From: Lachnospiraceae bacterium
GTDB taxonomy: Bacteria; Bacillota; Clostridia; Lachnospirales; Lachnospiraceae
Assembly (NCBI GenBank): GCA_024693135.1
Contig: JAILLN010000029.1
Location: forward strand, 1-64,000
Direction of reading: 5' to 3'
Length of the DNA stretch: 64,000 nucleotides
This document shows, in pieces, positions 1-64,000 of the stretch. Each line of letters opens with the position of its first letter. The stretch's first letter is position 1. The notes under the pieces are model-generated. The model saw only the letters and a program-made list of their open reading frames with translations, had not been told where the DNA came from and did not search any database. A program made the translations under genes and the position numbers.

Positions 1-2727
1 GCGATCCCCTGCACCGGCTCTGAGATCGTCGGCCTGAAGGACGGAACCTATTATGTCAGATATAAGGAAACTGAATTCGTAAAAGCAGGGACAGCTGCAG
101 AGGTGGTGATCCCGAGGGTTGCGCCCCCGGTAGTCAGGGCAATACAGGGACTTGTCTATAACGGCAGCCCTCAGGCACTCGTTTCAGCTGATCCGATCTC
201 TGAAGGAAAAATTTATTATGCCGTAACCGGAAGAAACGATCCGGAGCCTGATAAGGGACAGTATTCCACAACGCTTCCCGCAAAGACCGATGCCGGAAGC
301 TACAGGGTATGGTATGAGATACGGGGAGCCGGGGATCCTCCGGAAGCGGGAGCCCTTTATGTGGAAATTGCCCAGATAGACCTTCGTCAGGATCTCTATT
401 ATATAAATCTGTCAACGAACGGGATCTACGGAATGGAGGGGATGCTCGATATCAGTTCCCGTATCCCTGAGGGAGAGTGTCCCAGATTACGTGTATATAC
501 CGTGAATGTATTTCAAGCCTTAAAAGATGTGCCCACCATCGATAATCCCCAGGCAGGCGCTGACACCATGAGGTTACATTACTCTGTAAAAAAGGAGGAG
601 GATTGTTATCCTGTACTTTCCGACACGGTCAGATTCGAGCTCTTTACGGTTTCTGTTGACCAGATGGTGAACTATCGTGATTATGATGTGGAGGTAAAAA
701 TCGAATTTTATAAGGAATGTGCGACGGGGCATGCGGATACGGAGCAGGTGATTGATTTCAAGGCACCAACCTGCACGGAAAAAGGCTATTCCGGGGATAT
801 CTGGTGTCATGACTGTCATGGGATCATCAAAGGAGAGGATATCCCGATTGACCCGGATGCCCATGATTTTGATTATTCCACCGGGGATGTGCTGACACCG
901 CCGACCACACTTACCTGGGGGCAGCATTCCTACCACTGCAGGCATGATCCTTCCCATACCATCACAAAGCAGGACATACCACCGCTGCCCTCGGATGACG
1001 GGGTGGACTACAGTGATTTTATCGAGGATACGAGATCTTTAAGCGGGGATGCTGCCGTCAGCCAGAATGAAACGGTGGATCCGGTAACCAAAGAAGTCAT
1101 AAAGACCGTTATCGTGGGAGGAGATGAGGTTTCAAAGATCATAAAGGATCCGGAGAGCGGGAAGGAGACCGTGGAATCAAAGATATGGGTGGCAGGACTG
1201 GAAAGCTCGTATACCTATACCGGATCAGCCATAAAGCCTTCCCCGCATGTCTACGATGGGATCAGGAAGCTTACAGAAAAGAAGGATTACTCCTTTACCT
1301 ATAAGGATAATAAAGAAACCGGGACAGCAAAGATATTCCTTAAGTTCAAAGGAAATTTCAAGGGCACGGAGGAGCAGGTCTTACATTTCCAGATCGTACC
1401 GGCGGTTTTAGGAAGAGATGTCATTGCAGAAGACCTTGCCGTCGCCGGTTCAAAGAAAGCCCAAAAGCCCATGCCGAAGCTGATCCGGGCCATGGACGGC
1501 AAGACGGTGAACAGTAAATTCTTTACCGTGACCTATGATGGCGCCGAAAGCATAAAGGAAGAGGGAACCTATACAGCGACGATCACTTCAAAAAACAACA
1601 ATTATGAAGGAACTGCGACGGCAAAGGTGATCGTCGTCGGCAGGAAGGACCGGTTATTGTCAAACGCAAAGGCGGCGTTTTCTCCGAAATCCTATGACTA
1701 TACCGGCGGCCCGATCGTACCGGAAAAGGGAAGCTATACCTTAAAACTTGGCGGCAGGGAGTTGGTCGAGGGAACAGATTACCGGCTTGCAGGGTTATTC
1801 AACAATACCGATCCCGGCACGGCGACAGTTATCTTTGAGGGCTTGGGAGCATCGGAAGGTGGTCTTGCCGGAACAAAGACCGCTTCCTTTAAGATCAAAG
1901 GAAACCGAAAGCTTCAGGAACCTGGGAGCGGTTCGGATTTCACCTATGCTTTTTCGGAAAGTGTTTCCTATGCCAAGGGCGGAGCAAAGCCTGCCCTTAT
2001 CGTAGAGGACAAGGGAGCCGCCCTGAAGGAAGGCAGGGATTATACTCTGTCTTATGCCAAAAATAAGTCGGTCACGAATGGGAAAACCGCCGAGATAAAG
2101 GTAAAGGGCAAGGGGAACTACAAAGGCAGCGTGGTCTTGAAATTTGAGATCACAGCGCAGAGCCTGGACGCAAAAGGCATGACCATTGAAGCCGCGGATC
2201 AGTTTACTACGCTGAAAAAGCTGAAAAAACCGTCCGTGACCGTGACCGATGCGGACGGCAGTAAGCTTAAGGCCGGAACGGATTATACGGTAGGAGAGGC
2301 GGATACTTCATCTCCGGGCAATACGGATGAAAGCGGAGAGGTCTTTATTACCGTGACCGGGAAAGGAAATTACAGCGGCGAACGCTCCGTAAAGACATCC
2401 TTCCGGTATATGCCGGTATCGGCAAACATGAGCAAGGCAAAGATCATGAAGAGCATTGATGCCCAGACCTATACCGGAAGTCAGGTGTGCCTGAAGAATG
2501 CGGATCTCAAAGAGATATTGTATACGGGCAAAAAGACGGCTCCCGGGTATCTTGAGCCCGGAAAGGATTATGTCATAAACGGATACAAAAATAATATAAA
2601 GAAGGGCACGGCAAAGGTCATACTGAAAGGCCTGGGCGGCTTTGGGGGTAAAAAAACACTGACCTTCCGGATCACGGAAAAGACGGGCGCGTTTAAAGGC
2701 GTCCTTATCGGCGGCAAGTGGCAGTGA
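1..2727 (+). CDS. Large Ig-like-repeat surface protein, 3' part
   Basis: The frame is open from the first base of the window, so the N-terminus, and any signal peptide, lies outside. The visible 908 codons contain a Cys/His-rich stretch (motif WCHDCHG near 780-840, then YHCRHDPSH near 930-960) that resembles small zinc-binding modules. From about 1190 there are repeated beta-rich modules with the recurring pattern YTGSAIKP followed by DYxxxYKxN and GNFKGT. These resemble bacterial Ig-like/MBG-type repeats of clostridial cell-surface proteins. No LPxTG motif or surface-layer-homology domain is seen at the C-terminus, which ends GGKWQ. The same modules recur in the tail of the lipase-like protein at 49307-53158, so the two are modular relatives. 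The likely role is structural or adhesive at the cell surface; no catalytic domain is visible in this part. Confidence 0.8.
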   Translation, partial: AIPCTGSEIVGLKDGTYYVRYKETEFVKAGTAAEVVIPRVAPPVVRAIQGLVYNGSPQALVSADPISEGKIYYAVTGRNDPEPDKGQYSTTLPAKTDAGSYRVWYEIRGAGDPPEAGALYVEIAQIDLRQDLYYINLSTNGIYGMEGMLDISSRIPEGECPRLRVYTVNVFQALKDVPTIDNPQAGADTMRLHYSVKKEEDCYPVLSDTVRFELFTVSVDQMVNYRDYDVEVKIEFYKECATGHADTEQVIDFKAPTCTEKGYSGDIWCHDCHGIIKGEDIPIDPDAHDFDYSTGDVLTPPTTLTWGQHSYHCRHDPSHTITKQDIPPLPSDDGVDYSDFIEDTRSLSGDAAVSQNETVDPVTKEVIKTVIVGGDEVSKIIKDPESGKETVESKIWVAGLESSYTYTGSAIKPSPHVYDGIRKLTEKKDYSFTYKDNKETGTAKIFLKFKGNFKGTEEQVLHFQIVPAVLGRDVIAEDLAVAGSKKAQKPMPKLIRAMDGKTVNSKFFTVTYDGAESIKEEGTYTATITSKNNNYEGTATAKVIVVGRKDRLLSNAKAAFSPKSYDYTGGPIVPEKGSYTLKLGGRELVEGTDYRLAGLFNNTDPGTATVIFEGLGASEGGLAGTKTASFKIKGNRKLQEPGSGSDFTYAFSESVSYAKGGAKPALIVEDKGAALKEGRDYTLSYAKNKSVTNGKTAEIKVKGKGNYKGSVVLKFEITAQSLDAKGMTIEAADQFTTLKKLKKPSVTVTDADGSKLKAGTDYTVGEADTSSPGNTDESGEVFITVTGKGNYSGERSVKTSFRYMPVSANMSKAKIMKSIDAQTYTGSQVCLKNADLKEILYTGKKTAPGYLEPGKDYVINGYKNNIKKGTAKVILKGLGGFGGKKTLTFRITEKTGAFKGVLIGGKWQ

Positions 2728-2814
2728 ACGAATAAAAAGGATCCCGAACAGAGCTGCTGGCGGTTAGCCTGGCGATGCCATAGGAAACGGAAAAATCGAA
2801 GATAAAAACACAGG

Positions 2815-2850
2815 ATAAGCAGTGGATCGGAATGATCTGCTGCTTATTTT
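2815..2850 (+). terminator. Probable intrinsic terminator after the surface-protein gene
   Basis: Arms ATAAGCAG (2815-2822) and CTGCTTAT (2840-2847) enclose a loop with two internal GATC motifs and are followed by a short T run. It lies about 90 bases after the stop codon. The stem is AU-rich, so the call is moderate. Confidence 0.5.
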
Positions 2851-2928
2851 ATCATTCGGCAGCCAGCAAAGGCTTTACCTGTTTTTTTACAGCCTGCGGG
2901 ATGATGATGCTTTTTTTTAAAAAGGGTG

Positions 2929-2957
2929 TTGACATACTTTGACAGTCGTAGTATATT
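2929..2957 (+). promoter_or_regulatory. Sigma-A promoter of the PadR operon
   Basis: A perfect TTGACA (2929-2934) is separated by 17 bases from TATATT (2952-2957). The adaptor and ABC genes downstream have no comparable promoter, so this probably drives the whole 3035-9781 operon. Confidence 0.75.
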
Positions 2958-3004
2958 TACATCGTCAAACGTAGTACGATAGTCGTAGTACGACAAACGT
3001 AGGA
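2944..3004 (+). promoter_or_regulatory. Operator array of CGTAGTA repeats
   Basis: CGTAGTA occurs at 2947, 2970 and 2984, with a variant CGTAGGA at 2998, giving spacings of 23, 14 and 14 bases. The copy at 2983-2993 is the near-perfect palindrome TCGTA-G-TACGA, and 2969-2979 (ACGTAGTACGA) is similar. The array begins inside the -10 region and fills the leader, a position suited to repression. The PadR-family regulator encoded immediately downstream is the obvious candidate ligand; that link is inference. Confidence 0.65.
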
Positions 3005-3034
3005 ACGACTGTCGGGGCAGAAGGAGGGATCATG

Positions 3035-3403
3035 ATGACAGAGATCAGCAGCGATGTGATCCGTGGCTATAATGATACGATGATCCTCTACATTCTCAAA
3101 AAGGAGCCATCCTACGGCTACGAGATCTCGAAACAGATCAAGAGCATCTCTGACGGAAAATACCGGATAAAGGAAACGACTCTTTACTCAGCATTTACGA
3201 GAATGGAAAAGAATGGTTACATCGAATCATTTACACAGGATCAGGATCCGGAGGGCAGCGGCAAGAAACGCACTTATTACCGGATCACGGATTCCGGAAG
3301 GAGGTACTACAGGGAGAAGTGCGATGAATGGAGCCTGACGAAGGATGTGATCGAACGATTCATCGAGCTGGAAGGAGAAGGAGAAGAAAATGGAAACGAT
3401 TAA
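3035..3403 (+). CDS. PadR-family transcriptional regulator
   Basis: About 122 residues, typical of a short PadR protein. The N-terminal winged helix carries the family pattern MILYILKKEPSYGYEI, then ETTLYSAFTRMEKNGYI as recognition helix and wing, and a DSGRRYY segment leading to the C-terminal dimerisation helix. ATG codons at 3032 and 3035 are both possible; AAGGAGG at 3021-3027 is better spaced from 3035. The 3' end overlaps the next gene by 14 bases, which suggests translational coupling. PadR proteins usually repress an adjacent membrane or efflux operon until a ligand binds, and the repeat array just upstream fits autoregulation. The inducer cannot be told from the sequence. Confidence 0.9.
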   Translation: MTEISSDVIRGYNDTMILYILKKEPSYGYEISKQIKSISDGKYRIKETTLYSAFTRMEKNGYIESFTQDQDPEGSGKKRTYYRITDSGRRYYREKCDEWSLTKDVIERFIELEGEGEENGND

Positions 3404-4364
3404 AAATTATCTGGAAGCAATGTTTGCGGGACTGCCCGACACTCCTGAGGTGAGAAGGGCCAGGGCGGAGCTCCTTCAGATGATGGAGGATAAATACAAT
3501 GAGCTCTGCGAAGAAGGGCAGGGCGAGAATACGGCGGTGGGCACAGTGATCTCCGAATTCGGAAATCTCGATGAGCTGGCCGAGGATCTGGGGCTTACAA
3601 AGGAGGTTCAGGAGTTTCACGAGATAGAGAGCGCGAACCCGCGCAGGCAGATCAGCCTGGATGAGACGATGGCTTATATCGGAAACCGGATCCGGAAATC
3701 CCTTTACCGCGCTCTCGGGATCATGCTCTGCATCGTATCGGTCGCATGTCCCATCCTTTCGTCGCAGAGCGAAAGGTTTATACTTGCCGGCCCGGCAATG
3801 ATGTTTGTATGCATCGCCCTGGGCGTGGGATTCATCGTATACAGCGGCTTTGCGGACAGCGAATGGAAATTCATCCGCAGGCAGCCCTGCTTCATCGACA
3901 TGAATACGGCCTCCTATGTGAAGGAAAGAAGGCGGAGCTTCGAAGGGATCCGTGCCATCTGCGTGACACTGGGGATCATATTGTGCATCGTCTGCTGGGT
4001 GCCCTGCGTGCTCTTTGCCATGTCTGCCAGGGTGACCATAGGACCGGCCATCATGTTCCTCCTTGTGGGCATCGGCGTATTTCTCATTGTCTATTCCAAC
4101 AGCGTAAGCAGGGGCCTGGATCTGCTGCTGCGTCTGAATGAACCCAGAACCATAAGCGGAGGCTATGGGGAGCCGGCGGTTTCCGAGGTGAAATATGTAA
4201 GCAAGACAGCCGAGACCATCGTCATCTGCTATTGGCCGGTGATCACATGCCTTTATCTCATCTTAAGCTTTTTGAGCTTCCGGTGGGATCTTACATGGAT
4301 CATCTGGCCCATCGCGGGAGTGGCATACAGGGCAGTGGTGATCAACTGCCGTAAGGAAGACTAA
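3390..4364 (+). CDS. HAAS/DUF1700-type membrane protein
   Basis: The first 75 or so residues (LPDTPEVRRARAELLQMMEDK, then a GNLDELAEDLG helix) match the HAAS signalling-domain pattern that commonly accompanies PadR regulators. Four or so hydrophobic segments follow, in two similar halves (around residues 105-155 and 185-240) separated by a charged loop, then two more near the C-terminus (about 280-315). The start is preceded by GAAGGAGAAGG inside the padR 3' end. PadR-HAAS pairs are known as a regulator with a membrane partner, but the biochemical role of HAAS proteins is poorly defined. Here the protein probably links the envelope to the PadR switch. An integral membrane location is clear; function is inferred from context. 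Confidence 0.8.
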   Translation: METIKNYLEAMFAGLPDTPEVRRARAELLQMMEDKYNELCEEGQGENTAVGTVISEFGNLDELAEDLGLTKEVQEFHEIESANPRRQISLDETMAYIGNRIRKSLYRALGIMLCIVSVACPILSSQSERFILAGPAMMFVCIALGVGFIVYSGFADSEWKFIRRQPCFIDMNTASYVKERRRSFEGIRAICVTLGIILCIVCWVPCVLFAMSARVTIGPAIMFLLVGIGVFLIVYSNSVSRGLDLLLRLNEPRTISGGYGEPAVSEVKYVSKTAETIVICYWPVITCLYLILSFLSFRWDLTWIIWPIAGVAYRAVVINCRKED

Positions 4365-4409
4365 GAGGAGTAAGACAGAGTGGAACATGCATTTATAGAG
4401 GAGGATAAC

Positions 4410-5174
4410 ATGAAAAACACAGCGGCAAAAATGATCATAACCGTGATGAGTCTGCTGACCATCGCCGCCATACTGGCAGGACTTTATATCCATGTTTTCC
4501 GGGGGAACAGCCCCTTCAGGGGAGGAGCGGTGGCTTCGGACAGGGTGGCCTTTGATGAAGAGGCGGAGGAGATCAGCATAGAGGCTGATGCGGCCAGGGT
4601 CACGGTGGAGGAGGGAGATCGGCTTTCTGTAGAATACTGCCTCCCCAAAAGCAGCAGGCCCATTGTAGAGCTTAAGGAGGGAAGGCTTTCGGTCGCCGGC
4701 GGAAAGACCGGGCCGGTTTTCTTCTTTGGCGGCAGCAAGGAGCTTAAGGTCAATGTAACGGTTCCGGCCGGCACGAAGCTGAAAAGCTTTTCTCTCAGGC
4801 TGGATGCCGGGAGGGTGACGATCGGATCCATCGATGCAGAGCATTTCAGCATAAAGTCGGATGCGGGTGACATGAAGCTTGCAAAGCTCAATACGGGTGA
4901 TTTTGAGATAAGGACAGATGCAGGAAACATCGACATAGAGGAGCTGACGGCGGATAGGGCTGAGATTAAGCTGGATGCCGGAAATATCGAGATCCGTGAC
5001 AGCAGCATAGATACCATTGAGGCAAAGGCGGATGCCGGGAATATCGAGGTGGAGGCTTCCACGGTAGGCCGCGGTTCCTGCGAAACGGATTTTGGAAACA
5101 TATCCCTTGCCGGAGAGATCGGGGACGTGTCGGCGAAGACCAGCGTAGGGAACACATCGATCAACGGGAAGTAA
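4410..5174 (+). CDS. Membrane-anchored DUF4097-type beta-repeat protein
   Basis: The start at 4410 is chosen because AGAGGAGG (4397-4404) lies just upstream; an upstream GTG in frame at 4380 lacks a site. A short charged N-terminus and one hydrophobic segment (about residues 8-26) predict a single-pass anchor with the rest outside. The exposed part is a right-handed beta-repeat: DAGRVTIGSI, DAGDMKLAKL, DAGNIDIEEL, DAGNIEIRDS and DAGNIEVEAS follow at about 19-residue intervals. This is the pattern of DUF4097/DUF4098 putative-adhesin repeats. These proteins often follow PadR-HAAS pairs. The role is unknown; it may sense or shield the envelope surface near the transporter that follows. Confidence 0.8.
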   Translation: MKNTAAKMIITVMSLLTIAAILAGLYIHVFRGNSPFRGGAVASDRVAFDEEAEEISIEADAARVTVEEGDRLSVEYCLPKSSRPIVELKEGRLSVAGGKTGPVFFFGGSKELKVNVTVPAGTKLKSFSLRLDAGRVTIGSIDAEHFSIKSDAGDMKLAKLNTGDFEIRTDAGNIDIEELTADRAEIKLDAGNIEIRDSSIDTIEAKADAGNIEVEASTVGRGSCETDFGNISLAGEIGDVSAKTSVGNTSINGK

Positions 5175-5194
5175 GCGGCGTCAGGAGGAGGATC

Positions 5195-6577
5195 ATGAGG
5201 CACTGGAAATGGATAGCAGGGGCATGCATCGTGCTGGGGGTGGCTGCAGGCGGTCTTTCCGTTAAAGCTTCGGCAAAGACAGCAGTCCAAACGGCGGTGG
5301 CAGAAAGAGGACGTCTTGATTGTAAGCTGGAGCTTAACGGGAAGGTCGAAAGCCTCAGGGGAAAAACCTATTTTGCCGGGATCCCGGGGCGCATAGGCTC
5401 CGTAATGGTCAGAGAGGGAGACTTCGTAAAAAAAGGAGACCTTCTCATCACCTATGACGAAGGGGAATTGTCAAAGGATCTGGCGCTCACCGAGCTGGAT
5501 GCGGCCGCAGACATGGGAAGATATGATGACAGCGCCCAGGCCGGAGAAAGGATGGAGGAGCTCTGCGGGGAAGCCGGGCGGTCCATAGCCGAGCTTGACC
5601 GGCAGATCAACGATACCGAAGTGGTCCTCATGCTGAACAGGAAACTGCTCACGGAAAGGCAGGGGGGATTTGCCGCCCGGGATGCCGCGCTTCAGGCGGA
5701 TCTTGCCTGCTGTACCGGGGGAGAGGATGAGGATCCGGAGGATGTACGGGAGAAGAGGGACAATATCCAAAAAGAGATCGCAAAAAATCAATACGATCTG
5801 CAATATGATCCGGAGATCTTGGAAAAACAGGAGAATATCCGGTACCTTGAATACCTTATGGCGAACCTCAGGGAAAAGAGGGCAGTCATGGAAAGCCAGA
5901 GATCCTCGGCCCAGATGAACCTTGAGACCCAGGGCGAAAAGGACAGAAACGAAGCCGTAAGGGCGGCGGATGATCTCGAAAATGAGAGCAGGCGGAAGGA
6001 CTTAGAGATGGCATCAAGCGGGATCCGGGCTGAGGTTGACGGAGTGGTCACGAAGCTTTCGGTCCTGGAGGGAAGCGGGGTCGAAAGGGGGCAGGAGCTG
6101 ATCCGGATTCAGTCCCTTTCCGATGCTGCGGTGGTCTGCCATGTCAATAAATACGACATCATAGACATGGAAGAGGGCCAGGCGGCTACAGCCCATATCA
6201 AGAATAAGGACTATTCCTGCCATGTATCGAGGATCGAAAAAAAGACCACAGACGACGGGGCGGCTCCCGGCATCCGGGTGGAGTGCAGGATCGACGAACC
6301 GGATGAGCAGATCATCTTAGGGATCGAGTCGAAAATCAATGTGGTGACCGCAAATGTCCTGGCGGCCCTGCTTATCCCGACCGATGCACTTTACAGCGAG
6401 GATGGGAAGGATTCTGTATTTGTCCTGGAGGAGGGAAAGGCCGTAAGGCGGGAGGTTGCCGCCGGAGTAAGAAATGATGACAGCACAGAGATCCTCGAAG
6501 GCCTTCGGGAAGGAGACATGGTCTGCTGGGATGAATCCGGGGAGCTGACAGAGGGACAGAATGTAAAGGGGAAATAA
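5195..6577 (+). CDS. HlyD/MacA-like efflux adaptor
   Basis: 460 residues. An N-terminal hydrophobic segment (about 5-25) is followed by a biotinyl-lipoyl-like half-motif (GRIGSVMVREGDFVKKGDLL near 70). A long charged alpha-helical hairpin spans about 90-275, the second lipoyl half is SGIRAEVDGVVTKL near 275-290, and beta-barrel and membrane-proximal domains end with a GLREGDMV motif. This is the layout of periplasmic or extracytoplasmic adaptor subunits. GGAGGAGG precedes the ATG by a few bases. The stop overlaps the next ATG (TAATG), so it is coupled to the ABC ATPase. It most likely forms a MacAB-like tripartite-type exporter with the next two genes, adapted to a single-membrane cell. Confidence 0.9.
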   Translation: MRHWKWIAGACIVLGVAAGGLSVKASAKTAVQTAVAERGRLDCKLELNGKVESLRGKTYFAGIPGRIGSVMVREGDFVKKGDLLITYDEGELSKDLALTELDAAADMGRYDDSAQAGERMEELCGEAGRSIAELDRQINDTEVVLMLNRKLLTERQGGFAARDAALQADLACCTGGEDEDPEDVREKRDNIQKEIAKNQYDLQYDPEILEKQENIRYLEYLMANLREKRAVMESQRSSAQMNLETQGEKDRNEAVRAADDLENESRRKDLEMASSGIRAEVDGVVTKLSVLEGSGVERGQELIRIQSLSDAAVVCHVNKYDIIDMEEGQAATAHIKNKDYSCHVSRIEKKTTDDGAAPGIRVECRIDEPDEQIILGIESKINVVTANVLAALLIPTDALYSEDGKDSVFVLEEGKAVRREVAAGVRNDDSTEILEGLREGDMVCWDESGELTEGQNVKGK

Positions 6578-7398
6578 TGGAAACCATGAGGCATGAAAAA
6601 AAGAGAGTGCTTTTTGCCAGGCATCTCTGCAAATCCTTCCGGACCGGAAGTTCTAAGCAGGATGTGCTGAAAAGCCTTGATCTGGAGATCTATAAAGGGG
6701 ATTTCACCGTGATCATGGGCAATTCCGGATCCGGCAAGAGTACCCTTCTCTATGCCCTTTCGGGGATGGACCACCCCAGCGCGGGGCAGATCGTCTATGA
6801 GAATGGCGGCCAGGAAACGAGCATTACCGGCTTTGACAATGACCGGCTCGCCGTATTCAGAAGGGAGCATGTGGGATTCGTATTTCAGCAGAATTACCTG
6901 AACGACAGCATGAGTGCCTTGGATAACATCATGGTGGTGGGGCTTTTGCGGCATAAGAACCGAAGGGAGCTGGCGGCAAGGGCCAAGGAGCTCCTGAAAA
7001 GGGTAGAGATCCAAAACGGTGACTGGGATAAGTTTCCGGCGCAGATGTCCGGAGGCATGCAGCAGAGGGTGGCCGTGGTACGCGGGGTGATCAACCGTCC
7101 CGAGGTATTGTATGCGGATGAACCCACAGGAGCGCTTAATTCCCAGAATACAGAAAATGTCCTGGATATCCTGACAGACCTGAATGCTGAGGGGCAGAGC
7201 ATCGTCATGGTCACGCATACGGTGGCCGCTGCAGAGCGGGGGAGCCGGATCATCTATCTTTCGGACGGCATGATCTCCGATGAGGTGGAGCTTGGACCCT
7301 ACGCCGGAAGCTACAGGGATGAGGACAACCCGGAGGTGGAAAAGGCAAAGGAACGGCACGCAAGGCTCAAGGAGTTCCTACAGGATATGGGGTGGTAG
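6577..7398 (+). CDS. ABC transporter ATP-binding protein, MacB/LolD type
   Basis: 273 residues. Walker A is GNSGSGKST near residue 48-56, the Q-loop lies in VGFVFQQNYL, the signature is MSGGMQQRVAVVR, Walker B is VLYADEPTGALNS, and the H-loop is MVTHTVA. The DEPTGALNS and QQ signature patterns place it with MacB, LolD and FtsE-like ATPases that drive mechanotransmission rather than substrate import. It overlaps the adaptor gene by one base, and the permease starts 1 base after its stop. The C-terminal extension of about 40 charged residues is longer than in minimal LolD proteins. Confidence 0.93.
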   Translation: METMRHEKKRVLFARHLCKSFRTGSSKQDVLKSLDLEIYKGDFTVIMGNSGSGKSTLLYALSGMDHPSAGQIVYENGGQETSITGFDNDRLAVFRREHVGFVFQQNYLNDSMSALDNIMVVGLLRHKNRRELAARAKELLKRVEIQNGDWDKFPAQMSGGMQQRVAVVRGVINRPEVLYADEPTGALNSQNTENVLDILTDLNAEGQSIVMVTHTVAAAERGSRIIYLSDGMISDEVELGPYAGSYRDEDNPEVEKAKERHARLKEFLQDMGW

Positions 7399-7399
7399 A

Positions 7400-9781
7400 A
7401 TGGTCCGGTATTTCTTCATTGCAAAAAATAATATCCGAAAGCAGAAGGGCGACATGCTCACCTTTTTCAGCCTGATCTTTGCGGCCGCGGCACTGATCTT
7501 CATCAGTGCTTCTTTTCTGGCCGGAACGGGAAGGGTCGTGGATGCCAACATGAAGAGGATCAATGCCGCGGATATCCTGATCATGATGACGGAGGATGAA
7601 GCGGCAGAAAGCAAGATGGCCGAGATCATTAAAGGCAGCCCGTACTGCAAAGGATATGAGTCCACCAGATTTCTCAGTACCAATGCCAAATACCGTCATA
7701 GGGGAGAAAAGAACTGGACGGAATATTCCTTTCATCTCGAATCCTATGAGGAGGAGCGGAAGCTGCAGAAGGCCTCCGTACCCACCGGAAGATATCATGA
7801 CGATCAGGTGGTGATCCCGGTATCCCTTTCGGGCTCCTTTAAGATAGGCGATGTGATGGAGCTGAAGATCGGGGATAATATCTACCGGATGAAGGTGGCA
7901 GGCTATAATGAGGATAATATGTACTGCTCGCCCATGAACATGGGGACCTATCTGGTGCTTGCATCCGAGAAGCTCTACGACCGGATCGAATTTGAAAATC
8001 CGGGAAAAGCAGAAAGCTGCAGGCATTACAAAACGGATCTTTCGAGAAAAGCAAGGATGGAAGGGAAGACGGGAAGCGATGTCTGCGATGGGCTTTTCAA
8101 CGAATTCAATGACTGGTATCTTTCCCGTGTGAAGGCGGATCCGGCCTGCAGCCTTGCTTCCATGAACTTCCTGCCGGCGGATCTGATGAAGACGGCATCC
8201 CTGATCCTGCCCATGATCTTCATCGCCATTGTCCTGGCCTTCGCCGTGATCATGCTTGTGATCGCGCTGGTGATCATCCATTTTTCCGTAAAGAATTTCA
8301 TCATGCTGAATATGAAAAATACCGCCGTCATGGAGGCTTCGGGATATACGGTAAGCCAGATGGTGCGGATCCTGCTTGTGGAGCTCCTTCTTGTGGCGGC
8401 GCTTGGGTGCATGGGAGGACTTGTGCTGGGCGCCTTGCTGCTTAAGCCGGCGGGAGCCATTATCCTTGCTACGCTGGGGCTGGCCTGGAATCAGGCTCCC
8501 GATCCTGTAGCAGCCTTGTCCGTATTTTTCGGGATCTGCATCGTCATATCCGTCATGACGCTGTTTCTCGGGAGAGAGTACAGCAGGATCTCGGTGCTGG
8601 ATGCCCTTCACGGAGGAGCCAGGACAAAGGGCCGGGGAAGGAACTGGTTTTCCTTTGAACATACAGCGCTTCCCATCCCCCTCACCCTTGCCCTGAAGGA
8701 TACCTTCGGGAGGTTTCGAAGCAGGCTGGGAACCGTTTTCATTATGGCGGTCCTGTCCATTTCCACGATCATCGGCTTCGGGATGGTGGATTCCTATGCC
8801 AGGGACGAAGCGGGCCTTTTGAATCTTGCCGGGATGTTTGACTGTGATGCCACAGCCGATGGCTCCGAGACCATGATGAATCATATCAAGACCATGGACA
8901 GCGTGAGATCCGTATACGGGGATACATGGTATGCATTCAATATCACCGCAGGAAAGAGGACGGCAAGCATAACCACCAGGGCCTTCACCGATACCAGAAG
9001 CATCACGGGAGGGATGATCCTGGAGGGAGGATGGCCGGTCAGTGGGAAGGAGATCATGCTGGCCTCCGCGGCGGCGGATAAGCTGAATGCAAAGCGGGGA
9101 GATAAGGTCACGATCAAAAATGCCGGAAAAGAAGAGGATTTCAATGTATGCGGCATCTGCCAGACCATGAACAATATGGGAATGATGGCGTATATCACAA
9201 GAGACGGCTATGAGCGGATAGCCCCGCCCGTGAACGAATACGGGATCTGGATCTGCCTGAAGGAGGGGAGGACCTTTGAGGAGTTCAAGGAGGAATTTGA
9301 GGAGGCATACCCCGATGAGGAGCTGACCGATTACCGTGAGGCGGCAAAGGGGACGACCGGGGTAGTATCCGCGGGGATGAAGGCTGTGGCGTGTTTGATC
9401 GCGGCGCTTACGATCCTCATCGTCGCCTTTGTGGAGTCCCTCATTATCCGCGCACAGATCACGCGGGAGTGGAGAAACCTGGGCATATCCAAGGCGTTGG
9501 GATTCACCTCCGCACAGCTTATCCGGCAGATCATGCTCTCGAATATGCCGGCCATCGCCCTTGGCATTGCGATCGGTCTGGCTTTGGCGCCGTCGGCCGG
9601 GGCTGGCCTCATGAAAGCGATGTTTTCCATCTTTGGCTTCCGGAAGGCAGTATTTACCGTGCTTCCGGCATCTTTTGTCATCACCGCGGGTTTGATCACG
9701 GGCATCGCCATGGCTACGGCGGCCATGCTCGGATGCCGCATCAAGACCCTGGATCCGGTCAATATGGTCACCGAAGAATAG
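7400..9781 (+). CDS. FtsX/MacB-like ABC permease
   Basis: The start at 7400 (MVRYFFIAKNNIRKQKGD) follows the ATPase stop TAG directly; an in-frame start inside the ATPase gene at 7280 would add 40 out-of-context residues and is rejected. The 793-residue protein has the family layout. An N-terminal membrane helix (about 20-42) is followed by a large extracytoplasmic domain, three helices in about 265-395 (FtsX core), a linker, a further helix near 445, a second external domain, and a final three-helix FtsX core ending GCRIKTLDPVNMVTEE. Two FtsX cores in one chain is typical of BceB-like or long MacB-like permeases. The substrate may be an antimicrobial peptide, lipid or lipoprotein; this is inference. 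Confidence 0.88.
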   Translation: MVRYFFIAKNNIRKQKGDMLTFFSLIFAAAALIFISASFLAGTGRVVDANMKRINAADILIMMTEDEAAESKMAEIIKGSPYCKGYESTRFLSTNAKYRHRGEKNWTEYSFHLESYEEERKLQKASVPTGRYHDDQVVIPVSLSGSFKIGDVMELKIGDNIYRMKVAGYNEDNMYCSPMNMGTYLVLASEKLYDRIEFENPGKAESCRHYKTDLSRKARMEGKTGSDVCDGLFNEFNDWYLSRVKADPACSLASMNFLPADLMKTASLILPMIFIAIVLAFAVIMLVIALVIIHFSVKNFIMLNMKNTAVMEASGYTVSQMVRILLVELLLVAALGCMGGLVLGALLLKPAGAIILATLGLAWNQAPDPVAALSVFFGICIVISVMTLFLGREYSRISVLDALHGGARTKGRGRNWFSFEHTALPIPLTLALKDTFGRFRSRLGTVFIMAVLSISTIIGFGMVDSYARDEAGLLNLAGMFDCDATADGSETMMNHIKTMDSVRSVYGDTWYAFNITAGKRTASITTRAFTDTRSITGGMILEGGWPVSGKEIMLASAAADKLNAKRGDKVTIKNAGKEEDFNVCGICQTMNNMGMMAYITRDGYERIAPPVNEYGIWICLKEGRTFEEFKEEFEEAYPDEELTDYREAAKGTTGVVSAGMKAVACLIAALTILIVAFVESLIIRAQITREWRNLGISKALGFTSAQLIRQIMLSNMPAIALGIAIGLALAPSAGAGLMKAMFSIFGFRKAVFTVLPASFVITAGLITGIAMATAAMLGCRIKTLDPVNMVTEE

Positions 9782-9839
9782 AGCGAAAATATCTATTTAA
9801 GCAAAGCGGCTGGATGATGGATTTGTTTTTATATACCTA

Positions 9840-9868
9840 TTGACATAGTAGGCGGATATATGTATAAT
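9840..9868 (+). promoter_or_regulatory. Sigma-A promoter of the cysteine/Fe-S operon
   Basis: TTGACA (9840-9845), a 17-base spacer and TATAAT (9863-9868) are all consensus. The 5' leader to the iscS start is about 75 bases and purine-rich. Short arms CCTA/TAGG bracket the -35 element (9836-9852) and could be part of an operator, but this is weak. Confidence 0.85.
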
Positions 9869-9950
9869 CGGAATGAGCCAGGGGATGGTTCTTCTGGAGG
9901 AGCGAGAAGGAGCGAGGGCGTAAGAAAGGCAGAAGAAAGGAAGCTGGGAG

Positions 9951-11138
9951 ATGATCTATGCAGATAATGCGGCAACGACGAAGATGAGCCGGGCCGCCAT
10001 CGAAACAATGGTCAGGCACATGAATGAGACCTATGGGAATCCTTCGAGCCTGTATGTGACCGGGCAGCGGGCGAAGGAAGTGATCGAGGAGGCAAGAAGC
10101 GAGATCGCCGGCCTTATCGGGGCGGATCCGAAGGAGATCCTCTTTACCTCCGGGGGAAGCGAAGCAGATAACCAGGCCATTCTTTCCGCGGCAGGCCTCG
10201 GAGAAAAGGAAGGAAAGAAGCATATCATATCCACGGCCTTCGAGCATCATGCCGTGCTGCATACGTTGAAGAAGCTGGAGAAGCAGGGCTTTGAGATAAC
10301 CCTTCTTAATGTGCATGAAGACGGCCTGGTCAGACCGGAGGAGGTGGAAAGCGCCATCCGGGAGGATACCTGCCTCGTGACGGTCATGTATGCCAATAAC
10401 GAGATCGGGACGATCCAGCCCATCCGCAAGATCGGGGAGATCTGCCGGAGGAAGGGGGTTCTTTTCCATACGGATGCTGTGCAGGCCATAGGCCATATTC
10501 CCGTGAATGTGGAAGAGGACCAGATCGATCTGCTCTCCTCCTCGGCACACAAATACCACGGGCCGAAGGGGATCGGCTTCTTATATGCCAAAAAGGGCAT
10601 CCGCCTCGTGAACCTGATTGAAGGGGGAGCGCAGGAAAGGGGCAGGCGAGCCGGCACGGAAAATGTGCCCGCCATCGCTGCCATGGCGGCGGCCCTTAAG
10701 GAGGAGGCGGCGCATATGGAAGAAAATGCGGCCGCCATGCAGGCCGTGAGAGACCGGATCATCGCCGGACTGGAAGAGATCCCACACAGTGTTCTCAATG
10801 GGGACAGGGAAAAAAGGCTTCCCGGGAATGTGAGCTTCTGCTTTGAGGGGATCGAAGGGGAATCCCTGCTGCTACTCCTGGACGACAGGGGCATCGCGGC
10901 TTCATCCGGAAGTGCCTGTACCTCCGGATCCCTGGATCCCAGCCATGTGCTGCTGGCCATCGGGAGGGTGCATGACGTGGCCCACGGCTCTCTCCGCCTG
11001 AGCCTGGGGGAGGATATCACAGACAGGGAAGCGGATGAGATCATCGCTGCCGTAAAGGATACGGTGGCCTACCTGAGGAGCTTCTCTCCGGTATGGCGTG
11101 ACCTGACGGAGGGCAGGAAGGAATTCATCCTCCCCTGA
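9951..11138 (+). CDS. iscS: Cysteine desulfurase, NifS/IscS family
   Basis: 395 residues. A PLP-dependent fold-type I enzyme that converts cysteine to alanine and a protein persulfide for Fe-S cluster assembly. The opening MIYADNAATTKMS, the PLP lysine in SSAHKYHGPKG (Lys about 201) and the mobile-loop cysteine in SGSACTSG (Cys about 323) are all present. The loop context is of the group I NifS/IscS type rather than SufS. A GGAAGCTGGGAG stretch serves as ribosome site. It is followed after a 230-base gap, containing two copies of a 22-base repeat, by the scaffold gene iscU, its usual partner. The last 15 or so residues (LTEGRKEFILP) extend slightly beyond the core. Confidence 0.93.
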   Translation: MIYADNAATTKMSRAAIETMVRHMNETYGNPSSLYVTGQRAKEVIEEARSEIAGLIGADPKEILFTSGGSEADNQAILSAAGLGEKEGKKHIISTAFEHHAVLHTLKKLEKQGFEITLLNVHEDGLVRPEEVESAIREDTCLVTVMYANNEIGTIQPIRKIGEICRRKGVLFHTDAVQAIGHIPVNVEEDQIDLLSSSAHKYHGPKGIGFLYAKKGIRLVNLIEGGAQERGRRAGTENVPAIAAMAAALKEEAAHMEENAAAMQAVRDRIIAGLEEIPHSVLNGDREKRLPGNVSFCFEGIEGESLLLLLDDRGIAASSGSACTSGSLDPSHVLLAIGRVHDVAHGSLRLSLGEDITDREADEIIAAVKDTVAYLRSFSPVWRDLTEGRKEFILP

Positions 11139-11193
11139 CACGGACCTTTGGTGCTGGTTCTAAATGGTATAGTAATAATAGAACAGGACACCT

Positions 11194-11215
11194 GGGATGC
11201 CATGCCGGCATGAAA
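11194..11215 (+). repeat. 22-base direct repeat, copy 1, upstream of iscU
   Basis: The unit begins GGGATGCC, contains the 12-base palindrome CATGCCGGCATG and ends AAA. An identical copy lies at 11279-11300, 85 bases downstream. Both are between iscS and iscU. They may be operators or a paired RNA element. A 40-codon frame (11210-11332) runs across both copies but has no ribosome site. Confidence 0.8.
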
Positions 11216-11278
11216 AACCAGAAGGGCTGTGTCCGCATGGAGGAAGCAAGAGAAGTCCGGCGGCTTAAGAAGAAAAAA

Positions 11279-11300
11279 GGGATGCCATGCCGGCATGAAA
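11279..11300 (+). repeat. 22-base direct repeat, copy 2, upstream of iscU
   Basis: Exact copy of 11194-11215, including the palindromic core CATGCCGGCATG, ending 68 bases before the iscU start. An AT-rich stretch with AATATAAC follows at 11325-11333. Confidence 0.8.
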
Positions 11301-11367
11301 TATCTGGGAAAAGTGTTCGAATAACAATATAACACAAGGAGTTTAAGTCAAAGAAAGAAGGGTGGAT

Positions 11368-11748
11368 ATGGCTTTATACAGTGAGAAGGTAATGGATCAT
11401 TTCCGTAATCCGAGAAATGTAGGGATCATAGAGGACGCAGACGGCGTAGGGGAAGTAGGAAACGCCAAGTGCGGGGACATCATGAAGATGTACCTCAAGA
11501 TCGAGGATGAGGTGATCAAGGACGTGAAATTTGAAACCTTCGGATGCGGAAGCGCCATCGCCTCCAGCTCCATGGCCACAGAGCTGATCAAGGGAAGGCC
11601 GGTCTCGGAAGCACTTGAGCTGACCAACCGGGCGGTGGCTGAGGCGCTGGACGGGCTGCCGGATTATAAGATGCACTGTTCGGTGCTGGCCGAGGAGGCG
11701 ATCAAATCCGCACTGGAAGATTATGAAAAGAAAAAGGAGAGAGCATGA
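11368..11748 (+). CDS. iscU: Fe-S cluster scaffold protein IscU/NifU-N
   Basis: The start MALYSEKVMDHF at 11368 matches the conserved N-terminus; a GTG two codons earlier is less likely. The three ligand cysteines are present in NAKCGD, FGCGSAIASSS and MHCSVLAEEA. The 126-residue length is that of a stand-alone IscU/NifU N-domain without a C-terminal Nfu domain. It would receive sulfur from the cysteine desulfurase encoded upstream. Its last codons overlap the next gene (ATGA), so it is coupled to the transsulfuration genes. Confidence 0.93.
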   Translation: MALYSEKVMDHFRNPRNVGIIEDADGVGEVGNAKCGDIMKMYLKIEDEVIKDVKFETFGCGSAIASSSMATELIKGRPVSEALELTNRAVAEALDGLPDYKMHCSVLAEEAIKSALEDYEKKKERA

Positions 11749-12908
11749 AAGAGATGAATAGGAATACCCTGCTGATCCACGGCGGGATCCCCATAGATGA
11801 AAAAACCGGAGCCGTAAACATCCCCATCTATCAGACCTCCACCTATAAGCAGGACGGACTGGGAAAGAACCGGGGCTATGAATACTCGAGGACGGGAAAT
11901 CCCACCCGGGAAGCGCTGGAGGCATTGATCCGCGACCTGGAGGGGGGAGAGGCCGGCTTTGCCTTTGGCTCGGGGATGGCTGCCACCACGGCGGTGCTTT
12001 CCTTATTCCGAAGCGGGGATAAGATCCTGATCTCAAGCAATGTATATGGCGGAACCTTCCGCGTACTGAACCAGGTCTTTGACCGGTTCGGGATGAGCTA
12101 TGGGATCGCGGATACATCCGATCTGTCGAAATTTGAGGCGGCTATCACGGAGGATGTGAAGGCGGTGATGATCGAAAGTCCCGCAAACCCCCTGATGACC
12201 GTGACGGATATCCGGAAGATATCGGAGGCCGCCCATAAGAGAGGCCTTACGGTGATCGTAGACAATACCTTCATGACGCCGTATCTGCAAAGGCCGCTTC
12301 AGCTGGGAGCGGATATCGTGGTCCACAGCGCCACGAAGTATCTGGGCGGGCACAGCGACCTGGTGGCGGGTCTTGCCGTGGTAAAGGACAAGGAGACGGC
12401 AGAAAGGCTTGCCTTCCTCCAAAATGCCACAGGCGGGGTGCTGGGTCCCTTCGACTCCTTCCTTCTGATCAAGGGGATCAAGACCCTGGGGGTCAGGATG
12501 GACAGGCATGTGGAAAATGCCGCCTATATCGCAGAGAAGCTCCAGGAAATGAGCGCCGTGAAGCGGATCTATTATCCGGGGCTTAAGGAGGATCCGGGAT
12601 ACGAAACGAACCGGAGCCAGGCGGAGGCGGCGGGTGCCATGATCTCCTTTGAGCTGGAGGAAGAATATGACATCCATGCATTCCTGGAGGGATTGAAGCT
12701 TGTGATGCTGGCCGAGAGCCTGGGTGGAGTGGAATCCCTGATCTGCCATCCCTCCAGCATGACCCATGCTTCGATCCCGGAGGATATCCGCAGGGAGGTA
12801 GGGATCACGGAGGGCCTTTTGCGGCTTTCCGTCGGCATTGAGGATAAGGAAGACATTTTAAGCGATATCGTAAACGCGATCCGGAATTCAAGGAGGCAGG
12901 GGAAATGA
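11745..12908 (+). CDS. mccB: Cystathionine gamma-lyase/synthase family enzyme (MccB-like)
   Basis: 387 residues. A Cys/Met-metabolism PLP enzyme with the conserved IYQTSTYKQ, YEYSRTGNPTR, FGSGMAA and PLP-lysine motif SATKYLGGHSD. The C-terminal HPSSMTHASIP and LRLSVGIED segments are those of the gamma-lyase/gamma-synthase group. Motifs alone cannot separate lyase from synthase. The next gene, an MccA-like cystathionine beta-synthase, suggests the reverse transsulfuration direction (homocysteine to cysteine) known for mccA-mccB of Bacillus subtilis. It overlaps iscU at its start and the next gene by four bases at its end. Confidence 0.85.
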   Translation: MKEMNRNTLLIHGGIPIDEKTGAVNIPIYQTSTYKQDGLGKNRGYEYSRTGNPTREALEALIRDLEGGEAGFAFGSGMAATTAVLSLFRSGDKILISSNVYGGTFRVLNQVFDRFGMSYGIADTSDLSKFEAAITEDVKAVMIESPANPLMTVTDIRKISEAAHKRGLTVIVDNTFMTPYLQRPLQLGADIVVHSATKYLGGHSDLVAGLAVVKDKETAERLAFLQNATGGVLGPFDSFLLIKGIKTLGVRMDRHVENAAYIAEKLQEMSAVKRIYYPGLKEDPGYETNRSQAEAAGAMISFELEEEYDIHAFLEGLKLVMLAESLGGVESLICHPSSMTHASIPEDIRREVGITEGLLRLSVGIEDKEDILSDIVNAIRNSRRQGK

Positions 12909-13822
12909 AATATTATGATTCCATGAAGGAACTGGTAGGCCATACGCCTTTGGTGAAGCTTTCAAACATGGGGGCACCGGAGGAAGTAAAACTCTTTGCC
13001 AAGCTGGAGCTCTGGAATCCCTCCGGCAGCGTGAAGGACCGCACAGGCTCCTATATGCTGAAGGCCGCTGAGGAAAAGGGCCTGCTTCAAAAGGGGAGCA
13101 CCATCGTCATGGGGACCGCCGGCAATACCGGGCTCGGCATCGCCTTTGCCGCGCTGAATAAGGGATACCGGGTCATCTTTGCCGTGCCGACGAAATTCTC
13201 AGTAGAAAAACAGACCCTGATGAAGGCCCTGGGAGCGGAGATCGTCAATACCCCCAGGGAGGAAGGGATGCTGGGAGCCCAGAAAAAGGCGGATGAGATC
13301 CGGGAAGGCATACCGGGAGCGGTAGCTCTGGATCAGTTCAAGGATCTGGCCAATCCCCTTGCCCATTATGAGACCACGGGCAGGGAGATTTATGAGGATC
13401 TGGATGGTAAGATCGATTATCTTGTGGCGGGAGCCGGGAGCGGGGGAACCTTTTCCGGGGTGCTCCGGTACCTGAAGGAGAAGGATCCAAAGATCCGGGG
13501 GATCCTGGCAGATCCGGAGGGCTCCACCCTCGGAGGAGGAGAGCACCATGACTACAACATCGAAGGGATCGGCAATGATTTCGTGGCCGATACCATGGAT
13601 ATCTCCCTGATGGATGAGGCCGTGAAGGTGACGGACGATGAGGCGTTTCAGACCGCGAGGCTTCTGGCTTTAAGGGAAGGGATCTTTGCGGGATCCTCTT
13701 CAGGCGCCGCCATGGCTGCCACATTGAAGCTTGCCGGAAGGATCGGATCCGGCACCATCGTTACCGTATTCCCGGACCGGGGCGACCGGTATTTCAGCAC
13801 GGGCCTATATGAACCCGTATAA
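12905..13822 (+). CDS. mccA: Cysteine synthase / cystathionine beta-synthase, MccA-like
   Basis: 305 residues. A fold-type II PLP enzyme: the PLP lysine lies in NPSGSVKDRTG, the phosphate-binding loop in GAGSGGTFSG, and the serine in the C-terminal GSSSGAAM. The substrate loop reads TAGNTG, where typical CysK has TSGNTG. This Ala variant, together with FAKLE, VPTKFSVEKQTLMKALGA and the TPxEEGM stretch, resembles MccA (YrhA) of Bacillus. MccA condenses O-acetylserine with homocysteine to cystathionine. Coupling to mccB and the Fe-S genes suggests that sulfur from methionine is routed to cysteine and then to clusters. CysK activity cannot be excluded. Confidence 0.82.
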   Translation: MKYYDSMKELVGHTPLVKLSNMGAPEEVKLFAKLELWNPSGSVKDRTGSYMLKAAEEKGLLQKGSTIVMGTAGNTGLGIAFAALNKGYRVIFAVPTKFSVEKQTLMKALGAEIVNTPREEGMLGAQKKADEIREGIPGAVALDQFKDLANPLAHYETTGREIYEDLDGKIDYLVAGAGSGGTFSGVLRYLKEKDPKIRGILADPEGSTLGGGEHHDYNIEGIGNDFVADTMDISLMDEAVKVTDDEAFQTARLLALREGIFAGSSSGAAMAATLKLAGRIGSGTIVTVFPDRGDRYFSTGLYEPV

Positions 13823-13852
13823 AAAATGACAATCCGGCGACCACGCAATCAC

Positions 13853-13930
13853 AACATAGAAAGGCACCGAAGGCAGTGTGCTTATGCAAGGCCCTAATGC
13901 CGGCGTTTCTATGTTTAAGCAAAGCGGCTG
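13853..13930 (+). other. Long inverted repeat downstream of mccA, with a repeated 17-base tail
   Basis: AACATAGAAA (13853-13862) pairs with TTTCTATGTT (13906-13915) around a 43-base loop that could fold further. TTTAAGCAAAGCGGCTG (13914-13930) also occurs exactly at 9796-9812, just after the ABC permease, so the two copies flank the iscS-mccA operon. There is no T run after the hairpin, so it is not a classical terminator. It may be a structured 3' end or a small repeat element. Confidence 0.4.
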
Positions 13931-14008
13931 TATCCTTAATTGGTTCAAAAAGCCAAGATTATTCTCCAAGTGCTTTAATTTATTATAGCAAGACGGGATA
14001 GATTATAG

Positions 14009-14014
14009 TATGAT
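14009..14014 (+). promoter_or_regulatory. -10 element for a probably leaderless transcript
   Basis: TATGAT ends six bases before the ATG at 14021, and no Shine-Dalgarno sequence is present. Transcription would start at or next to the A of the start codon. No good -35 is seen at 17 bases. Confidence 0.5.
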
Positions 14015-14020
14015 AGTCCC

Positions 14021-16783
14021 ATGGGGAAAATAGAAGCGGATCATAAAAAAACAGAGCATTCCTGCAAATCTGTCCGGATCATCAAGGGATTGTTTTTTGC
14101 GGTCTTTTTCCTCTCCCTTTTTGGGCTTTGCTTCTTTAGTGCCATGGACCGGGAGGGACCTCTTGAATACCCTGACCCGGTCTTTATCGAAGAGTGGACC
14201 GTGACCAGTCCGGAGGGCAATGTATTTACCGCGGGAAGCTCCTACCGGAATGAAGCGATGGAAAGGGGCGCCTTTACCATGGAGGCGGACCTGCCCGGAG
14301 AGATCACCTCTGATGCATATCTGTGCTTCATCATCGGGGGAGACGTATCCGTCTTCATTGATGGGGAGCTGCGGCAGGATTTCGTGGCGGCGAGGGATAT
14401 CCCTCTGCCGGGAGGATGCGTGAAGCGCTTCTATATGCGGATCCCCCTGACCTCGGCGGATTCCGGCGCGAGGGCGAAGATCGTCCGGAGCGGCACCGGC
14501 CGGGGAGGATATGTCTATCAGAATACCTTCGTGGCAGGCAACGGCTCTTTTTTCCGTTTTATGATGCACCGCTACGGGCTCTCCTTCCTGCTGGAAGCGA
14601 TCCTCCTGATCTTTTCGGTCGTGATCGTCATCATCAGCCTTATCCTGACCATCCAGTATAAAAAGCAGATCAAGATGCTTTACGGAGCCATGTCCATCCT
14701 GGTGATCTCCTGCTGGCTCATCACGAATTCCTTCCTTTATCCTTTTGTATTCGGACATTACCATCTGGACGGCATCATGAACTATCTGTGCTGCCTGCTG
14801 ATGCCTTTCAGCCTGGTTTTTTACCTGAATGCCCTTCAGAACGGCAGATATCAGAAGATCATGATCTCCGTGCTCTGGGTGGCGGTCGTCAATCTTGTGG
14901 TATGGCCCATGCTGCATTTCACAGGCATCCTTCCCTTCCCCAGGGCTCTGATTTACATCGATGCATTTCTGGGGGCTGAGGTTTTTGTTGTGGCGGGCGT
15001 CCTGGTGAAGGACCTGATCCAGGGCAGGATCAGGGAATACCGGTATACCGCCCTCGGCTATGCCGGATTTCTTGTCTGCGGGCTGTGGGAGATCGCAGTG
15101 CTCACCATTTTGCCCAAATTGAACAGCGATGTCATGATGCTTGCGGGGCTTGCCTTCATGCTGGTCCTGGCGGTCATACAGCAGATGTCTGACCTGAAGC
15201 AGGAAAGGGAGGAAGGCCGGAGGGCAGTGGACCTGTCTGAGGCAAAGACAAGATTCCTGGCCAGCATGTCCCATGAGATCCGGACCCCCATCAATGCCAT
15301 CCTGGGCATGAACGAAATGATCATCCGGGAGACGAAGGATCCGGTGATCAGCGATTATGCCCTCAGCGTAAAGACCTCCGGGCAGATGCTTCTCATGCTG
15401 GTCAATGACGTGCTGGATTTCTCCAAGATCGAAGCGGGGAAGATGCAGATCAACAAGGCGGAATTCAAGCTTTCATCCCTGCTTAGGAATGTGATGCCCA
15501 TGCTGAAGGAGCGCTCGGATGAGAAGGGGCTTAAGCTTCAGACGGTGATCCTGAATGAGGTGCCGGATGGGCAGGTATCCGATGAATTCCGCATACGGCA
15601 GATCCTGATCAATCTCACCAATAATGCTATCAAATATACGGATGCCGGCTCGGTCACCATCTCCTTCGGGGGCAGGTATACGGGGGAGGATGCCTATATG
15701 CTCATGATGAGCGTAAGGGATACCGGAAGGGGGATCCATGAGGAGGATCAGAAGCATCTCTTTGAGGCATTTACCCGGGCTGACGAAAGGAAGAACCGTA
15801 ATATCGAGGGAACGGGCCTGGGCCTTGCCATCGTCAAGAGCATCGTGGATTCCATGGAAGGGGAGATCGCGGTCCAGAGCCGGTATGGGGAGGGATCGGA
15901 GTTTACCGTGCGGCTTCCCGTGGGGGTCACTGACCGGAGGCCTCTTGCGGAGGATTATGACCGGCAGGGCGGGGCAGAGGCGTCAGCGGGAGAAAGCAAC
16001 TACTGTGCGCCGGAGGCTTCCATCCTTGCCGTGGATGACAATAGCTCCAACCTGAGGATCGTCAAGCTCTTCCTGAAGCGCCTCAGGATCGAACCGGAGC
16101 TCTGCGACAGCGGCATGCGGGCCATCGAGCTTAGCCGGAGTAAGCATTACGATTTGATCCTTTTAGACCATATGATGCCGGATCCGGACGGGATCAAAAC
16201 CCTCCAGCTCATAAGAAGCGACGAGGCCTCCCAGAACAAGGACACCCCGGCCATCGTACTTACCGCAAATGCTCTGGCGGGAAGCGACAAGGTCTATTTT
16301 GAGGCGGGCTTTGCGGATTATCTGACGAAGCCCCTTGATTCTGCGGTCTTAGAGCAGGCCATAAAGAAGTATCTGCCGGAGGAAAAGATCCTTGCTCCGG
16401 ATGCCGTAAAGGAGCCGGATGCGCAGGACCTTTCCATGAAGGAACGCCTGAAGAGAATAGAGGGGCTTGATTATGCGGCCGCTCTCCGGTATACCGGAAA
16501 TAACGAAGAGCTTCTTTTTGAGATCATCGGGATCATCGTCGAGGAAGACGAGAGAAGGCTTGCGGACATGCGTAAAAACATGGACGCTGAGGACTGGGAG
16601 GCCTACTGCCGGGATGCCCATACCATCAAGAGCCATCTGGCCTCCATCGGACTTGCAAAGCTCAGCGGGAGAGCCAAAAGGCACGAAATGGCGGCAAAGC
16701 AGCTTGATCTGGAATTCATACGGTCCGACTGCGACGCCTTTATCCGTGAATACGGGGAGATCTGCCGGAGGCTCAAGGATTGA
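14021..16783 (+). CDS. Hybrid sensor histidine kinase with receiver and Hpt domains
   Basis: 920 residues. One N-terminal membrane helix (about 22-43) and an external beta-rich domain (to about 180) are followed by seven hydrophobic helices (about 190-390), resembling a 7TMR-DISM-type sensor. Next are HisKA with SMSHEIRTPINAILGMNEM (His about 418) and HATPase with NLTNNAIKYTD and GTGLGLAIVKS. The receiver carries LAVDDN and the phospho-acceptor in LLDHMM (Asp about 716), and the C-terminal Hpt carries DAHTIKSHLASIG (His about 867). The full internal phosphorelay is intact, but no cognate output regulator lies adjacent. It converges on a diguanylate cyclase with an 11-base overlap, which may be its functional partner. 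No ribosome site precedes the ATG. Confidence 0.9.
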   Translation: MGKIEADHKKTEHSCKSVRIIKGLFFAVFFLSLFGLCFFSAMDREGPLEYPDPVFIEEWTVTSPEGNVFTAGSSYRNEAMERGAFTMEADLPGEITSDAYLCFIIGGDVSVFIDGELRQDFVAARDIPLPGGCVKRFYMRIPLTSADSGARAKIVRSGTGRGGYVYQNTFVAGNGSFFRFMMHRYGLSFLLEAILLIFSVVIVIISLILTIQYKKQIKMLYGAMSILVISCWLITNSFLYPFVFGHYHLDGIMNYLCCLLMPFSLVFYLNALQNGRYQKIMISVLWVAVVNLVVWPMLHFTGILPFPRALIYIDAFLGAEVFVVAGVLVKDLIQGRIREYRYTALGYAGFLVCGLWEIAVLTILPKLNSDVMMLAGLAFMLVLAVIQQMSDLKQEREEGRRAVDLSEAKTRFLASMSHEIRTPINAILGMNEMIIRETKDPVISDYALSVKTSGQMLLMLVNDVLDFSKIEAGKMQINKAEFKLSSLLRNVMPMLKERSDEKGLKLQTVILNEVPDGQVSDEFRIRQILINLTNNAIKYTDAGSVTISFGGRYTGEDAYMLMMSVRDTGRGIHEEDQKHLFEAFTRADERKNRNIEGTGLGLAIVKSIVDSMEGEIAVQSRYGEGSEFTVRLPVGVTDRRPLAEDYDRQGGAEASAGESNYCAPEASILAVDDNSSNLRIVKLFLKRLRIEPELCDSGMRAIELSRSKHYDLILLDHMMPDPDGIKTLQLIRSDEASQNKDTPAIVLTANALAGSDKVYFEAGFADYLTKPLDSAVLEQAIKKYLPEEKILAPDAVKEPDAQDLSMKERLKRIEGLDYAAALRYTGNNEELLFEIIGIIVEEDERRLADMRKNMDAEDWEAYCRDAHTIKSHLASIGLAKLSGRAKRHEMAAKQLDLEFIRSDCDAFIREYGEICRRLKD

Positions 16784-17912
16784 GGTCGTGCCTTCGATGG
16801 AAGACGGCCTTGCTTTTATACATGGCTTTGTCGATCCTCTTCAGGAAGGAATCCGTCGTATCATTGGCCTTGTCGTAGATGCCGTGTCCGGACGAAAAGC
16901 TCACCTTATAAGGGCGGTCGTGCTCTTCATTGAAACGGTCCGCCGTATCGGCAAGCTGCTTTTCAAAAGCGCTTACCGTCTCCTCATTGTCCGTCTTCAT
17001 GAGTACGATGAATTCATCTCCGGCAAACCGGAAAAAACGGTAATTCCGGTCTAAACATTCGGCCCGGAGCACGTCTGCCATATCCTTCAGGGCCTGGTCT
17101 CCGGCCGAATGCCCGTAAAGGTCATTGATCTCCTTGAAATAATTCATATCGATCATGATGCCGTAAAAAGACCCGGCGCTTCTTTGCATCTCATAGATGA
17201 AATGATCCAGATACTGTCTGTTGTAAAGCCCGGTCAGCGGGTCGAGATAGGACTTCTGGTTTAAGAGGCTCATATAGAGCGCCACGATCCCTACCGCAGT
17301 CCCGAGCCAGGCCAGGGAGACGCCATAATACAGCATCTGCAGCACGGATCCGGTAACGATGGGGATGAGGTACATGAAGATGGGGAAAAAGGCGGTCTTG
17401 CCATATTTTTTCCTGTGGGAATAGGTTACCGCGATACTGAATATGCAGCATCCGATCATGTAGAAATAAAAGAAATAGATGGGCGGCCGCCTATGGTATA
17501 TATTTGCCTCATCCACGTAGAAATAAAAGCCTCCCCATAGGTTGAAAAGAAGGGAAAGGAGGATGGCTGCCACAAAGAAGCTCAGCTTGAAATAGATCTG
17601 TTTAAGCCTTTTTGCGCTGTGATAGAGACCCTTGTCCACGAATATGCACCAATAGAAGGAGCCGAGGCCGTTTGCAAAGTACAGGTAAGTATTTCCCAGC
17701 AGGTTGGTCCAGTAAGCAAGCCTTCCCGGCTTTCCGTCCACATAAAAGGTCAGGGGCTCCACGATGCAGGCCAGTGCCACAAGCCGCATCATGATCCCGA
17801 GGGTATGGTCCTCGGCCTGGCTTTCGGTACGCGTGATGAAGCGGCTGATGAGTAGAAACACCAGAAGGATGAGCCCGGTGAAGTTTGCGATCAAAATAGC
17901 CTGGAAATTCAT
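16773..17912 (-). CDS. Membrane diguanylate cyclase (GGDEF domain, AGDEF variant)
   Basis: 379 residues. About seven hydrophobic helices occupy residues 1-215 and probably form a membrane sensor. The GGDEF domain follows (DPLTGLYNRQYLDHF, DMNYFKEINDLYGHSAGDQAL). The signature reads FRFAGDEFIVLM, so the first glycine is alanine; AGDEF is found in active cyclases, so c-di-GMP synthesis is plausible. No RxxD inhibitory site is obvious. A ribosome site AAAGGA lies about 13 bases before the ATG. It is tail-to-tail with the hybrid kinase gene, overlapping it by 11 bases. Confidence 0.88.
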   Translation of the reverse strand: MNFQAILIANFTGLILLVFLLISRFITRTESQAEDHTLGIMMRLVALACIVEPLTFYVDGKPGRLAYWTNLLGNTYLYFANGLGSFYWCIFVDKGLYHSAKRLKQIYFKLSFFVAAILLSLLFNLWGGFYFYVDEANIYHRRPPIYFFYFYMIGCCIFSIAVTYSHRKKYGKTAFFPIFMYLIPIVTGSVLQMLYYGVSLAWLGTAVGIVALYMSLLNQKSYLDPLTGLYNRQYLDHFIYEMQRSAGSFYGIMIDMNYFKEINDLYGHSAGDQALKDMADVLRAECLDRNYRFFRFAGDEFIVLMKTDNEETVSAFEKQLADTADRFNEEHDRPYKVSFSSGHGIYDKANDTTDSFLKRIDKAMYKSKAVFHRRHDLNP

Positions 17913-18015
17913 GGCATGGCTTATCCTTTCTATATAGGTCTTCCGGTTTTTTGCAACCTTATACTAACAAATCCTTTCTGCTTCTTCAACATTCGTTATC
18001 CGAAAAAAGGATAAA

Positions 18016-18055
18016 AAAGGCATCCCATGGATCCTACGTGACCAGGGATGCCTTT
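18016..18055 (-). terminator. Intrinsic terminator of the rhaTPQ operon
   Basis: The perfect 11-base arms AAAGGCATCCC (18016-18026) and GGGATGCCTTT (18045-18055) are followed on the minus strand by a T-rich tract. The hairpin lies 15 bases after the last permease stop. Confidence 0.85.
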
Positions 18056-18070
18056 CCTCCGCCCGGTTTT

Positions 18071-19090
18071 TCAGGCGGCTTTTTTCTTTTTGTTGGCAGA
18101 AAGCGCACTGCTGATGGAGGGCACCAGCACGGAGATGATGAGCATCAGCCCGATGATGACCAGGATCAGCTGGGTGTTGATATTCCTCTGTCCCAGGGCG
18201 ATCCTGAGGCAGACGATGATGAAGGCCGCGATGAAGCCGCCGATGAGATTCCCTTTGCCTCCGGTGGTGGCGATCCCGCCGAATACGCACATGGCGATGA
18301 CCTCCATCTCAAAGCCCTGCCCCGTGGTGGTATTGGAACCGAAGGTGGCGGTCAGGAGGAAGAGGGCGCAGAGCCCGGAAAGAAGACCCAGCAGGGAATA
18401 GCAGATGAAGCGGATCTTTTCTACCTCGATGCCTGCATAGTAGGCGGCGGTCTTATTGGAGCCGATGGCATAGAGCTTCCGGCCGAAGGTGGTCTTAGCC
18501 AGTACGGTGATCATGACGATCCCCACAAGGATGACGCAGAAAAAGGAGATGGGGAAGGGACCGATCTTTTTTGCCAGAAGCATCAAGCCCTTGGTATCTG
18601 CCATGGATGCCGTGCCGCCTCCGTTTCCCCAGGTCTCAAAGAGCACCTCTGCGATGCCGCGGAAGATGATCTGGGTGCCTAAGGTCACGATCATGGTGGG
18701 CAGCTCCGTGAAGCGGGTGGCGATGAAGCCGTTCAGCATGCCGCCAATAAGCCCCGTCAGAAGGCAGATCAGCACGGCCGCGAAGAAGGGAGCGCCGGCA
18801 TTGCTTGAAAGCACCGTCACCGTGCCGGAGAGACAGACCAGTGCGCCGACGGAGATGTCGATGTCTCCCAGCACCAGGATGTAGCCCATGCCGAACATCA
18901 TAAAGATCTCTGCCAGATACCGGGGCATCTCCCGCAGGACGTTGGTTATGTTATAATTTGGCGAAATGGACACGCCTAAGATATTGACTCCCACAAGGAT
19001 CAGTACCAGTGCGCCTTCCCATGAAAGGAGCTTTGACTTCAGGCCGCCTTCCGGCATTGCCGATATTTCTCTTCCAGATTTTCCGGCCAT
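18071..19090 (-). CDS. rhaQ: Sugar ABC transporter permease (RhaQ-like)
   Basis: 339 residues with 8-10 hydrophobic segments. A member of the BPD_transp_2 (ribose/xylose/rhamnose CUT2) permease family, with the EAA-like segment GGIATTGGKGNLIGGFIAA and the family stretch LVLGDIDISVGALVCLSG. Its ATG overlaps the stop of the upstream permease (TAATG). With the twin permease and the double ATPase it forms the membrane part of a CUT2 importer. Rhamnose specificity is inferred from the linked rhaA, rhaB and rhaM genes. The C-terminus ends in a lysine-rich tail KKKKAA. Confidence 0.85.
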   Translation of the reverse strand: MAGKSGREISAMPEGGLKSKLLSWEGALVLILVGVNILGVSISPNYNITNVLREMPRYLAEIFMMFGMGYILVLGDIDISVGALVCLSGTVTVLSSNAGAPFFAAVLICLLTGLIGGMLNGFIATRFTELPTMIVTLGTQIIFRGIAEVLFETWGNGGGTASMADTKGLMLLAKKIGPFPISFFCVILVGIVMITVLAKTTFGRKLYAIGSNKTAAYYAGIEVEKIRFICYSLLGLLSGLCALFLLTATFGSNTTTGQGFEMEVIAMCVFGGIATTGGKGNLIGGFIAAFIIVCLRIALGQRNINTQLILVIIGLMLIISVLVPSISSALSANKKKKAA

Positions 19091-20070
19091 TACATTTCCC
19101 TCCTTAATAGATTCTGCCGCTCAATGGTACGCTGGGTCACCACATTGAGGATCACCACGGCGAGGATGATCACTCCCTTGATCAGGTTCTGCCAGAAATT
19201 GGGGATATTGACCATGGGAAGTGCCTTGGAGATGATGGCGATGATCAGCGCTCCAAGGAAGGTGCCGGCTACGCTGCCGCGCCCGCCGCTCATGGCCACG
19301 CCGCCGATGACGCAGGCCGCGATCACATCCATTTCCTTGCCATACTGCATATTGGGCTGGGCGGAAGCATAGATGGATACGGAAAGCACGCCCGCAAGCC
19401 CTGCCAGAAGCCCCATGATGGTATAGACAGCAGTGAGGGTCCGGTCCACATTGATGCCGGATACCCGGGCTGCCTCCGTATTGCTTCCGACGGCGTAGAT
19501 CCGGCGTCCGAACCGGGTCCATTTCATCATGAAGAAAAACACGGCATAGGCGATGATGAGGATGATGTAGGGTCCCGGCGCTCCATCCTTTCCGAAATCA
19601 GAAAAGCCTGCCACATCCATGCCGGATGCCCAGTTATTATTGGAGATCACATAAGCCATCCCTCTCCAGATATACATGAAGCCCATGGTGCAGATGATGG
19701 GGGCGACATGGCCCTTCGCGATGATGATGCCGTTTAAGAAGCCGCAGAAGAGGCCGATCAGGGCACCGATCACAAAGAGCAGGAAGGTGTTGTGGAGCAC
19801 GTCGTACTTCTGCAAAAGCCCTATGCTCATTCCGGCGAAGGCCAGGGTCGAGGTGATGGAGATGTCGATCCCGGCAGTCAGCATGACGCAGAGCATGCCG
19901 AGAGCCATGAGGAAGGTCAGGGTATTGTTTAAGAAGATCTGACGGATATTGGTAAATGAAAGGAAGGAGGGATTGATGATCCCCACTACCAGAAGCAGGA
20001 TGATGAGCACGATCACGAGGCTCGCCTCCCTGGATTCGGATAAGAACTGTCCGATAGATTTCTTTTTCAT
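19090..20070 (-). CDS. rhaP: Sugar ABC transporter permease (RhaP-like)
   Basis: 326 residues, a BPD_transp_2-family permease with MLTAGIDISITSTLAFAGM and CVIGGVAMSGGRGSVAGT, the two diagnostic segments of CUT2 permeases. It starts at an ATGA overlap with the ATPase gene and ends at a TAATG overlap with the next permease, so it is the middle gene of a tightly coupled three-gene operon. It shows only family-level similarity to its neighbour, consistent with a heterodimeric channel. Confidence 0.86.
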   Translation of the reverse strand: MKKKSIGQFLSESREASLVIVLIILLLVVGIINPSFLSFTNIRQIFLNNTLTFLMALGMLCVMLTAGIDISITSTLAFAGMSIGLLQKYDVLHNTFLLFVIGALIGLFCGFLNGIIIAKGHVAPIICTMGFMYIWRGMAYVISNNNWASGMDVAGFSDFGKDGAPGPYIILIIAYAVFFFMMKWTRFGRRIYAVGSNTEAARVSGINVDRTLTAVYTIMGLLAGLAGVLSVSIYASAQPNMQYGKEMDVIAACVIGGVAMSGGRGSVAGTFLGALIIAIISKALPMVNIPNFWQNLIKGVIILAVVILNVVTQRTIERQNLLRREM

Positions 20071-21587
20071 GAAGCCTTTCCTCCTTTCCGGTCCCCGCTC
20101 TTTTCCATGGAAAGCTCGAGGATCCTTTCCTGTGTGACTTCACTGCGGTCCAGGCAGCCGGATACATGCCCGGCGCACATCACAAAGATGCGGTCTGCCA
20201 TGCCGATGATCTCCGGCATTTCCGAAGAGATCATGATGATGCCGAAGCCCTTCTTGGCCAGCTGGCCCATGATCTCATAGATCTCCTTCTTCGCCCCCAC
20301 GTCGATCCCCTTGGTGGGCTCGTCCATGATGACGACCTTCATATTGGACTGGGCCAGAGCCTTGGCTACGACCACCTTTTGCTGGTTGCCGCCGGAAAGG
20401 GAGCTTGCGGGCTGGAAGATGGTCACGGCCTTTGTATCGACTTCCTCCAGCCTTTCCTTTGCGATGTCCCGTTCCTTCTTTTCGTCATTAAAGCCGTTTT
20501 TGGAAAGCTCGCCCTGGATGGGAAGAGTCACGTTCCTTCCCAGTCCCCAGGATAAGATCAGCCCCTGCTTCTGTCGGTCCTCCGGAAGAAGGATGATGCC
20601 TGCATTCATGGCATCCTGCGGCTTTCTTACCGTAAGCTCTTTCCCTTCCAGATAGATCTTTCCCTGGTCCGGCTTCGTGATGCCGCAGATGCTCTCTATG
20701 GTCTCTGTACGTCCTGCCCCCACGAGCCCGGTGAGGCCTACGATCTCTCCGGCCCTTACATCGAAGGATACGTCCTTGAAGTATCCGGTGCGGGTCATGC
20801 CCTCCACCCGGAAGATCTCATCTCCCAGCTTGATCTCTTCCTTGGGATACATGTCGGTGATCTCCCGGCCTACCATGGCCTTGATCAGGTCTGCATTGGA
20901 GATCTGGTCCACATCATAGGTCCCGATATACCGGGAATCCCGGAATACCGTGACCCTGCTGGCCAGGCGGTACATGTCTTCGAAACGGTGGGAGATGAAG
21001 ATGATGGATCTGCCCTCGTCTCTCAGCTTCTCCACGATCTCGTAGAGCTTCTCGGATTCATTGGCGGTAAGAGCCGCCGTGGGCTCGTCCAGGATGATGA
21101 TCTTTGCATCGGCGGAAAGGGCCTTGGCGATCTCCACCATCTGCTGCTGGGCGATGGTCAGGGAACCGACCTCGTCCGTAGGCTTGAAGTCCGCATCCAG
21201 GCTGTCCAGGAGCTTCTGTGCCCTGGCATGCATGCCCCGCCACTGGATCATGCCGCTTTTCACGTCCTCATGCCCCATGAAGATATTTTCCGTAACGGAG
21301 AGGGTGGGATAGGAAGTGGGATGCTGGTATACCGCCGCGATCCCGGCCTCCTGCGCATCTCTGGGCCCCCTAAAATGTACCTGGCTTCCTTCCAGGATCA
21401 TCTCGCCCTCCTCCGCGGCATGCACGCCGGTGATCACCTTGATAAATGTGGATTTTCCCGCGCCGTTTTCGCCCATCAGCGCATGGATCTCTCCCCTTCT
21501 AAGCTGGAAGTGCACCTGATCCAGCGCTTTCACGCCGGGGAATATCTTCGTGATGCCCTTGAGCTCCAGAATCAAATCTTCTGCCAC
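20067..21587 (-). CDS. rhaT: Sugar ABC transporter ATP-binding protein with two ABC domains (RhaT-like)
   Basis: The start is set at a GTG at 21587 (MAEDLILELKG), because AAAGGAG lies 7 bases upstream; the longer frame to 21659 adds 24 residues that precede this site. The 506 residues hold two ABC cassettes. The first has Walker A GENGAGKST, signature LTIAQQQMVEI and Walker B IIILDEPTAALT. The second has a degenerate Walker A GLVGAGRTE, signature SLSGGNQQKVVVAKAL and DEPTKGIDVGAKKE. This is the normal arrangement for ribose-type CUT2 ATPases. It energises rhamnose import with the two permeases and the distant binding protein at 28506. Confidence 0.9.
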   Translation of the reverse strand: MAEDLILELKGITKIFPGVKALDQVHFQLRRGEIHALMGENGAGKSTFIKVITGVHAAEEGEMILEGSQVHFRGPRDAQEAGIAAVYQHPTSYPTLSVTENIFMGHEDVKSGMIQWRGMHARAQKLLDSLDADFKPTDEVGSLTIAQQQMVEIAKALSADAKIIILDEPTAALTANESEKLYEIVEKLRDEGRSIIFISHRFEDMYRLASRVTVFRDSRYIGTYDVDQISNADLIKAMVGREITDMYPKEEIKLGDEIFRVEGMTRTGYFKDVSFDVRAGEIVGLTGLVGAGRTETIESICGITKPDQGKIYLEGKELTVRKPQDAMNAGIILLPEDRQKQGLILSWGLGRNVTLPIQGELSKNGFNDEKKERDIAKERLEEVDTKAVTIFQPASSLSGGNQQKVVVAKALAQSNMKVVIMDEPTKGIDVGAKKEIYEIMGQLAKKGFGIIMISSEMPEIIGMADRIFVMCAGHVSGCLDRSEVTQERILELSMEKSGDRKGGKAS

Positions 21588-21610
21588 GTCAAGTCTCCTT
21601 TCATCCATAA

Positions 21611-21622
21611 TCATGATCATGA
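21611..21622. promoter_or_regulatory. 12-base palindrome in the rhaT / response-regulator divergent region
   Basis: TCATGATCATGA is a perfect palindrome and also a tandem TCATGA pair. It lies 24 bases upstream of the rhaT GTG in the divergent control region, downstream of any likely promoter. It could be a regulator site; no direct support beyond its symmetry. Confidence 0.3.
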
Positions 21623-21742
21623 AGTGCCGTTTCGGCCCATGGCCTAAAAACAGCATCATGCCGAATACTCTGTATAAAATATAACATCAAGGAGGGGCTT
21701 TCAAAATCGTAACATTTTTGGATTTTGGGGAATATTTTATGT

Positions 21743-21748
21743 TATGAT
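21743..21748 (+). promoter_or_regulatory. -10 element for a leaderless response-regulator transcript
   Basis: TATGAT ends exactly six bases before the ATG at 21755. The intervening TGACCC resembles AGTCCC at 14015-14020, in the same position before the hybrid kinase gene. No ribosome site is present, and the protein start (MKLLIVDDEK) is unambiguous from receiver-domain conservation. Confidence 0.6.
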
Positions 21749-21754
21749 TGACCC

Positions 21755-23299
21755 ATGAAGCTTTTGATCGTGGATGATGAAAAATTGACCAGGAGCGGCT
21801 TAAGATCTTCCATCGACGGGGAGGCCTACGGCATTGATACGATCCTGGAGGCGGCAAATGGCAGGGAGGGCCTTAAGGCGGCGAAGGAGCACCTGCCGGA
21901 GATCATTCTGACTGACATGCGGATGCCGCAGATGTCCGGCGTGGAGATGGCGGAGCGGCTGAGAGACCTGCTTCCGGATTCGGCCTTTATCTTCATGAGC
22001 GGATATTCCGACCGGGAATACCTGAAGGCCGCTATCCACCTGAAGGCCGTGAGCTATGTGGAAAAGCCCCTGGACATGGGAGAAGTGAGGGAAGCCATCC
22101 GCAAGGCGGCAGAGCAGATCCTGACAAACAGCCTGGTGCGCCGGGGGAGGGATGCCAGGGATTTTGTCAACCGCAGCCGCCTGGCGGAGATCTTTACCAG
22201 CGCGGGCTCCTTTTCCCTGCCGGAGGATGTCTCCCTTCCGGAGGATATGCGACCGGAGGGCAGCTTCACCTCCGTGATCGTGAAGCTGGACAGATCGGTT
22301 GACATAAATTCAGACAGCCTTTATTCCCACATATCGAAACGTCTGGATCCCCTCCTGCAGAAACACGGCCTGAATGAGGTTTTTCTCTTAAAGGAGAATG
22401 GCTGCTGTTGCCTTTTTCTATATGGGCAGAAGCATTCCCGGAATGAGCTTTTGAAGCTGTGCGGGCAGATCCGCTCCGTCTTTGCCGACTTTAAGCCGGC
22501 TGCTGTGGTGCTGGGGGATTCCGTCCAGGGGATCGCCCATGCCTACCAGACCTATGCCTCTGCCGTGATATTGCTGCAGGGCGCGTTCTTTTGCGAGAGC
22601 GGATCCATCCTTTCCAATACGGAGGAGGCCTATGTCTCCCGTCCGATCCTAAGCGACAGGTCGCCGGAATTCTTCAATGCCTTGAATAAGGACGACAGGG
22701 CTTTGGCCGAGAAGATCATAGGGGAGCTGAAGGGCCAGTTTGCCCCGCCCTCGAGGCTTCTGCCAAGCCAGGCGAGGGATGCTTATTACCAGTTTTTCCT
22801 CCAGCTCAAGAAGGCCGCCAGGCAGGCCCACCTGAAGGAATTCCTGGAGAAGGGGGGCCGGTCGGTCTGGGATACAGTGGAAAATGCGGAAAACCTGGAG
22901 GAGCTTCACCAGGAGCTGCTCAGTGCCGCGGGAGATTATTTTGAAGGCCTTGCAGAAAGGGAGAGCGGAGCCGAAGCGGGAAGCCATATGGTATTTACGA
23001 TCCAGGATTTCATCCGGGAGAATTACCAGAATGAATCCCTTTCCATCAAGTCCATAAGCGAGCATGTGAAGCGTTCCGCTCCCTATGTCTGTACCCTTTT
23101 CAAGGCAGAAACGGGGCTTACCTTAAACCAGTATATCACGGAATACCGGGTGGGACGGGCCAGGGAGATGCTTTCCGATCCCCGCTACAAGGTGGTGGAT
23201 GTGGCCGTGAGCGTAGGCTATGCGGACGTGAATTATTTCGGCAAGATCTTCAAAAAGGTCACCGGCGTATCTCCCAGTGAATACAGGAGCGGCAAATGA
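21755..23299 (+). CDS. YesN-like response regulator (REC plus AraC-type HTH)
   Basis: 514 residues. The N-terminal receiver has LLIVDDEK, phospho-acceptor Asp about 54 in ILTDMRMPQMSG, and the switch residues of VSYVEKPLD. A long central region of about 260 residues follows. The AraC HTH pair is at the C-terminus (LSIKSISEHVKRSAPYVCTL and the GYADVNYFGKIFKKVTGVSP signature). It overlaps the sensor kinase gene by four bases. Its place between rhaTPQ and rhaMAB suggests control of rhamnose uptake and catabolism, replacing the RhaS/RhaR or DeoR-type regulators used elsewhere. Confidence 0.92.
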   Translation: MKLLIVDDEKLTRSGLRSSIDGEAYGIDTILEAANGREGLKAAKEHLPEIILTDMRMPQMSGVEMAERLRDLLPDSAFIFMSGYSDREYLKAAIHLKAVSYVEKPLDMGEVREAIRKAAEQILTNSLVRRGRDARDFVNRSRLAEIFTSAGSFSLPEDVSLPEDMRPEGSFTSVIVKLDRSVDINSDSLYSHISKRLDPLLQKHGLNEVFLLKENGCCCLFLYGQKHSRNELLKLCGQIRSVFADFKPAAVVLGDSVQGIAHAYQTYASAVILLQGAFFCESGSILSNTEEAYVSRPILSDRSPEFFNALNKDDRALAEKIIGELKGQFAPPSRLLPSQARDAYYQFFLQLKKAARQAHLKEFLEKGGRSVWDTVENAENLEELHQELLSAAGDYFEGLAERESGAEAGSHMVFTIQDFIRENYQNESLSIKSISEHVKRSAPYVCTLFKAETGLTLNQYITEYRVGRAREMLSDPRYKVVDVAVSVGYADVNYFGKIFKKVTGVSPSEYRSGK

Positions 23300-25116
23300 A
23301 GAAGCTCTTTCGGGATGCTTCCATCCAGATGAAGCTCATCGGCTCCCACTTCCTGCTGATCGCGATCCCCACGGTCCTGATCATCCTGCTCTTTTATTCC
23401 TCCCTTTATGACCTGATCGTGAATGATTCCATCCGGCAGGCCTTTGCCCTGTCCAGGCAGAGCGCGGCGGCCTTGGATGCCGAGCTTGGCCCTATCCGCT
23501 CCGTGGCCTCGGCCATCCGGAGCAATACCTTCATCCGCCAGCTATGCACGGATTCCATTTCCGATGAGGACAAGGAGGAGCTTGTCTTTAACCATGCATT
23601 CCTGAATGACCTGAATACCCAGCTTACCGAGGATAGACAGGGGACGCTCATTACCTCCATCCACATTTATACGGACCATGTGCCGGAGGGGCTCTATGAC
23701 AACTGGATCCTGGGGGATTTCTTCCTTCCGGAGGCAAATTCTGCGGGTACCTATTGGCATGGCATCATGAGCGCCACGGAAAAGACGGAGCTTTACTGCC
23801 CGTCCTTCTATCTGTCCCATTCTGAGATCGACCGGTTCGGGCATCTGGCCTATATCATGCGGCTTTATCCCTCCTCTGCGCCTTCCGCATCCCCGTCCTA
23901 TCTTGCGGTCTATTTTTCTTCGGAGGATCTGGAGGAGATCCTGCGTCGGGATGTGGCATTGAGCGGAGGAGTCGCCTATATCATCAATGACCGGCAGTCC
24001 CTTGTGGCAAGCTCGGATCCGGGCCTTGCGGCGGCCTATCTCATGGACTACGATACCATCCGGGAGGTGGCGCATACCGAGAACGGCTTTTCCACCCGCA
24101 GGGTGCTGGGCGAGGAGATCTATACCGCGGCTTACCCCCTGGCCGACATGGACTGGTATATGACAAGCGTCCTTCCCTCCAAGCCCATTCTGGAGAGGGG
24201 GAGGAGACTGGTCTGGAATTTTGCCATGATCTATCTCCTGACCCTGGGGGTCGGCTTCCTGATCTCCTGGCATCTGGCCAGATCCATCACAAGGCGTCTT
24301 TCTGCCATCAATATCAAGATGAAGGAAGCCCGGTCGAAACCGCCGGTCAGGGTGCCGGATCCTTTGATCCATGACGAGATCGGGGAGCTTACGGACTCCT
24401 ACAACCATATGGCGGAGAGGCAGAACCTCTTAATGAAGACCCAGCAGGAAACGGCAGAGGAGCTTCGGGTGACGGAGATAAGGGCGCTTCAGGCCCAGAT
24501 CAACCCGCATTTCCTTTACAATACCATGGAGATGATCAACTGGCTCTCCCAGTCCGGGGAGCAGCAGGAGGTCACCCGGGCGATCCAGGCGCTTTCCAGC
24601 TTCTATAAGCTGACTTTGGGGAAAAAGGATCTGTTTACGGATATCGGCTCAGAGCTGAGGCACGTGGAGCTCTATGTGGAGCTGCAGAATATGCGGTATG
24701 AGAATAAGATCACATTGGTATCGGATATCCCGGATGAGCTGATGCACTTAAGCCTTCCCCGGCTCACGCTGCAGCCCATCGTGGAAAATGCCATCCTCCA
24801 CGGGATCCTGGAGAAGGAATCCCAGTCCGGAAATATCGTGATCGCGGGATGGATCGATGAGAAAGAAGGGGAGGAGGAAGGGATCCGGGAAAGGGATGCC
24901 GTGCTCCTTGTGTCGGACGACGGGGTGGGAATGGACCAGGAGACTTTAAAGCTGATCCTTTCTGGAGAAAATAAAGCCGCGAAGGGTACGAACATCGCAG
25001 TGTCCAATACCCATCGCAGGCTTCAGATGCTTTACGGCCCGTCCTACGGGCTTGCCTACCGCTCAAGGAAGGGCGACGGCACGGAGGTGGAGATCCGGAT
25101 CCCCTTCCGGGATTAA
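23296..25116 (+). CDS. YesM-like sensor histidine kinase
   Basis: 606 residues. A membrane helix at about 12-35, an external sensor domain to about 300 and a second helix near 308-330 are followed by HAMP (SITRRLSAINIKMKEA). The His_kinase (PF06580) box is QAQINPHFLYNTMEMINW (His about 405), and a HATPase domain with PRLTLQPIVENAILHG and SDDGVGMD ends the protein. This LytS/YesM class usually pairs with AraC-type regulators for carbohydrate sensing in Firmicutes. The stop codon TAA shares the palindrome TTAA with the stop of rhaM on the other strand. Confidence 0.92.
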   Translation: MKKLFRDASIQMKLIGSHFLLIAIPTVLIILLFYSSLYDLIVNDSIRQAFALSRQSAAALDAELGPIRSVASAIRSNTFIRQLCTDSISDEDKEELVFNHAFLNDLNTQLTEDRQGTLITSIHIYTDHVPEGLYDNWILGDFFLPEANSAGTYWHGIMSATEKTELYCPSFYLSHSEIDRFGHLAYIMRLYPSSAPSASPSYLAVYFSSEDLEEILRRDVALSGGVAYIINDRQSLVASSDPGLAAAYLMDYDTIREVAHTENGFSTRRVLGEEIYTAAYPLADMDWYMTSVLPSKPILERGRRLVWNFAMIYLLTLGVGFLISWHLARSITRRLSAINIKMKEARSKPPVRVPDPLIHDEIGELTDSYNHMAERQNLLMKTQQETAEELRVTEIRALQAQINPHFLYNTMEMINWLSQSGEQQEVTRAIQALSSFYKLTLGKKDLFTDIGSELRHVELYVELQNMRYENKITLVSDIPDELMHLSLPRLTLQPIVENAILHGILEKESQSGNIVIAGWIDEKEGEEEGIRERDAVLLVSDDGVGMDQETLKLILSGENKAAKGTNIAVSNTHRRLQMLYGPSYGLAYRSRKGDGTEVEIRIPFRD

Positions 25117-25424
25117 TCCAGATGGAATAATACCGGCAGGTCCACGCTCACCGGGCTGTTGTCCGGATTCGTCTCCATGATGTCGGCCATGAAATCCCAC
25201 CACTTCCGGTTGATGGCGGTATCTGCGCCCTTGCTCCACAGCTCCTCGTCCTCGATCTCGATGTAGCCGAAGAGGGTCAGGGTCTCCTTGTCCAGGCAGA
25301 TGGTATAATTCTTTCCGCCATGCTCGTGGATCATGTCGATCATCTCCGGCCAGAGCTCATTGTGGCGCTTTTCATATTCCTTTTCCTGGCCGGGATAAAG
25401 CTTCATTTTGAATGTCTTGATCAT
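25113..25424 (-). CDS. rhaM: L-rhamnose mutarotase
   Basis: 103 residues, the usual size. Family motifs include the N-terminal KMKLYPGQEKEYEKRHNELW, the catalytic-site His in that stretch, and WWDFMADIMETNPDNSP near the C-terminus. The enzyme interconverts alpha and beta anomers of L-rhamnose in the cytoplasm and feeds the isomerase. It overlaps rhaA by four bases, and its stop overlaps that of the sensor kinase on the opposite strand. Confidence 0.93.
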   Translation of the reverse strand: MIKTFKMKLYPGQEKEYEKRHNELWPEMIDMIHEHGGKNYTICLDKETLTLFGYIEIEDEELWSKGADTAINRKWWDFMADIMETNPDNSPVSVDLPVLFHLD

Positions 25425-26695
25425 GCCTCGCTCCTTTTCGATAATACTTCCTTCTCATATTCTTCCACCTGGCTGAACCATTCCATTTCGCTGGGGGCGT
25501 TTTCCCTGGCCAGGTATTCTTCCCAGATATCGCCGAAGGGATAGGTCTTCAGCTCCTCCTGCTTTGCCATGAGCTTCGTCAGCTGGTTCTCATCCTGCAG
25601 CTTCTTTAATTCCGCATTGGGAGTGCAGAGGGCCGAGAGCAGGGCCTTTTCCAGGGAGCGGAAGCCCACGGTCCAGGCGGAGACCCGGTTGATGCTGGCA
25701 TCGAAGTAATCCAGGGCGATATTGACCCTTGAAAGGGAATCCCCGTTGCGCACGATCTCCTTTGCGATCTCCTTCGTCTCGTCATCCAAAAGAACCACAT
25801 GGTCGGAATCCCAGCGCACCGGCCGGGTGATATGCAGGGCGATCTCATCGAAATAGCAGAGCAGGGAAGAGATCTTGTCGGAGACCATTTCCGTGGGATG
25901 GTAATGGCCGTTGTCCATGAGCGGCAGGATCCCGGGGTGGGTAGCCGCAAAGAGGAGGGTGAATTCCGCGCTGCCTGCGGTATAGCTTTCCACGCCGATC
26001 CCAAATACCTTGGACTCCACGGTGATCTTTACCAGCTTCGGGTCGTGCGGCTCGGCGATGATCTGCTCGATGGAATCCTTATACCGGTCCCTGGGTCCCT
26101 TGCGGTCTGCAGGGATGTCCTTGTAGCCGTCGCCGATCCAGATATTCATGACGCAGGGGATGCCGGTCTCCCGGGCAAAATACTCGGAGATCCTGACGCA
26201 GGCCCTGCCGTGGTCGATCCAGAATTTCCGGTTTGTTTCATCCGGGCTGGAAAGGGTCAGGCCGTCCTTCATATTGGGATGGGAGAAGAAGGTAGGATTG
26301 AAATCAAGGCCGATCCCGTGTTTCTTTGCAAAATCCACCCATTTCGAAAAATGCTTCGGCTCCAGCTTGTCGCGGTCCACAAAGCCGCCCTCCTCAAAAA
26401 TGGCATAGCTCGCATGAAGGTTAAGCTTCTTGGTGCCGGGGCAGAGGGAGAGCACCTTTTCATAGTCTGCCATGAGCTCTTCCGGGGTCCTGGCTCTTCC
26501 GGGATAATTGCCGGTGGTCTGGATGCCGCCGGTCAGGGGCTTGCTGGGATCCGTATCAAATCCCCGCACGTCGTCGCCCTGCCAGCAGTGCAGGGAAACC
26601 GGAACCTTTGAGAGCTTCTCGATGGCGGCGTCGGTATCCACTCCGATGGCCGCATACTGCTCTTTTGCCGATGCATATCTTTCACTTCGATTCAT
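25421..26695 (-). CDS. rhaA: L-rhamnose isomerase
   Basis: 424 residues, close to the Escherichia coli enzyme. Diagnostic segments are VSLHCWQGDDVRGF, GGIQTTGNYPGRAR, LGLDFNP-like GIGLDFNPTFFSHP, NIWIGDGYKDI, and the metal-site region DNGHYHPTEMVSDKIS, plus RPVRWDSDHVVLLDDET. It converts L-rhamnose to L-rhamnulose using a divalent metal. AAAGGAGG precedes the ATG. It lies between rhaB and rhaM on one strand, in pathway order. Confidence 0.96.
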   Translation of the reverse strand: MNRSERYASAKEQYAAIGVDTDAAIEKLSKVPVSLHCWQGDDVRGFDTDPSKPLTGGIQTTGNYPGRARTPEELMADYEKVLSLCPGTKKLNLHASYAIFEEGGFVDRDKLEPKHFSKWVDFAKKHGIGLDFNPTFFSHPNMKDGLTLSSPDETNRKFWIDHGRACVRISEYFARETGIPCVMNIWIGDGYKDIPADRKGPRDRYKDSIEQIIAEPHDPKLVKITVESKVFGIGVESYTAGSAEFTLLFAATHPGILPLMDNGHYHPTEMVSDKISSLLCYFDEIALHITRPVRWDSDHVVLLDDETKEIAKEIVRNGDSLSRVNIALDYFDASINRVSAWTVGFRSLEKALLSALCTPNAELKKLQDENQLTKLMAKQEELKTYPFGDIWEEYLARENAPSEMEWFSQVEEYEKEVLSKRSEA

Positions 26696-26847
26696 TTCGT
26701 CCTCCTTTTATATGATCATGGTTTCTGTTTGCAGGCCGCCGCGATGGCGGGTAATATGCCTGGTTATGGACTGCGGTTCTTCTTTATGCTCTCCGGTATT
26801 CCGTCAGGCTTTTGCGATGACGGAAATACGTCCGCGGATGGAGCGCT

Positions 26848-28263
26848 TCAAAGTGCCTGGCCGGGATGGAAGGTACGGATGTCAAAGGATCCGGCCACAG
26901 CCCTTCTGGCATCGGCAAGGCCGCTAAACACGCCGTCTCCGATCATCTGGGCCAGAAGATTTCCGATGGCCGTCCCCTCATCCGGACCGGCTTTTACCGG
27001 AAGCTTCAGGGCATCGGCAGTCAGCTGGTTTAAGTAATCTGCCTTGGAGCCGCCTCCGATGATATGGACCGCATCAAACTTTCTGCCGGTGATGTCTTCC
27101 ACCTCATGGCAGGCCTCCGCATAGGCAAGGCTCAGGCTCTGGTAGATGACCGTGGCCATCTGACCCGGGTTTTCGGGTTCTTTCTGGCCGCTCTCCCGTA
27201 AGGCCTTGCAGATCTCTTCCCGCATGGAGTCCGGGGAGAGGAAGCGCTGGTCGTTTGCGCTGACCCGGGAGGGAAAGTCCTTTTCCTTCAAGGCCATTTC
27301 CACCAGCTGGGGGAAGGAGTAGCGGTCGTCAAGCTCATGCCTTACCTGCTGGATCATCCAGAGCCCCATGATATTCTTTAGGAAGCGGTAGCGGTAATCA
27401 TAGCCGCCCTCATTGGTGAAATTCGCCTTCCGTGCTTCCTCCGAGGTAATGGTCTCCTTGTTTTCCACGCCCATGAGGGACCAGGTGCCGGAGCTGATGT
27501 AAAGGGTATCCTCAGACAGAGAGGGCACCGACATCACGGCCGATGCGGTATCATGGCTTCCGACCATCATCACCTTCAGGTCGAAGCCGATCTCGGATGC
27601 GATCTCTTCCTTTAAATTGCCGAGAATGGTGCCGGGCTTTTCGATCTGCTGGAAGATCCCCTCCGGAAGGGAAAGCCTCTGGATAAGGTCCAGATCCCAT
27701 TTCCGTGCCTTGGCATTGATGAGCCCGGTGGTAGTGGCATTGGTATATTCCTGCCGTTTCTTCCCGGTCAGGCGGAAATTAAAATAGTCCGGCATCATGA
27801 GCATGGCCCGGGCTTTCTCCAGCAGGCCGCCCTCCTTTTCCTTCAGGGCAGCCAGCTGGAAGATGGTATTGAATACCTGCTTGGAGATGCCGGTATGCGC
27901 ATAGAGCTCTGCCTCCGGGATGATCCCGTAGACCTTTTCCGGGATCCCGTCTGTCCGGTGGTCCCTGTAGCCGTAGGTCCTGCCCAGGATCCGGTCATCC
28001 TCATCCAGAAGGACATAATCCACGCCCCAGGTATCGATCCCCAGGGACTGGGGGATCTTGCCCAGCTCCTTACATTTCTTAAGGCCCTGAAGGATTTCCC
28101 CGAAAAGCCTTTCCGTATCCCATACAAGGCTTCCCCCATCCCGGGCCATTCCGTTTTCAAAGCGGTAGATCTCCTCCAGCCGGATCCGGCCGTCCTCCAC
28201 AGAACCGAGGATATGCCTGCCGCTGGAAGCGCCGATGTCGATCGCCAGATAATAAGATTTCAT
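26848..28263 (-). CDS. rhaB: Rhamnulokinase
   Basis: 471 residues of the FGGY sugar-kinase family, with the phosphate-1 motif AIDIGASSGRH, DTWGVDYVLLDE, the STGTW-equivalent ISSGTWSLMGVE, and the adenosine-binding HIIGGGSKADYLNQL. It phosphorylates L-rhamnulose to L-rhamnulose 1-phosphate. ACAGGAGG precedes the start. A gap of about 150 bases separates it from rhaA. The following pathway step, rhamnulose-1-phosphate aldolase, is not encoded in the window. It is divergent from the rhaS binding-protein gene. Confidence 0.95.
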   Translation of the reverse strand: MKSYYLAIDIGASSGRHILGSVEDGRIRLEEIYRFENGMARDGGSLVWDTERLFGEILQGLKKCKELGKIPQSLGIDTWGVDYVLLDEDDRILGRTYGYRDHRTDGIPEKVYGIIPEAELYAHTGISKQVFNTIFQLAALKEKEGGLLEKARAMLMMPDYFNFRLTGKKRQEYTNATTTGLINAKARKWDLDLIQRLSLPEGIFQQIEKPGTILGNLKEEIASEIGFDLKVMMVGSHDTASAVMSVPSLSEDTLYISSGTWSLMGVENKETITSEEARKANFTNEGGYDYRYRFLKNIMGLWMIQQVRHELDDRYSFPQLVEMALKEKDFPSRVSANDQRFLSPDSMREEICKALRESGQKEPENPGQMATVIYQSLSLAYAEACHEVEDITGRKFDAVHIIGGGSKADYLNQLTADALKLPVKAGPDEGTAIGNLLAQMIGDGVFSGLADARRAVAGSFDIRTFHPGQAL

Positions 28264-28317
28264 AGAAGCGGCCTCCTGTTTTATTATGAAAGAAATGACT
28301 TCTCAGATCATCTTATC

Positions 28318-28331
28318 ACCTGCGGGCAGGT
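28318..28331. promoter_or_regulatory. Palindromic site between rhaB and rhaS
   Basis: ACCTGC-GG-GCAGGT is a perfect 6+2+6 inverted repeat, 55 bases upstream of rhaB and about 175 bases upstream of rhaS. It is placed to affect either divergent promoter. Whether the AraC-type regulator or a catabolite regulator binds it is not shown. Confidence 0.4.
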
Positions 28332-28505
28332 CTCAAAAAGGGTAAAATATTTCGAAAACCCGTCGATTCTTCACGTGAAAAAAAATACCCGAAAAAAGAA
28401 AAATTTACGATGCAAAAAAAAAGAAGGGTTTGGTAGGATAGAGTCACAATCAATCGGGGCGGCAGTTTCCGATGCCGCCAAAAACAGAATCAGAAGGAGG
28501 TTTTT

Positions 28506-29633
28506 ATGAAGAAGAAGGTACTCAGTTTACTGCTGGCTTCCACCGTATTTGCTTCGCTCCTGTCCGGATGTGCGGAAGCGACGGCACCGGCACCGGCTGC
28601 AGAGGCTCCCGCAGAGGAAGCACCGGCCGCAGAGGAAGCACCGGCTGCAGAGGCTCCCGCAGAGGAAGCACCGGCTGCAGAGGCTCCCGCAGAGGGCGGT
28701 GCGACCTACGCACTGGTTACGAAGTCTGCAGGCAATCCGTTCATGGAGCGCATGGCTTCCGGCTTCCAGGAAGTGATCGAAGCGGCAGGCGGCACGGTGG
28801 TGATCCAGAATCCGGAAGCACCTACGCCGGATGCTCAGATCTCCGTGGTACAGTCCCTGATCTCCCAGGGCGTCAGCTCCATCGCAGTGGACGGCAATGA
28901 TGCAAATGCCCTGACCGCAGTGCTTACCGAAGCAAAGGATGCCGGCATCAAGATCCTGACCCTGGACTCGGATGTGGCTCCGGATACCCGTACCGTATAC
29001 TGCAACCAGGCCGGTGTCTCCCAGATCGGCGAGACCCTGATGGAGGCAGTCTATGACCTGACCGGAGGAGAGGGCGACTGGGCTATCCTTTCCGCTACTT
29101 CTCAGGCAACGAATCAGAATGCATGGATCGATTCCATGAAGAAGCTCATGGAGAGCGATTCCAAGTATGCGAAGCTGAACCTGGTAGAGGTTGCTTACGG
29201 CGATGACGAGCCGCAGAAATCCACCGACCAGACCCAGGCTCTGCTGCAGAACTATCCGGATCTGAAGGTCATCTGCGCACCCACTACGGTCGGCATCGCA
29301 GCCGCGGCAAAGGTGCTCCAGGATCAGAAGTCTTCCGTGAAGCTTACGGGCCTTGGCCTTCCTTCTGAGATGGCTGAGTACATCGGCGATGACGATGCAC
29401 ACTCCTGCCCTTATATGTATCTGTGGAATCCCATTGACCTTGGGCGTCTGGCAGGCTATACCTCCATCGCTCTGGTAGACGGCTCCATCACAGGCGCTGC
29501 AGGCGAAAGCTTCACCGCAGGCGACCTGGGAGACTACTCCATCGAAGAGATCGATGGCTCCACCCAGATCATCCTTGGACCTCCCTTCAAGTTTGATCCC
29601 AGCAATATCGAAGACTGGAAGACAGTGTACTAA
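28506..29633 (+). CDS. rhaS: Sugar-binding lipoprotein of the rhamnose ABC importer (RhaS-like)
   Basis: 375 residues. A lipoprotein signal peptide ends in the lipobox LLSGC (Cys about 22). A repetitive Ala/Pro/Glu spacer (APAEEAPAAE units, residues about 27-62) probably tethers the domain away from the membrane. The periplasmic-binding type I fold follows, with KSAGNPFMERMASGFQE, SLISQGVSSIAVDGNDANAL and WAILSATSQATNQNAWIDSM. The rhizobial-type rhamnose-binding family is likely from the linked genes. The gene is monocistronic, with its own promoter region and terminator, allowing higher expression than the permease operon. Confidence 0.88.
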   Translation: MKKKVLSLLLASTVFASLLSGCAEATAPAPAAEAPAEEAPAAEEAPAAEAPAEEAPAAEAPAEGGATYALVTKSAGNPFMERMASGFQEVIEAAGGTVVIQNPEAPTPDAQISVVQSLISQGVSSIAVDGNDANALTAVLTEAKDAGIKILTLDSDVAPDTRTVYCNQAGVSQIGETLMEAVYDLTGGEGDWAILSATSQATNQNAWIDSMKKLMESDSKYAKLNLVEVAYGDDEPQKSTDQTQALLQNYPDLKVICAPTTVGIAAAAKVLQDQKSSVKLTGLGLPSEMAEYIGDDDAHSCPYMYLWNPIDLGRLAGYTSIALVDGSITGAAGESFTAGDLGDYSIEEIDGSTQIILGPPFKFDPSNIEDWKTVY

Positions 29634-29654
29634 TTTACGTTTCCTCTTTTCATC

Positions 29655-29689
29655 AAGCGGCCGCGGGGATGACCTGCGGCCGCTTTTTT
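29655..29689 (+). terminator. Intrinsic terminator of rhaS
   Basis: The ten-base arms AAGCGGCCGC (29655-29664) and GCGGCCGCTT (29676-29685) run into a T6 tract, 20 bases after the rhaS stop. Confidence 0.93.
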
Positions 29690-29807
29690 GGTATACTTTT
29701 TTCAATCAGGGATGGATTTTGGTCCAAAAAGAGAGCAATGAAGCTGACATTATGCTGACGGGAGAAAAAGCGATATCATTGCCGCATTACTCGGAAACAG
29801 CGATGCA

Positions 29808-30047
29808 TTGCAGATGTACGGTAACGTGATGAATTCGGATCTGTCCGAGATACTGCAGATCTTTTTGTCCAAATATGTAAAAGGGGAAGCCCTGGAGCTG
29901 TATCGCAATGAGATCGGAGGCCTCGATGCGTTTGCATGGAAGCCATTCCCACAGGCGCTCATCCTTTCGGACGGAAATCTTCAATGCGATAGGATCGAAG
30001 ACCGGCTAACAGAGATAACGGCGTTATTGGACGATATCAAGCAATGA
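29808..30047 (+). CDS. Small hypothetical protein, perhaps N-terminally truncated
   Basis: A 79-codon frame from TTG (ATG two codons later) to a stop just before a good terminator. No ribosome site precedes either start. The reading frame stays open and protein-like upstream to 29748 (KSDIIAALLGNSDALQ), where it meets a stop but no start codon. This suggests a longer gene that has lost its front. The product is a soluble helical protein with no recognised family. The downstream terminator supports real transcription on this strand. Confidence 0.4.
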   Translation: MQMYGNVMNSDLSEILQIFLSKYVKGEALELYRNEIGGLDAFAWKPFPQALILSDGNLQCDRIEDRLTEITALLDDIKQ

Positions 30048-30073
30048 CGGATGCTGTTCAAATCATGGGTTGT

Positions 30074-30100
30074 AAGCCCGGAGAGATCCGGGCTTTTTTA
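30074..30100 (+). terminator. Intrinsic terminator after the small hypothetical gene
   Basis: AAGCCCGGA (30074-30082) and TCCGGGCTT (30087-30095) form a nine-pair stem with a four-base loop and a T-rich tail. Confidence 0.9.
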
Positions 30101-30112
30101 TTGTCAGAAAAT

Positions 30113-30153
30113 TACTTGTTTTAACGGACTTTTAACGGTTTTTCAAGTAAAAT
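30113..30153 (+). promoter_or_regulatory. Control region of the first amidohydrolase gene
   Basis: The direct repeat TTTTAACGG occurs at 30119 and 30130 (11-base spacing, one helical turn) and is bracketed by ACTTG (30113) and CAAGT (30144). A -10-like TAAAAT lies at 30148-30153. The layout suggests a regulator-bound promoter, but no clear -35 is seen. Confidence 0.35.
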
Positions 30154-30186
30154 GATAGAAAACGCCACTTTAGAAAGGAGAAAAGC

Positions 30187-31848
30187 ATGAAAGCAGACAA
30201 GATCTTCAAAAACGCGAAAATTTTCACATCGGACAAGGACAATCCGACAGCGAGTGCCCTTGCGGTAAAGGATGGCAAGTTCGTCTATGTGGGTGACGAG
30301 GCCGGCCTTTCGGATTATGAAGGAGAGGTCACGGATCTTGGCGGGAAATTCGTCATGCCCGGCATCATCGACAGCCATGTCCATATCACCATTCCCGTGG
30401 GGTTTGAGTATGCGGATATCGGAGAGCGCCTTGAGCCGAATGGCAAACAGGAAGCACTGGACATGATGGCTAAGTATATCAAAGAGAATCCCGGGGAGGA
30501 GCGCTACAGATTTCTCCTGGAGAAAGTATTCCTGAATGGAGAGGATATCGTAAAGGAGGATCTCGACGCGATCTGTCCGGATGCAGAGCTTCAGATCCAG
30601 GAAGGGGAAGGACACAGTATCTGGGTGAACTCGAAGATCCTTGAAAGGCACGGCATTACAGACGACACCCTGGATCCCATACCGGGACTTGCCATTTATG
30701 TGCGTGATAAGGACGGACATGTGACCGGAAATTGTATTGAAGGCGCGGCGGAAATCCCGATCATTCTCGACAGCGGAATGGATCTGACCGACGAACAGGT
30801 TGACGCGGCGCTGAAACGCTGGATCGATTTTTCCGTCGAATACGGGGTGTGTGCGGTATTTGATGCGGGTCTTCCGGGAGATGCCAAGTTCCATGAGAAG
30901 GTTTATCAGCGCCTGCGTGAGCTTGACAAGCAGGGAAAGCTGCCCGTTTATGTTGACGGCAGCCTTGTGATCAATGCAGAGCGGGATGCCAAAGAGGGTC
31001 TCGAGGAAGTGAAGCGCTTACATCGTGAGTATGACACGGAGCACCTGAAGGTCCATACCATGAAGATCTTCATGGACGGAACCCAGAAGATCCATACCGC
31101 GGCCATGGTCACACCCTATGTGGATATAGGTACGACGGGAACTACTGCCTTTTCTGTAGAGGGAATGGCGGAGCTTTTGAAGAATCTCAACGAGGCGGGT
31201 CTGGACCTTCACCTTCATACCGTTGGGGAGCGTGCATCCCGCACGGTGCTGGATGGCTATGAGATGGCCAAAAAGGAACTGGGAGACAGCTTAAAGGTCA
31301 GAGTTACCTGCGCCCATCTGGAGATCCAGGATGATGCGGATCTGGATCGTTTTGCAAAGCTCGGCGTGATCGCGAATTTTACGCCGCACTGGCATTTCGG
31401 TGACCCCAGTTATGCTGCTACCTGGCTCGGTGAGGAGCGCGCCAAAAAGCAGTTCCGCTGCAAGACGCTTTGGGACAGCGGCGCCCTGGTGGCCTTTTCA
31501 AGTGATAATATCACCTTCCAGGATTTTATGACCTGGAACCCGTATCTTGGCATGGAAATCGGAGTGACCCGTAAGAGTACGGAAAAGACAAGGTCTTACC
31601 CGTATGCCAAATGTGAAACGGTATTTCCTCCCGAAAACGAGAGAATGAATATGGAAGAGATGCTGATCGGATTCACGATCAACAGTGCGCGCCAGCTTGG
31701 AATTGAAGACAAAAAGGGTTCCATTACTGCGGGTAAGGATGCGGACTTCCTTGTATTTGACAACGATCTGCTCACGGCAGAGATCGACGGATTCAGCCAC
31801 AACAAGCCGAAGGATGTGTATTTTGGCGGAAAGAAGGTAAACGGATAA
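30187..31848 (+). CDS. YtcJ-type amidohydrolase, paralogue 1
   Basis: 553 residues. The N-terminal beta-sandwich leads to the metal motif DSHVH at residues 62-66; later elements are LKVHTMKIFMDGTQKIHTAA, the histidine pair region LHLHTVGE, a CAHLEIQDD strand and the FSSDN-type aspartate. The C-terminal KKGSITAGKDADFLVFD is typical of amidohydrolase_3 proteins. GAAAGGAGAAA precedes the start. These enzymes hydrolyse amide or formamide bonds; the substrate is unknown. A close paralogue lies at 33355-35019, and relics of another copy lie between them. No signal peptide, so cytoplasmic. Confidence 0.87.
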   Translation: MKADKIFKNAKIFTSDKDNPTASALAVKDGKFVYVGDEAGLSDYEGEVTDLGGKFVMPGIIDSHVHITIPVGFEYADIGERLEPNGKQEALDMMAKYIKENPGEERYRFLLEKVFLNGEDIVKEDLDAICPDAELQIQEGEGHSIWVNSKILERHGITDDTLDPIPGLAIYVRDKDGHVTGNCIEGAAEIPIILDSGMDLTDEQVDAALKRWIDFSVEYGVCAVFDAGLPGDAKFHEKVYQRLRELDKQGKLPVYVDGSLVINAERDAKEGLEEVKRLHREYDTEHLKVHTMKIFMDGTQKIHTAAMVTPYVDIGTTGTTAFSVEGMAELLKNLNEAGLDLHLHTVGERASRTVLDGYEMAKKELGDSLKVRVTCAHLEIQDDADLDRFAKLGVIANFTPHWHFGDPSYAATWLGEERAKKQFRCKTLWDSGALVAFSSDNITFQDFMTWNPYLGMEIGVTRKSTEKTRSYPYAKCETVFPPENERMNMEEMLIGFTINSARQLGIEDKKGSITAGKDADFLVFDNDLLTAEIDGFSHNKPKDVYFGGKKVNG

Positions 31849-31861
31849 AAGTACTTTGAAT

Positions 31862-31897
31862 GGAATTGCTCAAAACCATGGGGTTTTGAGCAATTCC
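31862..31897. repeat. Perfect 16-pair hairpin after amidohydrolase 1
   Basis: The arms at 31862-31877 and 31882-31897 are exact complements around the four-base loop ATGG, but no T tract follows on either strand. It lies 14 bases past the stop. It may protect the 3' end of the mRNA or terminate by another mechanism. Confidence 0.7.
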
Positions 31898-32013
31898 CAC
31901 CGGGGGTTGGGCAGTCAGGCAAAGAAGAGCAGCCGGATAAGACAAGGGGAGGCGGCCCGCATCCGTCTCAGACCGCGCAAAATACAGTGGGGAATACTTC
32001 CCATGTAGTTGGC

Positions 32014-32167
32014 GTCAAGACATTCATAGACGGCGTGTCGGAAGCGCACAGCATGGCAGAACCAGGATTAGGCCGATCCGCCCGGCTATCACGGCAATGG
32101 GGGATTCGGCCATAACAAGGCGGGGGAGGTGTATTTTTGCGGGAAGAAAGAAAATGGAGTGATATGA
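32014..32167 (+). pseudogene. Decayed amidohydrolase remnant (internal strand joined to C-terminal tail)
   Basis: One frame from 32014 reads VKTFIDGVSEAHSMAEP, matching the VKIFMDGTxxxHTAA strand in the middle of the neighbouring amidohydrolases. A second frame from 32102 reads GFGHNKAGEVYFCGKKENG, matching their extreme C-terminus (GFSHNKPKDVYFGGKKVNG in paralogue 1). About 200 residues of the catalytic core between these segments are missing, and the frames differ. This is a scrap of an extra copy left by deletion, not a gene. Confidence 0.75.
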
Positions 32168-32760
32168 GGGACGCGAATGATACCATACGAAAGTTTCTTG
32201 ATAAAAAATCATTATTGGAGCATCGCCTAAATAAAGAGGTCCTGGAAGACGGCATCGCCTATATTCCCTGCCATGTGGATAATATGGAGGATATCATAAG
32301 CAAATACAGCATCAGGGATTGTGAGAGCCTTAACTCGGAGTTTGTAGATTATATAATGGGTTTTATTGAGTGTATTCCGGTAAAGCATCCCATCGTTCTG
32401 GAGATATACGGGCCGAAATTTACCGAGGATGAAAAAAAGATCATTGCTGACACAATCGCCGCTGACGGAGACTATGAACTCGGCAAAACCATACAGGAGA
32501 ACAGACATCACCGGCTGGTTTTTGGGGAAATGGTGATCGGCACTGTGGCTTCCGGCATCTTCCTTGCATTGATCGGAAAATACCTTGAGGATATCCCGCA
32601 GGAGTTTTTCTATGTTTTATTCTGGCTGTTCGCGGATTCTTTGGTTCGATATATTTTTATCGAAAGAGAGGACTACCGGGATAAAAGGATCGGTGCGGGG
32701 AGAATTGCAAGCATGAAGGTGGAGTTTATAGAGGATGAGGGAAATAGTCTGCCAAGCTGA
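32164..32760 (+). CDS. Hypothetical protein with C-terminal membrane segments
   Basis: ATG at 32164 is preferred to an upstream TTG, whose extra codons lie in amidohydrolase relic sequence. The 198 residues begin with a charged helical part (MRDANDTIRKFLDKKSLLEH) and a soluble mixed region (about 40-120). One or two hydrophobic helices follow (VIGTVASGIFLALIG and FFYVLFWLFADSLVRYIF, about 130-170), with a charged tail. No family was recognised. It lies between gene remnants but its own frame is intact and protein-like. Confidence 0.55.
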   Translation: MRDANDTIRKFLDKKSLLEHRLNKEVLEDGIAYIPCHVDNMEDIISKYSIRDCESLNSEFVDYIMGFIECIPVKHPIVLEIYGPKFTEDEKKIIADTIAADGDYELGKTIQENRHHRLVFGEMVIGTVASGIFLALIGKYLEDIPQEFFYVLFWLFADSLVRYIFIEREDYRDKRIGAGRIASMKVEFIEDEGNSLPS

Positions 32761-32784
32761 GCCGTTTTGAAGACGACCGAAAAA

Positions 32785-32821
32785 ACCATGAAGAACTTCA
32801 TGGACGGAACAGAGAAGGCCC
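32785..32821 (+). pseudogene. Short amidohydrolase scrap
   Basis: 32785-32810 matches 31057-31082 inside amidohydrolase 1 at 25 of 26 bases (encoding TMKxFMDGT). The similarity fades by about 32820, where phosphatase-like sequence begins, marking a recombination junction. Confidence 0.7.
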
Positions 32822-33283
32822 ACGCGAACAGAATTCCTGGGTTCCGTCAGAGATACGGAATCCGGCAACAGCATTCCGGTTTCGTTTGATGACCGGATTA
32901 AAGAAATGAACTTTGGCAGCTTTGAGGGGATGAGCATCAGGGGCAAGCAGGTGATCCGATTACTGGAGAAACCGGTTTTTGACCACCGGTATCATGATGG
33001 CGAAAGCATCACGGATGTAATGAGAAGAACACAGGAGTTCCTGAAAGAGCTTATCGCAAGGGATGACGGTAAGAATTATCTGGTATCAACACATGGATGC
33101 GCGTTGAGAGCGATGCTGAATTTCCTGTATGAAGATCCGGCGGATTACTGGCATGGACATGTTCCGTATAATTGCTGTGTGAACATCATTGAGGTCAAGG
33201 ATGGAGAGGCGGCGCTGACCGCAGACGACATGATCTATTATGACCGTGAAATGGCGGTCGATCTATACAGCAAACAAAGATAA
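32822..33283 (+). pseudogene. Histidine-phosphatase-family gene lacking its catalytic N-terminus
   Basis: The frame runs open from about 32822 and carries the phosphoglycerate-mutase-like core: PVSFDDRIKEMNFGSFEGM, the second-half catalytic motif VSTHGCALRAML, and a normal C-terminal strand. The phosphohistidine motif RHG, expected about 60 residues before this core, is missing. The sequence at that point is amidohydrolase debris, and no start codon with a ribosome site exists. An internal ATG at 32906 would give a 125-residue protein without the active-site histidine, so a functional enzyme is unlikely. Confidence 0.72.
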
Positions 33284-33354
33284 TATACATATACTTCGCG
33301 GGAAGGAGAAGGATCCATGTCTGTAAATGGGTAAGCCGAATGAAAGGAGCAGCT

Positions 33355-35019
33355 ATGAAGGCAGATAAGATTTATAGGAATGCAAATATCTTTACATCGA
33401 ACAGGGACAACCTGCATGCCACAGCCCTTGCGGTAAAGGATGGAAAATTCGTATATGTCGGAGATGAAGCCGGCCTTTCGGATTATGAAGGAGAGGTCAC
33501 GGATCTTGGCGGGAAATTCATCATGCCCGGAATCATTGACAGCCATGTCCATATCACTACCAGTGTTGGCTTTGAGTACCTGGATCTGGGCGTCCCGGTA
33601 ATGACTTCTGCCAAAAAGGATGCTCTTAAGTTTATGGCGGATTATATCGAGAAGAACCCGGGGCTTGCGCGTTACCGATTTATGATAGAGCGGTCAATGC
33701 TGAATGGAGAGGATTTTACAAAGGCGGATCTCGATGCCATCTGTCCCGACAGCGAACTCATTATTCTGGAGGGAGAAGTTCACAGCAACTGGGTGAATTC
33801 CAAGATTTTAGAGGCTCACGGGATCAATGATGACACGCCGGATCCTGTGCCGCGCCTTGCCTATTTTGTGCGCAAGGATGGACACTTGACCGGTAATTCC
33901 TTTGAAACCGCAAGCTGGCCCCTCCTTTTCGATGGCATAAATGACCTTACTGACGAGCAGATCCGTGTGGCGGTGCTGCGTTGGCTTGACAATTCCATCC
34001 AATATGGGGTTGGCGCGGTCTTCGATGCCGGGTTCCCGGAACATAACGGAGTCAATGAACGGATATACAAATATCTTCGCGAGCTGGACAGGCAGGGGAA
34101 GCTTCCGGTATATGTTGATGGATGCTATGTGCTCACGCAGCCCAGAAAAATGAAAGAGGCCCTGGATGAGGTAAAGCGCTTCAGGAATGAATTCAACACG
34201 GAACACATGAAGGTACATACGCTTAAGATCTTCATGGACGGTACCTTAAAGATCGAGACCGCTGCAATGGTGACGCCCTATGAGGATGGGGTAAGGGGAG
34301 CCTCCGCCTTTCATGCCGAAGAGGTTGCAGAGATCCTGAAGGTGCTCAATAAGGAGGGACTGGATCTTCATGTGCATACCGTGGGCGAGGCTTCATCCCG
34401 TGTGGTACTTGACGGTGTGGAGCTGGCGAAAAAGGAGCTTGGAGCCGACTATCATGTGAAGGTGACCTGTGCCCATCTGTGGGTTCAGGATGATGCGGAT
34501 ATTCCCCGTTTTAAAAAGCTTGGCATATTTGCCAATTTCACACCCTGGTGGCACAGCGGAAACATAGGCGGTAATCCGATCGAGCTCTGGACTTCTTTGA
34601 TCGGAGAGAAGCGCGCTCATTCCATGTATCGCTGCAAGACGATGTGGGACACCGGCGCTGCCGTCACATGGTCAAGTGATGAGGTCTTTTTCGGTGATTT
34701 TAAGAACTGGAGTCCCTATCTTGCCATGGAGGTCGGAATGACCCGTTGGATCAATGAGAAGACAAGGATGGAAGAGGAATCCAGGACCATTGCGGCATTT
34801 CCTCCGGAGAATGAGAGGATGAGCATAGAGGAAATGATACTCGGATATACCATCAACGGCGCAAAGCAGCTTGGCATAGAGGACAAAAAGGGCTCCATCA
34901 CGGCCGGTAAGGATGCCGATTATCTGATATTTGATAAGGATCTGCTTACGGCGGAGCATGAGGGCTTCAGCTTTAACAAGCCGGAGGAAGTATATTTCGG
35001 CGGGAAGAAAGTGGATTGA
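33355..35019 (+). CDS. YtcJ-type amidohydrolase, paralogue 2
   Basis: The start at 33355 aligns with paralogue 1 (MKADKIYRNANIFTS) and has AAAGGAG 5 bases upstream; the ATG at 33340 precedes that site. The 554 residues share motifs with the first copy: DSHVH, LKVHTLKIFMDGTLKIETAA-like strand, LHVHTVGE, TCAHLWVQDD, WSSDE and KKGSITAGKDADYLIFD. Differences cluster in the substrate region (NFTPWWHSGNIGGNPIELW here), so substrate range may differ. A 51-base block at its 5' end is identical to paralogue 1. The substrate is unknown; peptide-like or N-acyl compounds are plausible. Confidence 0.86.
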   Translation: MKADKIYRNANIFTSNRDNLHATALAVKDGKFVYVGDEAGLSDYEGEVTDLGGKFIMPGIIDSHVHITTSVGFEYLDLGVPVMTSAKKDALKFMADYIEKNPGLARYRFMIERSMLNGEDFTKADLDAICPDSELIILEGEVHSNWVNSKILEAHGINDDTPDPVPRLAYFVRKDGHLTGNSFETASWPLLFDGINDLTDEQIRVAVLRWLDNSIQYGVGAVFDAGFPEHNGVNERIYKYLRELDRQGKLPVYVDGCYVLTQPRKMKEALDEVKRFRNEFNTEHMKVHTLKIFMDGTLKIETAAMVTPYEDGVRGASAFHAEEVAEILKVLNKEGLDLHVHTVGEASSRVVLDGVELAKKELGADYHVKVTCAHLWVQDDADIPRFKKLGIFANFTPWWHSGNIGGNPIELWTSLIGEKRAHSMYRCKTMWDTGAAVTWSSDEVFFGDFKNWSPYLAMEVGMTRWINEKTRMEEESRTIAAFPPENERMSIEEMILGYTINGAKQLGIEDKKGSITAGKDADYLIFDKDLLTAEHEGFSFNKPEEVYFGGKKVD

Positions 35020-35028
35020 TCTTATTCT

Positions 35029-35187
35029 GCGCTGCCGGGATTTTTCTTTGTCCGCACGAATGATTTCTTTACGGCCTTTGGGTGTCTGGCCGGCGCCATA
35101 GCAGCGATCTGTTTTGAACGGAAATAGGTAAATTTCAAGGAAACACAGATGATCCTTCCTTTGTTTGAGCGGATAGGAAAGAAGTGA
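35029..35187 (+). pseudogene. Nonsense-interrupted C-terminal fragment of a membrane protein
   Basis: One frame reads GFFFVRTNDFFTAFGCLAGA then IAAICFERK, a TAG stop, and continues VNFKETQMILPLFERIGKK to a second stop. A hydrophobic helix followed by FERKxVNF resembles the C-terminal end of multi-pass membrane proteins such as some PAP2-type phosphatases. The TAG may replace TAT or TAC. No start codon or upstream portion is present. The family assignment is weak; the fragment nature is fairly clear. Confidence 0.45.
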
Positions 35188-35242
35188 TTGAAAGAGTATG
35201 CTCAGAAGGAAGCAGAATAGCCTAGCCAGGGATATGGGGGGA

Positions 35243-35251
35243 TGGTATAAT
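35243..35251 (+). promoter_or_regulatory. Extended -10 promoter, probably leaderless
   Basis: TGGTATAAT is an extended -10 (TGN-TATAAT) ending seven bases before the ATG at 35259. No ribosome site lies between. Confidence 0.6.
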
Positions 35252-35258
35252 CAAGACT

Positions 35259-35462
35259 ATGGCAGATATGATGAAAAACCGGAACAAAATGAACGGACGC
35301 GACCCGGAGGAAGAGGAAGAGTGGCTCATGTATGATGAAAGAAAGAGCCAGGAAAGCCTCAACCGGGTTGAGGGAGCCTTTACGGAAAAAGCAAAGCATG
35401 GGATCAATACCGAGCCCAGCGTCTTTGACCGGACTGCGGTATTCCGGATGGGAAATCCTTAA
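35259..35462 (+). CDS. Small highly charged hypothetical protein
   Basis: 67 residues, mostly charged (NGRDPEEEEEWLMYDERKSQ), with no membrane segment and no known family. The consensus extended -10 immediately upstream suggests real, leaderless expression. Its TAA stop overlaps the TAA of the AAA+ ATPase gene on the other strand through the shared palindrome TTAA. It might be an accessory of that operon, but only adjacency supports this. Confidence 0.5.
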   Translation: MADMMKNRNKMNGRDPEEEEEWLMYDERKSQESLNRVEGAFTEKAKHGINTEPSVFDRTAVFRMGNP

Positions 35463-37477
35463 GCCAGGTAGGAATACTTGCCGAGGGCGTCTGCGGAGAA
35501 GGTCACCGTGGAGGTCTTTTCCAGCTCCAGGCGGATGGAACGCAGAAGATGGCTCATGGAAAGGGGCTTATCCTGGCTTGCGGCCAGGCAGCAGGCGTTG
35601 AGGAAGACGGTCTTGATGATGCTTCCCGTGAAGGTGCTGAACTGCTCCGCAAGGTAATCCAGGTCGATCTCCTCATGGGGCACGTCGTCGGTGATGCAGC
35701 CCTCCCAGATGGCCCGCCTGGTGGCGGCATCCGGGCTTTCGAAATGGATGACATAGCGCAGCCTCCGGAGGAAGGCAGGGTCTATGTTTCCTTTGATATT
35801 GGTGGCTAAGATCACCACTCCGTCATAAGCCTCGATCCTCTGCAGGAGATAGGAGATCTCATTATTCGCATATTTGTCATGGCTGTCACGGACCTCGCTC
35901 CGCTTGCCGAAGAGGGAATCCGCCTCGTCGAAAAAGAGGATCGCATTTGACTTTTCTGCAAAGAGAAAGGCCTTCTCCAGGTTTTTCTCCGTTTCCCCGA
36001 TATATTTATCCACGATATGGGAAAGGCTTACCTGATAGAGGGGAAAGCCCAGCTGGCCTGCGATGGCGTTTGCCGTCATGGTCTTTCCTGTGCCGGGAGG
36101 GCCGGACAGGAGAAGGGATACGGCTGTGCCGTAATGGTAGCCGCTGCGAAGCTTCCAGTCCTCTAAGACCGTATGGGCGGTGCGCACGCAGCCGATCACG
36201 TCATTCAGGATCTCGCGGATCGTGGGACTTACCTTCACGTCCTCCAGGCGGATGGTGGGATAGACGATCCGGCCGACCTTTTCCTCCGTGGCCGTAAGGC
36301 TCTGCATCACGATCCGGGAGAAAAGATCCGGATCCTGCTTCAGATCCTGCCCGCGCTCGGCAAAGGAGAGCATGGCACGGGCGGCTTCACTGGCATTGAG
36401 GTGATAGCGCATGGCGAGGTCATCCGGATCAAAGGAGGAGCCGTCGGTCCCACTCAGGTATTCCCGCTTAAGCCCTTCCCAGAGGGCTTTTCTTTCGCCA
36501 TAATCCAGGGCCTCCGGCAGTTCCAGGAGGCGGTATTGGGATTCATGCAGGGAAAGAAGGAGAAGCTTCGGGCTTTCCGTGCAGAGGATGAGCCGGATCC
36601 CGGCAGAAAGGATCGGCCGGAAAAGCTTCTGCTCCTTTAGGAAGTGGCTGTCCGTGATCCGGTAAAGGCAGATGATCCCCTGCCTTAGCACAGCCTCCCG
36701 GATCAGAGCCCGGAGCTTTTTTTCGAAGAGGGGGGGCTTTTCATCGGTCAGCTCATCGATGGCAAGAAGGAGGAGCGGCTGCCCCAGCTCCCTGGCGATA
36801 TGCTTGGAAATGAACCGCCTGCCGCCGGAACCTGCGATCTGCAGTACATCTCCGCCGGAGCGGAAAAAGTCAGAGCCGGACTGAATGAGCTCCGGCACCA
36901 CAAAGGGCGCATGCAGCAGGATATCCGTGCCGAAGATCTCCAGGGAGTCCATGATCAGGGGATCCGGGGAATCATTGCCGGACAGGTAGGCAATGATCCG
37001 GGCATGGGGCTCAAGCTCCTGGTACTGGATGGGGCTTGAGGCGAAATCGATGCCCACGATGAGCCTTGCCTGTTCTGCTTTTTTTAGGATCTCGTTTTCA
37101 TCCGGGGATTCGATGCCCTCCATCAGAAAGGCCAGATGGAGGTTCAGGGAAGAGCCCAGGTGGAGAGCAAGGACCGCAGAAAGCTCCGGCAGCATGAAAA
37201 GAGCAAGGCTCAGATCAAGCAGGGAGCGGAGCACCGGGTCGAAGGAAAGGAGCTGAAGGATGGAAGCATAGCGTCTCACCTGGATGTCCGGATGGGAGGC
37301 CTCCTCTTCCAGGGAGTTCTCTGCCTCGGACCAGTACTTCAGATCCGCCTCAGTGATCCTTTCGGCATAGGACCGGACCGCCGGGAACTTTTCATATGGC
37401 TCCTCGATGCCGAGCTCCCTCAATTTTACATTCAGCCGAAGCAGGATCACCGCGGCTACCGTTTCCAGGTATTTCAA
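35459..37477 (-). CDS. AAA+ ATPase of the contractile-injection-system-associated type
   Basis: 672 residues; a TTG start with GAGGTG upstream. The N-terminal 390 or so residues include a helical part and a degenerate ATPase-like domain without a Walker A. The C-terminal AAA+ module is complete: Walker A GPPGTGKT (about 457-464), HIVDKYIGETEKNL, Walker B ILFFDEADSLFGKRSEV (about 512), sensor-1 ILATN and the arginine-finger region FLRRLRYVIHF. The YIGETEKNL, FGKRSEVRDSHDKYAN and YLLQRIE stretches match the ATPases found in Afp/PVC-type extracellular contractile injection loci (Afp15-like). No sheath, tube or baseplate gene is in this window, so here it probably remodels its operon partners. 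Third gene of a minus-strand operon, 17 bases after the giant protein gene. Confidence 0.82.
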   Translation of the reverse strand: MKYLETVAAVILLRLNVKLRELGIEEPYEKFPAVRSYAERITEADLKYWSEAENSLEEEASHPDIQVRRYASILQLLSFDPVLRSLLDLSLALFMLPELSAVLALHLGSSLNLHLAFLMEGIESPDENEILKKAEQARLIVGIDFASSPIQYQELEPHARIIAYLSGNDSPDPLIMDSLEIFGTDILLHAPFVVPELIQSGSDFFRSGGDVLQIAGSGGRRFISKHIARELGQPLLLLAIDELTDEKPPLFEKKLRALIREAVLRQGIICLYRITDSHFLKEQKLFRPILSAGIRLILCTESPKLLLLSLHESQYRLLELPEALDYGERKALWEGLKREYLSGTDGSSFDPDDLAMRYHLNASEAARAMLSFAERGQDLKQDPDLFSRIVMQSLTATEEKVGRIVYPTIRLEDVKVSPTIREILNDVIGCVRTAHTVLEDWKLRSGYHYGTAVSLLLSGPPGTGKTMTANAIAGQLGFPLYQVSLSHIVDKYIGETEKNLEKAFLFAEKSNAILFFDEADSLFGKRSEVRDSHDKYANNEISYLLQRIEAYDGVVILATNIKGNIDPAFLRRLRYVIHFESPDAATRRAIWEGCITDDVPHEEIDLDYLAEQFSTFTGSIIKTVFLNACCLAASQDKPLSMSHLLRSIRLELEKTSTVTFSADALGKYSYLA

Positions 37478-37493
37478 GGGTACACCTCACATG

Positions 37494-40400
37494 CTATGAA
37501 ATGGAATTACGCAGCACCGCCCTCCAGTTGGCAGGAGCTCCCACGGATACCATGAGGGATTGGAGGGGAAGGGATCTTAAGAGCTCCCGGTTTTTCCTCA
37601 GGTTCTCTCCCGTAAAGCGTTCATCCCCTTCGCCGGCCATGTTGAGATAGGGCTGCATCGCGGTGATGGCTAAGGCTTCTTCACCGGTGGACTTGCCGGG
37701 CTTTTGGATCATGGCGTGGGTGTCGATGGCCATAAAGACCCGGGCCAGATCCATCAGATAGTGCTTATTATTGATGCCGGTCTCCCGCTTTAGGGCGGCA
37801 TCGAAGCCGGCGGCCCAGGCAAGGGATTTGTCTCCCATGGTGGCGCCGATCTGTTCCATGAAGGCATTGGAATCATGGAGTTTGCCATGCACCCAGCCTA
37901 CGAATTTGGAGCCCATGGCCATGAGATGCAGGGGAAGGACCAGAACCCCGCCTCCTACGGCGGCAGAAAAGCCCGAGGCGCCGGTTGCAAACTTGATGCC
38001 GCTGGTAGCGATGTCATGGCCTGACATTTTCCGTTCCCTGCTGGCCCGGGAGCGGGCAAGCCGGTTGAAGTGGGAAAATTGTGCGCTCTTGATGGAAGCC
38101 AGTGCCGCCTTGGAGGAGGTCTTTTCCAGATCCTCTTCCCGGATGGACTGTGCAGGGGTATAGGTTCCCGGATTTTCCGCGGCGAGCCTCTTGCGCTCTT
38201 CCTGGAAGTCCGTCATGCCGGTGGCCATCTCCTTATCCGTCTTGTCGATCTTATTGATCAGCATGGTGGTGGTGGCAATGTTGATGGTATCCTGGATGAT
38301 ATTGAAAACGCTCCGGATCATGATCATGACGTTGAAGAAGGGATTCACCACGTTGTTTACTGCCTTCGGAAGCTTGGAGGTCCACAGATAGAGCATGTTG
38401 GAGATCAGCTCCAGACAGGCGATGCACATACTGGTGATGCCCAGGGCCTTCTGTTTTTTGCCGGCATTGGGATTTTTGGCCAGCTCGATGATCTTCTTGA
38501 TGGTGGTGACCAGGGTGTAAAACAGCTTTACGGTATTCATGGCTGTCATGGCCGTAAGTCCCGTATCCTTGCCGCCGGCCAGGGTGGCGATGGTGGCCAC
38601 CGGAAGAAAGGCCACGCTGTAGCCCATGGTGGTACAGTCGGACATGAGGTTCAGGTAATTCATGTTGAATTTATTGAATACCGCAGAGAAATCCTGGTTC
38701 TTGGCCCAGCCCATGGTGCCGGAATCCTTCACGGTGGCGCTGAAAAGGTCGGCTACGGGAGAGAACATGCTTCCATTAAAGAAGCTCTGCTTGATATGGT
38801 CTGCGGAAAAGAAGCCGCCGCGCCTGGCCTCCAGATCCTCCATGTACATGTTCAGCCGGTCCGGCCGGAGGCTCTTCGAGAGGTCGAAGAAATCAAAGGA
38901 GCGGTCTGTGGTAAATTCCGTCATGAGGCCCATCCGCATGGTCTCCCCTTCCGCAGGGAGATAGGTGAGCTTCCGCTGATATCTTCCGCCCAGCTTCGTG
39001 GCGATCTCCTTGGCTACGCCCCAGCAGACGGGGTCGTCCTGGGCCAGGAGCATGACGGCAAGGTCTACCGCGGCTTTTTTGTCGCCTAGGGCCAGTCCCA
39101 GGTTCTTCTTGACCAGTTCATCCGCCAGGGCATCCTCGGAGGAATTAAACCGGGCGATGCCGGTGCGGGGTTCGGAGGTAAGGTAGGTAAAGACCTCGTC
39201 CACAGCCGTGACTACGCTGGGAGAGCCTTCCTTGACCTGTTCCTTAAGCTTTGCGATCATCTCGGGGGTGAGCTTCTTTTCGCTGAAGTCATCCAGTTCG
39301 ATCTCACCCGGATGCTCTGCTTCGGCCTTTTTCTTTTCGGCTTCCCTTTCATCCTTCGTCAGCTCCTCGTATTCCTCGACCAGAGCCTTCTCCGTTTCCT
39401 CGTCCAGGCTTCCTTCATCCAGGTCTGCGCTGGCCTGATCCAGGGCTTCTCTTTTTTCCCGCTTTTCGTCCTCCTGCTGAAGGATGGTGGTGGCTTTCGT
39501 CTGGTATTCCGTCGTCTTGATGCTCTTGGCAAAGGCGGCCTTGGCTCCGTAGCCCTCATAGATCTGGATCGTGGCCGCATTGACATGCCGGAAGAAATCG
39601 GAACGGCGGATGGCTGTCCTCACGCGCTCCTCATCCGACAGGCGCTTTTCCCGGTAGGAATGAAAGAGGCCCGCATCGTCCATGGAGACAAGGGTATCCT
39701 GGTCGGAGGAGATAAACCTGCCTCCAACGACCATGCCGTTTACGGTCTTGCCCCGGATAAGGCCGGTCTTAGCCTGGTGGATCTTTGCAGAGGACTCGGA
39801 AAAGAGAAGCTCTCCGTTGGTTCCTTTTTCATCCGCCACAAGATTGGCTTCGGAGGAATCGATCAGCTGATCCTCCTTCTTTTCCTCATTGCTCGCTCCC
39901 TCACGCTCGACCAGCTTTTTATGATCCTCAGCGGAGAACTGCCTCCTTGCCTTATAGCCCTTGAAGGCCGCATTCATCTTCATCCTTACCCTGGGGGCAT
40001 TGGCATCGGTCTCGTCCAGCACGTTATCGATCCCCTCGGCAAAGGATTCAAAGGTCATCATGTGATGGTATTTGATGAGCTTTTCGGAATCCATGGTATT
40101 CTGGCTGCCCTCACCCAGCTTCCGGTTGGGGACATGCATGATCTTAGGGGTGGTGAAATAAGGATAATCCCTGACCACGGCGGCGATGGAGCGGATCTGC
40201 TTCGGCTGGTAGATGCCGACATATTCCGCGATGCTTTTGACGGCGCCTTCCTCAAGTTCACGCTCTTCGGTGCCGGCCAGCTTCCGCGTCATGGTATAGT
40301 AGCCCATGGCCAGGTCGTCATAAGCCTTGTAATGCTTGCGGAAGGTGCCCTCCCGGTAAGCGTTCCGGCGCCTGGTATTCCATTCCTCTGCCTTGTCCAT

Positions 40401-41585
40401 GATGGTCTTTTCGGACCGGTCTGCCTCCCGCTCCAGCTTATCCGCCGCAAGCCTTGCGCGCCTGACTTGTTCATCCAGCTTCAGGAAGGACACATAGCGC
40501 TTGGACCGGAGGCTTCCCTGGTTTTCCTGGATCTTTTCGAGGATCTTGTTCAGGGTATCCAGGTCGGTTTGCAGGTCCTCCGGATTGCCCGGATTCATCT
40601 CGAGCCAGTTGAGGTCAATGTCGGATTCCTCTACATCCCGCTGCTCCTCCTTGGCCTCGTTCTGCTTCTTGGGATCCTCCGGCGGCTCTTTAGGCTCGTT
40701 CTGCTCTTTGGGTTCGATCTGCTCCTTGTTCTGCTCCTCGATCTGCTCCTCGGTCTGTTCCTTGAGTTCGGTCTGTTCCTTAAGCTCGGCCTGTTCCTTG
40801 AGCTCGGTCTGTTCAGTCTGTATCTTGAGTTCGGTCTGCTCAGTCTGTACCTTGAGCTCGGTCTCATTGGGCGGAGGAAGCTGCTCAGTCTGCGGCTTGA
40901 GCCCGGCCTGTTCAGTCTGCGGCTTGGCCTCGGCCTCATTGGGCGGAGGAAGCTGTTCGTTCTGTTCCTTGATTTCAGTCTGTTCAGTCTGCGGCTTGAC
41001 CTCGGACTGTACCTGCGGAGGCTGGGACAGGGAGTCCGGCTTCTTTACCGGCTGCTGGATAAGGGGAGGCTGGATCTTTGGCGGCTCGGGCCTTCTTCTC
41101 AAGGTGGGGCGGACAAGAAATGCCAGATCCGAGGAACGCCGTTTTCTGGGTTCGGGAGCCTCCTCGCCTTTCTTGATGCGGATGATTTTTTCCACGGAGC
41201 TTGCCGCCTCCTCCACATGCTTCCCGCGGTAACGGCTGATGGCAAGCTGGTATTCGGCCTTGGCTATGGCCACCTTCCTGGACTTGCTTTTCATCTTTTC
41301 GATCAGGGGGATGAGCTCCTTATTATCGAAGTTGTCGTGTTCGCTGGCGAAGCTTACCGCATCCACCCGGGAGGTTTCGTTTTCTGCCTGCATCTGGGAG
41401 AGCAGGGTATCCCTTACTCCCTGGATCACGGTTTCCCGGTCCTCGCCGTTTGCGATCTTATCTTCATGCTCATCCAGCCACTGCTGCCCCTGATCCATAT
41501 AGGAGCGGTGGGTGCTGTCGATTTTCTTTTCGTTCAGATCCTTTACATCGGAGAGGTAGCCTCCCGCATAGCCTTCTCTTGGCAT
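37494..41585 (-). CDS. 1363-residue protein with Q/E/T-rich linker and buried hydrophobic helices
   Basis: No known family recognised. Order of parts: a helical N-terminal region (1-150); a low-complexity linker (about 165-315) of LKxQTEQTE-like repeats; a long charged helical section (about 330-800); then a C-terminal part containing hydrophobic stretches near 980-1005, 1045-1070, 1080-1110 and a glycine-rich one near 1200-1230. No signal peptide. AAAGGGGAACAAC precedes the ATG. The hydrophobic helices in a leaderless giant recall effectors or toxins that insert after delivery. Its upstream neighbour could be a chaperone and its downstream neighbour a AAA+ ATPase. Effector, scaffold or cargo roles remain inference; codon use is like its neighbours. 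Confidence 0.75.
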   Translation of the reverse strand: MPREGYAGGYLSDVKDLNEKKIDSTHRSYMDQGQQWLDEHEDKIANGEDRETVIQGVRDTLLSQMQAENETSRVDAVSFASEHDNFDNKELIPLIEKMKSKSRKVAIAKAEYQLAISRYRGKHVEEAASSVEKIIRIKKGEEAPEPRKRRSSDLAFLVRPTLRRRPEPPKIQPPLIQQPVKKPDSLSQPPQVQSEVKPQTEQTEIKEQNEQLPPPNEAEAKPQTEQAGLKPQTEQLPPPNETELKVQTEQTELKIQTEQTELKEQAELKEQTELKEQTEEQIEEQNKEQIEPKEQNEPKEPPEDPKKQNEAKEEQRDVEESDIDLNWLEMNPGNPEDLQTDLDTLNKILEKIQENQGSLRSKRYVSFLKLDEQVRRARLAADKLEREADRSEKTIMDKAEEWNTRRRNAYREGTFRKHYKAYDDLAMGYYTMTRKLAGTEERELEEGAVKSIAEYVGIYQPKQIRSIAAVVRDYPYFTTPKIMHVPNRKLGEGSQNTMDSEKLIKYHHMMTFESFAEGIDNVLDETDANAPRVRMKMNAAFKGYKARRQFSAEDHKKLVEREGASNEEKKEDQLIDSSEANLVADEKGTNGELLFSESSAKIHQAKTGLIRGKTVNGMVVGGRFISSDQDTLVSMDDAGLFHSYREKRLSDEERVRTAIRRSDFFRHVNAATIQIYEGYGAKAAFAKSIKTTEYQTKATTILQQEDEKREKREALDQASADLDEGSLDEETEKALVEEYEELTKDEREAEKKKAEAEHPGEIELDDFSEKKLTPEMIAKLKEQVKEGSPSVVTAVDEVFTYLTSEPRTGIARFNSSEDALADELVKKNLGLALGDKKAAVDLAVMLLAQDDPVCWGVAKEIATKLGGRYQRKLTYLPAEGETMRMGLMTEFTTDRSFDFFDLSKSLRPDRLNMYMEDLEARRGGFFSADHIKQSFFNGSMFSPVADLFSATVKDSGTMGWAKNQDFSAVFNKFNMNYLNLMSDCTTMGYSVAFLPVATIATLAGGKDTGLTAMTAMNTVKLFYTLVTTIKKIIELAKNPNAGKKQKALGITSMCIACLELISNMLYLWTSKLPKAVNNVVNPFFNVMIMIRSVFNIIQDTINIATTTMLINKIDKTDKEMATGMTDFQEERKRLAAENPGTYTPAQSIREEDLEKTSSKAALASIKSAQFSHFNRLARSRASRERKMSGHDIATSGIKFATGASGFSAAVGGGVLVLPLHLMAMGSKFVGWVHGKLHDSNAFMEQIGATMGDKSLAWAAGFDAALKRETGINNKHYLMDLARVFMAIDTHAMIQKPGKSTGEEALAITAMQPYLNMAGEGDERFTGENLRKNRELLRSLPLQSLMVSVGAPANWRAVLRNSIS
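40640..41090 (-). repeat. Degenerate minisatellite encoding the Q/E/T linker
   Basis: Units of about 27 and 18 bases encode LK(V/I/P)QTEQTE and LKEQTE and drift to EEQIEEQNKEQ and KEQNEPKEPP at the C-terminal side. Two interspersed LPPPNE segments mark a longer super-repeat. The third positions are similar between units, suggesting recent slippage. Confidence 0.8.
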
Positions 41586-41623
41586 GTTGTTCCCCTTTGT
41601 TTATAGTGCTTAAATAAAGACAG

Positions 41624-42361
41624 TTACTGGGTCTTTGACTTTTGCCGCCGGGTCTTGGCGGCTTTCGGAGGAGGGGCGGCGGCATCCGCTTCATCTCCGG
41701 AAAGCAGCTCTTCCCTGGCCTTGCGGGCTTCCTCCTCGATCTCTTCATCGGACATGCCCGCCTCCTTCATGGCATCCCGGTATTCCTTCTCCTTTTCGTC
41801 CAGGAGTTTTTCAAACTGGGTGAGCCTTTCCTGAAGATCCATCAGGTCGGAGACGGAATCCAGGTAGCCCATATAGGATTCCAGGGAGAGATCCCTTGGA
41901 TGGTCGCAGATAAAGAGAATATAGTCCGTGAAGATGTCCAGCTGCTCCACCAGAGCCCCCAGGAAATACTGGACATTGGTGAGCTCAGCCTCCAGATGGT
42001 CCGGATTAAAGGGCATCCGGTAGGTATGATAGATCTGCTGCAGCGGGGCATAATAGCCGAAGCTTCCGAAGGAGGGGAAGGCACCCACTGCGGTGCAGGT
42101 ATTGAGCTCGTTTAAGGCCATTACGATCTCCGGGACATCCGCCTTTTTTACTTTTTCGGCCAGGGTGCAGTGGAAATGCAGGATGGGGTAGGGCGAGGCC
42201 TCATGCAGCCCAGGCTCTACGGCGAGCTCGAAGATCACATTGGCGTCGGTGACCCCGAGATGCTCTGCCAGAGCCCGCAGCACGCCGTTTCGCATGTTGC
42301 AGGCGCCGAAGTATTCGATCATGCATTCCTTGAGCTTTTCCTCGAATTCCTCCATGGTCAT
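41624..42361 (-). CDS. Hypothetical protein, possible YbjN-fold chaperone
   Basis: ATG at 42361 is chosen because AAGGAG lies about 8 bases upstream; the longer TTG start at 42382 contains that site. About 245 residues. Residues 1-140 alternate helix and strand (LAEHLGVTDANVIFELAVEP, PILHFHCTLAEKVKKADVPE, then FGSFGYYAPLQQIYHTYRMP), a layout resembling YbjN or type III secretion chaperone-like folds. A charged helix and an Ala/Pro/Lys-rich tail (AAAPPPKAAKTRRQKSKTQ) follow. It is the first gene of the operon, 38 bases before the giant protein, so a dedicated chaperone for it is a natural guess. Fold assignment is tentative. Confidence 0.65.
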   Translation of the reverse strand: MTMEEFEEKLKECMIEYFGACNMRNGVLRALAEHLGVTDANVIFELAVEPGLHEASPYPILHFHCTLAEKVKKADVPEIVMALNELNTCTAVGAFPSFGSFGYYAPLQQIYHTYRMPFNPDHLEAELTNVQYFLGALVEQLDIFTDYILFICDHPRDLSLESYMGYLDSVSDLMDLQERLTQFEKLLDEKEKEYRDAMKEAGMSDEEIEEEARKAREELLSGDEADAAAPPPKAAKTRRQKSKTQ

Positions 42362-42479
42362 GGGAGTGTTCTCCTTTTCCAAAAAGACATAAAATACCGC
42401 TTACATTCTAGCATGAATAAAGACACATAAAAGACACAGGGATAGAGAGGGAATGTTTAGGCCGGACCGGAAAAAGGGA

Positions 42480-44546
42480 TCAGAGCGCAGACATTTTTTT
42501 GAGGGAACGCTTATTTTCGTACATCATGTTGTCCGCCCGTTCGAATACCTCGGATACCCTTGTATCGGCTCCGGGGACATATTCCGACATCCCGGAGGCG
42601 ATCACCGGACGGTCCCCGAGGCCGGTGTTTTCTTCCGATCTCTGACGGAGAGCCTGGAAAAGGGCCTGCCTTGCAGTATAGTCGTCGCCTCTTAAGAATA
42701 TCGCGAATTCATCGCCTCCGATGCGGAAGATAAAGCTATGGGAAAAGATATCGCGCAGGATCCCTGCCGCAGACCGGATGTACTCGTCTCCCGCCTTGTG
42801 TCCTTTCGAATCATTTACCTGCTTCAGGTCATTGATGTCGCATACTGCGATGGCAAAGGGGAGATAGTCGATGCCGTTGTCGATGTTGGACTGCACGGAC
42901 TGCTCCAGCTCCATGTAGGCCGTTTTGTTCTTGACTCCCGTGAGTTCGTCACGCCGGGCAAGCTCCTTTTCGGTATTCAGGGCCTTTTGATGCTCTTTTT
43001 CCTTCCGGACTTCGGCATCGATATTTTCCACCCCGATGATCAGATGCTGGGAATCGCTGCTCTTTCTGGCCGTAAGCCGGGTATGCTGGGATCTGCCGTC
43101 GACGATCAGGCGGTATTCGATGCCAAACTGCCTCCGGTCTTGAAGCTCGGAAAGGAGGTGTTCCCGGTCCATGATATCCAGCATGAGCTTCTGGTTCTGG
43201 GGGTGGATGATGAGGGGGATATTTCTTCGGGTATCCTCGAAAAAGTCTTCTCCCGTGTGTTCGATCTCCAGCTGGCCGTAGATATTGTGGGAGGTATAGC
43301 CGACATAGCTCGAATCCCTGACATCCACATAGTAGATCACGTCATAGTTGGAGGCGAGGCTTTCGGCGATCTGTCCGAAGGTGGCGTGCTTCTTCCGGTC
43401 TTCCTTTAGGGCCATCTCGGCCGTGACGTCGTCCTGGATGTCCTTGTCGCAGAGGACGAAATGCTTCCCGTCCTTTGCCAGCATCAGCTGGAACCGGAAG
43501 TAGCGGGGATTTCCGTTTACCATGACGCGGTACTGGCAGGAGTAGGATTTCCGTCCCTTCAGGTTTTTCAGCATGGTATCTTTATGATAAAGGCTCTCGG
43601 CAAAGGCATAGTCGTCCGGATGGACGAACCGGCGGACGTTTTCCCGGGTCTCCCGGTAGAAATCCCTGCCGCTTTTCGGCACGTTCATGGACTGGTATTT
43701 CTCGCTGGGAGAGAATTCCTGATATCTTCCGGTTTCGATATTGATATAATAGATCGCCTCATAATCCTCTGCCAAGCCTTCTGCGATATGGTTGTAGATC
43801 TCCCTTTCCTTCCGGGTCCTTTCCGTCTTTTTCTGCTCGAGCTTCGCTTTTCTCTCTACCCGGTTTAGCTTCAGGATCATGTCCTGCTTTTCATCCTCCT
43901 CCACAAATACGTGGATCAGGCTGGTGGAGAGGATGCAGCCGATGGCGTAAAAGGGCAGGAGCGGGAAAAGGGTCTGGAGAAGGATGAAGGAACCCATCGT
44001 AAGGCCGGAGACGGCTACTGCCCGGTAGTGGATCCGGTCCTTGCCGGAAGACCGGGAAGAGGTGATCAGGGAATAGATGGAGAGCACAGCATGGAGCAGG
44101 AAGAGGACGACAAAGATGAAGTGCCTGCCGTTGCCCGGGACGTAACCCTGGTCTGCATTATAGGCAAAGATCACCGGATAGAAGAAATTGATCACAAGAT
44201 GCAGGATGATGAAGACAAAGATGCCATATCCAGCATAGATCAGGCTTTTGCTCCTGGCTCCCTCCCGGCCGATATATTCCACCACAAAGCGGGTCCAGAG
44301 GAGCACGGAATAGGACATGGTCACAAAGTACACCAGGGTGTCCATATAGATGATCGGAACGATGCGCCCATGGTTGAGCAGACCCCAGAATATATCGGAT
44401 AGATAGTAAATCGTAATGATGATCAGAAAACGCCTGTAGCAGGATGAGCCGGCATGGGATTCGGTCTTTTCGTCCTTCTTTAGGATCCCATGATTTATGA
44501 TCAGATGGAGCATCAATGAAAGCATCCCGAAGCTTGCGTAGTACAT
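42480..44546 (-). CDS. Membrane diguanylate cyclase with two PAS-like domains
   Basis: 688 residues. Seven or so N-terminal hydrophobic helices (to about 230) are followed by a coiled-coil linker. Two related sensory repeats follow, each with YxxIYYxxxxTxxYxxxS and RRNIPLIIHPQN or RENVRRFVHPDD. A GGDEF domain ends the chain (DELTGVKNKTAYMELE, VCDINDLKQVNDSKGHKAGD, IFRIGGDEFAIFLRG). The canonical GGDEF suggests an active c-di-GMP synthase. AGGGGAGGG precedes the ATG. It is on the same strand as, and just upstream of, the 245-residue/giant/AAA+ operon, about 120 bases apart, so the two might be co-regulated. Confidence 0.9.
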   Translation of the reverse strand: MYYASFGMLSLMLHLIINHGILKKDEKTESHAGSSCYRRFLIIITIYYLSDIFWGLLNHGRIVPIIYMDTLVYFVTMSYSVLLWTRFVVEYIGREGARSKSLIYAGYGIFVFIILHLVINFFYPVIFAYNADQGYVPGNGRHFIFVVLFLLHAVLSIYSLITSSRSSGKDRIHYRAVAVSGLTMGSFILLQTLFPLLPFYAIGCILSTSLIHVFVEEDEKQDMILKLNRVERKAKLEQKKTERTRKEREIYNHIAEGLAEDYEAIYYINIETGRYQEFSPSEKYQSMNVPKSGRDFYRETRENVRRFVHPDDYAFAESLYHKDTMLKNLKGRKSYSCQYRVMVNGNPRYFRFQLMLAKDGKHFVLCDKDIQDDVTAEMALKEDRKKHATFGQIAESLASNYDVIYYVDVRDSSYVGYTSHNIYGQLEIEHTGEDFFEDTRRNIPLIIHPQNQKLMLDIMDREHLLSELQDRRQFGIEYRLIVDGRSQHTRLTARKSSDSQHLIIGVENIDAEVRKEKEHQKALNTEKELARRDELTGVKNKTAYMELEQSVQSNIDNGIDYLPFAIAVCDINDLKQVNDSKGHKAGDEYIRSAAGILRDIFSHSFIFRIGGDEFAIFLRGDDYTARQALFQALRQRSEENTGLGDRPVIASGMSEYVPGADTRVSEVFERADNMMYENKRSLKKMSAL

Positions 44547-44652
44547 ATTGAAGTATCCCTCCCCTATCAGATTATTATAGCAATCCTTTGGAAAAAGAAA
44601 AGAGGCACTGGGGAGGGACGGAAAATTGCGATATGAAAAATGTAAAATATAC

Positions 44653-44681
44653 TTGACAAAATTCTATTGAGGGGTTATGCT
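44653..44681 (+). promoter_or_regulatory. Sigma-A promoter of the small membrane protein/XRE operon
   Basis: TTGACA (44653-44658), a 17-base spacer and TATGCT (44676-44681) precede the ribosome site AAGGAGG at 44723. Confidence 0.7.
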
Positions 44682-44737
44682 TCCGGATGTAGGAGAAATG
44701 AATTCTTCTGAGTTCTGATTTTAAGGAGGTTTTTGTG

Positions 44738-45268
44738 ATGAATGGAAGATCGGCAGGATTAGCAGCAGGATTGATGGTGGGTCTCGTGGCCGCGGTTTTT
44801 CTGATCAAGCTGGCAAATAAGGATGGGAGATTCCGCACAGAGTATGACGAGCGTCAGACGACGATCCGGGGGAAGGCGTACCGGTATGCATTTTATACGG
44901 AGCTTCTGGCCCAGGCCGTGATCATGTGCCTGCTCATGGGAGGGGCTGAGCTTTTCGTGGAGGCCTATGGACTGGTCTTCATCGGGATCATGCTGGGATG
45001 CGTGGTGCTTGCGGGATACTGCATCTGGAAGGATGTCTACTGGGGCCTGAATAACAGCAAAAAGCGGTATCATGTGATCTTTATCGCATCCATCGCATTG
45101 AATGTCCTGCCTGTGGTGATGAGTGCCAAAGAAGGCTCCCTCTTTAATGAAGAAGGCAGGATCGGGATGCCGATCCTCAATATCTGCGCTCTTGTCCTGA
45201 TCGGGTTCATTTACGCAGAGCTTTTGATCAAGGGGATCATGGACAAGTACGCGGAAGATAAGGAGTGA
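44738..45268 (+). CDS. Four-helix membrane protein paired with an XRE regulator
   Basis: ATG at 44738 has AAGGAGG eight bases upstream; a GTG one codon earlier is less well spaced. The 176 residues hold an N-terminal helix (about 5-20), then YDERQTTIRGKAYRYAFYTE, then three more helices (about 55-75, 83-100, 112-130) and one near the C-terminus (145-168). The YDERQxxxRGKAY motif with paired helices is typical of Firmicutes membrane proteins encoded next to small XRE regulators. Function unknown; probably linked to the regulator that starts 4 bases later. Confidence 0.75.
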   Translation: MNGRSAGLAAGLMVGLVAAVFLIKLANKDGRFRTEYDERQTTIRGKAYRYAFYTELLAQAVIMCLLMGGAELFVEAYGLVFIGIMLGCVVLAGYCIWKDVYWGLNNSKKRYHVIFIASIALNVLPVVMSAKEGSLFNEEGRIGMPILNICALVLIGFIYAELLIKGIMDKYAEDKE

Positions 45269-45272
45269 GCCG

Positions 45273-45470
45273 ATGAAGAATCTGAAGCTGAAATCAGCCC
45301 GGGCGGCACTGGACCTGTCCCAGGAGGAGCTGGCGCAGAAATGCGGGGTATCGAGGCAGACCATCAGTGCCATTGAAAAGGGGGACTATAATCCCACCAT
45401 CAACCTGTGTATCGCCATATGCAGGATATTGGGGAAAACGCTGGATGAGCTGTTCTGGGAGGACCAATAA
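45273..45470 (+). CDS. Small XRE-family regulator
   Basis: 65 residues, a single helix-turn-helix domain: SARAALDLSQEELAQKCGVS then RQTISAIEKGDYNPTI. This YozG-like class typically regulates its own membrane-protein partner. The GGAGTGAGCCG sequence before its ATG overlaps the previous stop region, indicating coupled translation. Confidence 0.9.
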   Translation: MKNLKLKSARAALDLSQEELAQKCGVSRQTISAIEKGDYNPTINLCIAICRILGKTLDELFWEDQ

Positions 45471-45542
45471 TAACCAGTTGGCAGCGCACTTCTATAACGA
45501 AGAGGAGATGAGGGTATACAAGAAACCTGCCTGGAGGGGGAG

Positions 45543-46379
45543 ATGAGGATAGTTAATCTGATCGAAAATACGGAAGGACATAGGGGATGTGCCTTTGCGC
45601 ATGGCCTGGCATTTTACGTTGAAACGGAGAACCATAAGCTGCTTGTGGATCTCGGGCCGTCGGATGAGACGATCCGGAACGCGGAAAAGCTTGGCATTGA
45701 TCTGGGACTGGTCGATACCGTGATCCTAAGCCATGGCCATTACGATCATTCGGGCGGGATCATGGCGTTTTCCGGGATAAATGCCGGGGCTGTCATCTAT
45801 ATGCAGGAGTCGGCGAAGGAAGATTACTTTGCGGATGACGGGGTAAACGAGGGGGAGGAGAGGTACAAGTATATCGGGATAGACAAGGATATCGTGAGCC
45901 TGCCTCAGATCAGGATGGTCCGGGGGGATCATCCGATCGATGATGAACTGGAGCTGTTTACGGTAAAGGAGAGATCGCACAAGCTTCCCTTTTCCAATAA
46001 ACGGCTTTTGATCCGGAAAAACGGGGAGGTTGTCCAGGATGATTTCCGGCATGAGCATTATCTGGTGATCCGTGAAAAGGAAAAGAGGATCCTTATCTCC
46101 GGATGCGCTCATAATGGGATATTGAGCATTCTCGATGCGTATCAAGAGAAGTACGGCGCTTGCCCGGATGCGGTGATCAGCGGTTTCCATCTGATGAAGA
46201 AAGCAGAGTATACGGATGAGGAACGCCGGGAAGTGGAGGATATCGGCAGGGAGCTGAAGAAATATCCGACCATGTTCTACACCTGTCATTGTACGGGCAT
46301 GCCGGCCTATGAGATCATGAAGCTTGCCATGGGAGAACAGCTTCATTACGTCCACTCAGGAGACGAGATAAGCTGCTGA
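45543..46379 (+). CDS. Metallo-beta-lactamase-fold hydrolase
   Basis: 278 residues. The metal motif is SHGHYDHSGG (variant of HxHxDH) near residue 65, with ISGCAHNGILSIL and GFHLMKK as later metal ligands. The family resembles the DHPS-like group annotated as 7,8-dihydropterin-6-yl-methyl-4-(beta-D-ribofuranosyl)aminobenzene 5'-phosphate synthase-like proteins, whose real substrates are mostly unknown. GGAGGGGG lies immediately before the start. Independent gene between the XRE operon and the peroxidase. Confidence 0.85.
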   Translation: MRIVNLIENTEGHRGCAFAHGLAFYVETENHKLLVDLGPSDETIRNAEKLGIDLGLVDTVILSHGHYDHSGGIMAFSGINAGAVIYMQESAKEDYFADDGVNEGEERYKYIGIDKDIVSLPQIRMVRGDHPIDDELELFTVKERSHKLPFSNKRLLIRKNGEVVQDDFRHEHYLVIREKEKRILISGCAHNGILSILDAYQEKYGACPDAVISGFHLMKKAEYTDEERREVEDIGRELKKYPTMFYTCHCTGMPAYEIMKLAMGEQLHYVHSGDEISC

Positions 46380-46388
46380 AAAAATTGC

Positions 46389-46417
46389 TTGACAATATAT
46401 ATTGCACGCAATATAAT
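46389..46417 (+). promoter_or_regulatory. Promoter of the glutathione peroxidase gene with overlapping palindromic operator
   Basis: TTGACA (46389-46394), 17-base spacer, TATAAT (46412-46417). Within it, 46398-46415 is the perfect 18-base palindrome TATATTGC-AC-GCAATATA, reaching into the -10 element. A repressor bound there would block RNA polymerase. MarR/OhrR-type regulators use AT-rich palindromes of this size for oxidative-stress genes, but no such regulator is encoded nearby. Confidence 0.8.
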
Positions 46418-46514
46418 GTTATCAAAGATAAAAAATGGACGCCGCGATCGATATGCTGACGATGAAGCATTTTAAGCGGCAGGCATCGGGCTAGAAAAAA
46501 GGAGGAGCAAAAAG

Positions 46515-47054
46515 ATGATCTACGATTACGAAGTTACCAAGGGAAACGGTGAGAAGCTGAATCTGTCTGAATATAAAGGCAGGGTGATCCTGGTGGTCAA
46601 CACAGCCACGGGATGTGGATTCACGCCCCAATATGAGCCGATCGAGCAGCTGTATAAAGATTATCACGACAAGGGCCTTGAAATCCTGGATATTCCCTGC
46701 AATCAGTTCGGGGGACAGGCGCCGGGCAGTGATGAGGAGATCCATGAATTCTGCACAGCCCACTACAATACCACATTTCCTCAGATGAAGAAGTCAGATG
46801 TGAACGGGGACAATGAGCTTCCGCTCTACACATACCTGAAGGAGCAGAAGGGGTTTGAAGGCTTTGAGGATCATGAATACAAACCGCTTCTGGAGAAGAT
46901 GTTTTCGGAAGCCGATCCCGAGTGGGATAAGAAGCCGGACATAAAATGGAACTTCACGAAGTTTGTGGTGGACCGGGAGGGAAAGGTCGTCGCAAGATTT
47001 GAGCCTACGGCGGATATGAAGAAGGTAGAGGAATGCATCAAAGCCCTGCTGTAA
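46515..47054 (+). CDS. Glutathione peroxidase-family thiol peroxidase
   Basis: 179 residues, a standard stand-alone member. The peroxidatic residue is cysteine, not selenocysteine, in NTATGCGFTPQYEPIEQLY (Cys about 34). Catalytic Gln and Trp/Asn motifs are in CNQFGGQAPGSDEEI and IKWNFTKFVVD. In bacteria lacking glutathione this family is thought to use thioredoxin. AAAAAAGGAGGAGC precedes the ATG. The strong promoter with operator suggests peroxide or redox control; the flavodoxin gene follows after 48 bases. Confidence 0.94.
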   Translation: MIYDYEVTKGNGEKLNLSEYKGRVILVVNTATGCGFTPQYEPIEQLYKDYHDKGLEILDIPCNQFGGQAPGSDEEIHEFCTAHYNTTFPQMKKSDVNGDNELPLYTYLKEQKGFEGFEDHEYKPLLEKMFSEADPEWDKKPDIKWNFTKFVVDREGKVVARFEPTADMKKVEECIKALL

Positions 47055-47102
47055 AGAAAGGAAAATGATCAGCAGGCGTTTATTTGAGGAGGGGTAATAA
47101 AA

Positions 47103-47546
47103 ATGAGCACATTAGTAGCATGCTTCAGCGCAGGCGGAACAACGGCAGGGGTGGCGAAGGAATTTGCCCAGAGCATCGGGGCAGATCTGTTTGAAATCGT
47201 CCCGCAGGAGCCTTACACAAAAGCGGATATCAACTTTTTGAATCCCGTTTCAAGATGCAACCGGGAGCAGATCGGCGGTAAGGAGGTGCCTGTAGCAGGC
47301 AGGATAGAAGACTTTGGCCGGTACGATACCATATATCTTGGCTTCCCGATCTGGTATGGGCAGGCTCCGAGAGTGATCCATACTTTTGCGGAGGGATATG
47401 ACTGGACAGGCAAGACGGTGCACCTATTTGCGACATCGGGAGGAAGCGGCATCGGCAAGACCGCAGAGAAGCTGTCCCCGTCGCTTAAGGGGGCTGCCTC
47501 AGTGGATGCAAGGGTCGTAAAGTCTGCTTCTCAAATCGCGGGATAG
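47103..47546 (+). CDS. Flavodoxin
   Basis: 147 residues of the flavodoxin_4 type. The FMN phosphate loop is ACFSAGGTTAGVAKEFAQSI (residues about 6-25), then ADLFEIVPQEPYT, YLGFPIWYGQAPRVIHTF and FATSGGSGIGKTAEKL, which form the flavin-ring pockets. GAGGAGGGG precedes the start. It probably shares the peroxidase promoter. A 39-base tandem repeat begins within its last codons. Confidence 0.93.
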   Translation: MSTLVACFSAGGTTAGVAKEFAQSIGADLFEIVPQEPYTKADINFLNPVSRCNREQIGGKEVPVAGRIEDFGRYDTIYLGFPIWYGQAPRVIHTFAEGYDWTGKTVHLFATSGGSGIGKTAEKLSPSLKGAASVDARVVKSASQIAG

Positions 47547-47636
47547 GCGGTAAGGCCGGAGTGCGAACCGGTGATTCCGGGACAGGTGGTAAGGCCCGAG
47601 TGCGGTCCGCAGATGACGGGATAGGCGGTTGAATCG
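47539..47636 (+). repeat. 39-base imperfect tandem repeat, about two and a half units
   Basis: Units start at 47539, 47578 and 47617 with CGGGAT(or C)AGGCGGT; the first two are about 80 percent identical and the third is partial. The first unit overlaps the flavodoxin stop codon. There are no spacers, so it is not CRISPR-like. Possible 3' UTR expansion. Confidence 0.75.
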
Positions 47637-47691
47637 TACCGAGATTTGGCGATAGCGGATATCAGGAATTGGTTTATATGCGGCTGGAGTG

Positions 47692-48444
47692 ATGACGAAA
47701 AAAGTCTTGCTCCGGCCGCATCTTCTTATGCAATATTCTATTCTTATCCGGGTTCTACCACATTCCCTTTTTTATCATAAGATCCCGGAACTCTATGATC
47801 CGGAGAATCCGAACGACCGGTATTTGGTTCATACGTTGAATACGTTTATGTATATGCAGGCACCGGAACGTTTTGCCGGGGCTTCATTTGACCCGAAAGG
47901 CAAAGGCGCCTCAAAAACCCTGGTCGGAATGCGCATGAGCCATACCATGGATACGATGATGTTCGGGATCAATGATGCGGATTACGGCTTCATCAATTTG
48001 TTGAACAAGCTGGAAAACGGTGATCCTGAAGTCAAGTGGGACGAGGAGACCTTCTATGAGCCGTTTGCTGTGGAAGAGCCCGTATTGGTCTCGAAAACCC
48101 TTGAAAAGATGGAGCGCCGGAGTGTGCGGGACAGCAAGGCAAAAGAAGCGGTAAGGGCTGCCGAAATGCTGAAAGACCAGGACTTCTCATCGGGAATGGG
48201 CACACCGAAGACATCGGATCTGATCAAGGCCTGCTCCGTCTATGAGGAAAAACGGAAGCCCCGGACAGACCTCGGAAAACAGCGAAAGGAAATGGTCCAT
48301 ACGATCCGGGAAAACGCCCTTCGGGAAATGGACATTTTCCACACAAATTCCCGGGAATACTTTGAGAGCGGGAAGGGCGGTACCTTCGGAGATGTGATCG
48401 GAGACTTCCAGCGTACCCAGGCGATCATGAACGGGCAGCTGTGA
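47692..48444 (+). CDS. Hypothetical protein, start uncertain
   Basis: A frame of up to 250 codons. From about residue 30 (PELYDPENPNDRYLVHTLNT) it looks like a genuine soluble, charged protein, but the first 28 residues are rich in unusual hydrophobic and Leu/His codons and have no ribosome site. The gene may therefore be N-terminally truncated or start downstream (ATG codons near 47728 and 47850). C-terminal DLGKQRKEMVHTIRENALRE is helical. No family recognised. It ends just before a copy of the repeat associated with the AAA-ATPase_like gene. Confidence 0.45.
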   Translation: MTKKVLLRPHLLMQYSILIRVLPHSLFYHKIPELYDPENPNDRYLVHTLNTFMYMQAPERFAGASFDPKGKGASKTLVGMRMSHTMDTMMFGINDADYGFINLLNKLENGDPEVKWDEETFYEPFAVEEPVLVSKTLEKMERRSVRDSKAKEAVRAAEMLKDQDFSSGMGTPKTSDLIKACSVYEEKRKPRTDLGKQRKEMVHTIRENALREMDIFHTNSREYFESGKGGTFGDVIGDFQRTQAIMNGQL

Positions 48445-48453
48445 TGGGGCTGC

Positions 48454-48515
48454 GGCAGGATCACTCCTGCATATTCGATGTACTAGCTGATTTCGTGGGA
48501 GCTTACAAGAGAAGG
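48454..48515 (-). repeat. Apparent internal-deletion relic of an AAA-ATPase_like element
   Basis: 48454-48471 (GGCAGGATCACTCCTGCA) is identical to 53257-53274, the 3' end of the AAA-ATPase_like gene. 48483-48515 matches 54987-55019, its 5' flank, at 32 of 33 bases. Order and orientation are the same, but the 1.6-kb gene between them is missing. The result looks like a miniature, deletion-derived copy. Confidence 0.75.
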
Positions 48516-48537
48516 GGGCGTTAGATATGCTCACAGA

Positions 48538-48969
48538 TCAGAATCTGCCGGAATAGCCAGAAGACCGGATAAACTCGGCAAAACGGAGGACTTCATCCTG
48601 CTGCCTGGGGCGCATTCCGGAAAACAATTGGAGCAGCTTCCTGCTTTTTGAGGTGTTCGGCAGGGAAGGCTCCTCCTGGGAGTCCGAATATAAAGCATTT
48701 TCTCTCATCGTTGTAATTCCGGGTGCATCAAAAAAGATTGTATCATCCAGAGAAACGCTGTTCTTTAAGAGTTCATTCACCGTCATGCCGTAAAAGCAGG
48801 CAATCCTATACAATACAACAGAGCTCGGCATCCTTTTCCCGCATTCATAGTTACTGTAGGTACCCTGCTGGATATCAACGGCTGCGGCGATATCGGCCTG
48901 TTTGTATTCATGAGCGATACGCAGTTCCTTCAGCGTATCCGCAAATCTTTTCCGCTCGTCAGCGTTCAT
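48538..48969 (-). CDS. XRE-family transcriptional regulator
   Basis: ATG at 48969 is supported by GGAGAGG a few bases upstream; the longer frame adds nine residues. The 143-residue protein has an N-terminal helix-turn-helix (LKELRIAHEYKQADIAAAVD, then IQQGTYSNYECGKRMPSSVV) and a 75-residue C-terminal tail ending in helices (QQDEVLRFAEFIRSS). Its target is unknown. It is divergent from the lipase-like gene at 49307 and could control it. Confidence 0.88.
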   Translation of the reverse strand: MNADERKRFADTLKELRIAHEYKQADIAAAVDIQQGTYSNYECGKRMPSSVVLYRIACFYGMTVNELLKNSVSLDDTIFFDAPGITTMRENALYSDSQEEPSLPNTSKSRKLLQLFSGMRPRQQDEVLRFAEFIRSSGYSGRF

Positions 48970-49306
48970 GTATACCTCTCCGTGTGCATTTTTCATCTAT
49001 TTTAGGGGAAATCCAGCTTGAAGAAATAACAAAATACATATAAAATATTTCAAATGACATATTTCTTTGCGGGATGGTTTTTTGATGCTTTTGGAGTGGA
49101 GGGTGGTTTGTATTACGGGGTAGCAGAGGCGAGTGCTGTGTGAGGTTATAATATTCTGGCTGCGTATGGTTAAGATGCCTCTGATCTTAACATGGATGGG
49201 ATATTACACTGTCATCTGATCGACCCAGAGTGCAGATCATTCGAGGACACATATGCTCGATATGGTGATTTTTACAACCCGTATATTTTTTGGGGAGGTG
49301 TATGAG
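48970..49306. promoter_or_regulatory. AT-rich divergent region between XRE regulator and lipase-like gene
   Basis: 337 bases without a gene. A TATAAT lies at 49147-49152, and an inverted repeat GTTAAGAT-(7)-ATCTTAAC at 49169-49191 sits between it and the lipase start. The palindrome is a candidate operator for the XRE protein. Nothing else is evident. Confidence 0.4.
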
Positions 49307-52300
49307 ATGAATAAAATTTGGAAGCTATTTCTATCCCGCCTTTTTTGGTTAGTGTTGTTTTTCATTATTGTCTCTACATGCTCGGCTTATATTGTCTTGG
49401 CTGACGACACACTTCCAACCGGCGTACAGGATCAGATTGTAATACTTGATCCTAAAAATATAACGAAACCGGCTGGACAAAAACAATATTTATATTTTGA
49501 TGATAAGTGTCTTAGTATTTATGATATCAGCTATATAATATACTGCAATGATAACGGAAAATATGAAGAGCAATTTATTTATACTTTTTGTAACGAGAGT
49601 CTTTCAAATACTCCGCAGATTGATATATCATATCAACTTACGGATGCAGATGGAAATGCGATACAAGGAGGCGGGTTTGAGGTAAAGGCATTGAAACCAG
49701 GGGAAACATCTAGAACAGTATCAGTTGGAGGATATCCAGAAGATTGGTATCCTGATACTGTATCGTATATTATTGGAAGAAGCAAAGACATTTATTATTT
49801 GAAGCTAGAATATGAAGGGAATGAGGGAACTTTTACCAAAAATCCTTCATTTCTGCATTATGAAGATTTTCACGGAGTTATACTGCCATACGACAGCGAG
49901 CTCCGTCCAAAAGGGAAAGAGGATCTTGAGATAAAAACGTACTGGGATTTTTCACTTCTTGAACAAAATACCAATCTTGCTAATTACCAGCTATCGTTAG
50001 TAACTCTTGCGCTTGCACGAAACGCATACAAACCTGATAGAATAGAAGGGGTTATGGATACTCTGGGCATAAATGATAATTTTAACTCTTATCAAGATCC
50101 AAATGGGGATGTTTATCATCCAATGGCATACTACGGATATGAAAAGGCAACAATCAAAGGTATATCCTACAACATTTTTTGTGTTTCAATAAAAGGTTCT
50201 TCAAATCTGATGGATTTTTCAACCGATGTTAATGATGGGCCTATCTTTTTTAAGAATTGTATGATAAACACAAGGAATGATCTTATTCGTTTTATGGAAG
50301 AGAGTACAGGCGCACATTCTTTAGACGAATTAAAAAACCAGAACAATATTTTTTTGATAGCAGGTCACAGCCTTGGGGGTGCTACCGCAAACCTTCTTGC
50401 TGTAAACGTGACTGATTTCGCGAATCCGGAAAAAATATTTTGTTATACATTTGAACCCCCTCATACTTGCACAGAGCTTGATTTAATTGGAGTTGAGGTA
50501 ATACCACATAATTTTATTAACGAGAGAGATTGGGTAACCGATATGCCCCCATGGCACAAAGCGACGACCTATGGACATAATATAAAGTTTGACTCTTTGG
50601 CATTAGATTCAAAAATATATGAAGAACTGTTTGAAGTGAATAATGACCCGTTCTCTTTATATCAGCATAAAGGGGTTTTTAGGTTTCATACATCGGATAA
50701 TGATTTAGCATACTTGATGCAGGCAGCAGCAACATTGGATGGAATACATCCTGAATCGGTTATTAAACGTATTATTAGAGTCAAATGTCCTGTATATGTT
50801 AATGTTTATCATGACGGAAATCTGATTTCCAGTACAAAAGAAGGAGAAGAAAGCAATTTATGCCCCAATCTGGCATATTCTGTTGTTAATGGAAATGATA
50901 AATATGTTTTCCTATATGATGATAGCGAGTTCGACATAGAAGTTGTCGGTACGGGAGAAGGGAAGATGGATTATGAAGTTTTTCAGGAAGATACTGCAGA
51001 TGGCATGAGCTTTATTAAAGGATTTTCAAGTGTGAAGATTACAGAAGGGAAATGTATCTCCTCAACTATAGACAATTCTGTTAGTAGTTGCACTCTTTTG
51101 GAAGACACGGTCAGATTATTTGTGGTTGATCCAGAAAAGCCTAATTCTGAAAACAACATAAAGGAGATTTATATTGATGGATCGGAAAAATCTATACTTA
51201 AACCGGATCATGTTTCTATGAATCAAAGTGAGTATATTTATACCGGTGAGGAAATAATACCATCGATTTCTGTAACAGTCAGTGGTAATAAACTAACTGA
51301 AAATCAGGACTATATACTTAAATGTAGTAATAACATCAGAGTAGGGACAGCAGAGCTTGTTGTTGAAGGAATGGGTGATTATGTCGGAAGTGTTTCTCGA
51401 AATTATACCATAATTTCCAATAATCCAAGCAATCCAGATCAGCCTGACAATCCCAATGATCCCGACATGCCAGAATACGATGACGGTGATAACGGCATAA
51501 AGCCGGGGGATCTTCCTCCTGGAATGAAACAGCCGGAAGGCATATGGATCGGAGGCCTCCAGAAGAAATATGCCTATACCGGCAGCGCAATAAAGCCCGA
51601 TTTCCGGGTCTACTATGGCGACAAGAGGCTCGCCCCGAAGCTGGACTATACGGTTTCTTATAAGAAGAATACAAATCCTGGAACCGATGCCCAGGTCGTC
51701 CTAACATTCAAAGGCGACTTTACGGGGAAAAAGACAGCGGCATTTGAGATCGAGAAGAATCCGCTGTCTCCCGGAACCGTATCGGCAGATGCCCTGTTCG
51801 CCGCCTATAAGAAGGGCAGGAAGAATAATGCCGTGAAACCGGTGCTGGCGGCAGCTGACGGAACCGTATTGAAGTACACAAATAAGGACTTCGAGCTGGA
51901 GTACAAAGATGCCAAGACAGGGCAGGCGAGCACCTGCGAAACCCCCGGAGATTACATCGTCCACATGACGGCCAAGAGCGGGAGCAGGGGCTATGCTTCC
52001 GGTGCATCGATTGATGTGCCACTTACCGTCATCGATGGAAAGCCCGTCATGAGCGGGGTGAAGGCCGGCGGAAGCCTAAAAGTAAAATTCACGGGTGAGA
52101 AAGCCCTGCCGGCGCTGACGCTCAAATATGCCGGGCAGACCCTGGACAGCAAGAATTATTCCGTGGAGACCGTCTCCGGGGACAATTATGCGGATCCCGG
52201 GAGCCATATCCTCATCCTCAGGGGCGACGGGGTGAACGTGTTCGGCACGAAGCGGATCACCTACAAGATCACGGGCAAACGGAAGCTGGATGACAGCAAA

Positions 52301-53158
52301 TATGCGGCGGTGATGATCGATCCGGCTGGCCTTGACGCAGAGGGCCAGGCTCCTTACGCCTATGGCGGGGCGAAGCCGGAGATCGTCGTATCCTACAACG
52401 GGGTGCGGCTGAAGAAGGGCAGGGACTATACTGTGTCATACAGGAACAACAAGAAGGCCGGGAATACGGCCAGCCTCACCGTTAAAGGTATCGGCGGCTA
52501 TGCGGGAACCGTGGAGAAGGAGTTCAAGGTCTCGCAGAGGGATCTGAAAGACTTGATCCTTGTGGTGAACGACCGGGCGGAATCCGGCAGGGAGAAAGAC
52601 TACGAAAAGACACCGATCATGTTCTTCACAAAGGACGGCTTTGCCGACCAGAGGCTGAAGAAGTCGGACTACACCGCCGTATTCACCGTTTCATCCGGCA
52701 GCACCGCTCCAAAAGCCGGGGATACCGTGAGCGTGAATATCGCAGCGAAATCCGGCGGAAACTATACGGGCGAAGCCTCCGCAGAGTTCAGGATCATCAA
52801 GGGGACGGAGGACCTCGGGAAGGCGGCAGTCGCGGTCAACAAAGGGAAGGCCTTCGGCTATACCGGAAAGGAGATCAGGCCTGCCGGAGGGGATGTCGAA
52901 GTGAAGTTGAAAGGGAGCACGGTCAGCCCGGAGAAGTACGAGCTCATTTATTTCAACAACGTGGAACGGGGCAGCGCGGCCGTCTGGATCAAAGGTAAGA
53001 ATGGATGCGGCGGGGGCCGGGTCGTACGCTTCAAGATCGGAGGCTCCAAGGCCGCGGACATGTGGGACGGCGTGATCCAGGCCGTGCAGAATATGGAAGA
53101 AAGGACTGCGGTCAAAACATTCAGACCGGTATGGAGATACAAGAGGAAGGCAGCATGA
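49307..53158 (+). CDS. Secreted lipase-domain protein fused to Ig-like repeats
   Basis: ATG at 49307 has GGGGAGG eight bases upstream; an in-frame ATG at 49253 lacks one. 1283 residues. A signal peptide (helix about 8-30, SAYIVLA) is followed by a beta-rich region. An alpha/beta-hydrolase (lipase class 3-like) core has IFLIAGHSLGGATANLLAV with nucleophile Ser about 355; the rest of the triad cannot be fixed by eye. From about residue 640 there is an Ig-like module, a Pro/Asn/Asp linker (NPSNPDQPDNPNDPDMPEYD), then further Ig-like modules (YAYTGSAIKPDFRVYYGDKR) matching 1-2727. The front (to about 51450) is clearly AT-rich and the tail GC-rich. It may be an extracellular or surface lipid esterase. 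Confidence 0.82.
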   Translation: MNKIWKLFLSRLFWLVLFFIIVSTCSAYIVLADDTLPTGVQDQIVILDPKNITKPAGQKQYLYFDDKCLSIYDISYIIYCNDNGKYEEQFIYTFCNESLSNTPQIDISYQLTDADGNAIQGGGFEVKALKPGETSRTVSVGGYPEDWYPDTVSYIIGRSKDIYYLKLEYEGNEGTFTKNPSFLHYEDFHGVILPYDSELRPKGKEDLEIKTYWDFSLLEQNTNLANYQLSLVTLALARNAYKPDRIEGVMDTLGINDNFNSYQDPNGDVYHPMAYYGYEKATIKGISYNIFCVSIKGSSNLMDFSTDVNDGPIFFKNCMINTRNDLIRFMEESTGAHSLDELKNQNNIFLIAGHSLGGATANLLAVNVTDFANPEKIFCYTFEPPHTCTELDLIGVEVIPHNFINERDWVTDMPPWHKATTYGHNIKFDSLALDSKIYEELFEVNNDPFSLYQHKGVFRFHTSDNDLAYLMQAAATLDGIHPESVIKRIIRVKCPVYVNVYHDGNLISSTKEGEESNLCPNLAYSVVNGNDKYVFLYDDSEFDIEVVGTGEGKMDYEVFQEDTADGMSFIKGFSSVKITEGKCISSTIDNSVSSCTLLEDTVRLFVVDPEKPNSENNIKEIYIDGSEKSILKPDHVSMNQSEYIYTGEEIIPSISVTVSGNKLTENQDYILKCSNNIRVGTAELVVEGMGDYVGSVSRNYTIISNNPSNPDQPDNPNDPDMPEYDDGDNGIKPGDLPPGMKQPEGIWIGGLQKKYAYTGSAIKPDFRVYYGDKRLAPKLDYTVSYKKNTNPGTDAQVVLTFKGDFTGKKTAAFEIEKNPLSPGTVSADALFAAYKKGRKNNAVKPVLAAADGTVLKYTNKDFELEYKDAKTGQASTCETPGDYIVHMTAKSGSRGYASGASIDVPLTVIDGKPVMSGVKAGGSLKVKFTGEKALPALTLKYAGQTLDSKNYSVETVSGDNYADPGSHILILRGDGVNVFGTKRITYKITGKRKLDDSKYAAVMIDPAGLDAEGQAPYAYGGAKPEIVVSYNGVRLKKGRDYTVSYRNNKKAGNTASLTVKGIGGYAGTVEKEFKVSQRDLKDLILVVNDRAESGREKDYEKTPIMFFTKDGFADQRLKKSDYTAVFTVSSGSTAPKAGDTVSVNIAAKSGGNYTGEASAEFRIIKGTEDLGKAAVAVNKGKAFGYTGKEIRPAGGDVEVKLKGSTVSPEKYELIYFNNVERGSAAVWIKGKNGCGGGRVVRFKIGGSKAADMWDGVIQAVQNMEERTAVKTFRPVWRYKRKAA

Positions 53159-53165
53159 CAAATGT

Positions 53166-53197
53166 GCGGGGCGGCCAAAGGGACGCCCCGCTTTTAT
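53166..53197 (+). terminator. Intrinsic terminator of the lipase-like gene
   Basis: GCGGGGCG (53166-53173) and CGCCCCGC (53184-53191) form an eight-pair GC stem followed by TTTT, 8 bases after the stop. Confidence 0.9.
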
Positions 53198-53256
53198 ACG
53201 GAACAAGGGGTGGATAAGGTGATGCGCAAGACAAAAGAACCGTCACCCTGTCTTAT

Positions 53257-53274
53257 GGCAGGATCACTCCTGCA
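53257..53274 (-). repeat. Terminal repeat at the 3' end of the AAA-ATPase_like gene
   Basis: Contains the hairpin GCAGGA-TCAC-TCCTGC. The gene stop codon (TGA on the minus strand) lies in the loop. An identical 18-base copy is at 48454-48471. Confidence 0.75.
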
Positions 53275-54847
53275 CTGTCCATTCGGTGAGGGTGCGTTCC
53301 CTGGAATCAAAGTTCACGCCGATCTTATACAGAGTGCGGGGATCGGCGGCGTAGGGAAGGGCATATCCTTTCTCCTCGATCTGGGACAGGGCTTCCTTGG
53401 CACTCTTGTCCCGCTTGAATTCAAAGAGGTAGACAAACCGGTCGGTCTCCACGATGCAGTCCGCGCGGCCTTTGGCGCTGTGGATCTCGGTATGGACAAA
53501 TTTTCCTAAAAGCATGAAGACGATGTAGATCACATTCTGGAAATCCTGCTCAAGGGGCCGTTCATCTGACGTATAGGGAAGGCGGGCAAAGAGGGCGGTG
53601 AATATATTGTGGATGCCATCCAGGCTTCCCTCCTCGATCATTTCGTCCAGCGTAAAAATGTCAGCGCCGGTATTTCCTGTCGGGTCGTGAAGATAAACCG
53701 GAGCGAGGCTTTCCATGAAACCATACTTTACTTCATCGTTCGGATAGCCGAGAGTGTATCTCCGCCGCCGGGCATCATAGCCTGTGATGGTGAGATACCC
53801 GGTCTGATAAAAAAGAGGCACCGGATTCGGATTATCCGCGCGGTAATCGGACAGGATATTCCTGTCGGCATAGAGATCCCCGTCTGTGAACCTTCTGGCA
53901 TCAAAATCAATGGCGCTCAGCTTTTCGATCAGAAAGGACGGGGTGCCAGTGGCAAACCAGTATTCTCCGAAATCCCGGCTGTCAAGGGCGTTCATGAGGC
54001 TGAACGGATTATATACACCCTCCGTGTCCTGGCAGAAATGGTACCCGTCATACATCCGCTTCAGTTCTGCAAGGCATTCTTCCTTTGTTATATCCAGCTT
54101 TTCTGCCATGGCCTGTATTTCAGGCTCAAAATTCTTAAGCATCTCCTTCTCCGTGATCCCGCAGATCCCGGCATAATCCCTGTCGATGGAAATATCCCGG
54201 AGCTGGTTCAGGTCGCTGAAGATGCTGACCTTGGAAAATTTCGTCACTCCGGTCAGGAAGACGAATTTCAGGTATTCGTCATAGCTCTTCAGGGTGCTGA
54301 AGAAGCCTTTGAAGACGGCCTTGTTGTGCTCCTCCAGGGCTTCATTGTGCATGGCCTCCAGAAGGGGCTTATCATACTCGTCCACAAGCACCACGGCATT
54401 TCTGCCGGTCTGCTTCCTGGCCTTGATGATCAGATGCTGGAAACGGGAGGCAAGAGAAGAATTCCGGTCTTCCCTGCCATAGAGAGTTTCCCAGGAAATA
54501 AGGTGGCTCTCCAATACATCCTCCAAGGCATCCTGTCTAGAAAAATTATCCTTGTTGAAATCAAAGAAGAACACCGGATACGACTGCCAGGCATCGGGAT
54601 TGTCCTTTTCCAGCTTTTCGATACGAAGGCCTTCAAAGAGCTCCTTCTTTCCTTCGAAATACGCCTTCATGGTGGAGAGCAGGAGGCTCTTGCCGAAACG
54701 CCGGGGGCGGCTCAGGAAATATGGAGCCCCGCTTTGAATGAGCCGGTAAATATATTCTGTTTTGTCGACATAGAGGAATCCGTCTTCCCTGAGTTTTTCA
54801 AAGCTCTGTATGCCGATGGGAAGTTTTCTGGGTTTTCCGTTTTCCAT
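53264..54847 (-). CDS. AAA-ATPase_like / PD-(D/E)XK nuclease family protein (DUF1703 type)
   Basis: 527 residues. The N-terminal AAA-ATPase_like domain has LPIGIQSFEKLREDGFLYVD and PYFLSRPRRFGKSLLLSTM as P-loop, with VVLVDEYDKPLLEA as Walker B. The C-terminal PDDEXK_9-like nuclease has KGRADCIVETDRFVYLFEFK, whose D and ExK residues are intact. This family is strongly expanded in gut Lachnospiraceae and Bacteroidetes genomes and has no settled function; defence or selfish roles have been considered. Flanking repeats and an apparent deleted relic at 48454 suggest that it can duplicate. Only a weak AAGG ribosome site is visible. Confidence 0.88.
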   Translation of the reverse strand: MENGKPRKLPIGIQSFEKLREDGFLYVDKTEYIYRLIQSGAPYFLSRPRRFGKSLLLSTMKAYFEGKKELFEGLRIEKLEKDNPDAWQSYPVFFFDFNKDNFSRQDALEDVLESHLISWETLYGREDRNSSLASRFQHLIIKARKQTGRNAVVLVDEYDKPLLEAMHNEALEEHNKAVFKGFFSTLKSYDEYLKFVFLTGVTKFSKVSIFSDLNQLRDISIDRDYAGICGITEKEMLKNFEPEIQAMAEKLDITKEECLAELKRMYDGYHFCQDTEGVYNPFSLMNALDSRDFGEYWFATGTPSFLIEKLSAIDFDARRFTDGDLYADRNILSDYRADNPNPVPLFYQTGYLTITGYDARRRRYTLGYPNDEVKYGFMESLAPVYLHDPTGNTGADIFTLDEMIEEGSLDGIHNIFTALFARLPYTSDERPLEQDFQNVIYIVFMLLGKFVHTEIHSAKGRADCIVETDRFVYLFEFKRDKSAKEALSQIEEKGYALPYAADPRTLYKIGVNFDSRERTLTEWTVQE

Positions 54848-54986
54848 AGCCTTACCGTCCTGATCTCTGGAAAGTACAGTTTATATTCAATAATGAAAAG
54901 AACTGCCGTAACAAATGCAGCACAACGAACAAACGCCGGGATTCTGTAGCTTTGAGCCTGCAGCTGGCCACGTTTGTGAGTATATT

Positions 54987-55019
54987 CTAGCTGATTTCGG
55001 GGGAGCTTACAAGAGAAGG
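54987..55019 (-). repeat. 5'-flank repeat of the AAA-ATPase_like element
   Basis: 33 bases beginning CTAGCTGATTTCG, matching 48483-48515 with one mismatch. It lies about 140 bases upstream of the AAA-ATPase_like start, in the same relative order as in the relic. The rest of the 54848-55227 gap shows an AAGGCAG/CTGCCTT hairpin (55015-55041) and no gene. Confidence 0.75.
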
Positions 55020-55227
55020 CAGGTTGGAGTCTGCCTTGCGGCGGTTTGAATATGGTGTTACAATAGAAAAAAGCAGTCATTTCTATGCGGTCCACCGCGT
55101 CTATCTTCTTTTCTGAAGTCTGAAATCCCTGCTTTATTACAACAAGTCAAAGGAAAGCGGGAGTCAGACAGGGTTCACGGGCTCATGACAGGCTTCCCGC
55201 GGTAATTCATTTTAAGGAGGTGCTGCT

Positions 55228-55721
55228 TTGAGCAAAAAGAAAACGAAGATCAACCGCAAGTACAAGGACACACAGTTCCGGCTGCTTTTCGGGAAAAGCA
55301 GGAGGATCATCCAAAGCTGGAGCTGATCGTCAGGATCGTGAACATCAACGAGGGGCAGAACAATGTGGTGATGAAGAACTGCCGCACGCTGAGAGAATAC
55401 TCCAGGTTTGTGGACATGATCAGGCAGAATGCCGGAAGGATGCCGCAGAGGAAAGCTGTCGAAAAAGCAGTGAGGGACTGCATCAGGAAGAATATTTTAA
55501 GGGATTTTTTGAGGAAGCATAAGGCGAGGGTGATTAAAATGAATATGCTTTATGAGTATGATGAAAAACAGCATAGAAAGTGGGAGAGAGAAGAAGCTCG
55601 GGAAGAGGGCCGGAAGGAGGGCCGGGAAGAAGAACGGGTTAATACAGAGCGCGAGCGTCAACGGGCCGATGTGGCCGAAGAAGAGCTTGCAAGATATAAA
55701 GCAAGGTTCGGGACATTGTAA
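55228..55721 (+). pseudogene. PD-(D/E)XK nuclease-family transposase-like gene with internal deletion
   Basis: TTG at 55228 with AAGGAGG upstream begins SKKKTKINRKYKDTQFRLLF, the usual opening of Rpn/PDDEXK-type proteins. After LLFG the frame goes wrong and stops at about 55324. From about 55300 a second frame gives EDHPKLELIVRIVNINEGQN and runs through a normal C-terminus with the charged coiled-coil tail (EEAREEGRKEGREEERVN) to 55721. Intact relatives are near 300 residues, so roughly 110-130 residues, including the catalytic motifs, appear to be missing at a junction near 55290. The product is not expected to be active. Confidence 0.8.
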
Positions 55722-55765
55722 GTTTTTTGAGGAAGGCTTTAGAATTTAGGATATGTTTTATTGAT

Positions 55766-55803
55766 GGAAAAAGCGTGGTTTTTGCCACGCTTTTCCATTT
55801 TAT
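55766..55803. terminator. Bidirectional terminator between the pseudogene and the chemoreceptor
   Basis: The arm at 55766-55778 (GGAAAAAGCGTGG) pairs with CCACGCTTTTCC (55785-55796) with one bulged A. The A/T stretches at the base provide a U tract in both directions, and it serves convergent genes on either side. Confidence 0.8.
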
Positions 55804-55846
55804 TATTCTGCCCATATGGCAGGTTTTACTTTTGCGCCTTGTCAGG

Positions 55847-57862
55847 TCATACGCTGTACTGCGACAGGTCGGAGTTGATCTCATCCGAATACTGGTTGAG
55901 GTTTTCCGAGATATTGGCGATGCTGTCTGTCTCAGAGCGCAGCTTGCTGTTTTCGGTCACGATCATGTCGCTTAAGCCTAAGACCTCGCTGATGTTGGCG
56001 GCCTGTTCCCTCGTAATGGTCTCGTTTCCGGATGCTACGTCGTTGATCTTTTCAATTCCGTTGGCGATCTCCACGATGCCGTCGGTAGCTTTTGCCACGT
56101 CAGTATAGATCAGGTCGAAGGAACCGTTGGCTTCCTGTACCCCGCTCATGCAGGCTGCCATATCCTTGGCACAGATATCCGCCATGTTGTTGATATTGTC
56201 AATATTCTTCGTGACATCCTCGATCAGGTGCCGGATGGTCTCCGTAGCATCCGAAGACTGATTGGCCAGCACGCCGACCTCCGTGGCCACGACGGCGAAG
56301 CCCTTGCCCATCTCACCGGCTCTGGCGGCCTCGATGGATGCATTCAGGGAGAGCAGGTTGGTCTGCTCGGAGATGGCATTGATGGTATCGGTGATGCCGG
56401 TGATCTCCTCGATGGATTTTGCAGTGGCACGGATCAATCCCGTCAGCTCGTTGATGGTATCATTCAGGGTGCTGACATTCTGGGTCATGCTGGCCATCTC
56501 GTCCTTCCCCTTGGAGGAAGCGGCCAGGGTCTCGTCGCAGAGGCCGCGGACATCTTCCGCGTTCTGGGCCAGCTGGTTGGAAGTGGAGGCCAGCTCCGAG
56601 GCCGCATTGGCAATGTCCTCGATGGAGTGGTTCATCTCATTCAGAGTGGAGTTGAGCTTCTCGATAGACTCGCCCTGATTGCGGTTTGCATCGGAAAGAT
56701 TATGGGAGATGTCAAAGCACTCGCCGGCCCTGCTGTTCATCTGTCCGGAGATATCGGAAAGGCTGTTGAGAGTGGAACGCATCTTCTCGATGTATTCATT
56801 CAGGCTCTCGCTCAAGGTCGTGATCTCATTATTGCCCTCCGGGATAAGCTGTACGGTAAAGTCACCCTTGCTGATGTCCGTGATTCGCTCCGTGACCGTG
56901 GTTACCGGATTGATGGCCTTGCTGATGATGATATGGATCAGGGCAGAAAGGATGGCAAGCAGGATCAAGGCACTGGCAAAGGTCAGGAGCATTACCTTCC
57001 AAATGGTATCGCTGAGCAATGTGGAAGGAGCGGCGCTTACCACCACCCAGGAGGTATCCTCGATATCCGTCCCCGTAAACATCATGGAGCCGGCATCGGT
57101 CTTGGCTGTTATTACCTTTCCCGCATCAGCTGTTGCGCCGGTATTCAGGGAGCTGAATATGGGAGAGAGACCCTTGGCGATGGGATCTGTGGTATCATCC
57201 AGGGTCTGGCCTACGCTGTCGGGATTGCTGCTGATGAGGATATCCCGGGAGTCCTTATTGATGATGTAAAATTTTGTGGCAGGGGAAATGGATTGGAAGC
57301 CGTTCACCTTTTCCGCCACCTTGTCGAAATTGATGTCGCTGCTCAGCACGGTATTGTCTGCCACCATGACGGCGCAGGCCAGGCAGGTCTTTCCGGTGGA
57401 TGCATCCACATAAGGGTCGGAGGTATAGATGTCGCCGTTCTTTGCGAGGGCGCCCTGATACCATGCCCGGTCCGTAAACACGAAGGTGTCGTCCGGTACC
57501 CAGCCGGAGCCATCCAGGAAGACGGATGTGTCTCCGTATGCCATGTAGATGTCCTGGGAATCCGGATCCAGCTTTGTCAGCTCAAACAGCATGGCAAGCA
57601 TGTCCTCGGAGGAAGCCGCCGGCAGGTTCCGGATCACATCTGCTGTCTGGCTTACCCGCTCCTCGATGCTGCTCCACCAGCTGCTGATCTCGCTGGCATA
57701 GGCTACAGATTCCTTGGCAAGGACGCTGTCTGTGAGAAACTGGATATTGTCCACAGCCAGCTTTACCGTGATCTGTGTGATGATTACGATCATGACGGCA
57801 ACATAGATGATTATCTTGCTTAAAAGAGTCTTCTTGAGGGATTTTCTTTTCTTTGGTTTCAT
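55847..57862 (-). CDS. Methyl-accepting chemotaxis protein with dCACHE sensor
   Basis: ATG at 57862 has GAGGAGG upstream; the longer TTG start at 57901 is not supported. 671 residues. The N-terminal membrane helix (about 12-35) leads to a double-CACHE ligand domain with [29 protein letters not shown] and [10 protein letters not shown] near its end. A second helix (about 285-310), HAMP and the signalling domain follow, with hairpin tip [20 protein letters not shown] and [20 protein letters not shown]. dCACHE receptors usually detect amino acids or small organic acids. No CheW-binding pentapeptide tail is present. It implies chemotaxis or taxis-like signalling in the host cell. Confidence 0.93.
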
Positions 57863-58260
57863 GATGGTTCCTCCTCGAATGATTTTCCGTTCCTTTCTCA
57901 TGTATTATACGATTGAGGAATAAGATTTTTCAACATTTTTTTGCATCATATCAAAGATTTGGAAGGCTCCCCGGGCCGGCCGCCCTTGTTTGCCGCTTAG
58001 GCGGGATAAACAACGGAATAGGCAGGATCGGTTGTAACGCCTTTTTTTTTAGCCTAAAATGAATCTGAAATTTTTTCCGGATCGTACAGATCAGACCTCA
58101 GAAATGACCGATTGCGCATATCCCCCTTATTCTTTCGGGAGAGATGGCCGAAACTCTTGTTAATTGTATGGCTTGCTGCTGTGCTTTTTTTATCTCAGGC
58201 TCCGGAAGGGGTGGGTGGGACGAGGGCACGGGAGCACCCCAAAAGGAAGGAGCGGAACGT
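57863..58260. other. Divergent intergenic region before the giant secreted-protein gene
   Basis: 398 bases without a gene. AAGGAAGGAG at 58242-58251 is the ribosome site of the next gene. AT-rich tracts at 57925-57955 probably hold the chemoreceptor promoter. No consensus pair of hexamers was found for the plus-strand gene. Confidence 0.4.
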
Positions 58261-61200
58261 ATGAAAAAGAAAATCAAGAAGATCCTATGTATGGTGCTGG
58301 CTTTTATCATGACAGCATCGACGGACCTGGCATTGCTGCCATCCCAGCCGGTGCTGGCGGCGGGAGGGGGAGGGGCTGCTGCGCCTTTGCTCACAGAAGC
58401 ATCCTATGAGCCGGTCACCGCAAGGCTGACAGCGACATTTGCCACCACAGAGCTGGATGCCGAGTATTATGAATCCTATCTTCTTACGAAAAAAGATCTG
58501 GGGGAATATGCTTTTGGCACAAAGGAACTAAATGGTGAGACTTACAATATCTGGGGGATCATGTCCTTTGATTCGTCGGATGAGAAGCACGTTACCATAG
58601 ACAGGAGCAGCGGGCAGGTCACGCTTTCCCAGCCGATGTATTTTCAGGATCGCCGGTATGATATGTATCCGAAGCCGGATGAGACGGTTTATGCCGCCGT
58701 GGAAACGCCAAGTGGCGGCTGGAGCAGCCCTTGGGAACTCACCGTTCCTTCTGCAGGCTCGCCCGGTACGGTAAAAGCCACCCTTGCTTCCATCGAACCG
58801 GTTACGGTCCCGGTCGAGGGCGGAGGGGAGAGGACGGCCACGATAGCAACTCTTTCCGTCACATTTGAAAGGGAGGAAGGGGAAAAGGCTTATTTTGCGG
58901 CTGCCCTTGATCCCACAAAAGAATATAAGCTGGGAACCGGCATTCATCATACCCAGCCGGGCATCCGGATCAATGAGTCGGGAGATCCGTACTGGGAAAT
59001 AAACGGAGAAACCCCTTACGATCCGAATGCAAATATCGGCCCGGACGGAGAGAAGATCACGATCGCAAAAGATGATGAGGGCAACGATGTCTCTTTGACA
59101 GCAGAGGTAAAGGTCTGTGAATCGGATAATCCATATGAGGGCTACCAGGATGGAGGCAGCATCTTCATCTGGGCAAAGAAGCTTTCCGGCGACATGATGG
59201 TTTCCTGTACGGATGCCTATATTGAGATCCCCATGTCCGCCTCAAATATCGGCAAGACCTACGTATATACGGACGATCCCGTCCCTACGATCAATACGTC
59301 ATCCCTTCCGGATGCATCCACCCTTTCGAATTATACTGCCACCCTGGAGGGCACGGCGATGCAAGGCGGGGATTTAAGCTGGTCCCTGGAGTCCGGTTCT
59401 TCCCTGCCGGCAGGCCTGACCCTCAGTACCGCAGGTGTGATCTCCGGGCGTCCGACCCAGGAGGGAGAATACTCTTTTACCATCAAATTGACGGAAGCCG
59501 GCCTGGAAAAGGCGGCAACAAAGAAATTCAAGCTCAAGGTCAAGGGAGACAAGCCTGTGATCAACGTGGACACGCCGCTGCCTGCAGCCAGGAAGGGAGT
59601 GCCCTATTCGATCAAGCTGAAGGGCACGGATTCCCGGGGAGGAAGCCTTGCCTGGTCCATGAAGGCGGGAGCCGGGGCATTGCCGGAAGGGCTTTCGCTG
59701 GATGCGGAGGCGGCGGAGATCACGGGCACGCCGGCAAACAGCATTGCAGCCGGCACAGAGTATTCTTTCACGGTAGTTCTTACGGAAACGAAGGATGGCT
59801 CTTCAAAGACGGCAGAGAAGGAGCTTTCTTTGACGGTAAATGATCCTTATCATTATACAGCCCAATATCTCCTGAACGGCGGAAGCAAGGCGGGGGGCGG
59901 AGAGATTCCGGATATCGATGCTTCTGAAGCGGATGAGGTATCTCTTGCGGAGGCTCCGGTTCGTTTGGGCTACCAGTTTAATGGCTGGAGAATTGATAAC
60001 AAGGTCTATGAAGCCGGAGCCAGGCTTCGGATACCGGTCTCTAAAGATAACGATAAGAAATTCGTTTCGGCCCAGTGGGATCTCCTTCCTCCTACGAGCG
60101 TCACATACGATGGGGAGTTTGTGAATACGGTCTATCTGGAGGGAAGCTATGAAGAGGGAGGGCAGCAGTACTCGGTCTTACTTGGAAGCGATTATTATTC
60201 GAAGCCGGGGGAGCATTTCCAAAAGACCGTTTCAGCCCGGGAGATGACGGCTATCCAGGGAAAAGACAAGGCGGCTCTGGAGCTTTGGACTTATGTAAAC
60301 GGTAATCGCACCATGATTGCCAGGCATGAAGGCGTCAGCGAAAACCAGATAACCCTGGAGAAGGTGAACGACAGCATAAAGCTGGTGAAGGGCGTCAAGG
60401 CAGAGGGACTTCAGGAAGGCGTGGATTTCATCCTCAGCCGCCTGTATAGCGTGTCCGATCAATGGTCCTATATCGTCCCGCCCTGCCTGATCGATACAAA
60501 CGAGGCGAAGAAAGCGGTAATCCAGGGACGTCCTTCTTCCCCAAATTACATGAAATACGACTGGAGCAAGGATTATGCGGCGGACGTCCTGGACGGGGAT
60601 GGCTATTATCACATTGCGCCTTCTGAGGTAGAGGAAGGGATCACGGTAGGGGGCACGGTAACATACCAGGGAGCCCCTATGACCGGGATCGAGGTGCTGT
60701 TTACGCAGAATAAATACGGCCAATACCTAAACCGATCTGCCATTACGGATGGGGACGGGAAATATCGGATCTCGGGCCTCTATGCAGACTCCTTAACGAC
60801 CTTCCGGGTTATTTCAGGCGGCCAGAAAGTCTGTGATGGGGAAATTCCCGCCGGGAGCATGACAGCAGACAAAGAGGATCTGGATCTTACGGTGACCACC
60901 GGTTCCGTGTTGATGAATGTATCCATAGATACGGCTGGGCTGGAGGGATTTAGTGAATCAGAACGCCAGAGGGTGGCACGGAGGGTTGGAGAGAACGAAG
61001 CATTTATCACCTTTAAGAAAAAGGGTACGGAAAATGTTGTAGCAAGATCCAATCTGTATCCTTATCAGGGGGATATCTTCTTTTCGGTTCCCGTCAAGGA
61101 CGAAACTGAATTTGACTGGACCATTACGGGTTCTGTGATCCGGGAGGCATCCGGTACCGTCAATCTGGAAAAAGGGGCGGACAGTAAGGAAATATCCCTG

Positions 61201-64000
61201 AAGCCGGCTGCCGGAGCGGCTACAACGCTTTCGGCCGCCATATACAGTACTTATGCCCTGGCCTGGTTTGACGGAGACGGGAGCTATCTGGGAGCCTCTA
61301 GAGACCTTGCTCTTGCGGGAAGCGAAGATACGTATTATTCGGCATGCCCGGGGGGAGCCGGAAGCTATACCCTGGCCCTGATGCCCCAGAACGTGAGCGG
61401 CATCCTTCATCGCAAGGTCAGTCCAAGCGACCCGGAAAGCAGCAGGCTGGAGGATTTTGGGGATGATTCGATACTGAAACGGTGGGATTTCACCCTGGCA
61501 GACGGAGAGGTCAAAAAACTGGAGGGCTGCAATATAGACCAGGATACCTCCAATGCATCCAGGTACGCCACCAGGCCGAATTCCAGTATGTCCGCCGACC
61601 GCAAGAGTTTTGTCAGCACCAGTGAGCTGGTGAAATTCAGCGGGACGATCGGATTGGATTCCGGACTGAAGAATGGAAGCCTGACGAGGTTTGAGATCTA
61701 TCCGACGAATAAGCAGGACGGTGTAAGTTGGAGCAATTCGGCGAATGTGCAGGCCATCGTGCTGGGCGGAAGAAAATTTGATGCGGATGATCTGAGTATG
61801 AGCGGCACAGGGTATTATTACCTGGATCCGTATCCGCCGGTCAGCCTGCCCTGTGAATACTCGATCTATTGTAAGCCCGGCAATGACAGCTGGGATATGC
61901 AGCTTTCGGCATATGCCGACGTGAATTACAGAAACGGAAATGTCTCGTACCAAAGGAGCAGCCAATTAATCGGAAGCGCCATCGTAACCAAGCCCGGCTC
62001 ATTTATCGCAACCCTGTCCTCCTACGTATGCACAGACCAGGTCTATGTCAAGGGGCAGGCACTGCCCGACAGGGAAGTATATGTTTATGACAATGACAGG
62101 ATGATCGGCACAGCCAAAGCAGACTACAGAGGATCCTGGAGCACCATGGTGACCCTTTCCGGCATCGATCCGGATTACATGACGACCCATGTCCTTACCT
62201 GCCAGCCGGAGGGAGGAGACAGGTCGGAAGGGCTCTATGTATTCCATGATGCAAAAGGACCCCAGCTGACCCAGTTTAAGATGGGATGGAAGGAGTATAG
62301 CCGCAATTATGAGATCAATGTGGGGGATTCCTATGTCTTCCACGGTCAGATGAGTGACGTTACCTTTACGGCTCAATTCACTCATCCGGAAAGTCTCACT
62401 GAGACAATCTATACGGGAGAGACAGAGGAGGAATCCCGGAACGCAAAGGTGGTCTTTAAATACTACCTTACAAACGGCGATATGAAGTATGCCTATGCCA
62501 CAGAGGGTGAAGGAGGGGTCTTTACAGCCACCCTGCCCCGTACCCTTTATTCCTCCGTCACCAGTGCGGAGGTGCTCTATGAGCCGAAGCCGGACTGGAA
62601 GCCTTATGATATAGAGGGCGTTACTACGGTCTTGTCCCAGACGGAGATGGATAACCTGAAGGATTCCCTTGGGAATATGGACGAAACGGTTTCCCAGCTT
62701 TTCTCTGAGGATAATAAGGTCACCGTCGAGGAAGATGGGACAATATCAGAGAACTTTGTTATTACCTTTAACGAAGACGGGACAGTGAAGGACCTGCCGG
62801 GATCCTTTGGGGAAGGGGAGGCAGAAGAGGCGAAGGCTGCCCTTCAGCAGTATGTACAGTATAAGAAGGACGCTTTCGGCGTGGTGCCGGAATCCTATGC
62901 GGTGGAATACAATGCGGGGGACACCTTTGCCTGGATGAATCAGGCCGGGGAAGACTGGCTTGCTTCAGACAAAGAGGGCGAGGAAAGCCAGATCGTGCCC
63001 TATGCCATGTATTCCCGGAACTTCACCCTGGCCGATCAGGCAGACTACGATAAAGAGCTTGCACAGCTCAAGGCGCATGCAGGATATCAATACAGCCTGA
63101 AGAACGGGGAGTCAGAGATCGGCAATGAGTTCATATTTACGGATGCCGAGATCAACGGAACCGAGATAGAGGGAGGCAGCTTCCTTGCAGTTGTGACGGC
63201 CTTCCATGATGCGGAACAAGGCATTTACGAGATCGACGCCGAGCTCATGGTGATGTATGGCTTCCAGAGCTTCGGGGATCAAGTCCCGGCTTTGGAGGCT
63301 TCCGGGGAGATCCGCATCCAGAATGCGCCGGAAGCTGTCGGGATCAAGTCTCAGTCCACCACCACCAAGACCCTGGGAAAGGCCGTAGATAACACCGGGA
63401 ACGTAGTGGATATTGGAAGCTTCGGGGTCAAGGTGGTCCAGCAGACAAATGCGGTCAATGCAGTATTTAAATCTGCGGGAACTGCGGCAACGGCAGGGAA
63501 AGTGCTGAAAACGGCAGGGAAAGTGCTGGAGAAAGCCGGAACAGGCCTTGGGGTGCTGTCCCTGGCCCTGGATACCTATAACTATGTGAATTACCGGCAG
63601 GAATCGCCGGAAAATGCGAAGAAGATGCATGATAGTGTCAATATCATCACTCAGTCCCCGGAGTGGAAGATGATCCAGGATGCGATCAACCGCCCCAACG
63701 CTATGTATACATGTCGGACTTCCAATCTTTTCATTGATAAAAATACCCCTACCAGGGAAAACTTCCTGGGAAATGATGGAAGCTGGGGTATCCCCTCCAT
63801 CCGGGACCGGATGCTGATGATGCAGATGTGTGAATCCTATTGGAGATCCGACGACCTGTCTTATTCCACGGCGGCTACGGTAGGCCTCAGCATCAAGGGC
63901 GGCGCCACGGCTACGGCCATCGGAGGAGCCTTCATTCCCGGCGCAGGATGGATCGTCTCCGGTGCGGCCACCGGAGTAGGCATCGTCGGCGGAGGGATAT
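58261..64000 (+). CDS. Giant secreted multidomain surface protein, 3' end beyond the window
   Basis: The frame is open without a stop from ATG 58261 to the window edge, over 1900 codons. It begins with a signal peptide (KKKIKKILCMVLAFIMTAS, cleavage near VLAAGG). Two putative-Ig (He_PIG) domains follow near residues 355-420 and 440-525, with LPAGLTLSTAGVISGRPTQE and ALPEGLSLD. Next is a Listeria/Bacteroides-type repeat (YLLNGGSKAGG, RLGYQFNGW, about 540-600). A carboxypeptidase-regulatory-like module lies near 800-850 (GGTVTYQGAPMTGIEVLF). The last visible 200 residues contain a glycine/alanine helix region (SAGTAATAGKVLKTAGKVLE) and GGATATAIGGAFIPGAGWIV. That C-terminal character recalls membrane-active or pretoxin regions of polymorphic toxins. 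Surface location is well supported; function is not. Confidence 0.85.
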   Translation, partial: MKKKIKKILCMVLAFIMTASTDLALLPSQPVLAAGGGGAAAPLLTEASYEPVTARLTATFATTELDAEYYESYLLTKKDLGEYAFGTKELNGETYNIWGIMSFDSSDEKHVTIDRSSGQVTLSQPMYFQDRRYDMYPKPDETVYAAVETPSGGWSSPWELTVPSAGSPGTVKATLASIEPVTVPVEGGGERTATIATLSVTFEREEGEKAYFAAALDPTKEYKLGTGIHHTQPGIRINESGDPYWEINGETPYDPNANIGPDGEKITIAKDDEGNDVSLTAEVKVCESDNPYEGYQDGGSIFIWAKKLSGDMMVSCTDAYIEIPMSASNIGKTYVYTDDPVPTINTSSLPDASTLSNYTATLEGTAMQGGDLSWSLESGSSLPAGLTLSTAGVISGRPTQEGEYSFTIKLTEAGLEKAATKKFKLKVKGDKPVINVDTPLPAARKGVPYSIKLKGTDSRGGSLAWSMKAGAGALPEGLSLDAEAAEITGTPANSIAAGTEYSFTVVLTETKDGSSKTAEKELSLTVNDPYHYTAQYLLNGGSKAGGGEIPDIDASEADEVSLAEAPVRLGYQFNGWRIDNKVYEAGARLRIPVSKDNDKKFVSAQWDLLPPTSVTYDGEFVNTVYLEGSYEEGGQQYSVLLGSDYYSKPGEHFQKTVSAREMTAIQGKDKAALELWTYVNGNRTMIARHEGVSENQITLEKVNDSIKLVKGVKAEGLQEGVDFILSRLYSVSDQWSYIVPPCLIDTNEAKKAVIQGRPSSPNYMKYDWSKDYAADVLDGDGYYHIAPSEVEEGITVGGTVTYQGAPMTGIEVLFTQNKYGQYLNRSAITDGDGKYRISGLYADSLTTFRVISGGQKVCDGEIPAGSMTADKEDLDLTVTTGSVLMNVSIDTAGLEGFSESERQRVARRVGENEAFITFKKKGTENVVARSNLYPYQGDIFFSVPVKDETEFDWTITGSVIREASGTVNLEKGADSKEISLKPAAGAATTLSAAIYSTYALAWFDGDGSYLGASRDLALAGSEDTYYSACPGGAGSYTLALMPQNVSGILHRKVSPSDPESSRLEDFGDDSILKRWDFTLADGEVKKLEGCNIDQDTSNASRYATRPNSSMSADRKSFVSTSELVKFSGTIGLDSGLKNGSLTRFEIYPTNKQDGVSWSNSANVQAIVLGGRKFDADDLSMSGTGYYYLDPYPPVSLPCEYSIYCKPGNDSWDMQLSAYADVNYRNGNVSYQRSSQLIGSAIVTKPGSFIATLSSYVCTDQVYVKGQALPDREVYVYDNDRMIGTAKADYRGSWSTMVTLSGIDPDYMTTHVLTCQPEGGDRSEGLYVFHDAKGPQLTQFKMGWKEYSRNYEINVGDSYVFHGQMSDVTFTAQFTHPESLTETIYTGETEEESRNAKVVFKYYLTNGDMKYAYATEGEGGVFTATLPRTLYSSVTSAEVLYEPKPDWKPYDIEGVTTVLSQTEMDNLKDSLGNMDETVSQLFSEDNKVTVEEDGTISENFVITFNEDGTVKDLPGSFGEGEAEEAKAALQQYVQYKKDAFGVVPESYAVEYNAGDTFAWMNQAGEDWLASDKEGEESQIVPYAMYSRNFTLADQADYDKELAQLKAHAGYQYSLKNGESEIGNEFIFTDAEINGTEIEGGSFLAVVTAFHDAEQGIYEIDAELMVMYGFQSFGDQVPALEASGEIRIQNAPEAVGIKSQSTTTKTLGKAVDNTGNVVDIGSFGVKVVQQTNAVNAVFKSAGTAATAGKVLKTAGKVLEKAGTGLGVLSLALDTYNYVNYRQESPENAKKMHDSVNIITQSPEWKMIQDAINRPNAMYTCRTSNLFIDKNTPTRENFLGNDGSWGIPSIRDRMLMMQMCESYWRSDDLSYSTAATVGLSIKGGATATAIGGAFIPGAGWIVSGAATGVGIVGGGI

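Follow-up and report, generated by a model that had tools for sequence, protein, structure and literature searches.

Gene organization of the locus

The window analysed here is the whole stretch of 64,000 nucleotides on contig C50 of a Lachnospiraceae genome (3.19 Mb in 67 contigs, 87.8% complete). A small protein, a giant protein and an AAA+ ATPase are encoded side by side as shown in Table 1. The original prediction described a three-gene operon, and all of the open reading frames were found on one strand. The gap between the small and giant genes is 38 bp, and that between the giant and ATPase genes is 16 bp. The motif AAAGGAG is located nine bases 5' of ATG 42361, and this ATG is, judging from the sequence, most likely the start of the small gene. 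An alternative start, TTG 42382, would give a product of 252 aa. The three genes are kept together in relatives; for example, the small–giant–ATPase order is also present at the locus L006 of a water-deer-rumen MAG, with an ATPase identity of 60%.

Table 1 Genes of the trio in the window (CIS, contractile injection system)
Gene	Position	Strand	Length (aa)	Start	Remarks
Small gene	42361-41624	minus	245	ATG 42361	From the ORF list; predicted chaperone fold
Giant gene	41585-37494	minus	1363		Predicted CIS cargo; visible ribosome-binding site
AAA+ ATPase gene	37477-35459	minus	672	TTG	Visible ribosome-binding site

The ATPase

The ATPase had been placed in the class found with Afp/PVC-type contractile injection systems (CISs), and the domain layout and alignments agree with this. 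It is composed of an N domain, a degenerate D1 domain and a D2 domain with Walker A (459), Walker B DEAD (513) and an arginine pair (569). The Walker A, Walker B and arginine motifs are present in D2 of all 27 ATPases compared, and a search with the same patterns found none in the 27 D1 domains. By tblastn against plasmids, residues 214-655 (D1-D2) are aligned with ATPases of Serratia entomophila plasmids, including NC_002523, which we take to be the Afp plasmid. According to the available passages of PMC11495950, Pvc15 has the same N-D1-D2 plan, with D2 as the sole active ATPase domain. The trio ATPase is thus of the Pvc15/Afp15 type in possessing N, D1 and D2 with the motifs in D2.

The AAA domain is also matched by models of the anti-phage protein IetA (PADLOC, 132.7 bits; NCBIfam, 127 bits). 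The NCBIfam cut-off for IetA is 510 bits, and no peptidase family was recognized in the three neighbouring proteins scanned. By this score and these neighbours, an IetAS defence system was rejected.

The small protein

The small protein was said to have a chaperone-like layout. The structure prediction gave a confident model (pLDDT 89.8), and fold matches of this model indicate the fold of class I type III chaperones and YbjN proteins. This predicted fold is shared with YbjN proteins such as YbjN/DR1245, for which the available part of PMC5398634 gives no known secretion role. Over 29 small proteins, a Pfam search at E 0.01 recognized neither a chaperone family nor YbjN, and the PDB profile search with the small protein gave nothing under E 0.29. 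No sequence family match therefore joins the small protein to SicP, CesT, VecA, YbjN or DR1245, and it differs from the class I/YbjN proteins in having an extra helical tail and in accompanying a CIS. The small protein is likely to be a chaperone of the giant.

The small-protein profile matched 4/397 genomes of a family sample, namely the source genome, G357, G174 and G079. G079 (99% complete) is without sheath or giant and carries a broken small-gene remnant, a 67-residue frame with a stop. In a class-wide sample, 2/391 genomes were matched, the source genome and G562 (weak, E 6e-4).

The giant protein

The giant is composed of a conserved N-terminus (1-125), a variable E/Q/P-rich linker (about 151-330), a conserved block (400-690), a second variable linker (about 700-800) and a conserved C-terminal half that is helical, the helices being of modest hydrophobicity. 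In an alignment of forty giants (the 37 described below and P0003-P0005), linkers of widely varying length are located at about 147-333 and 723-787. In the giant of G402, 971 additional residues are inserted near residue 438. The C-terminus is among the most conserved parts of the giants. A 19-residue window with a Kyte–Doolittle mean of at least 1.6 is present in 19/37 giants. As the hydrophobic windows are modest and confined to these 19, 'amphipathic' fits better than 'transmembrane'. Thus, the predicted disordered linker was found, but its length varies, and the late helices, described as hydrophobic, are only moderately so. A model of residues 395-1363 was unusable (pLDDT 46.5, from a 7-row alignment); its secondary structure is mostly helix at low confidence.

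The original prediction would have been refuted by a match of the giant to a housekeeping or phage structural family. No family was detected for the window giant in Pfam, NCBIfam, PADLOC or PHROGs. Over 34 giants, Pfam gave a single weak PG_binding_3 match, with no enzymatic or toxin domain recognized, and NCBIfam gave three weak matches, each in one member only. Most hits of the giant in the PDB profile search were helical proteins of designed origin (best E 0.0018), and no relative was found among the IMG/VR viral contigs scanned. Among the 1137 ORFs of the fetched loci, no other ORF shares the N-terminal profile of the giants, and the C-terminal profile matches only a 1033-aa protein of G174. 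A protein search with the single giant sequence detected five proteins, and the 34-row alignment detected P0001 only; since the larger query found fewer, this search is uninformative on the spread of the giant.

CIS genes in the same genome and in relatives

The trio had been regarded as a possible orphan effector module, with no structural injection gene in its vicinity. In the source genome, Phage_sheath_1 was matched once, on contig C43. The C43 cluster contains Tail_P2_I, gp25, an OB-domain spike, two CIS_tube proteins, a gp19-like tube protein and the sheath, together with two Baseplate_J-like proteins, one barely above the Pfam cut-off and one 0.1 bit below it. DUF4280 and Pvc16_N are also present on C43. 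When the 23 CIS-cluster proteins of the source genome were compared with the window, the sole match was that of the CIS ATPase to the trio ATPase. Therefore, the trio has no structural genes of an injection system close by. The orphan status is valid for the window alone, whereas the CIS cluster is present on C43 of the same genome.

The ATPase encoded on C43 (792 aa) shows 36% identity to the window ATPase, so that the trio ATPase is an additional paralogue in this genome. A tree of the 27 ATPases separates a clade (100/100) of eight CIS-resident sequences, of the type found in the source genus, from the trio ATPases.

The relatives were examined using 37 giants, consisting of those in the fetched loci, the window giant, the L006 giant and a second giant of the source genome on contig C13. 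L116, a repeat of L006, was dropped, and nine contigs of G416, G428, G429, G430 and G431 lie outside the loci. A small gene (>150 aa, same strand, within 1 kb) is located beside 33/37 giants, with gaps of 2-122 bp. The other four are L096 (a 110-aa piece near the stretch edge), L117 and L119 (which start at contig ends) and the C13 giant. A trio-type ATPase is located within 3 kb of 19/37 giants; in L109 two giants share one ATPase, and in L100 it is on the opposite strand. Giant-profile matches, some of them partial, are present on seven contigs of G430.

The trio-type ATPase is encoded with CIS structural genes in G402, G403, G405, G424 and G440, although not in the window. In G402, G405 and G440, the CIS ATPase, trio ATPase, giant and small genes are arranged in this order on one strand behind the CIS cluster. 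The trio and the CIS ATPase gene of G403 are convergent. In G424, the small, giant and ATPase genes follow baseplate and Pvc16-like genes and precede a 445-aa gene and a second ATPase. This second ATPase scores 272 bits to the trio type and 233 bits to the CIS type, and it falls outside the CIS-resident clade; its position is unsure because of a long branch. For G414 and G430, the link of the trio to CIS genes was judged by the adjoining ATPase. G174 belongs to a third genus. Ahead of its CIS genes, the same contig encodes an ATPase (scoring 374 bits against the trio type and 284 bits against the CIS type), the 1033-aa protein (27 bits and E 2e-7 to the giant C-terminal profile) and a 170-aa protein (47 bits to the small profile).

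Co-occurrence with the sheath

A profile of five giants matched 2/397 genomes of the family sample, 21/48 genomes of the source genus and 5/7 genomes of a second genus. When the sheath protein of C43 served as the query, 38 of the 55 genomes of the two genera gave a match. A full-length close sheath (at least 855 bits) is present in 24/48 and 7/7 genomes, respectively. Seven further genomes of the source genus have a diverged sheath that is matched in two pieces, and the giant is present in none of them. Co-occurrence with sheath genes was proposed as a check, and the presence of the giant tracks the close sheath. In the source genus, the close sheath was detected in 19/21 giant-bearing genomes against 5/27 giant-less genomes (Fisher p=1e-6, uncorrected for ancestry). 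When only the 22 genomes with a completeness of 90% or more and a contamination of 5% or less are counted, the sheath is present in 8/8 with the giant and 3/14 without it (p=0.001, likewise uncorrected for ancestry). The exceptions in the source genus are G412 and G416, which have the giant without the sheath in genomes 84-85% complete. These results show a strong link, and the association of the trio with the CIS is very likely.

In the family sample, the sheath was matched in 44/397 genomes, including both giant-bearing ones. A profile of 34 giants detected only one more giant, the very distant one of G174, in the 43 other sheath-positive genomes. The giant is thus undetected in 42/43 of them, where giants too diverged for the profile could escape detection, and the module is therefore optional.

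This bears on the possibility that the giant is a structural, tape-measure-like CIS part, or derived from one, with the small protein as its assembly chaperone, and not a cargo acting on a target. The giant gene adjoins its ATPase gene like the tape measure gene pvc14 in PVC clusters (PMC11495950, available passages), the giant is long and, according to the low-confidence secondary structure, helical, and Sle1 is described as a tape-measure-related CIS effector in the accessible part of PMC13277306. A tape measure, however, should be present in one copy per CIS and always, whereas the giants are multi-copy and optional. Several diverged copies per genome are found, mostly away from the CIS; the giant is absent from 5/24 close-sheath genomes of the source genus and 2/7 of the second genus, besides the 42 genomes above; and its length varies through the disordered linkers. 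We consider a tape measure unlikely.

The trio might also be a cellular or defence module merely travelling with CIS loci, in which an AAA+ remodeller and a YbjN-like partner act on a large helical protein. In favour of this are the match of the ATPase to the IetA models, the YbjN/DR1245-like predicted fold of the small protein and the isolated position of the trio in the window. However, the IetA score is far under the cut-off with no adjoining peptidase partner, the trio ATPase is paralogous to the CIS ATPase, and the trio shows both co-occurrence and operon-level linkage with the CIS. This explanation is quite improbable, and support was not found for the earlier options of a defence effector or a CIS-unrelated intracellular assembly. 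The option of an effector module is favoured, in the form of a CIS effector module, as its presence follows the CIS and the trio is part of the CIS clusters of relatives.

Pairing of the small protein and the giant

For 33 pairs, the distances among the small proteins and among the giants are correlated (r=0.867), and 0/2000 free permutations reach this value. Partners were also swapped within the ten genomes having two or three pairs, which holds the host ancestry fixed. These swaps give r=0.31 on average, and the true pairing ranks first among all 3072 arrangements. This ranking, together with the small partner beside 33/37 giants, shows co-inheritance, which does not prove binding. Such in-step divergence would be expected of a cargo-specific chaperone; long-term linkage as a unit would also be expected to give the pattern.

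The one adjacent small gene per giant, diverging in step, would likewise suit a toxin (the giant) and its immunity protein in place of a chaperone. This is very improbable, since the small protein is predicted to fold like secretion chaperones and YbjN proteins, and the highly conserved C-terminus of the giants is unlike a polymorphic toxin tip.

Proposed mechanism

We regard it as probable that the three genes form a dispersed module that supplies cargo to a Pvc/Afp-like CIS, the structural genes of which are on contig C43. The best reading of the family is a multi-copy class of CIS cargo, each with a type III-like chaperone, often with a second loading ATPase, and without DUF4157. The reading is supported by the genes, the predicted small fold, the ATPase layout, the CIS co-occurrence and linkage, and the small–giant co-inheritance; from these we infer the binding, loading, injection, target and activity. 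The trio had been proposed as a chaperone–cargo–remodeller system, and the fold, the ATPase layout, the co-occurrence and the trios inside the CIS clusters of relatives are in accordance with this, injection being the inferred part.

In the first step, the small protein would bind the nascent giant and keep it soluble and loadable. The Pvc15-type ATPase, as a specialized paralogue of the CIS-resident ATPase, would then receive the giant from the chaperone and thread it into the tube during assembly. By analogy with Pvc15, the trio ATPase may thus load the payload into the particles. Sheath contraction would deliver the giant, which is probably an injected cargo. From the amphipathic helices of its C-terminal half, our guess would be that this half probably acts at or within a membrane.

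More broadly, the Lachnospiraceae CISs may run a type III-like logistics layer. In this layer, a single contractile machine would be supplied by several families of giant membrane-active cargo, each of them bringing a chaperone of the class I fold and in many cases a loading ATPase of its own. The machine would be anchored in the Gram-positive envelope by a conserved group of membrane proteins, one of them TolC-like. We hold this wider picture as tentative and rather doubtful.

Comparison with known systems

For payload choice and loading into CISs, the literature searched describes signal peptides, the Pvc15 ATPase, DUF4157 and the partner of Mif1. The trio ATPase resembles Pvc15 of PVC (PMC11495950, passages available) in its N domain and tandem AAA domains with the active site in D2, and in being encoded with CIS genes in relatives; a payload-loading role would be likened to Pvc15 on this ground. 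Unlike Pvc15, it is a second ATPase, separate from that of the CIS cluster, and goes with a single cargo family that has its own chaperone.

The nearest working precedent is Mif1 of the Pseudoalteromonas luteoviolacea MAC system, a CIS lumen cargo that disrupts membranes. Its partner JF50_12605 binds Mif1, is needed for a filled lumen, is absent from the particle and is termed chaperone-like (PMC6748791, PMC11796346, both in their accessible parts). The likeness would be that of a cargo with a separate small partner. The MAC host is Gram-negative and marine, and a second ATPase is undescribed in the available text of these sources. In the SLP of Streptomyces lividans, a large helical membrane-associating cargo, Sle1, is encoded beside a small stabilizing partner, Sle2 (PMC13277306, in part); among cargo pairs of this helical kind, it is the nearest to the trio. 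Sle2 carries DUF4157, whereas the partner here has a predicted type III chaperone fold without DUF4157. The Eag chaperones of T6SS share the idea of a cognate chaperone covering the hydrophobic helices of a contractile-system effector (PMC12881460, in the portion available). They belong to another system and bind N-terminal transmembrane domains.

DUF4157/eCIS_core is proposed as an effector chaperone, in cis or in trans, in the available parts of PMC8213781 and PMC11297309, and the DUF4157 eCIS effectors would be similar to the giants as cargo associated with a CIS. No DUF4157 (PF13699) match was found in 34 giants and 29 small proteins. Partial matches (positions 32-75 of 79, with 23-25 bits where the cut-off is 22) are present in 3/55 genomes, including contig C54 of the source genome. 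In the neighbourhood of a Nostoc ATPase, a DUF4157 protein is encoded two genes upstream, but the annotation shows no CIS structural gene up to 9 kb away.

The apparently new feature is the joint occurrence of a type III-like chaperone fold for each giant and a second CIS-type ATPase, dispersed over the genomes of Gram-positive gut bacteria. If true, the cognate chaperone and the second ATPase would be a new loading route. The small gene and giant would then be a recognizable sign for finding CIS cargo outside the known toxin families, and the trio provides complexes open to direct test. The Firmicutes eCIS toxins named in the available part of PMC8213781 include EAT8 (Paenibacillus) and EAT12 (Ruminiclostridium). 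In the open-access literature, searches for extracellular contractile injection in Lachnospiraceae and for extracellular contractile injection with a cognate chaperone found none, and gut-bacterial CISs of Lachnospiraceae are hardly present in the literature searched. A cockroach gut study is the one open-access match joining contractile injection and Lachnospiraceae.

Large proteins beside the CIS sheath

In the CIS (contractile injection system) cluster of the same genome, six large proteins adjoin the sheath gene. According to the CIS clusters of 11 further genomes, the set is seen again in 10, with one or two members missing in some of them. The exception is G380, a genome with a diverged sheath, in which the six-protein set is absent. 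One of the six is a TolC-like protein (PF02321, E 1e-12), and one carries MORN repeats. The set is possibly an envelope anchor or a release apparatus of a Gram-positive CIS.

A diverged second CIS type is present in seven genomes of the same genus (G380, G397, G399, G400, G419, G434 and G441). Its sheath matches the contig C43 sheath in two pieces (identity ~60% and ~46%), and the giant was never found in these seven genomes.

Features in the window and in fetched loci (L)
Feature	Location	Remarks
Six large proteins	L021:9452-19994	Contig C43, adjoining CIS sheath; equivalents in L097, L137, L140, L142, L143, L146-L163
Second giant, diverged	L020:8916-12389	Contig C13, same genome
2093-aa giant	L123:8104-14385	971-aa insert near residue 438 of the window giant
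Further large proteins, 1008-2272 aa	L140:191-5971, L113:13160-19978, L023:15357-18383, L123:15633-18758	Near giants or CIS clusters
~700-bp repeat, copy 1	L011:7940-8690	Fills the space separating two baseplate genes in the same genome's CIS
~700-bp repeat, copy 2	L020:12626-13321	Beside the C13 giant
GGDEF (diguanylate cyclase) protein	window 42480-44546	Same strand as the trio, directly upstream
1301-aa ORF	window 49253-53158	In the lower-G+C stretch

Other giants and the shared repeat

Neither the small partner nor the ATPase lies beside the C13 giant gene in its locus. Pfam gave no match for the 2093-aa giant with its insert, nor for the further large proteins, which are possible other cargo. 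The two repeat copies are 82-93% identical, and an Rfam search with the repeat gave no match. The baseplate genes parted by it are nearly adjacent in relatives.

In the window, G+C is 0.41-0.44 at 48000-52000, lower than in the flanks (0.50-0.58).
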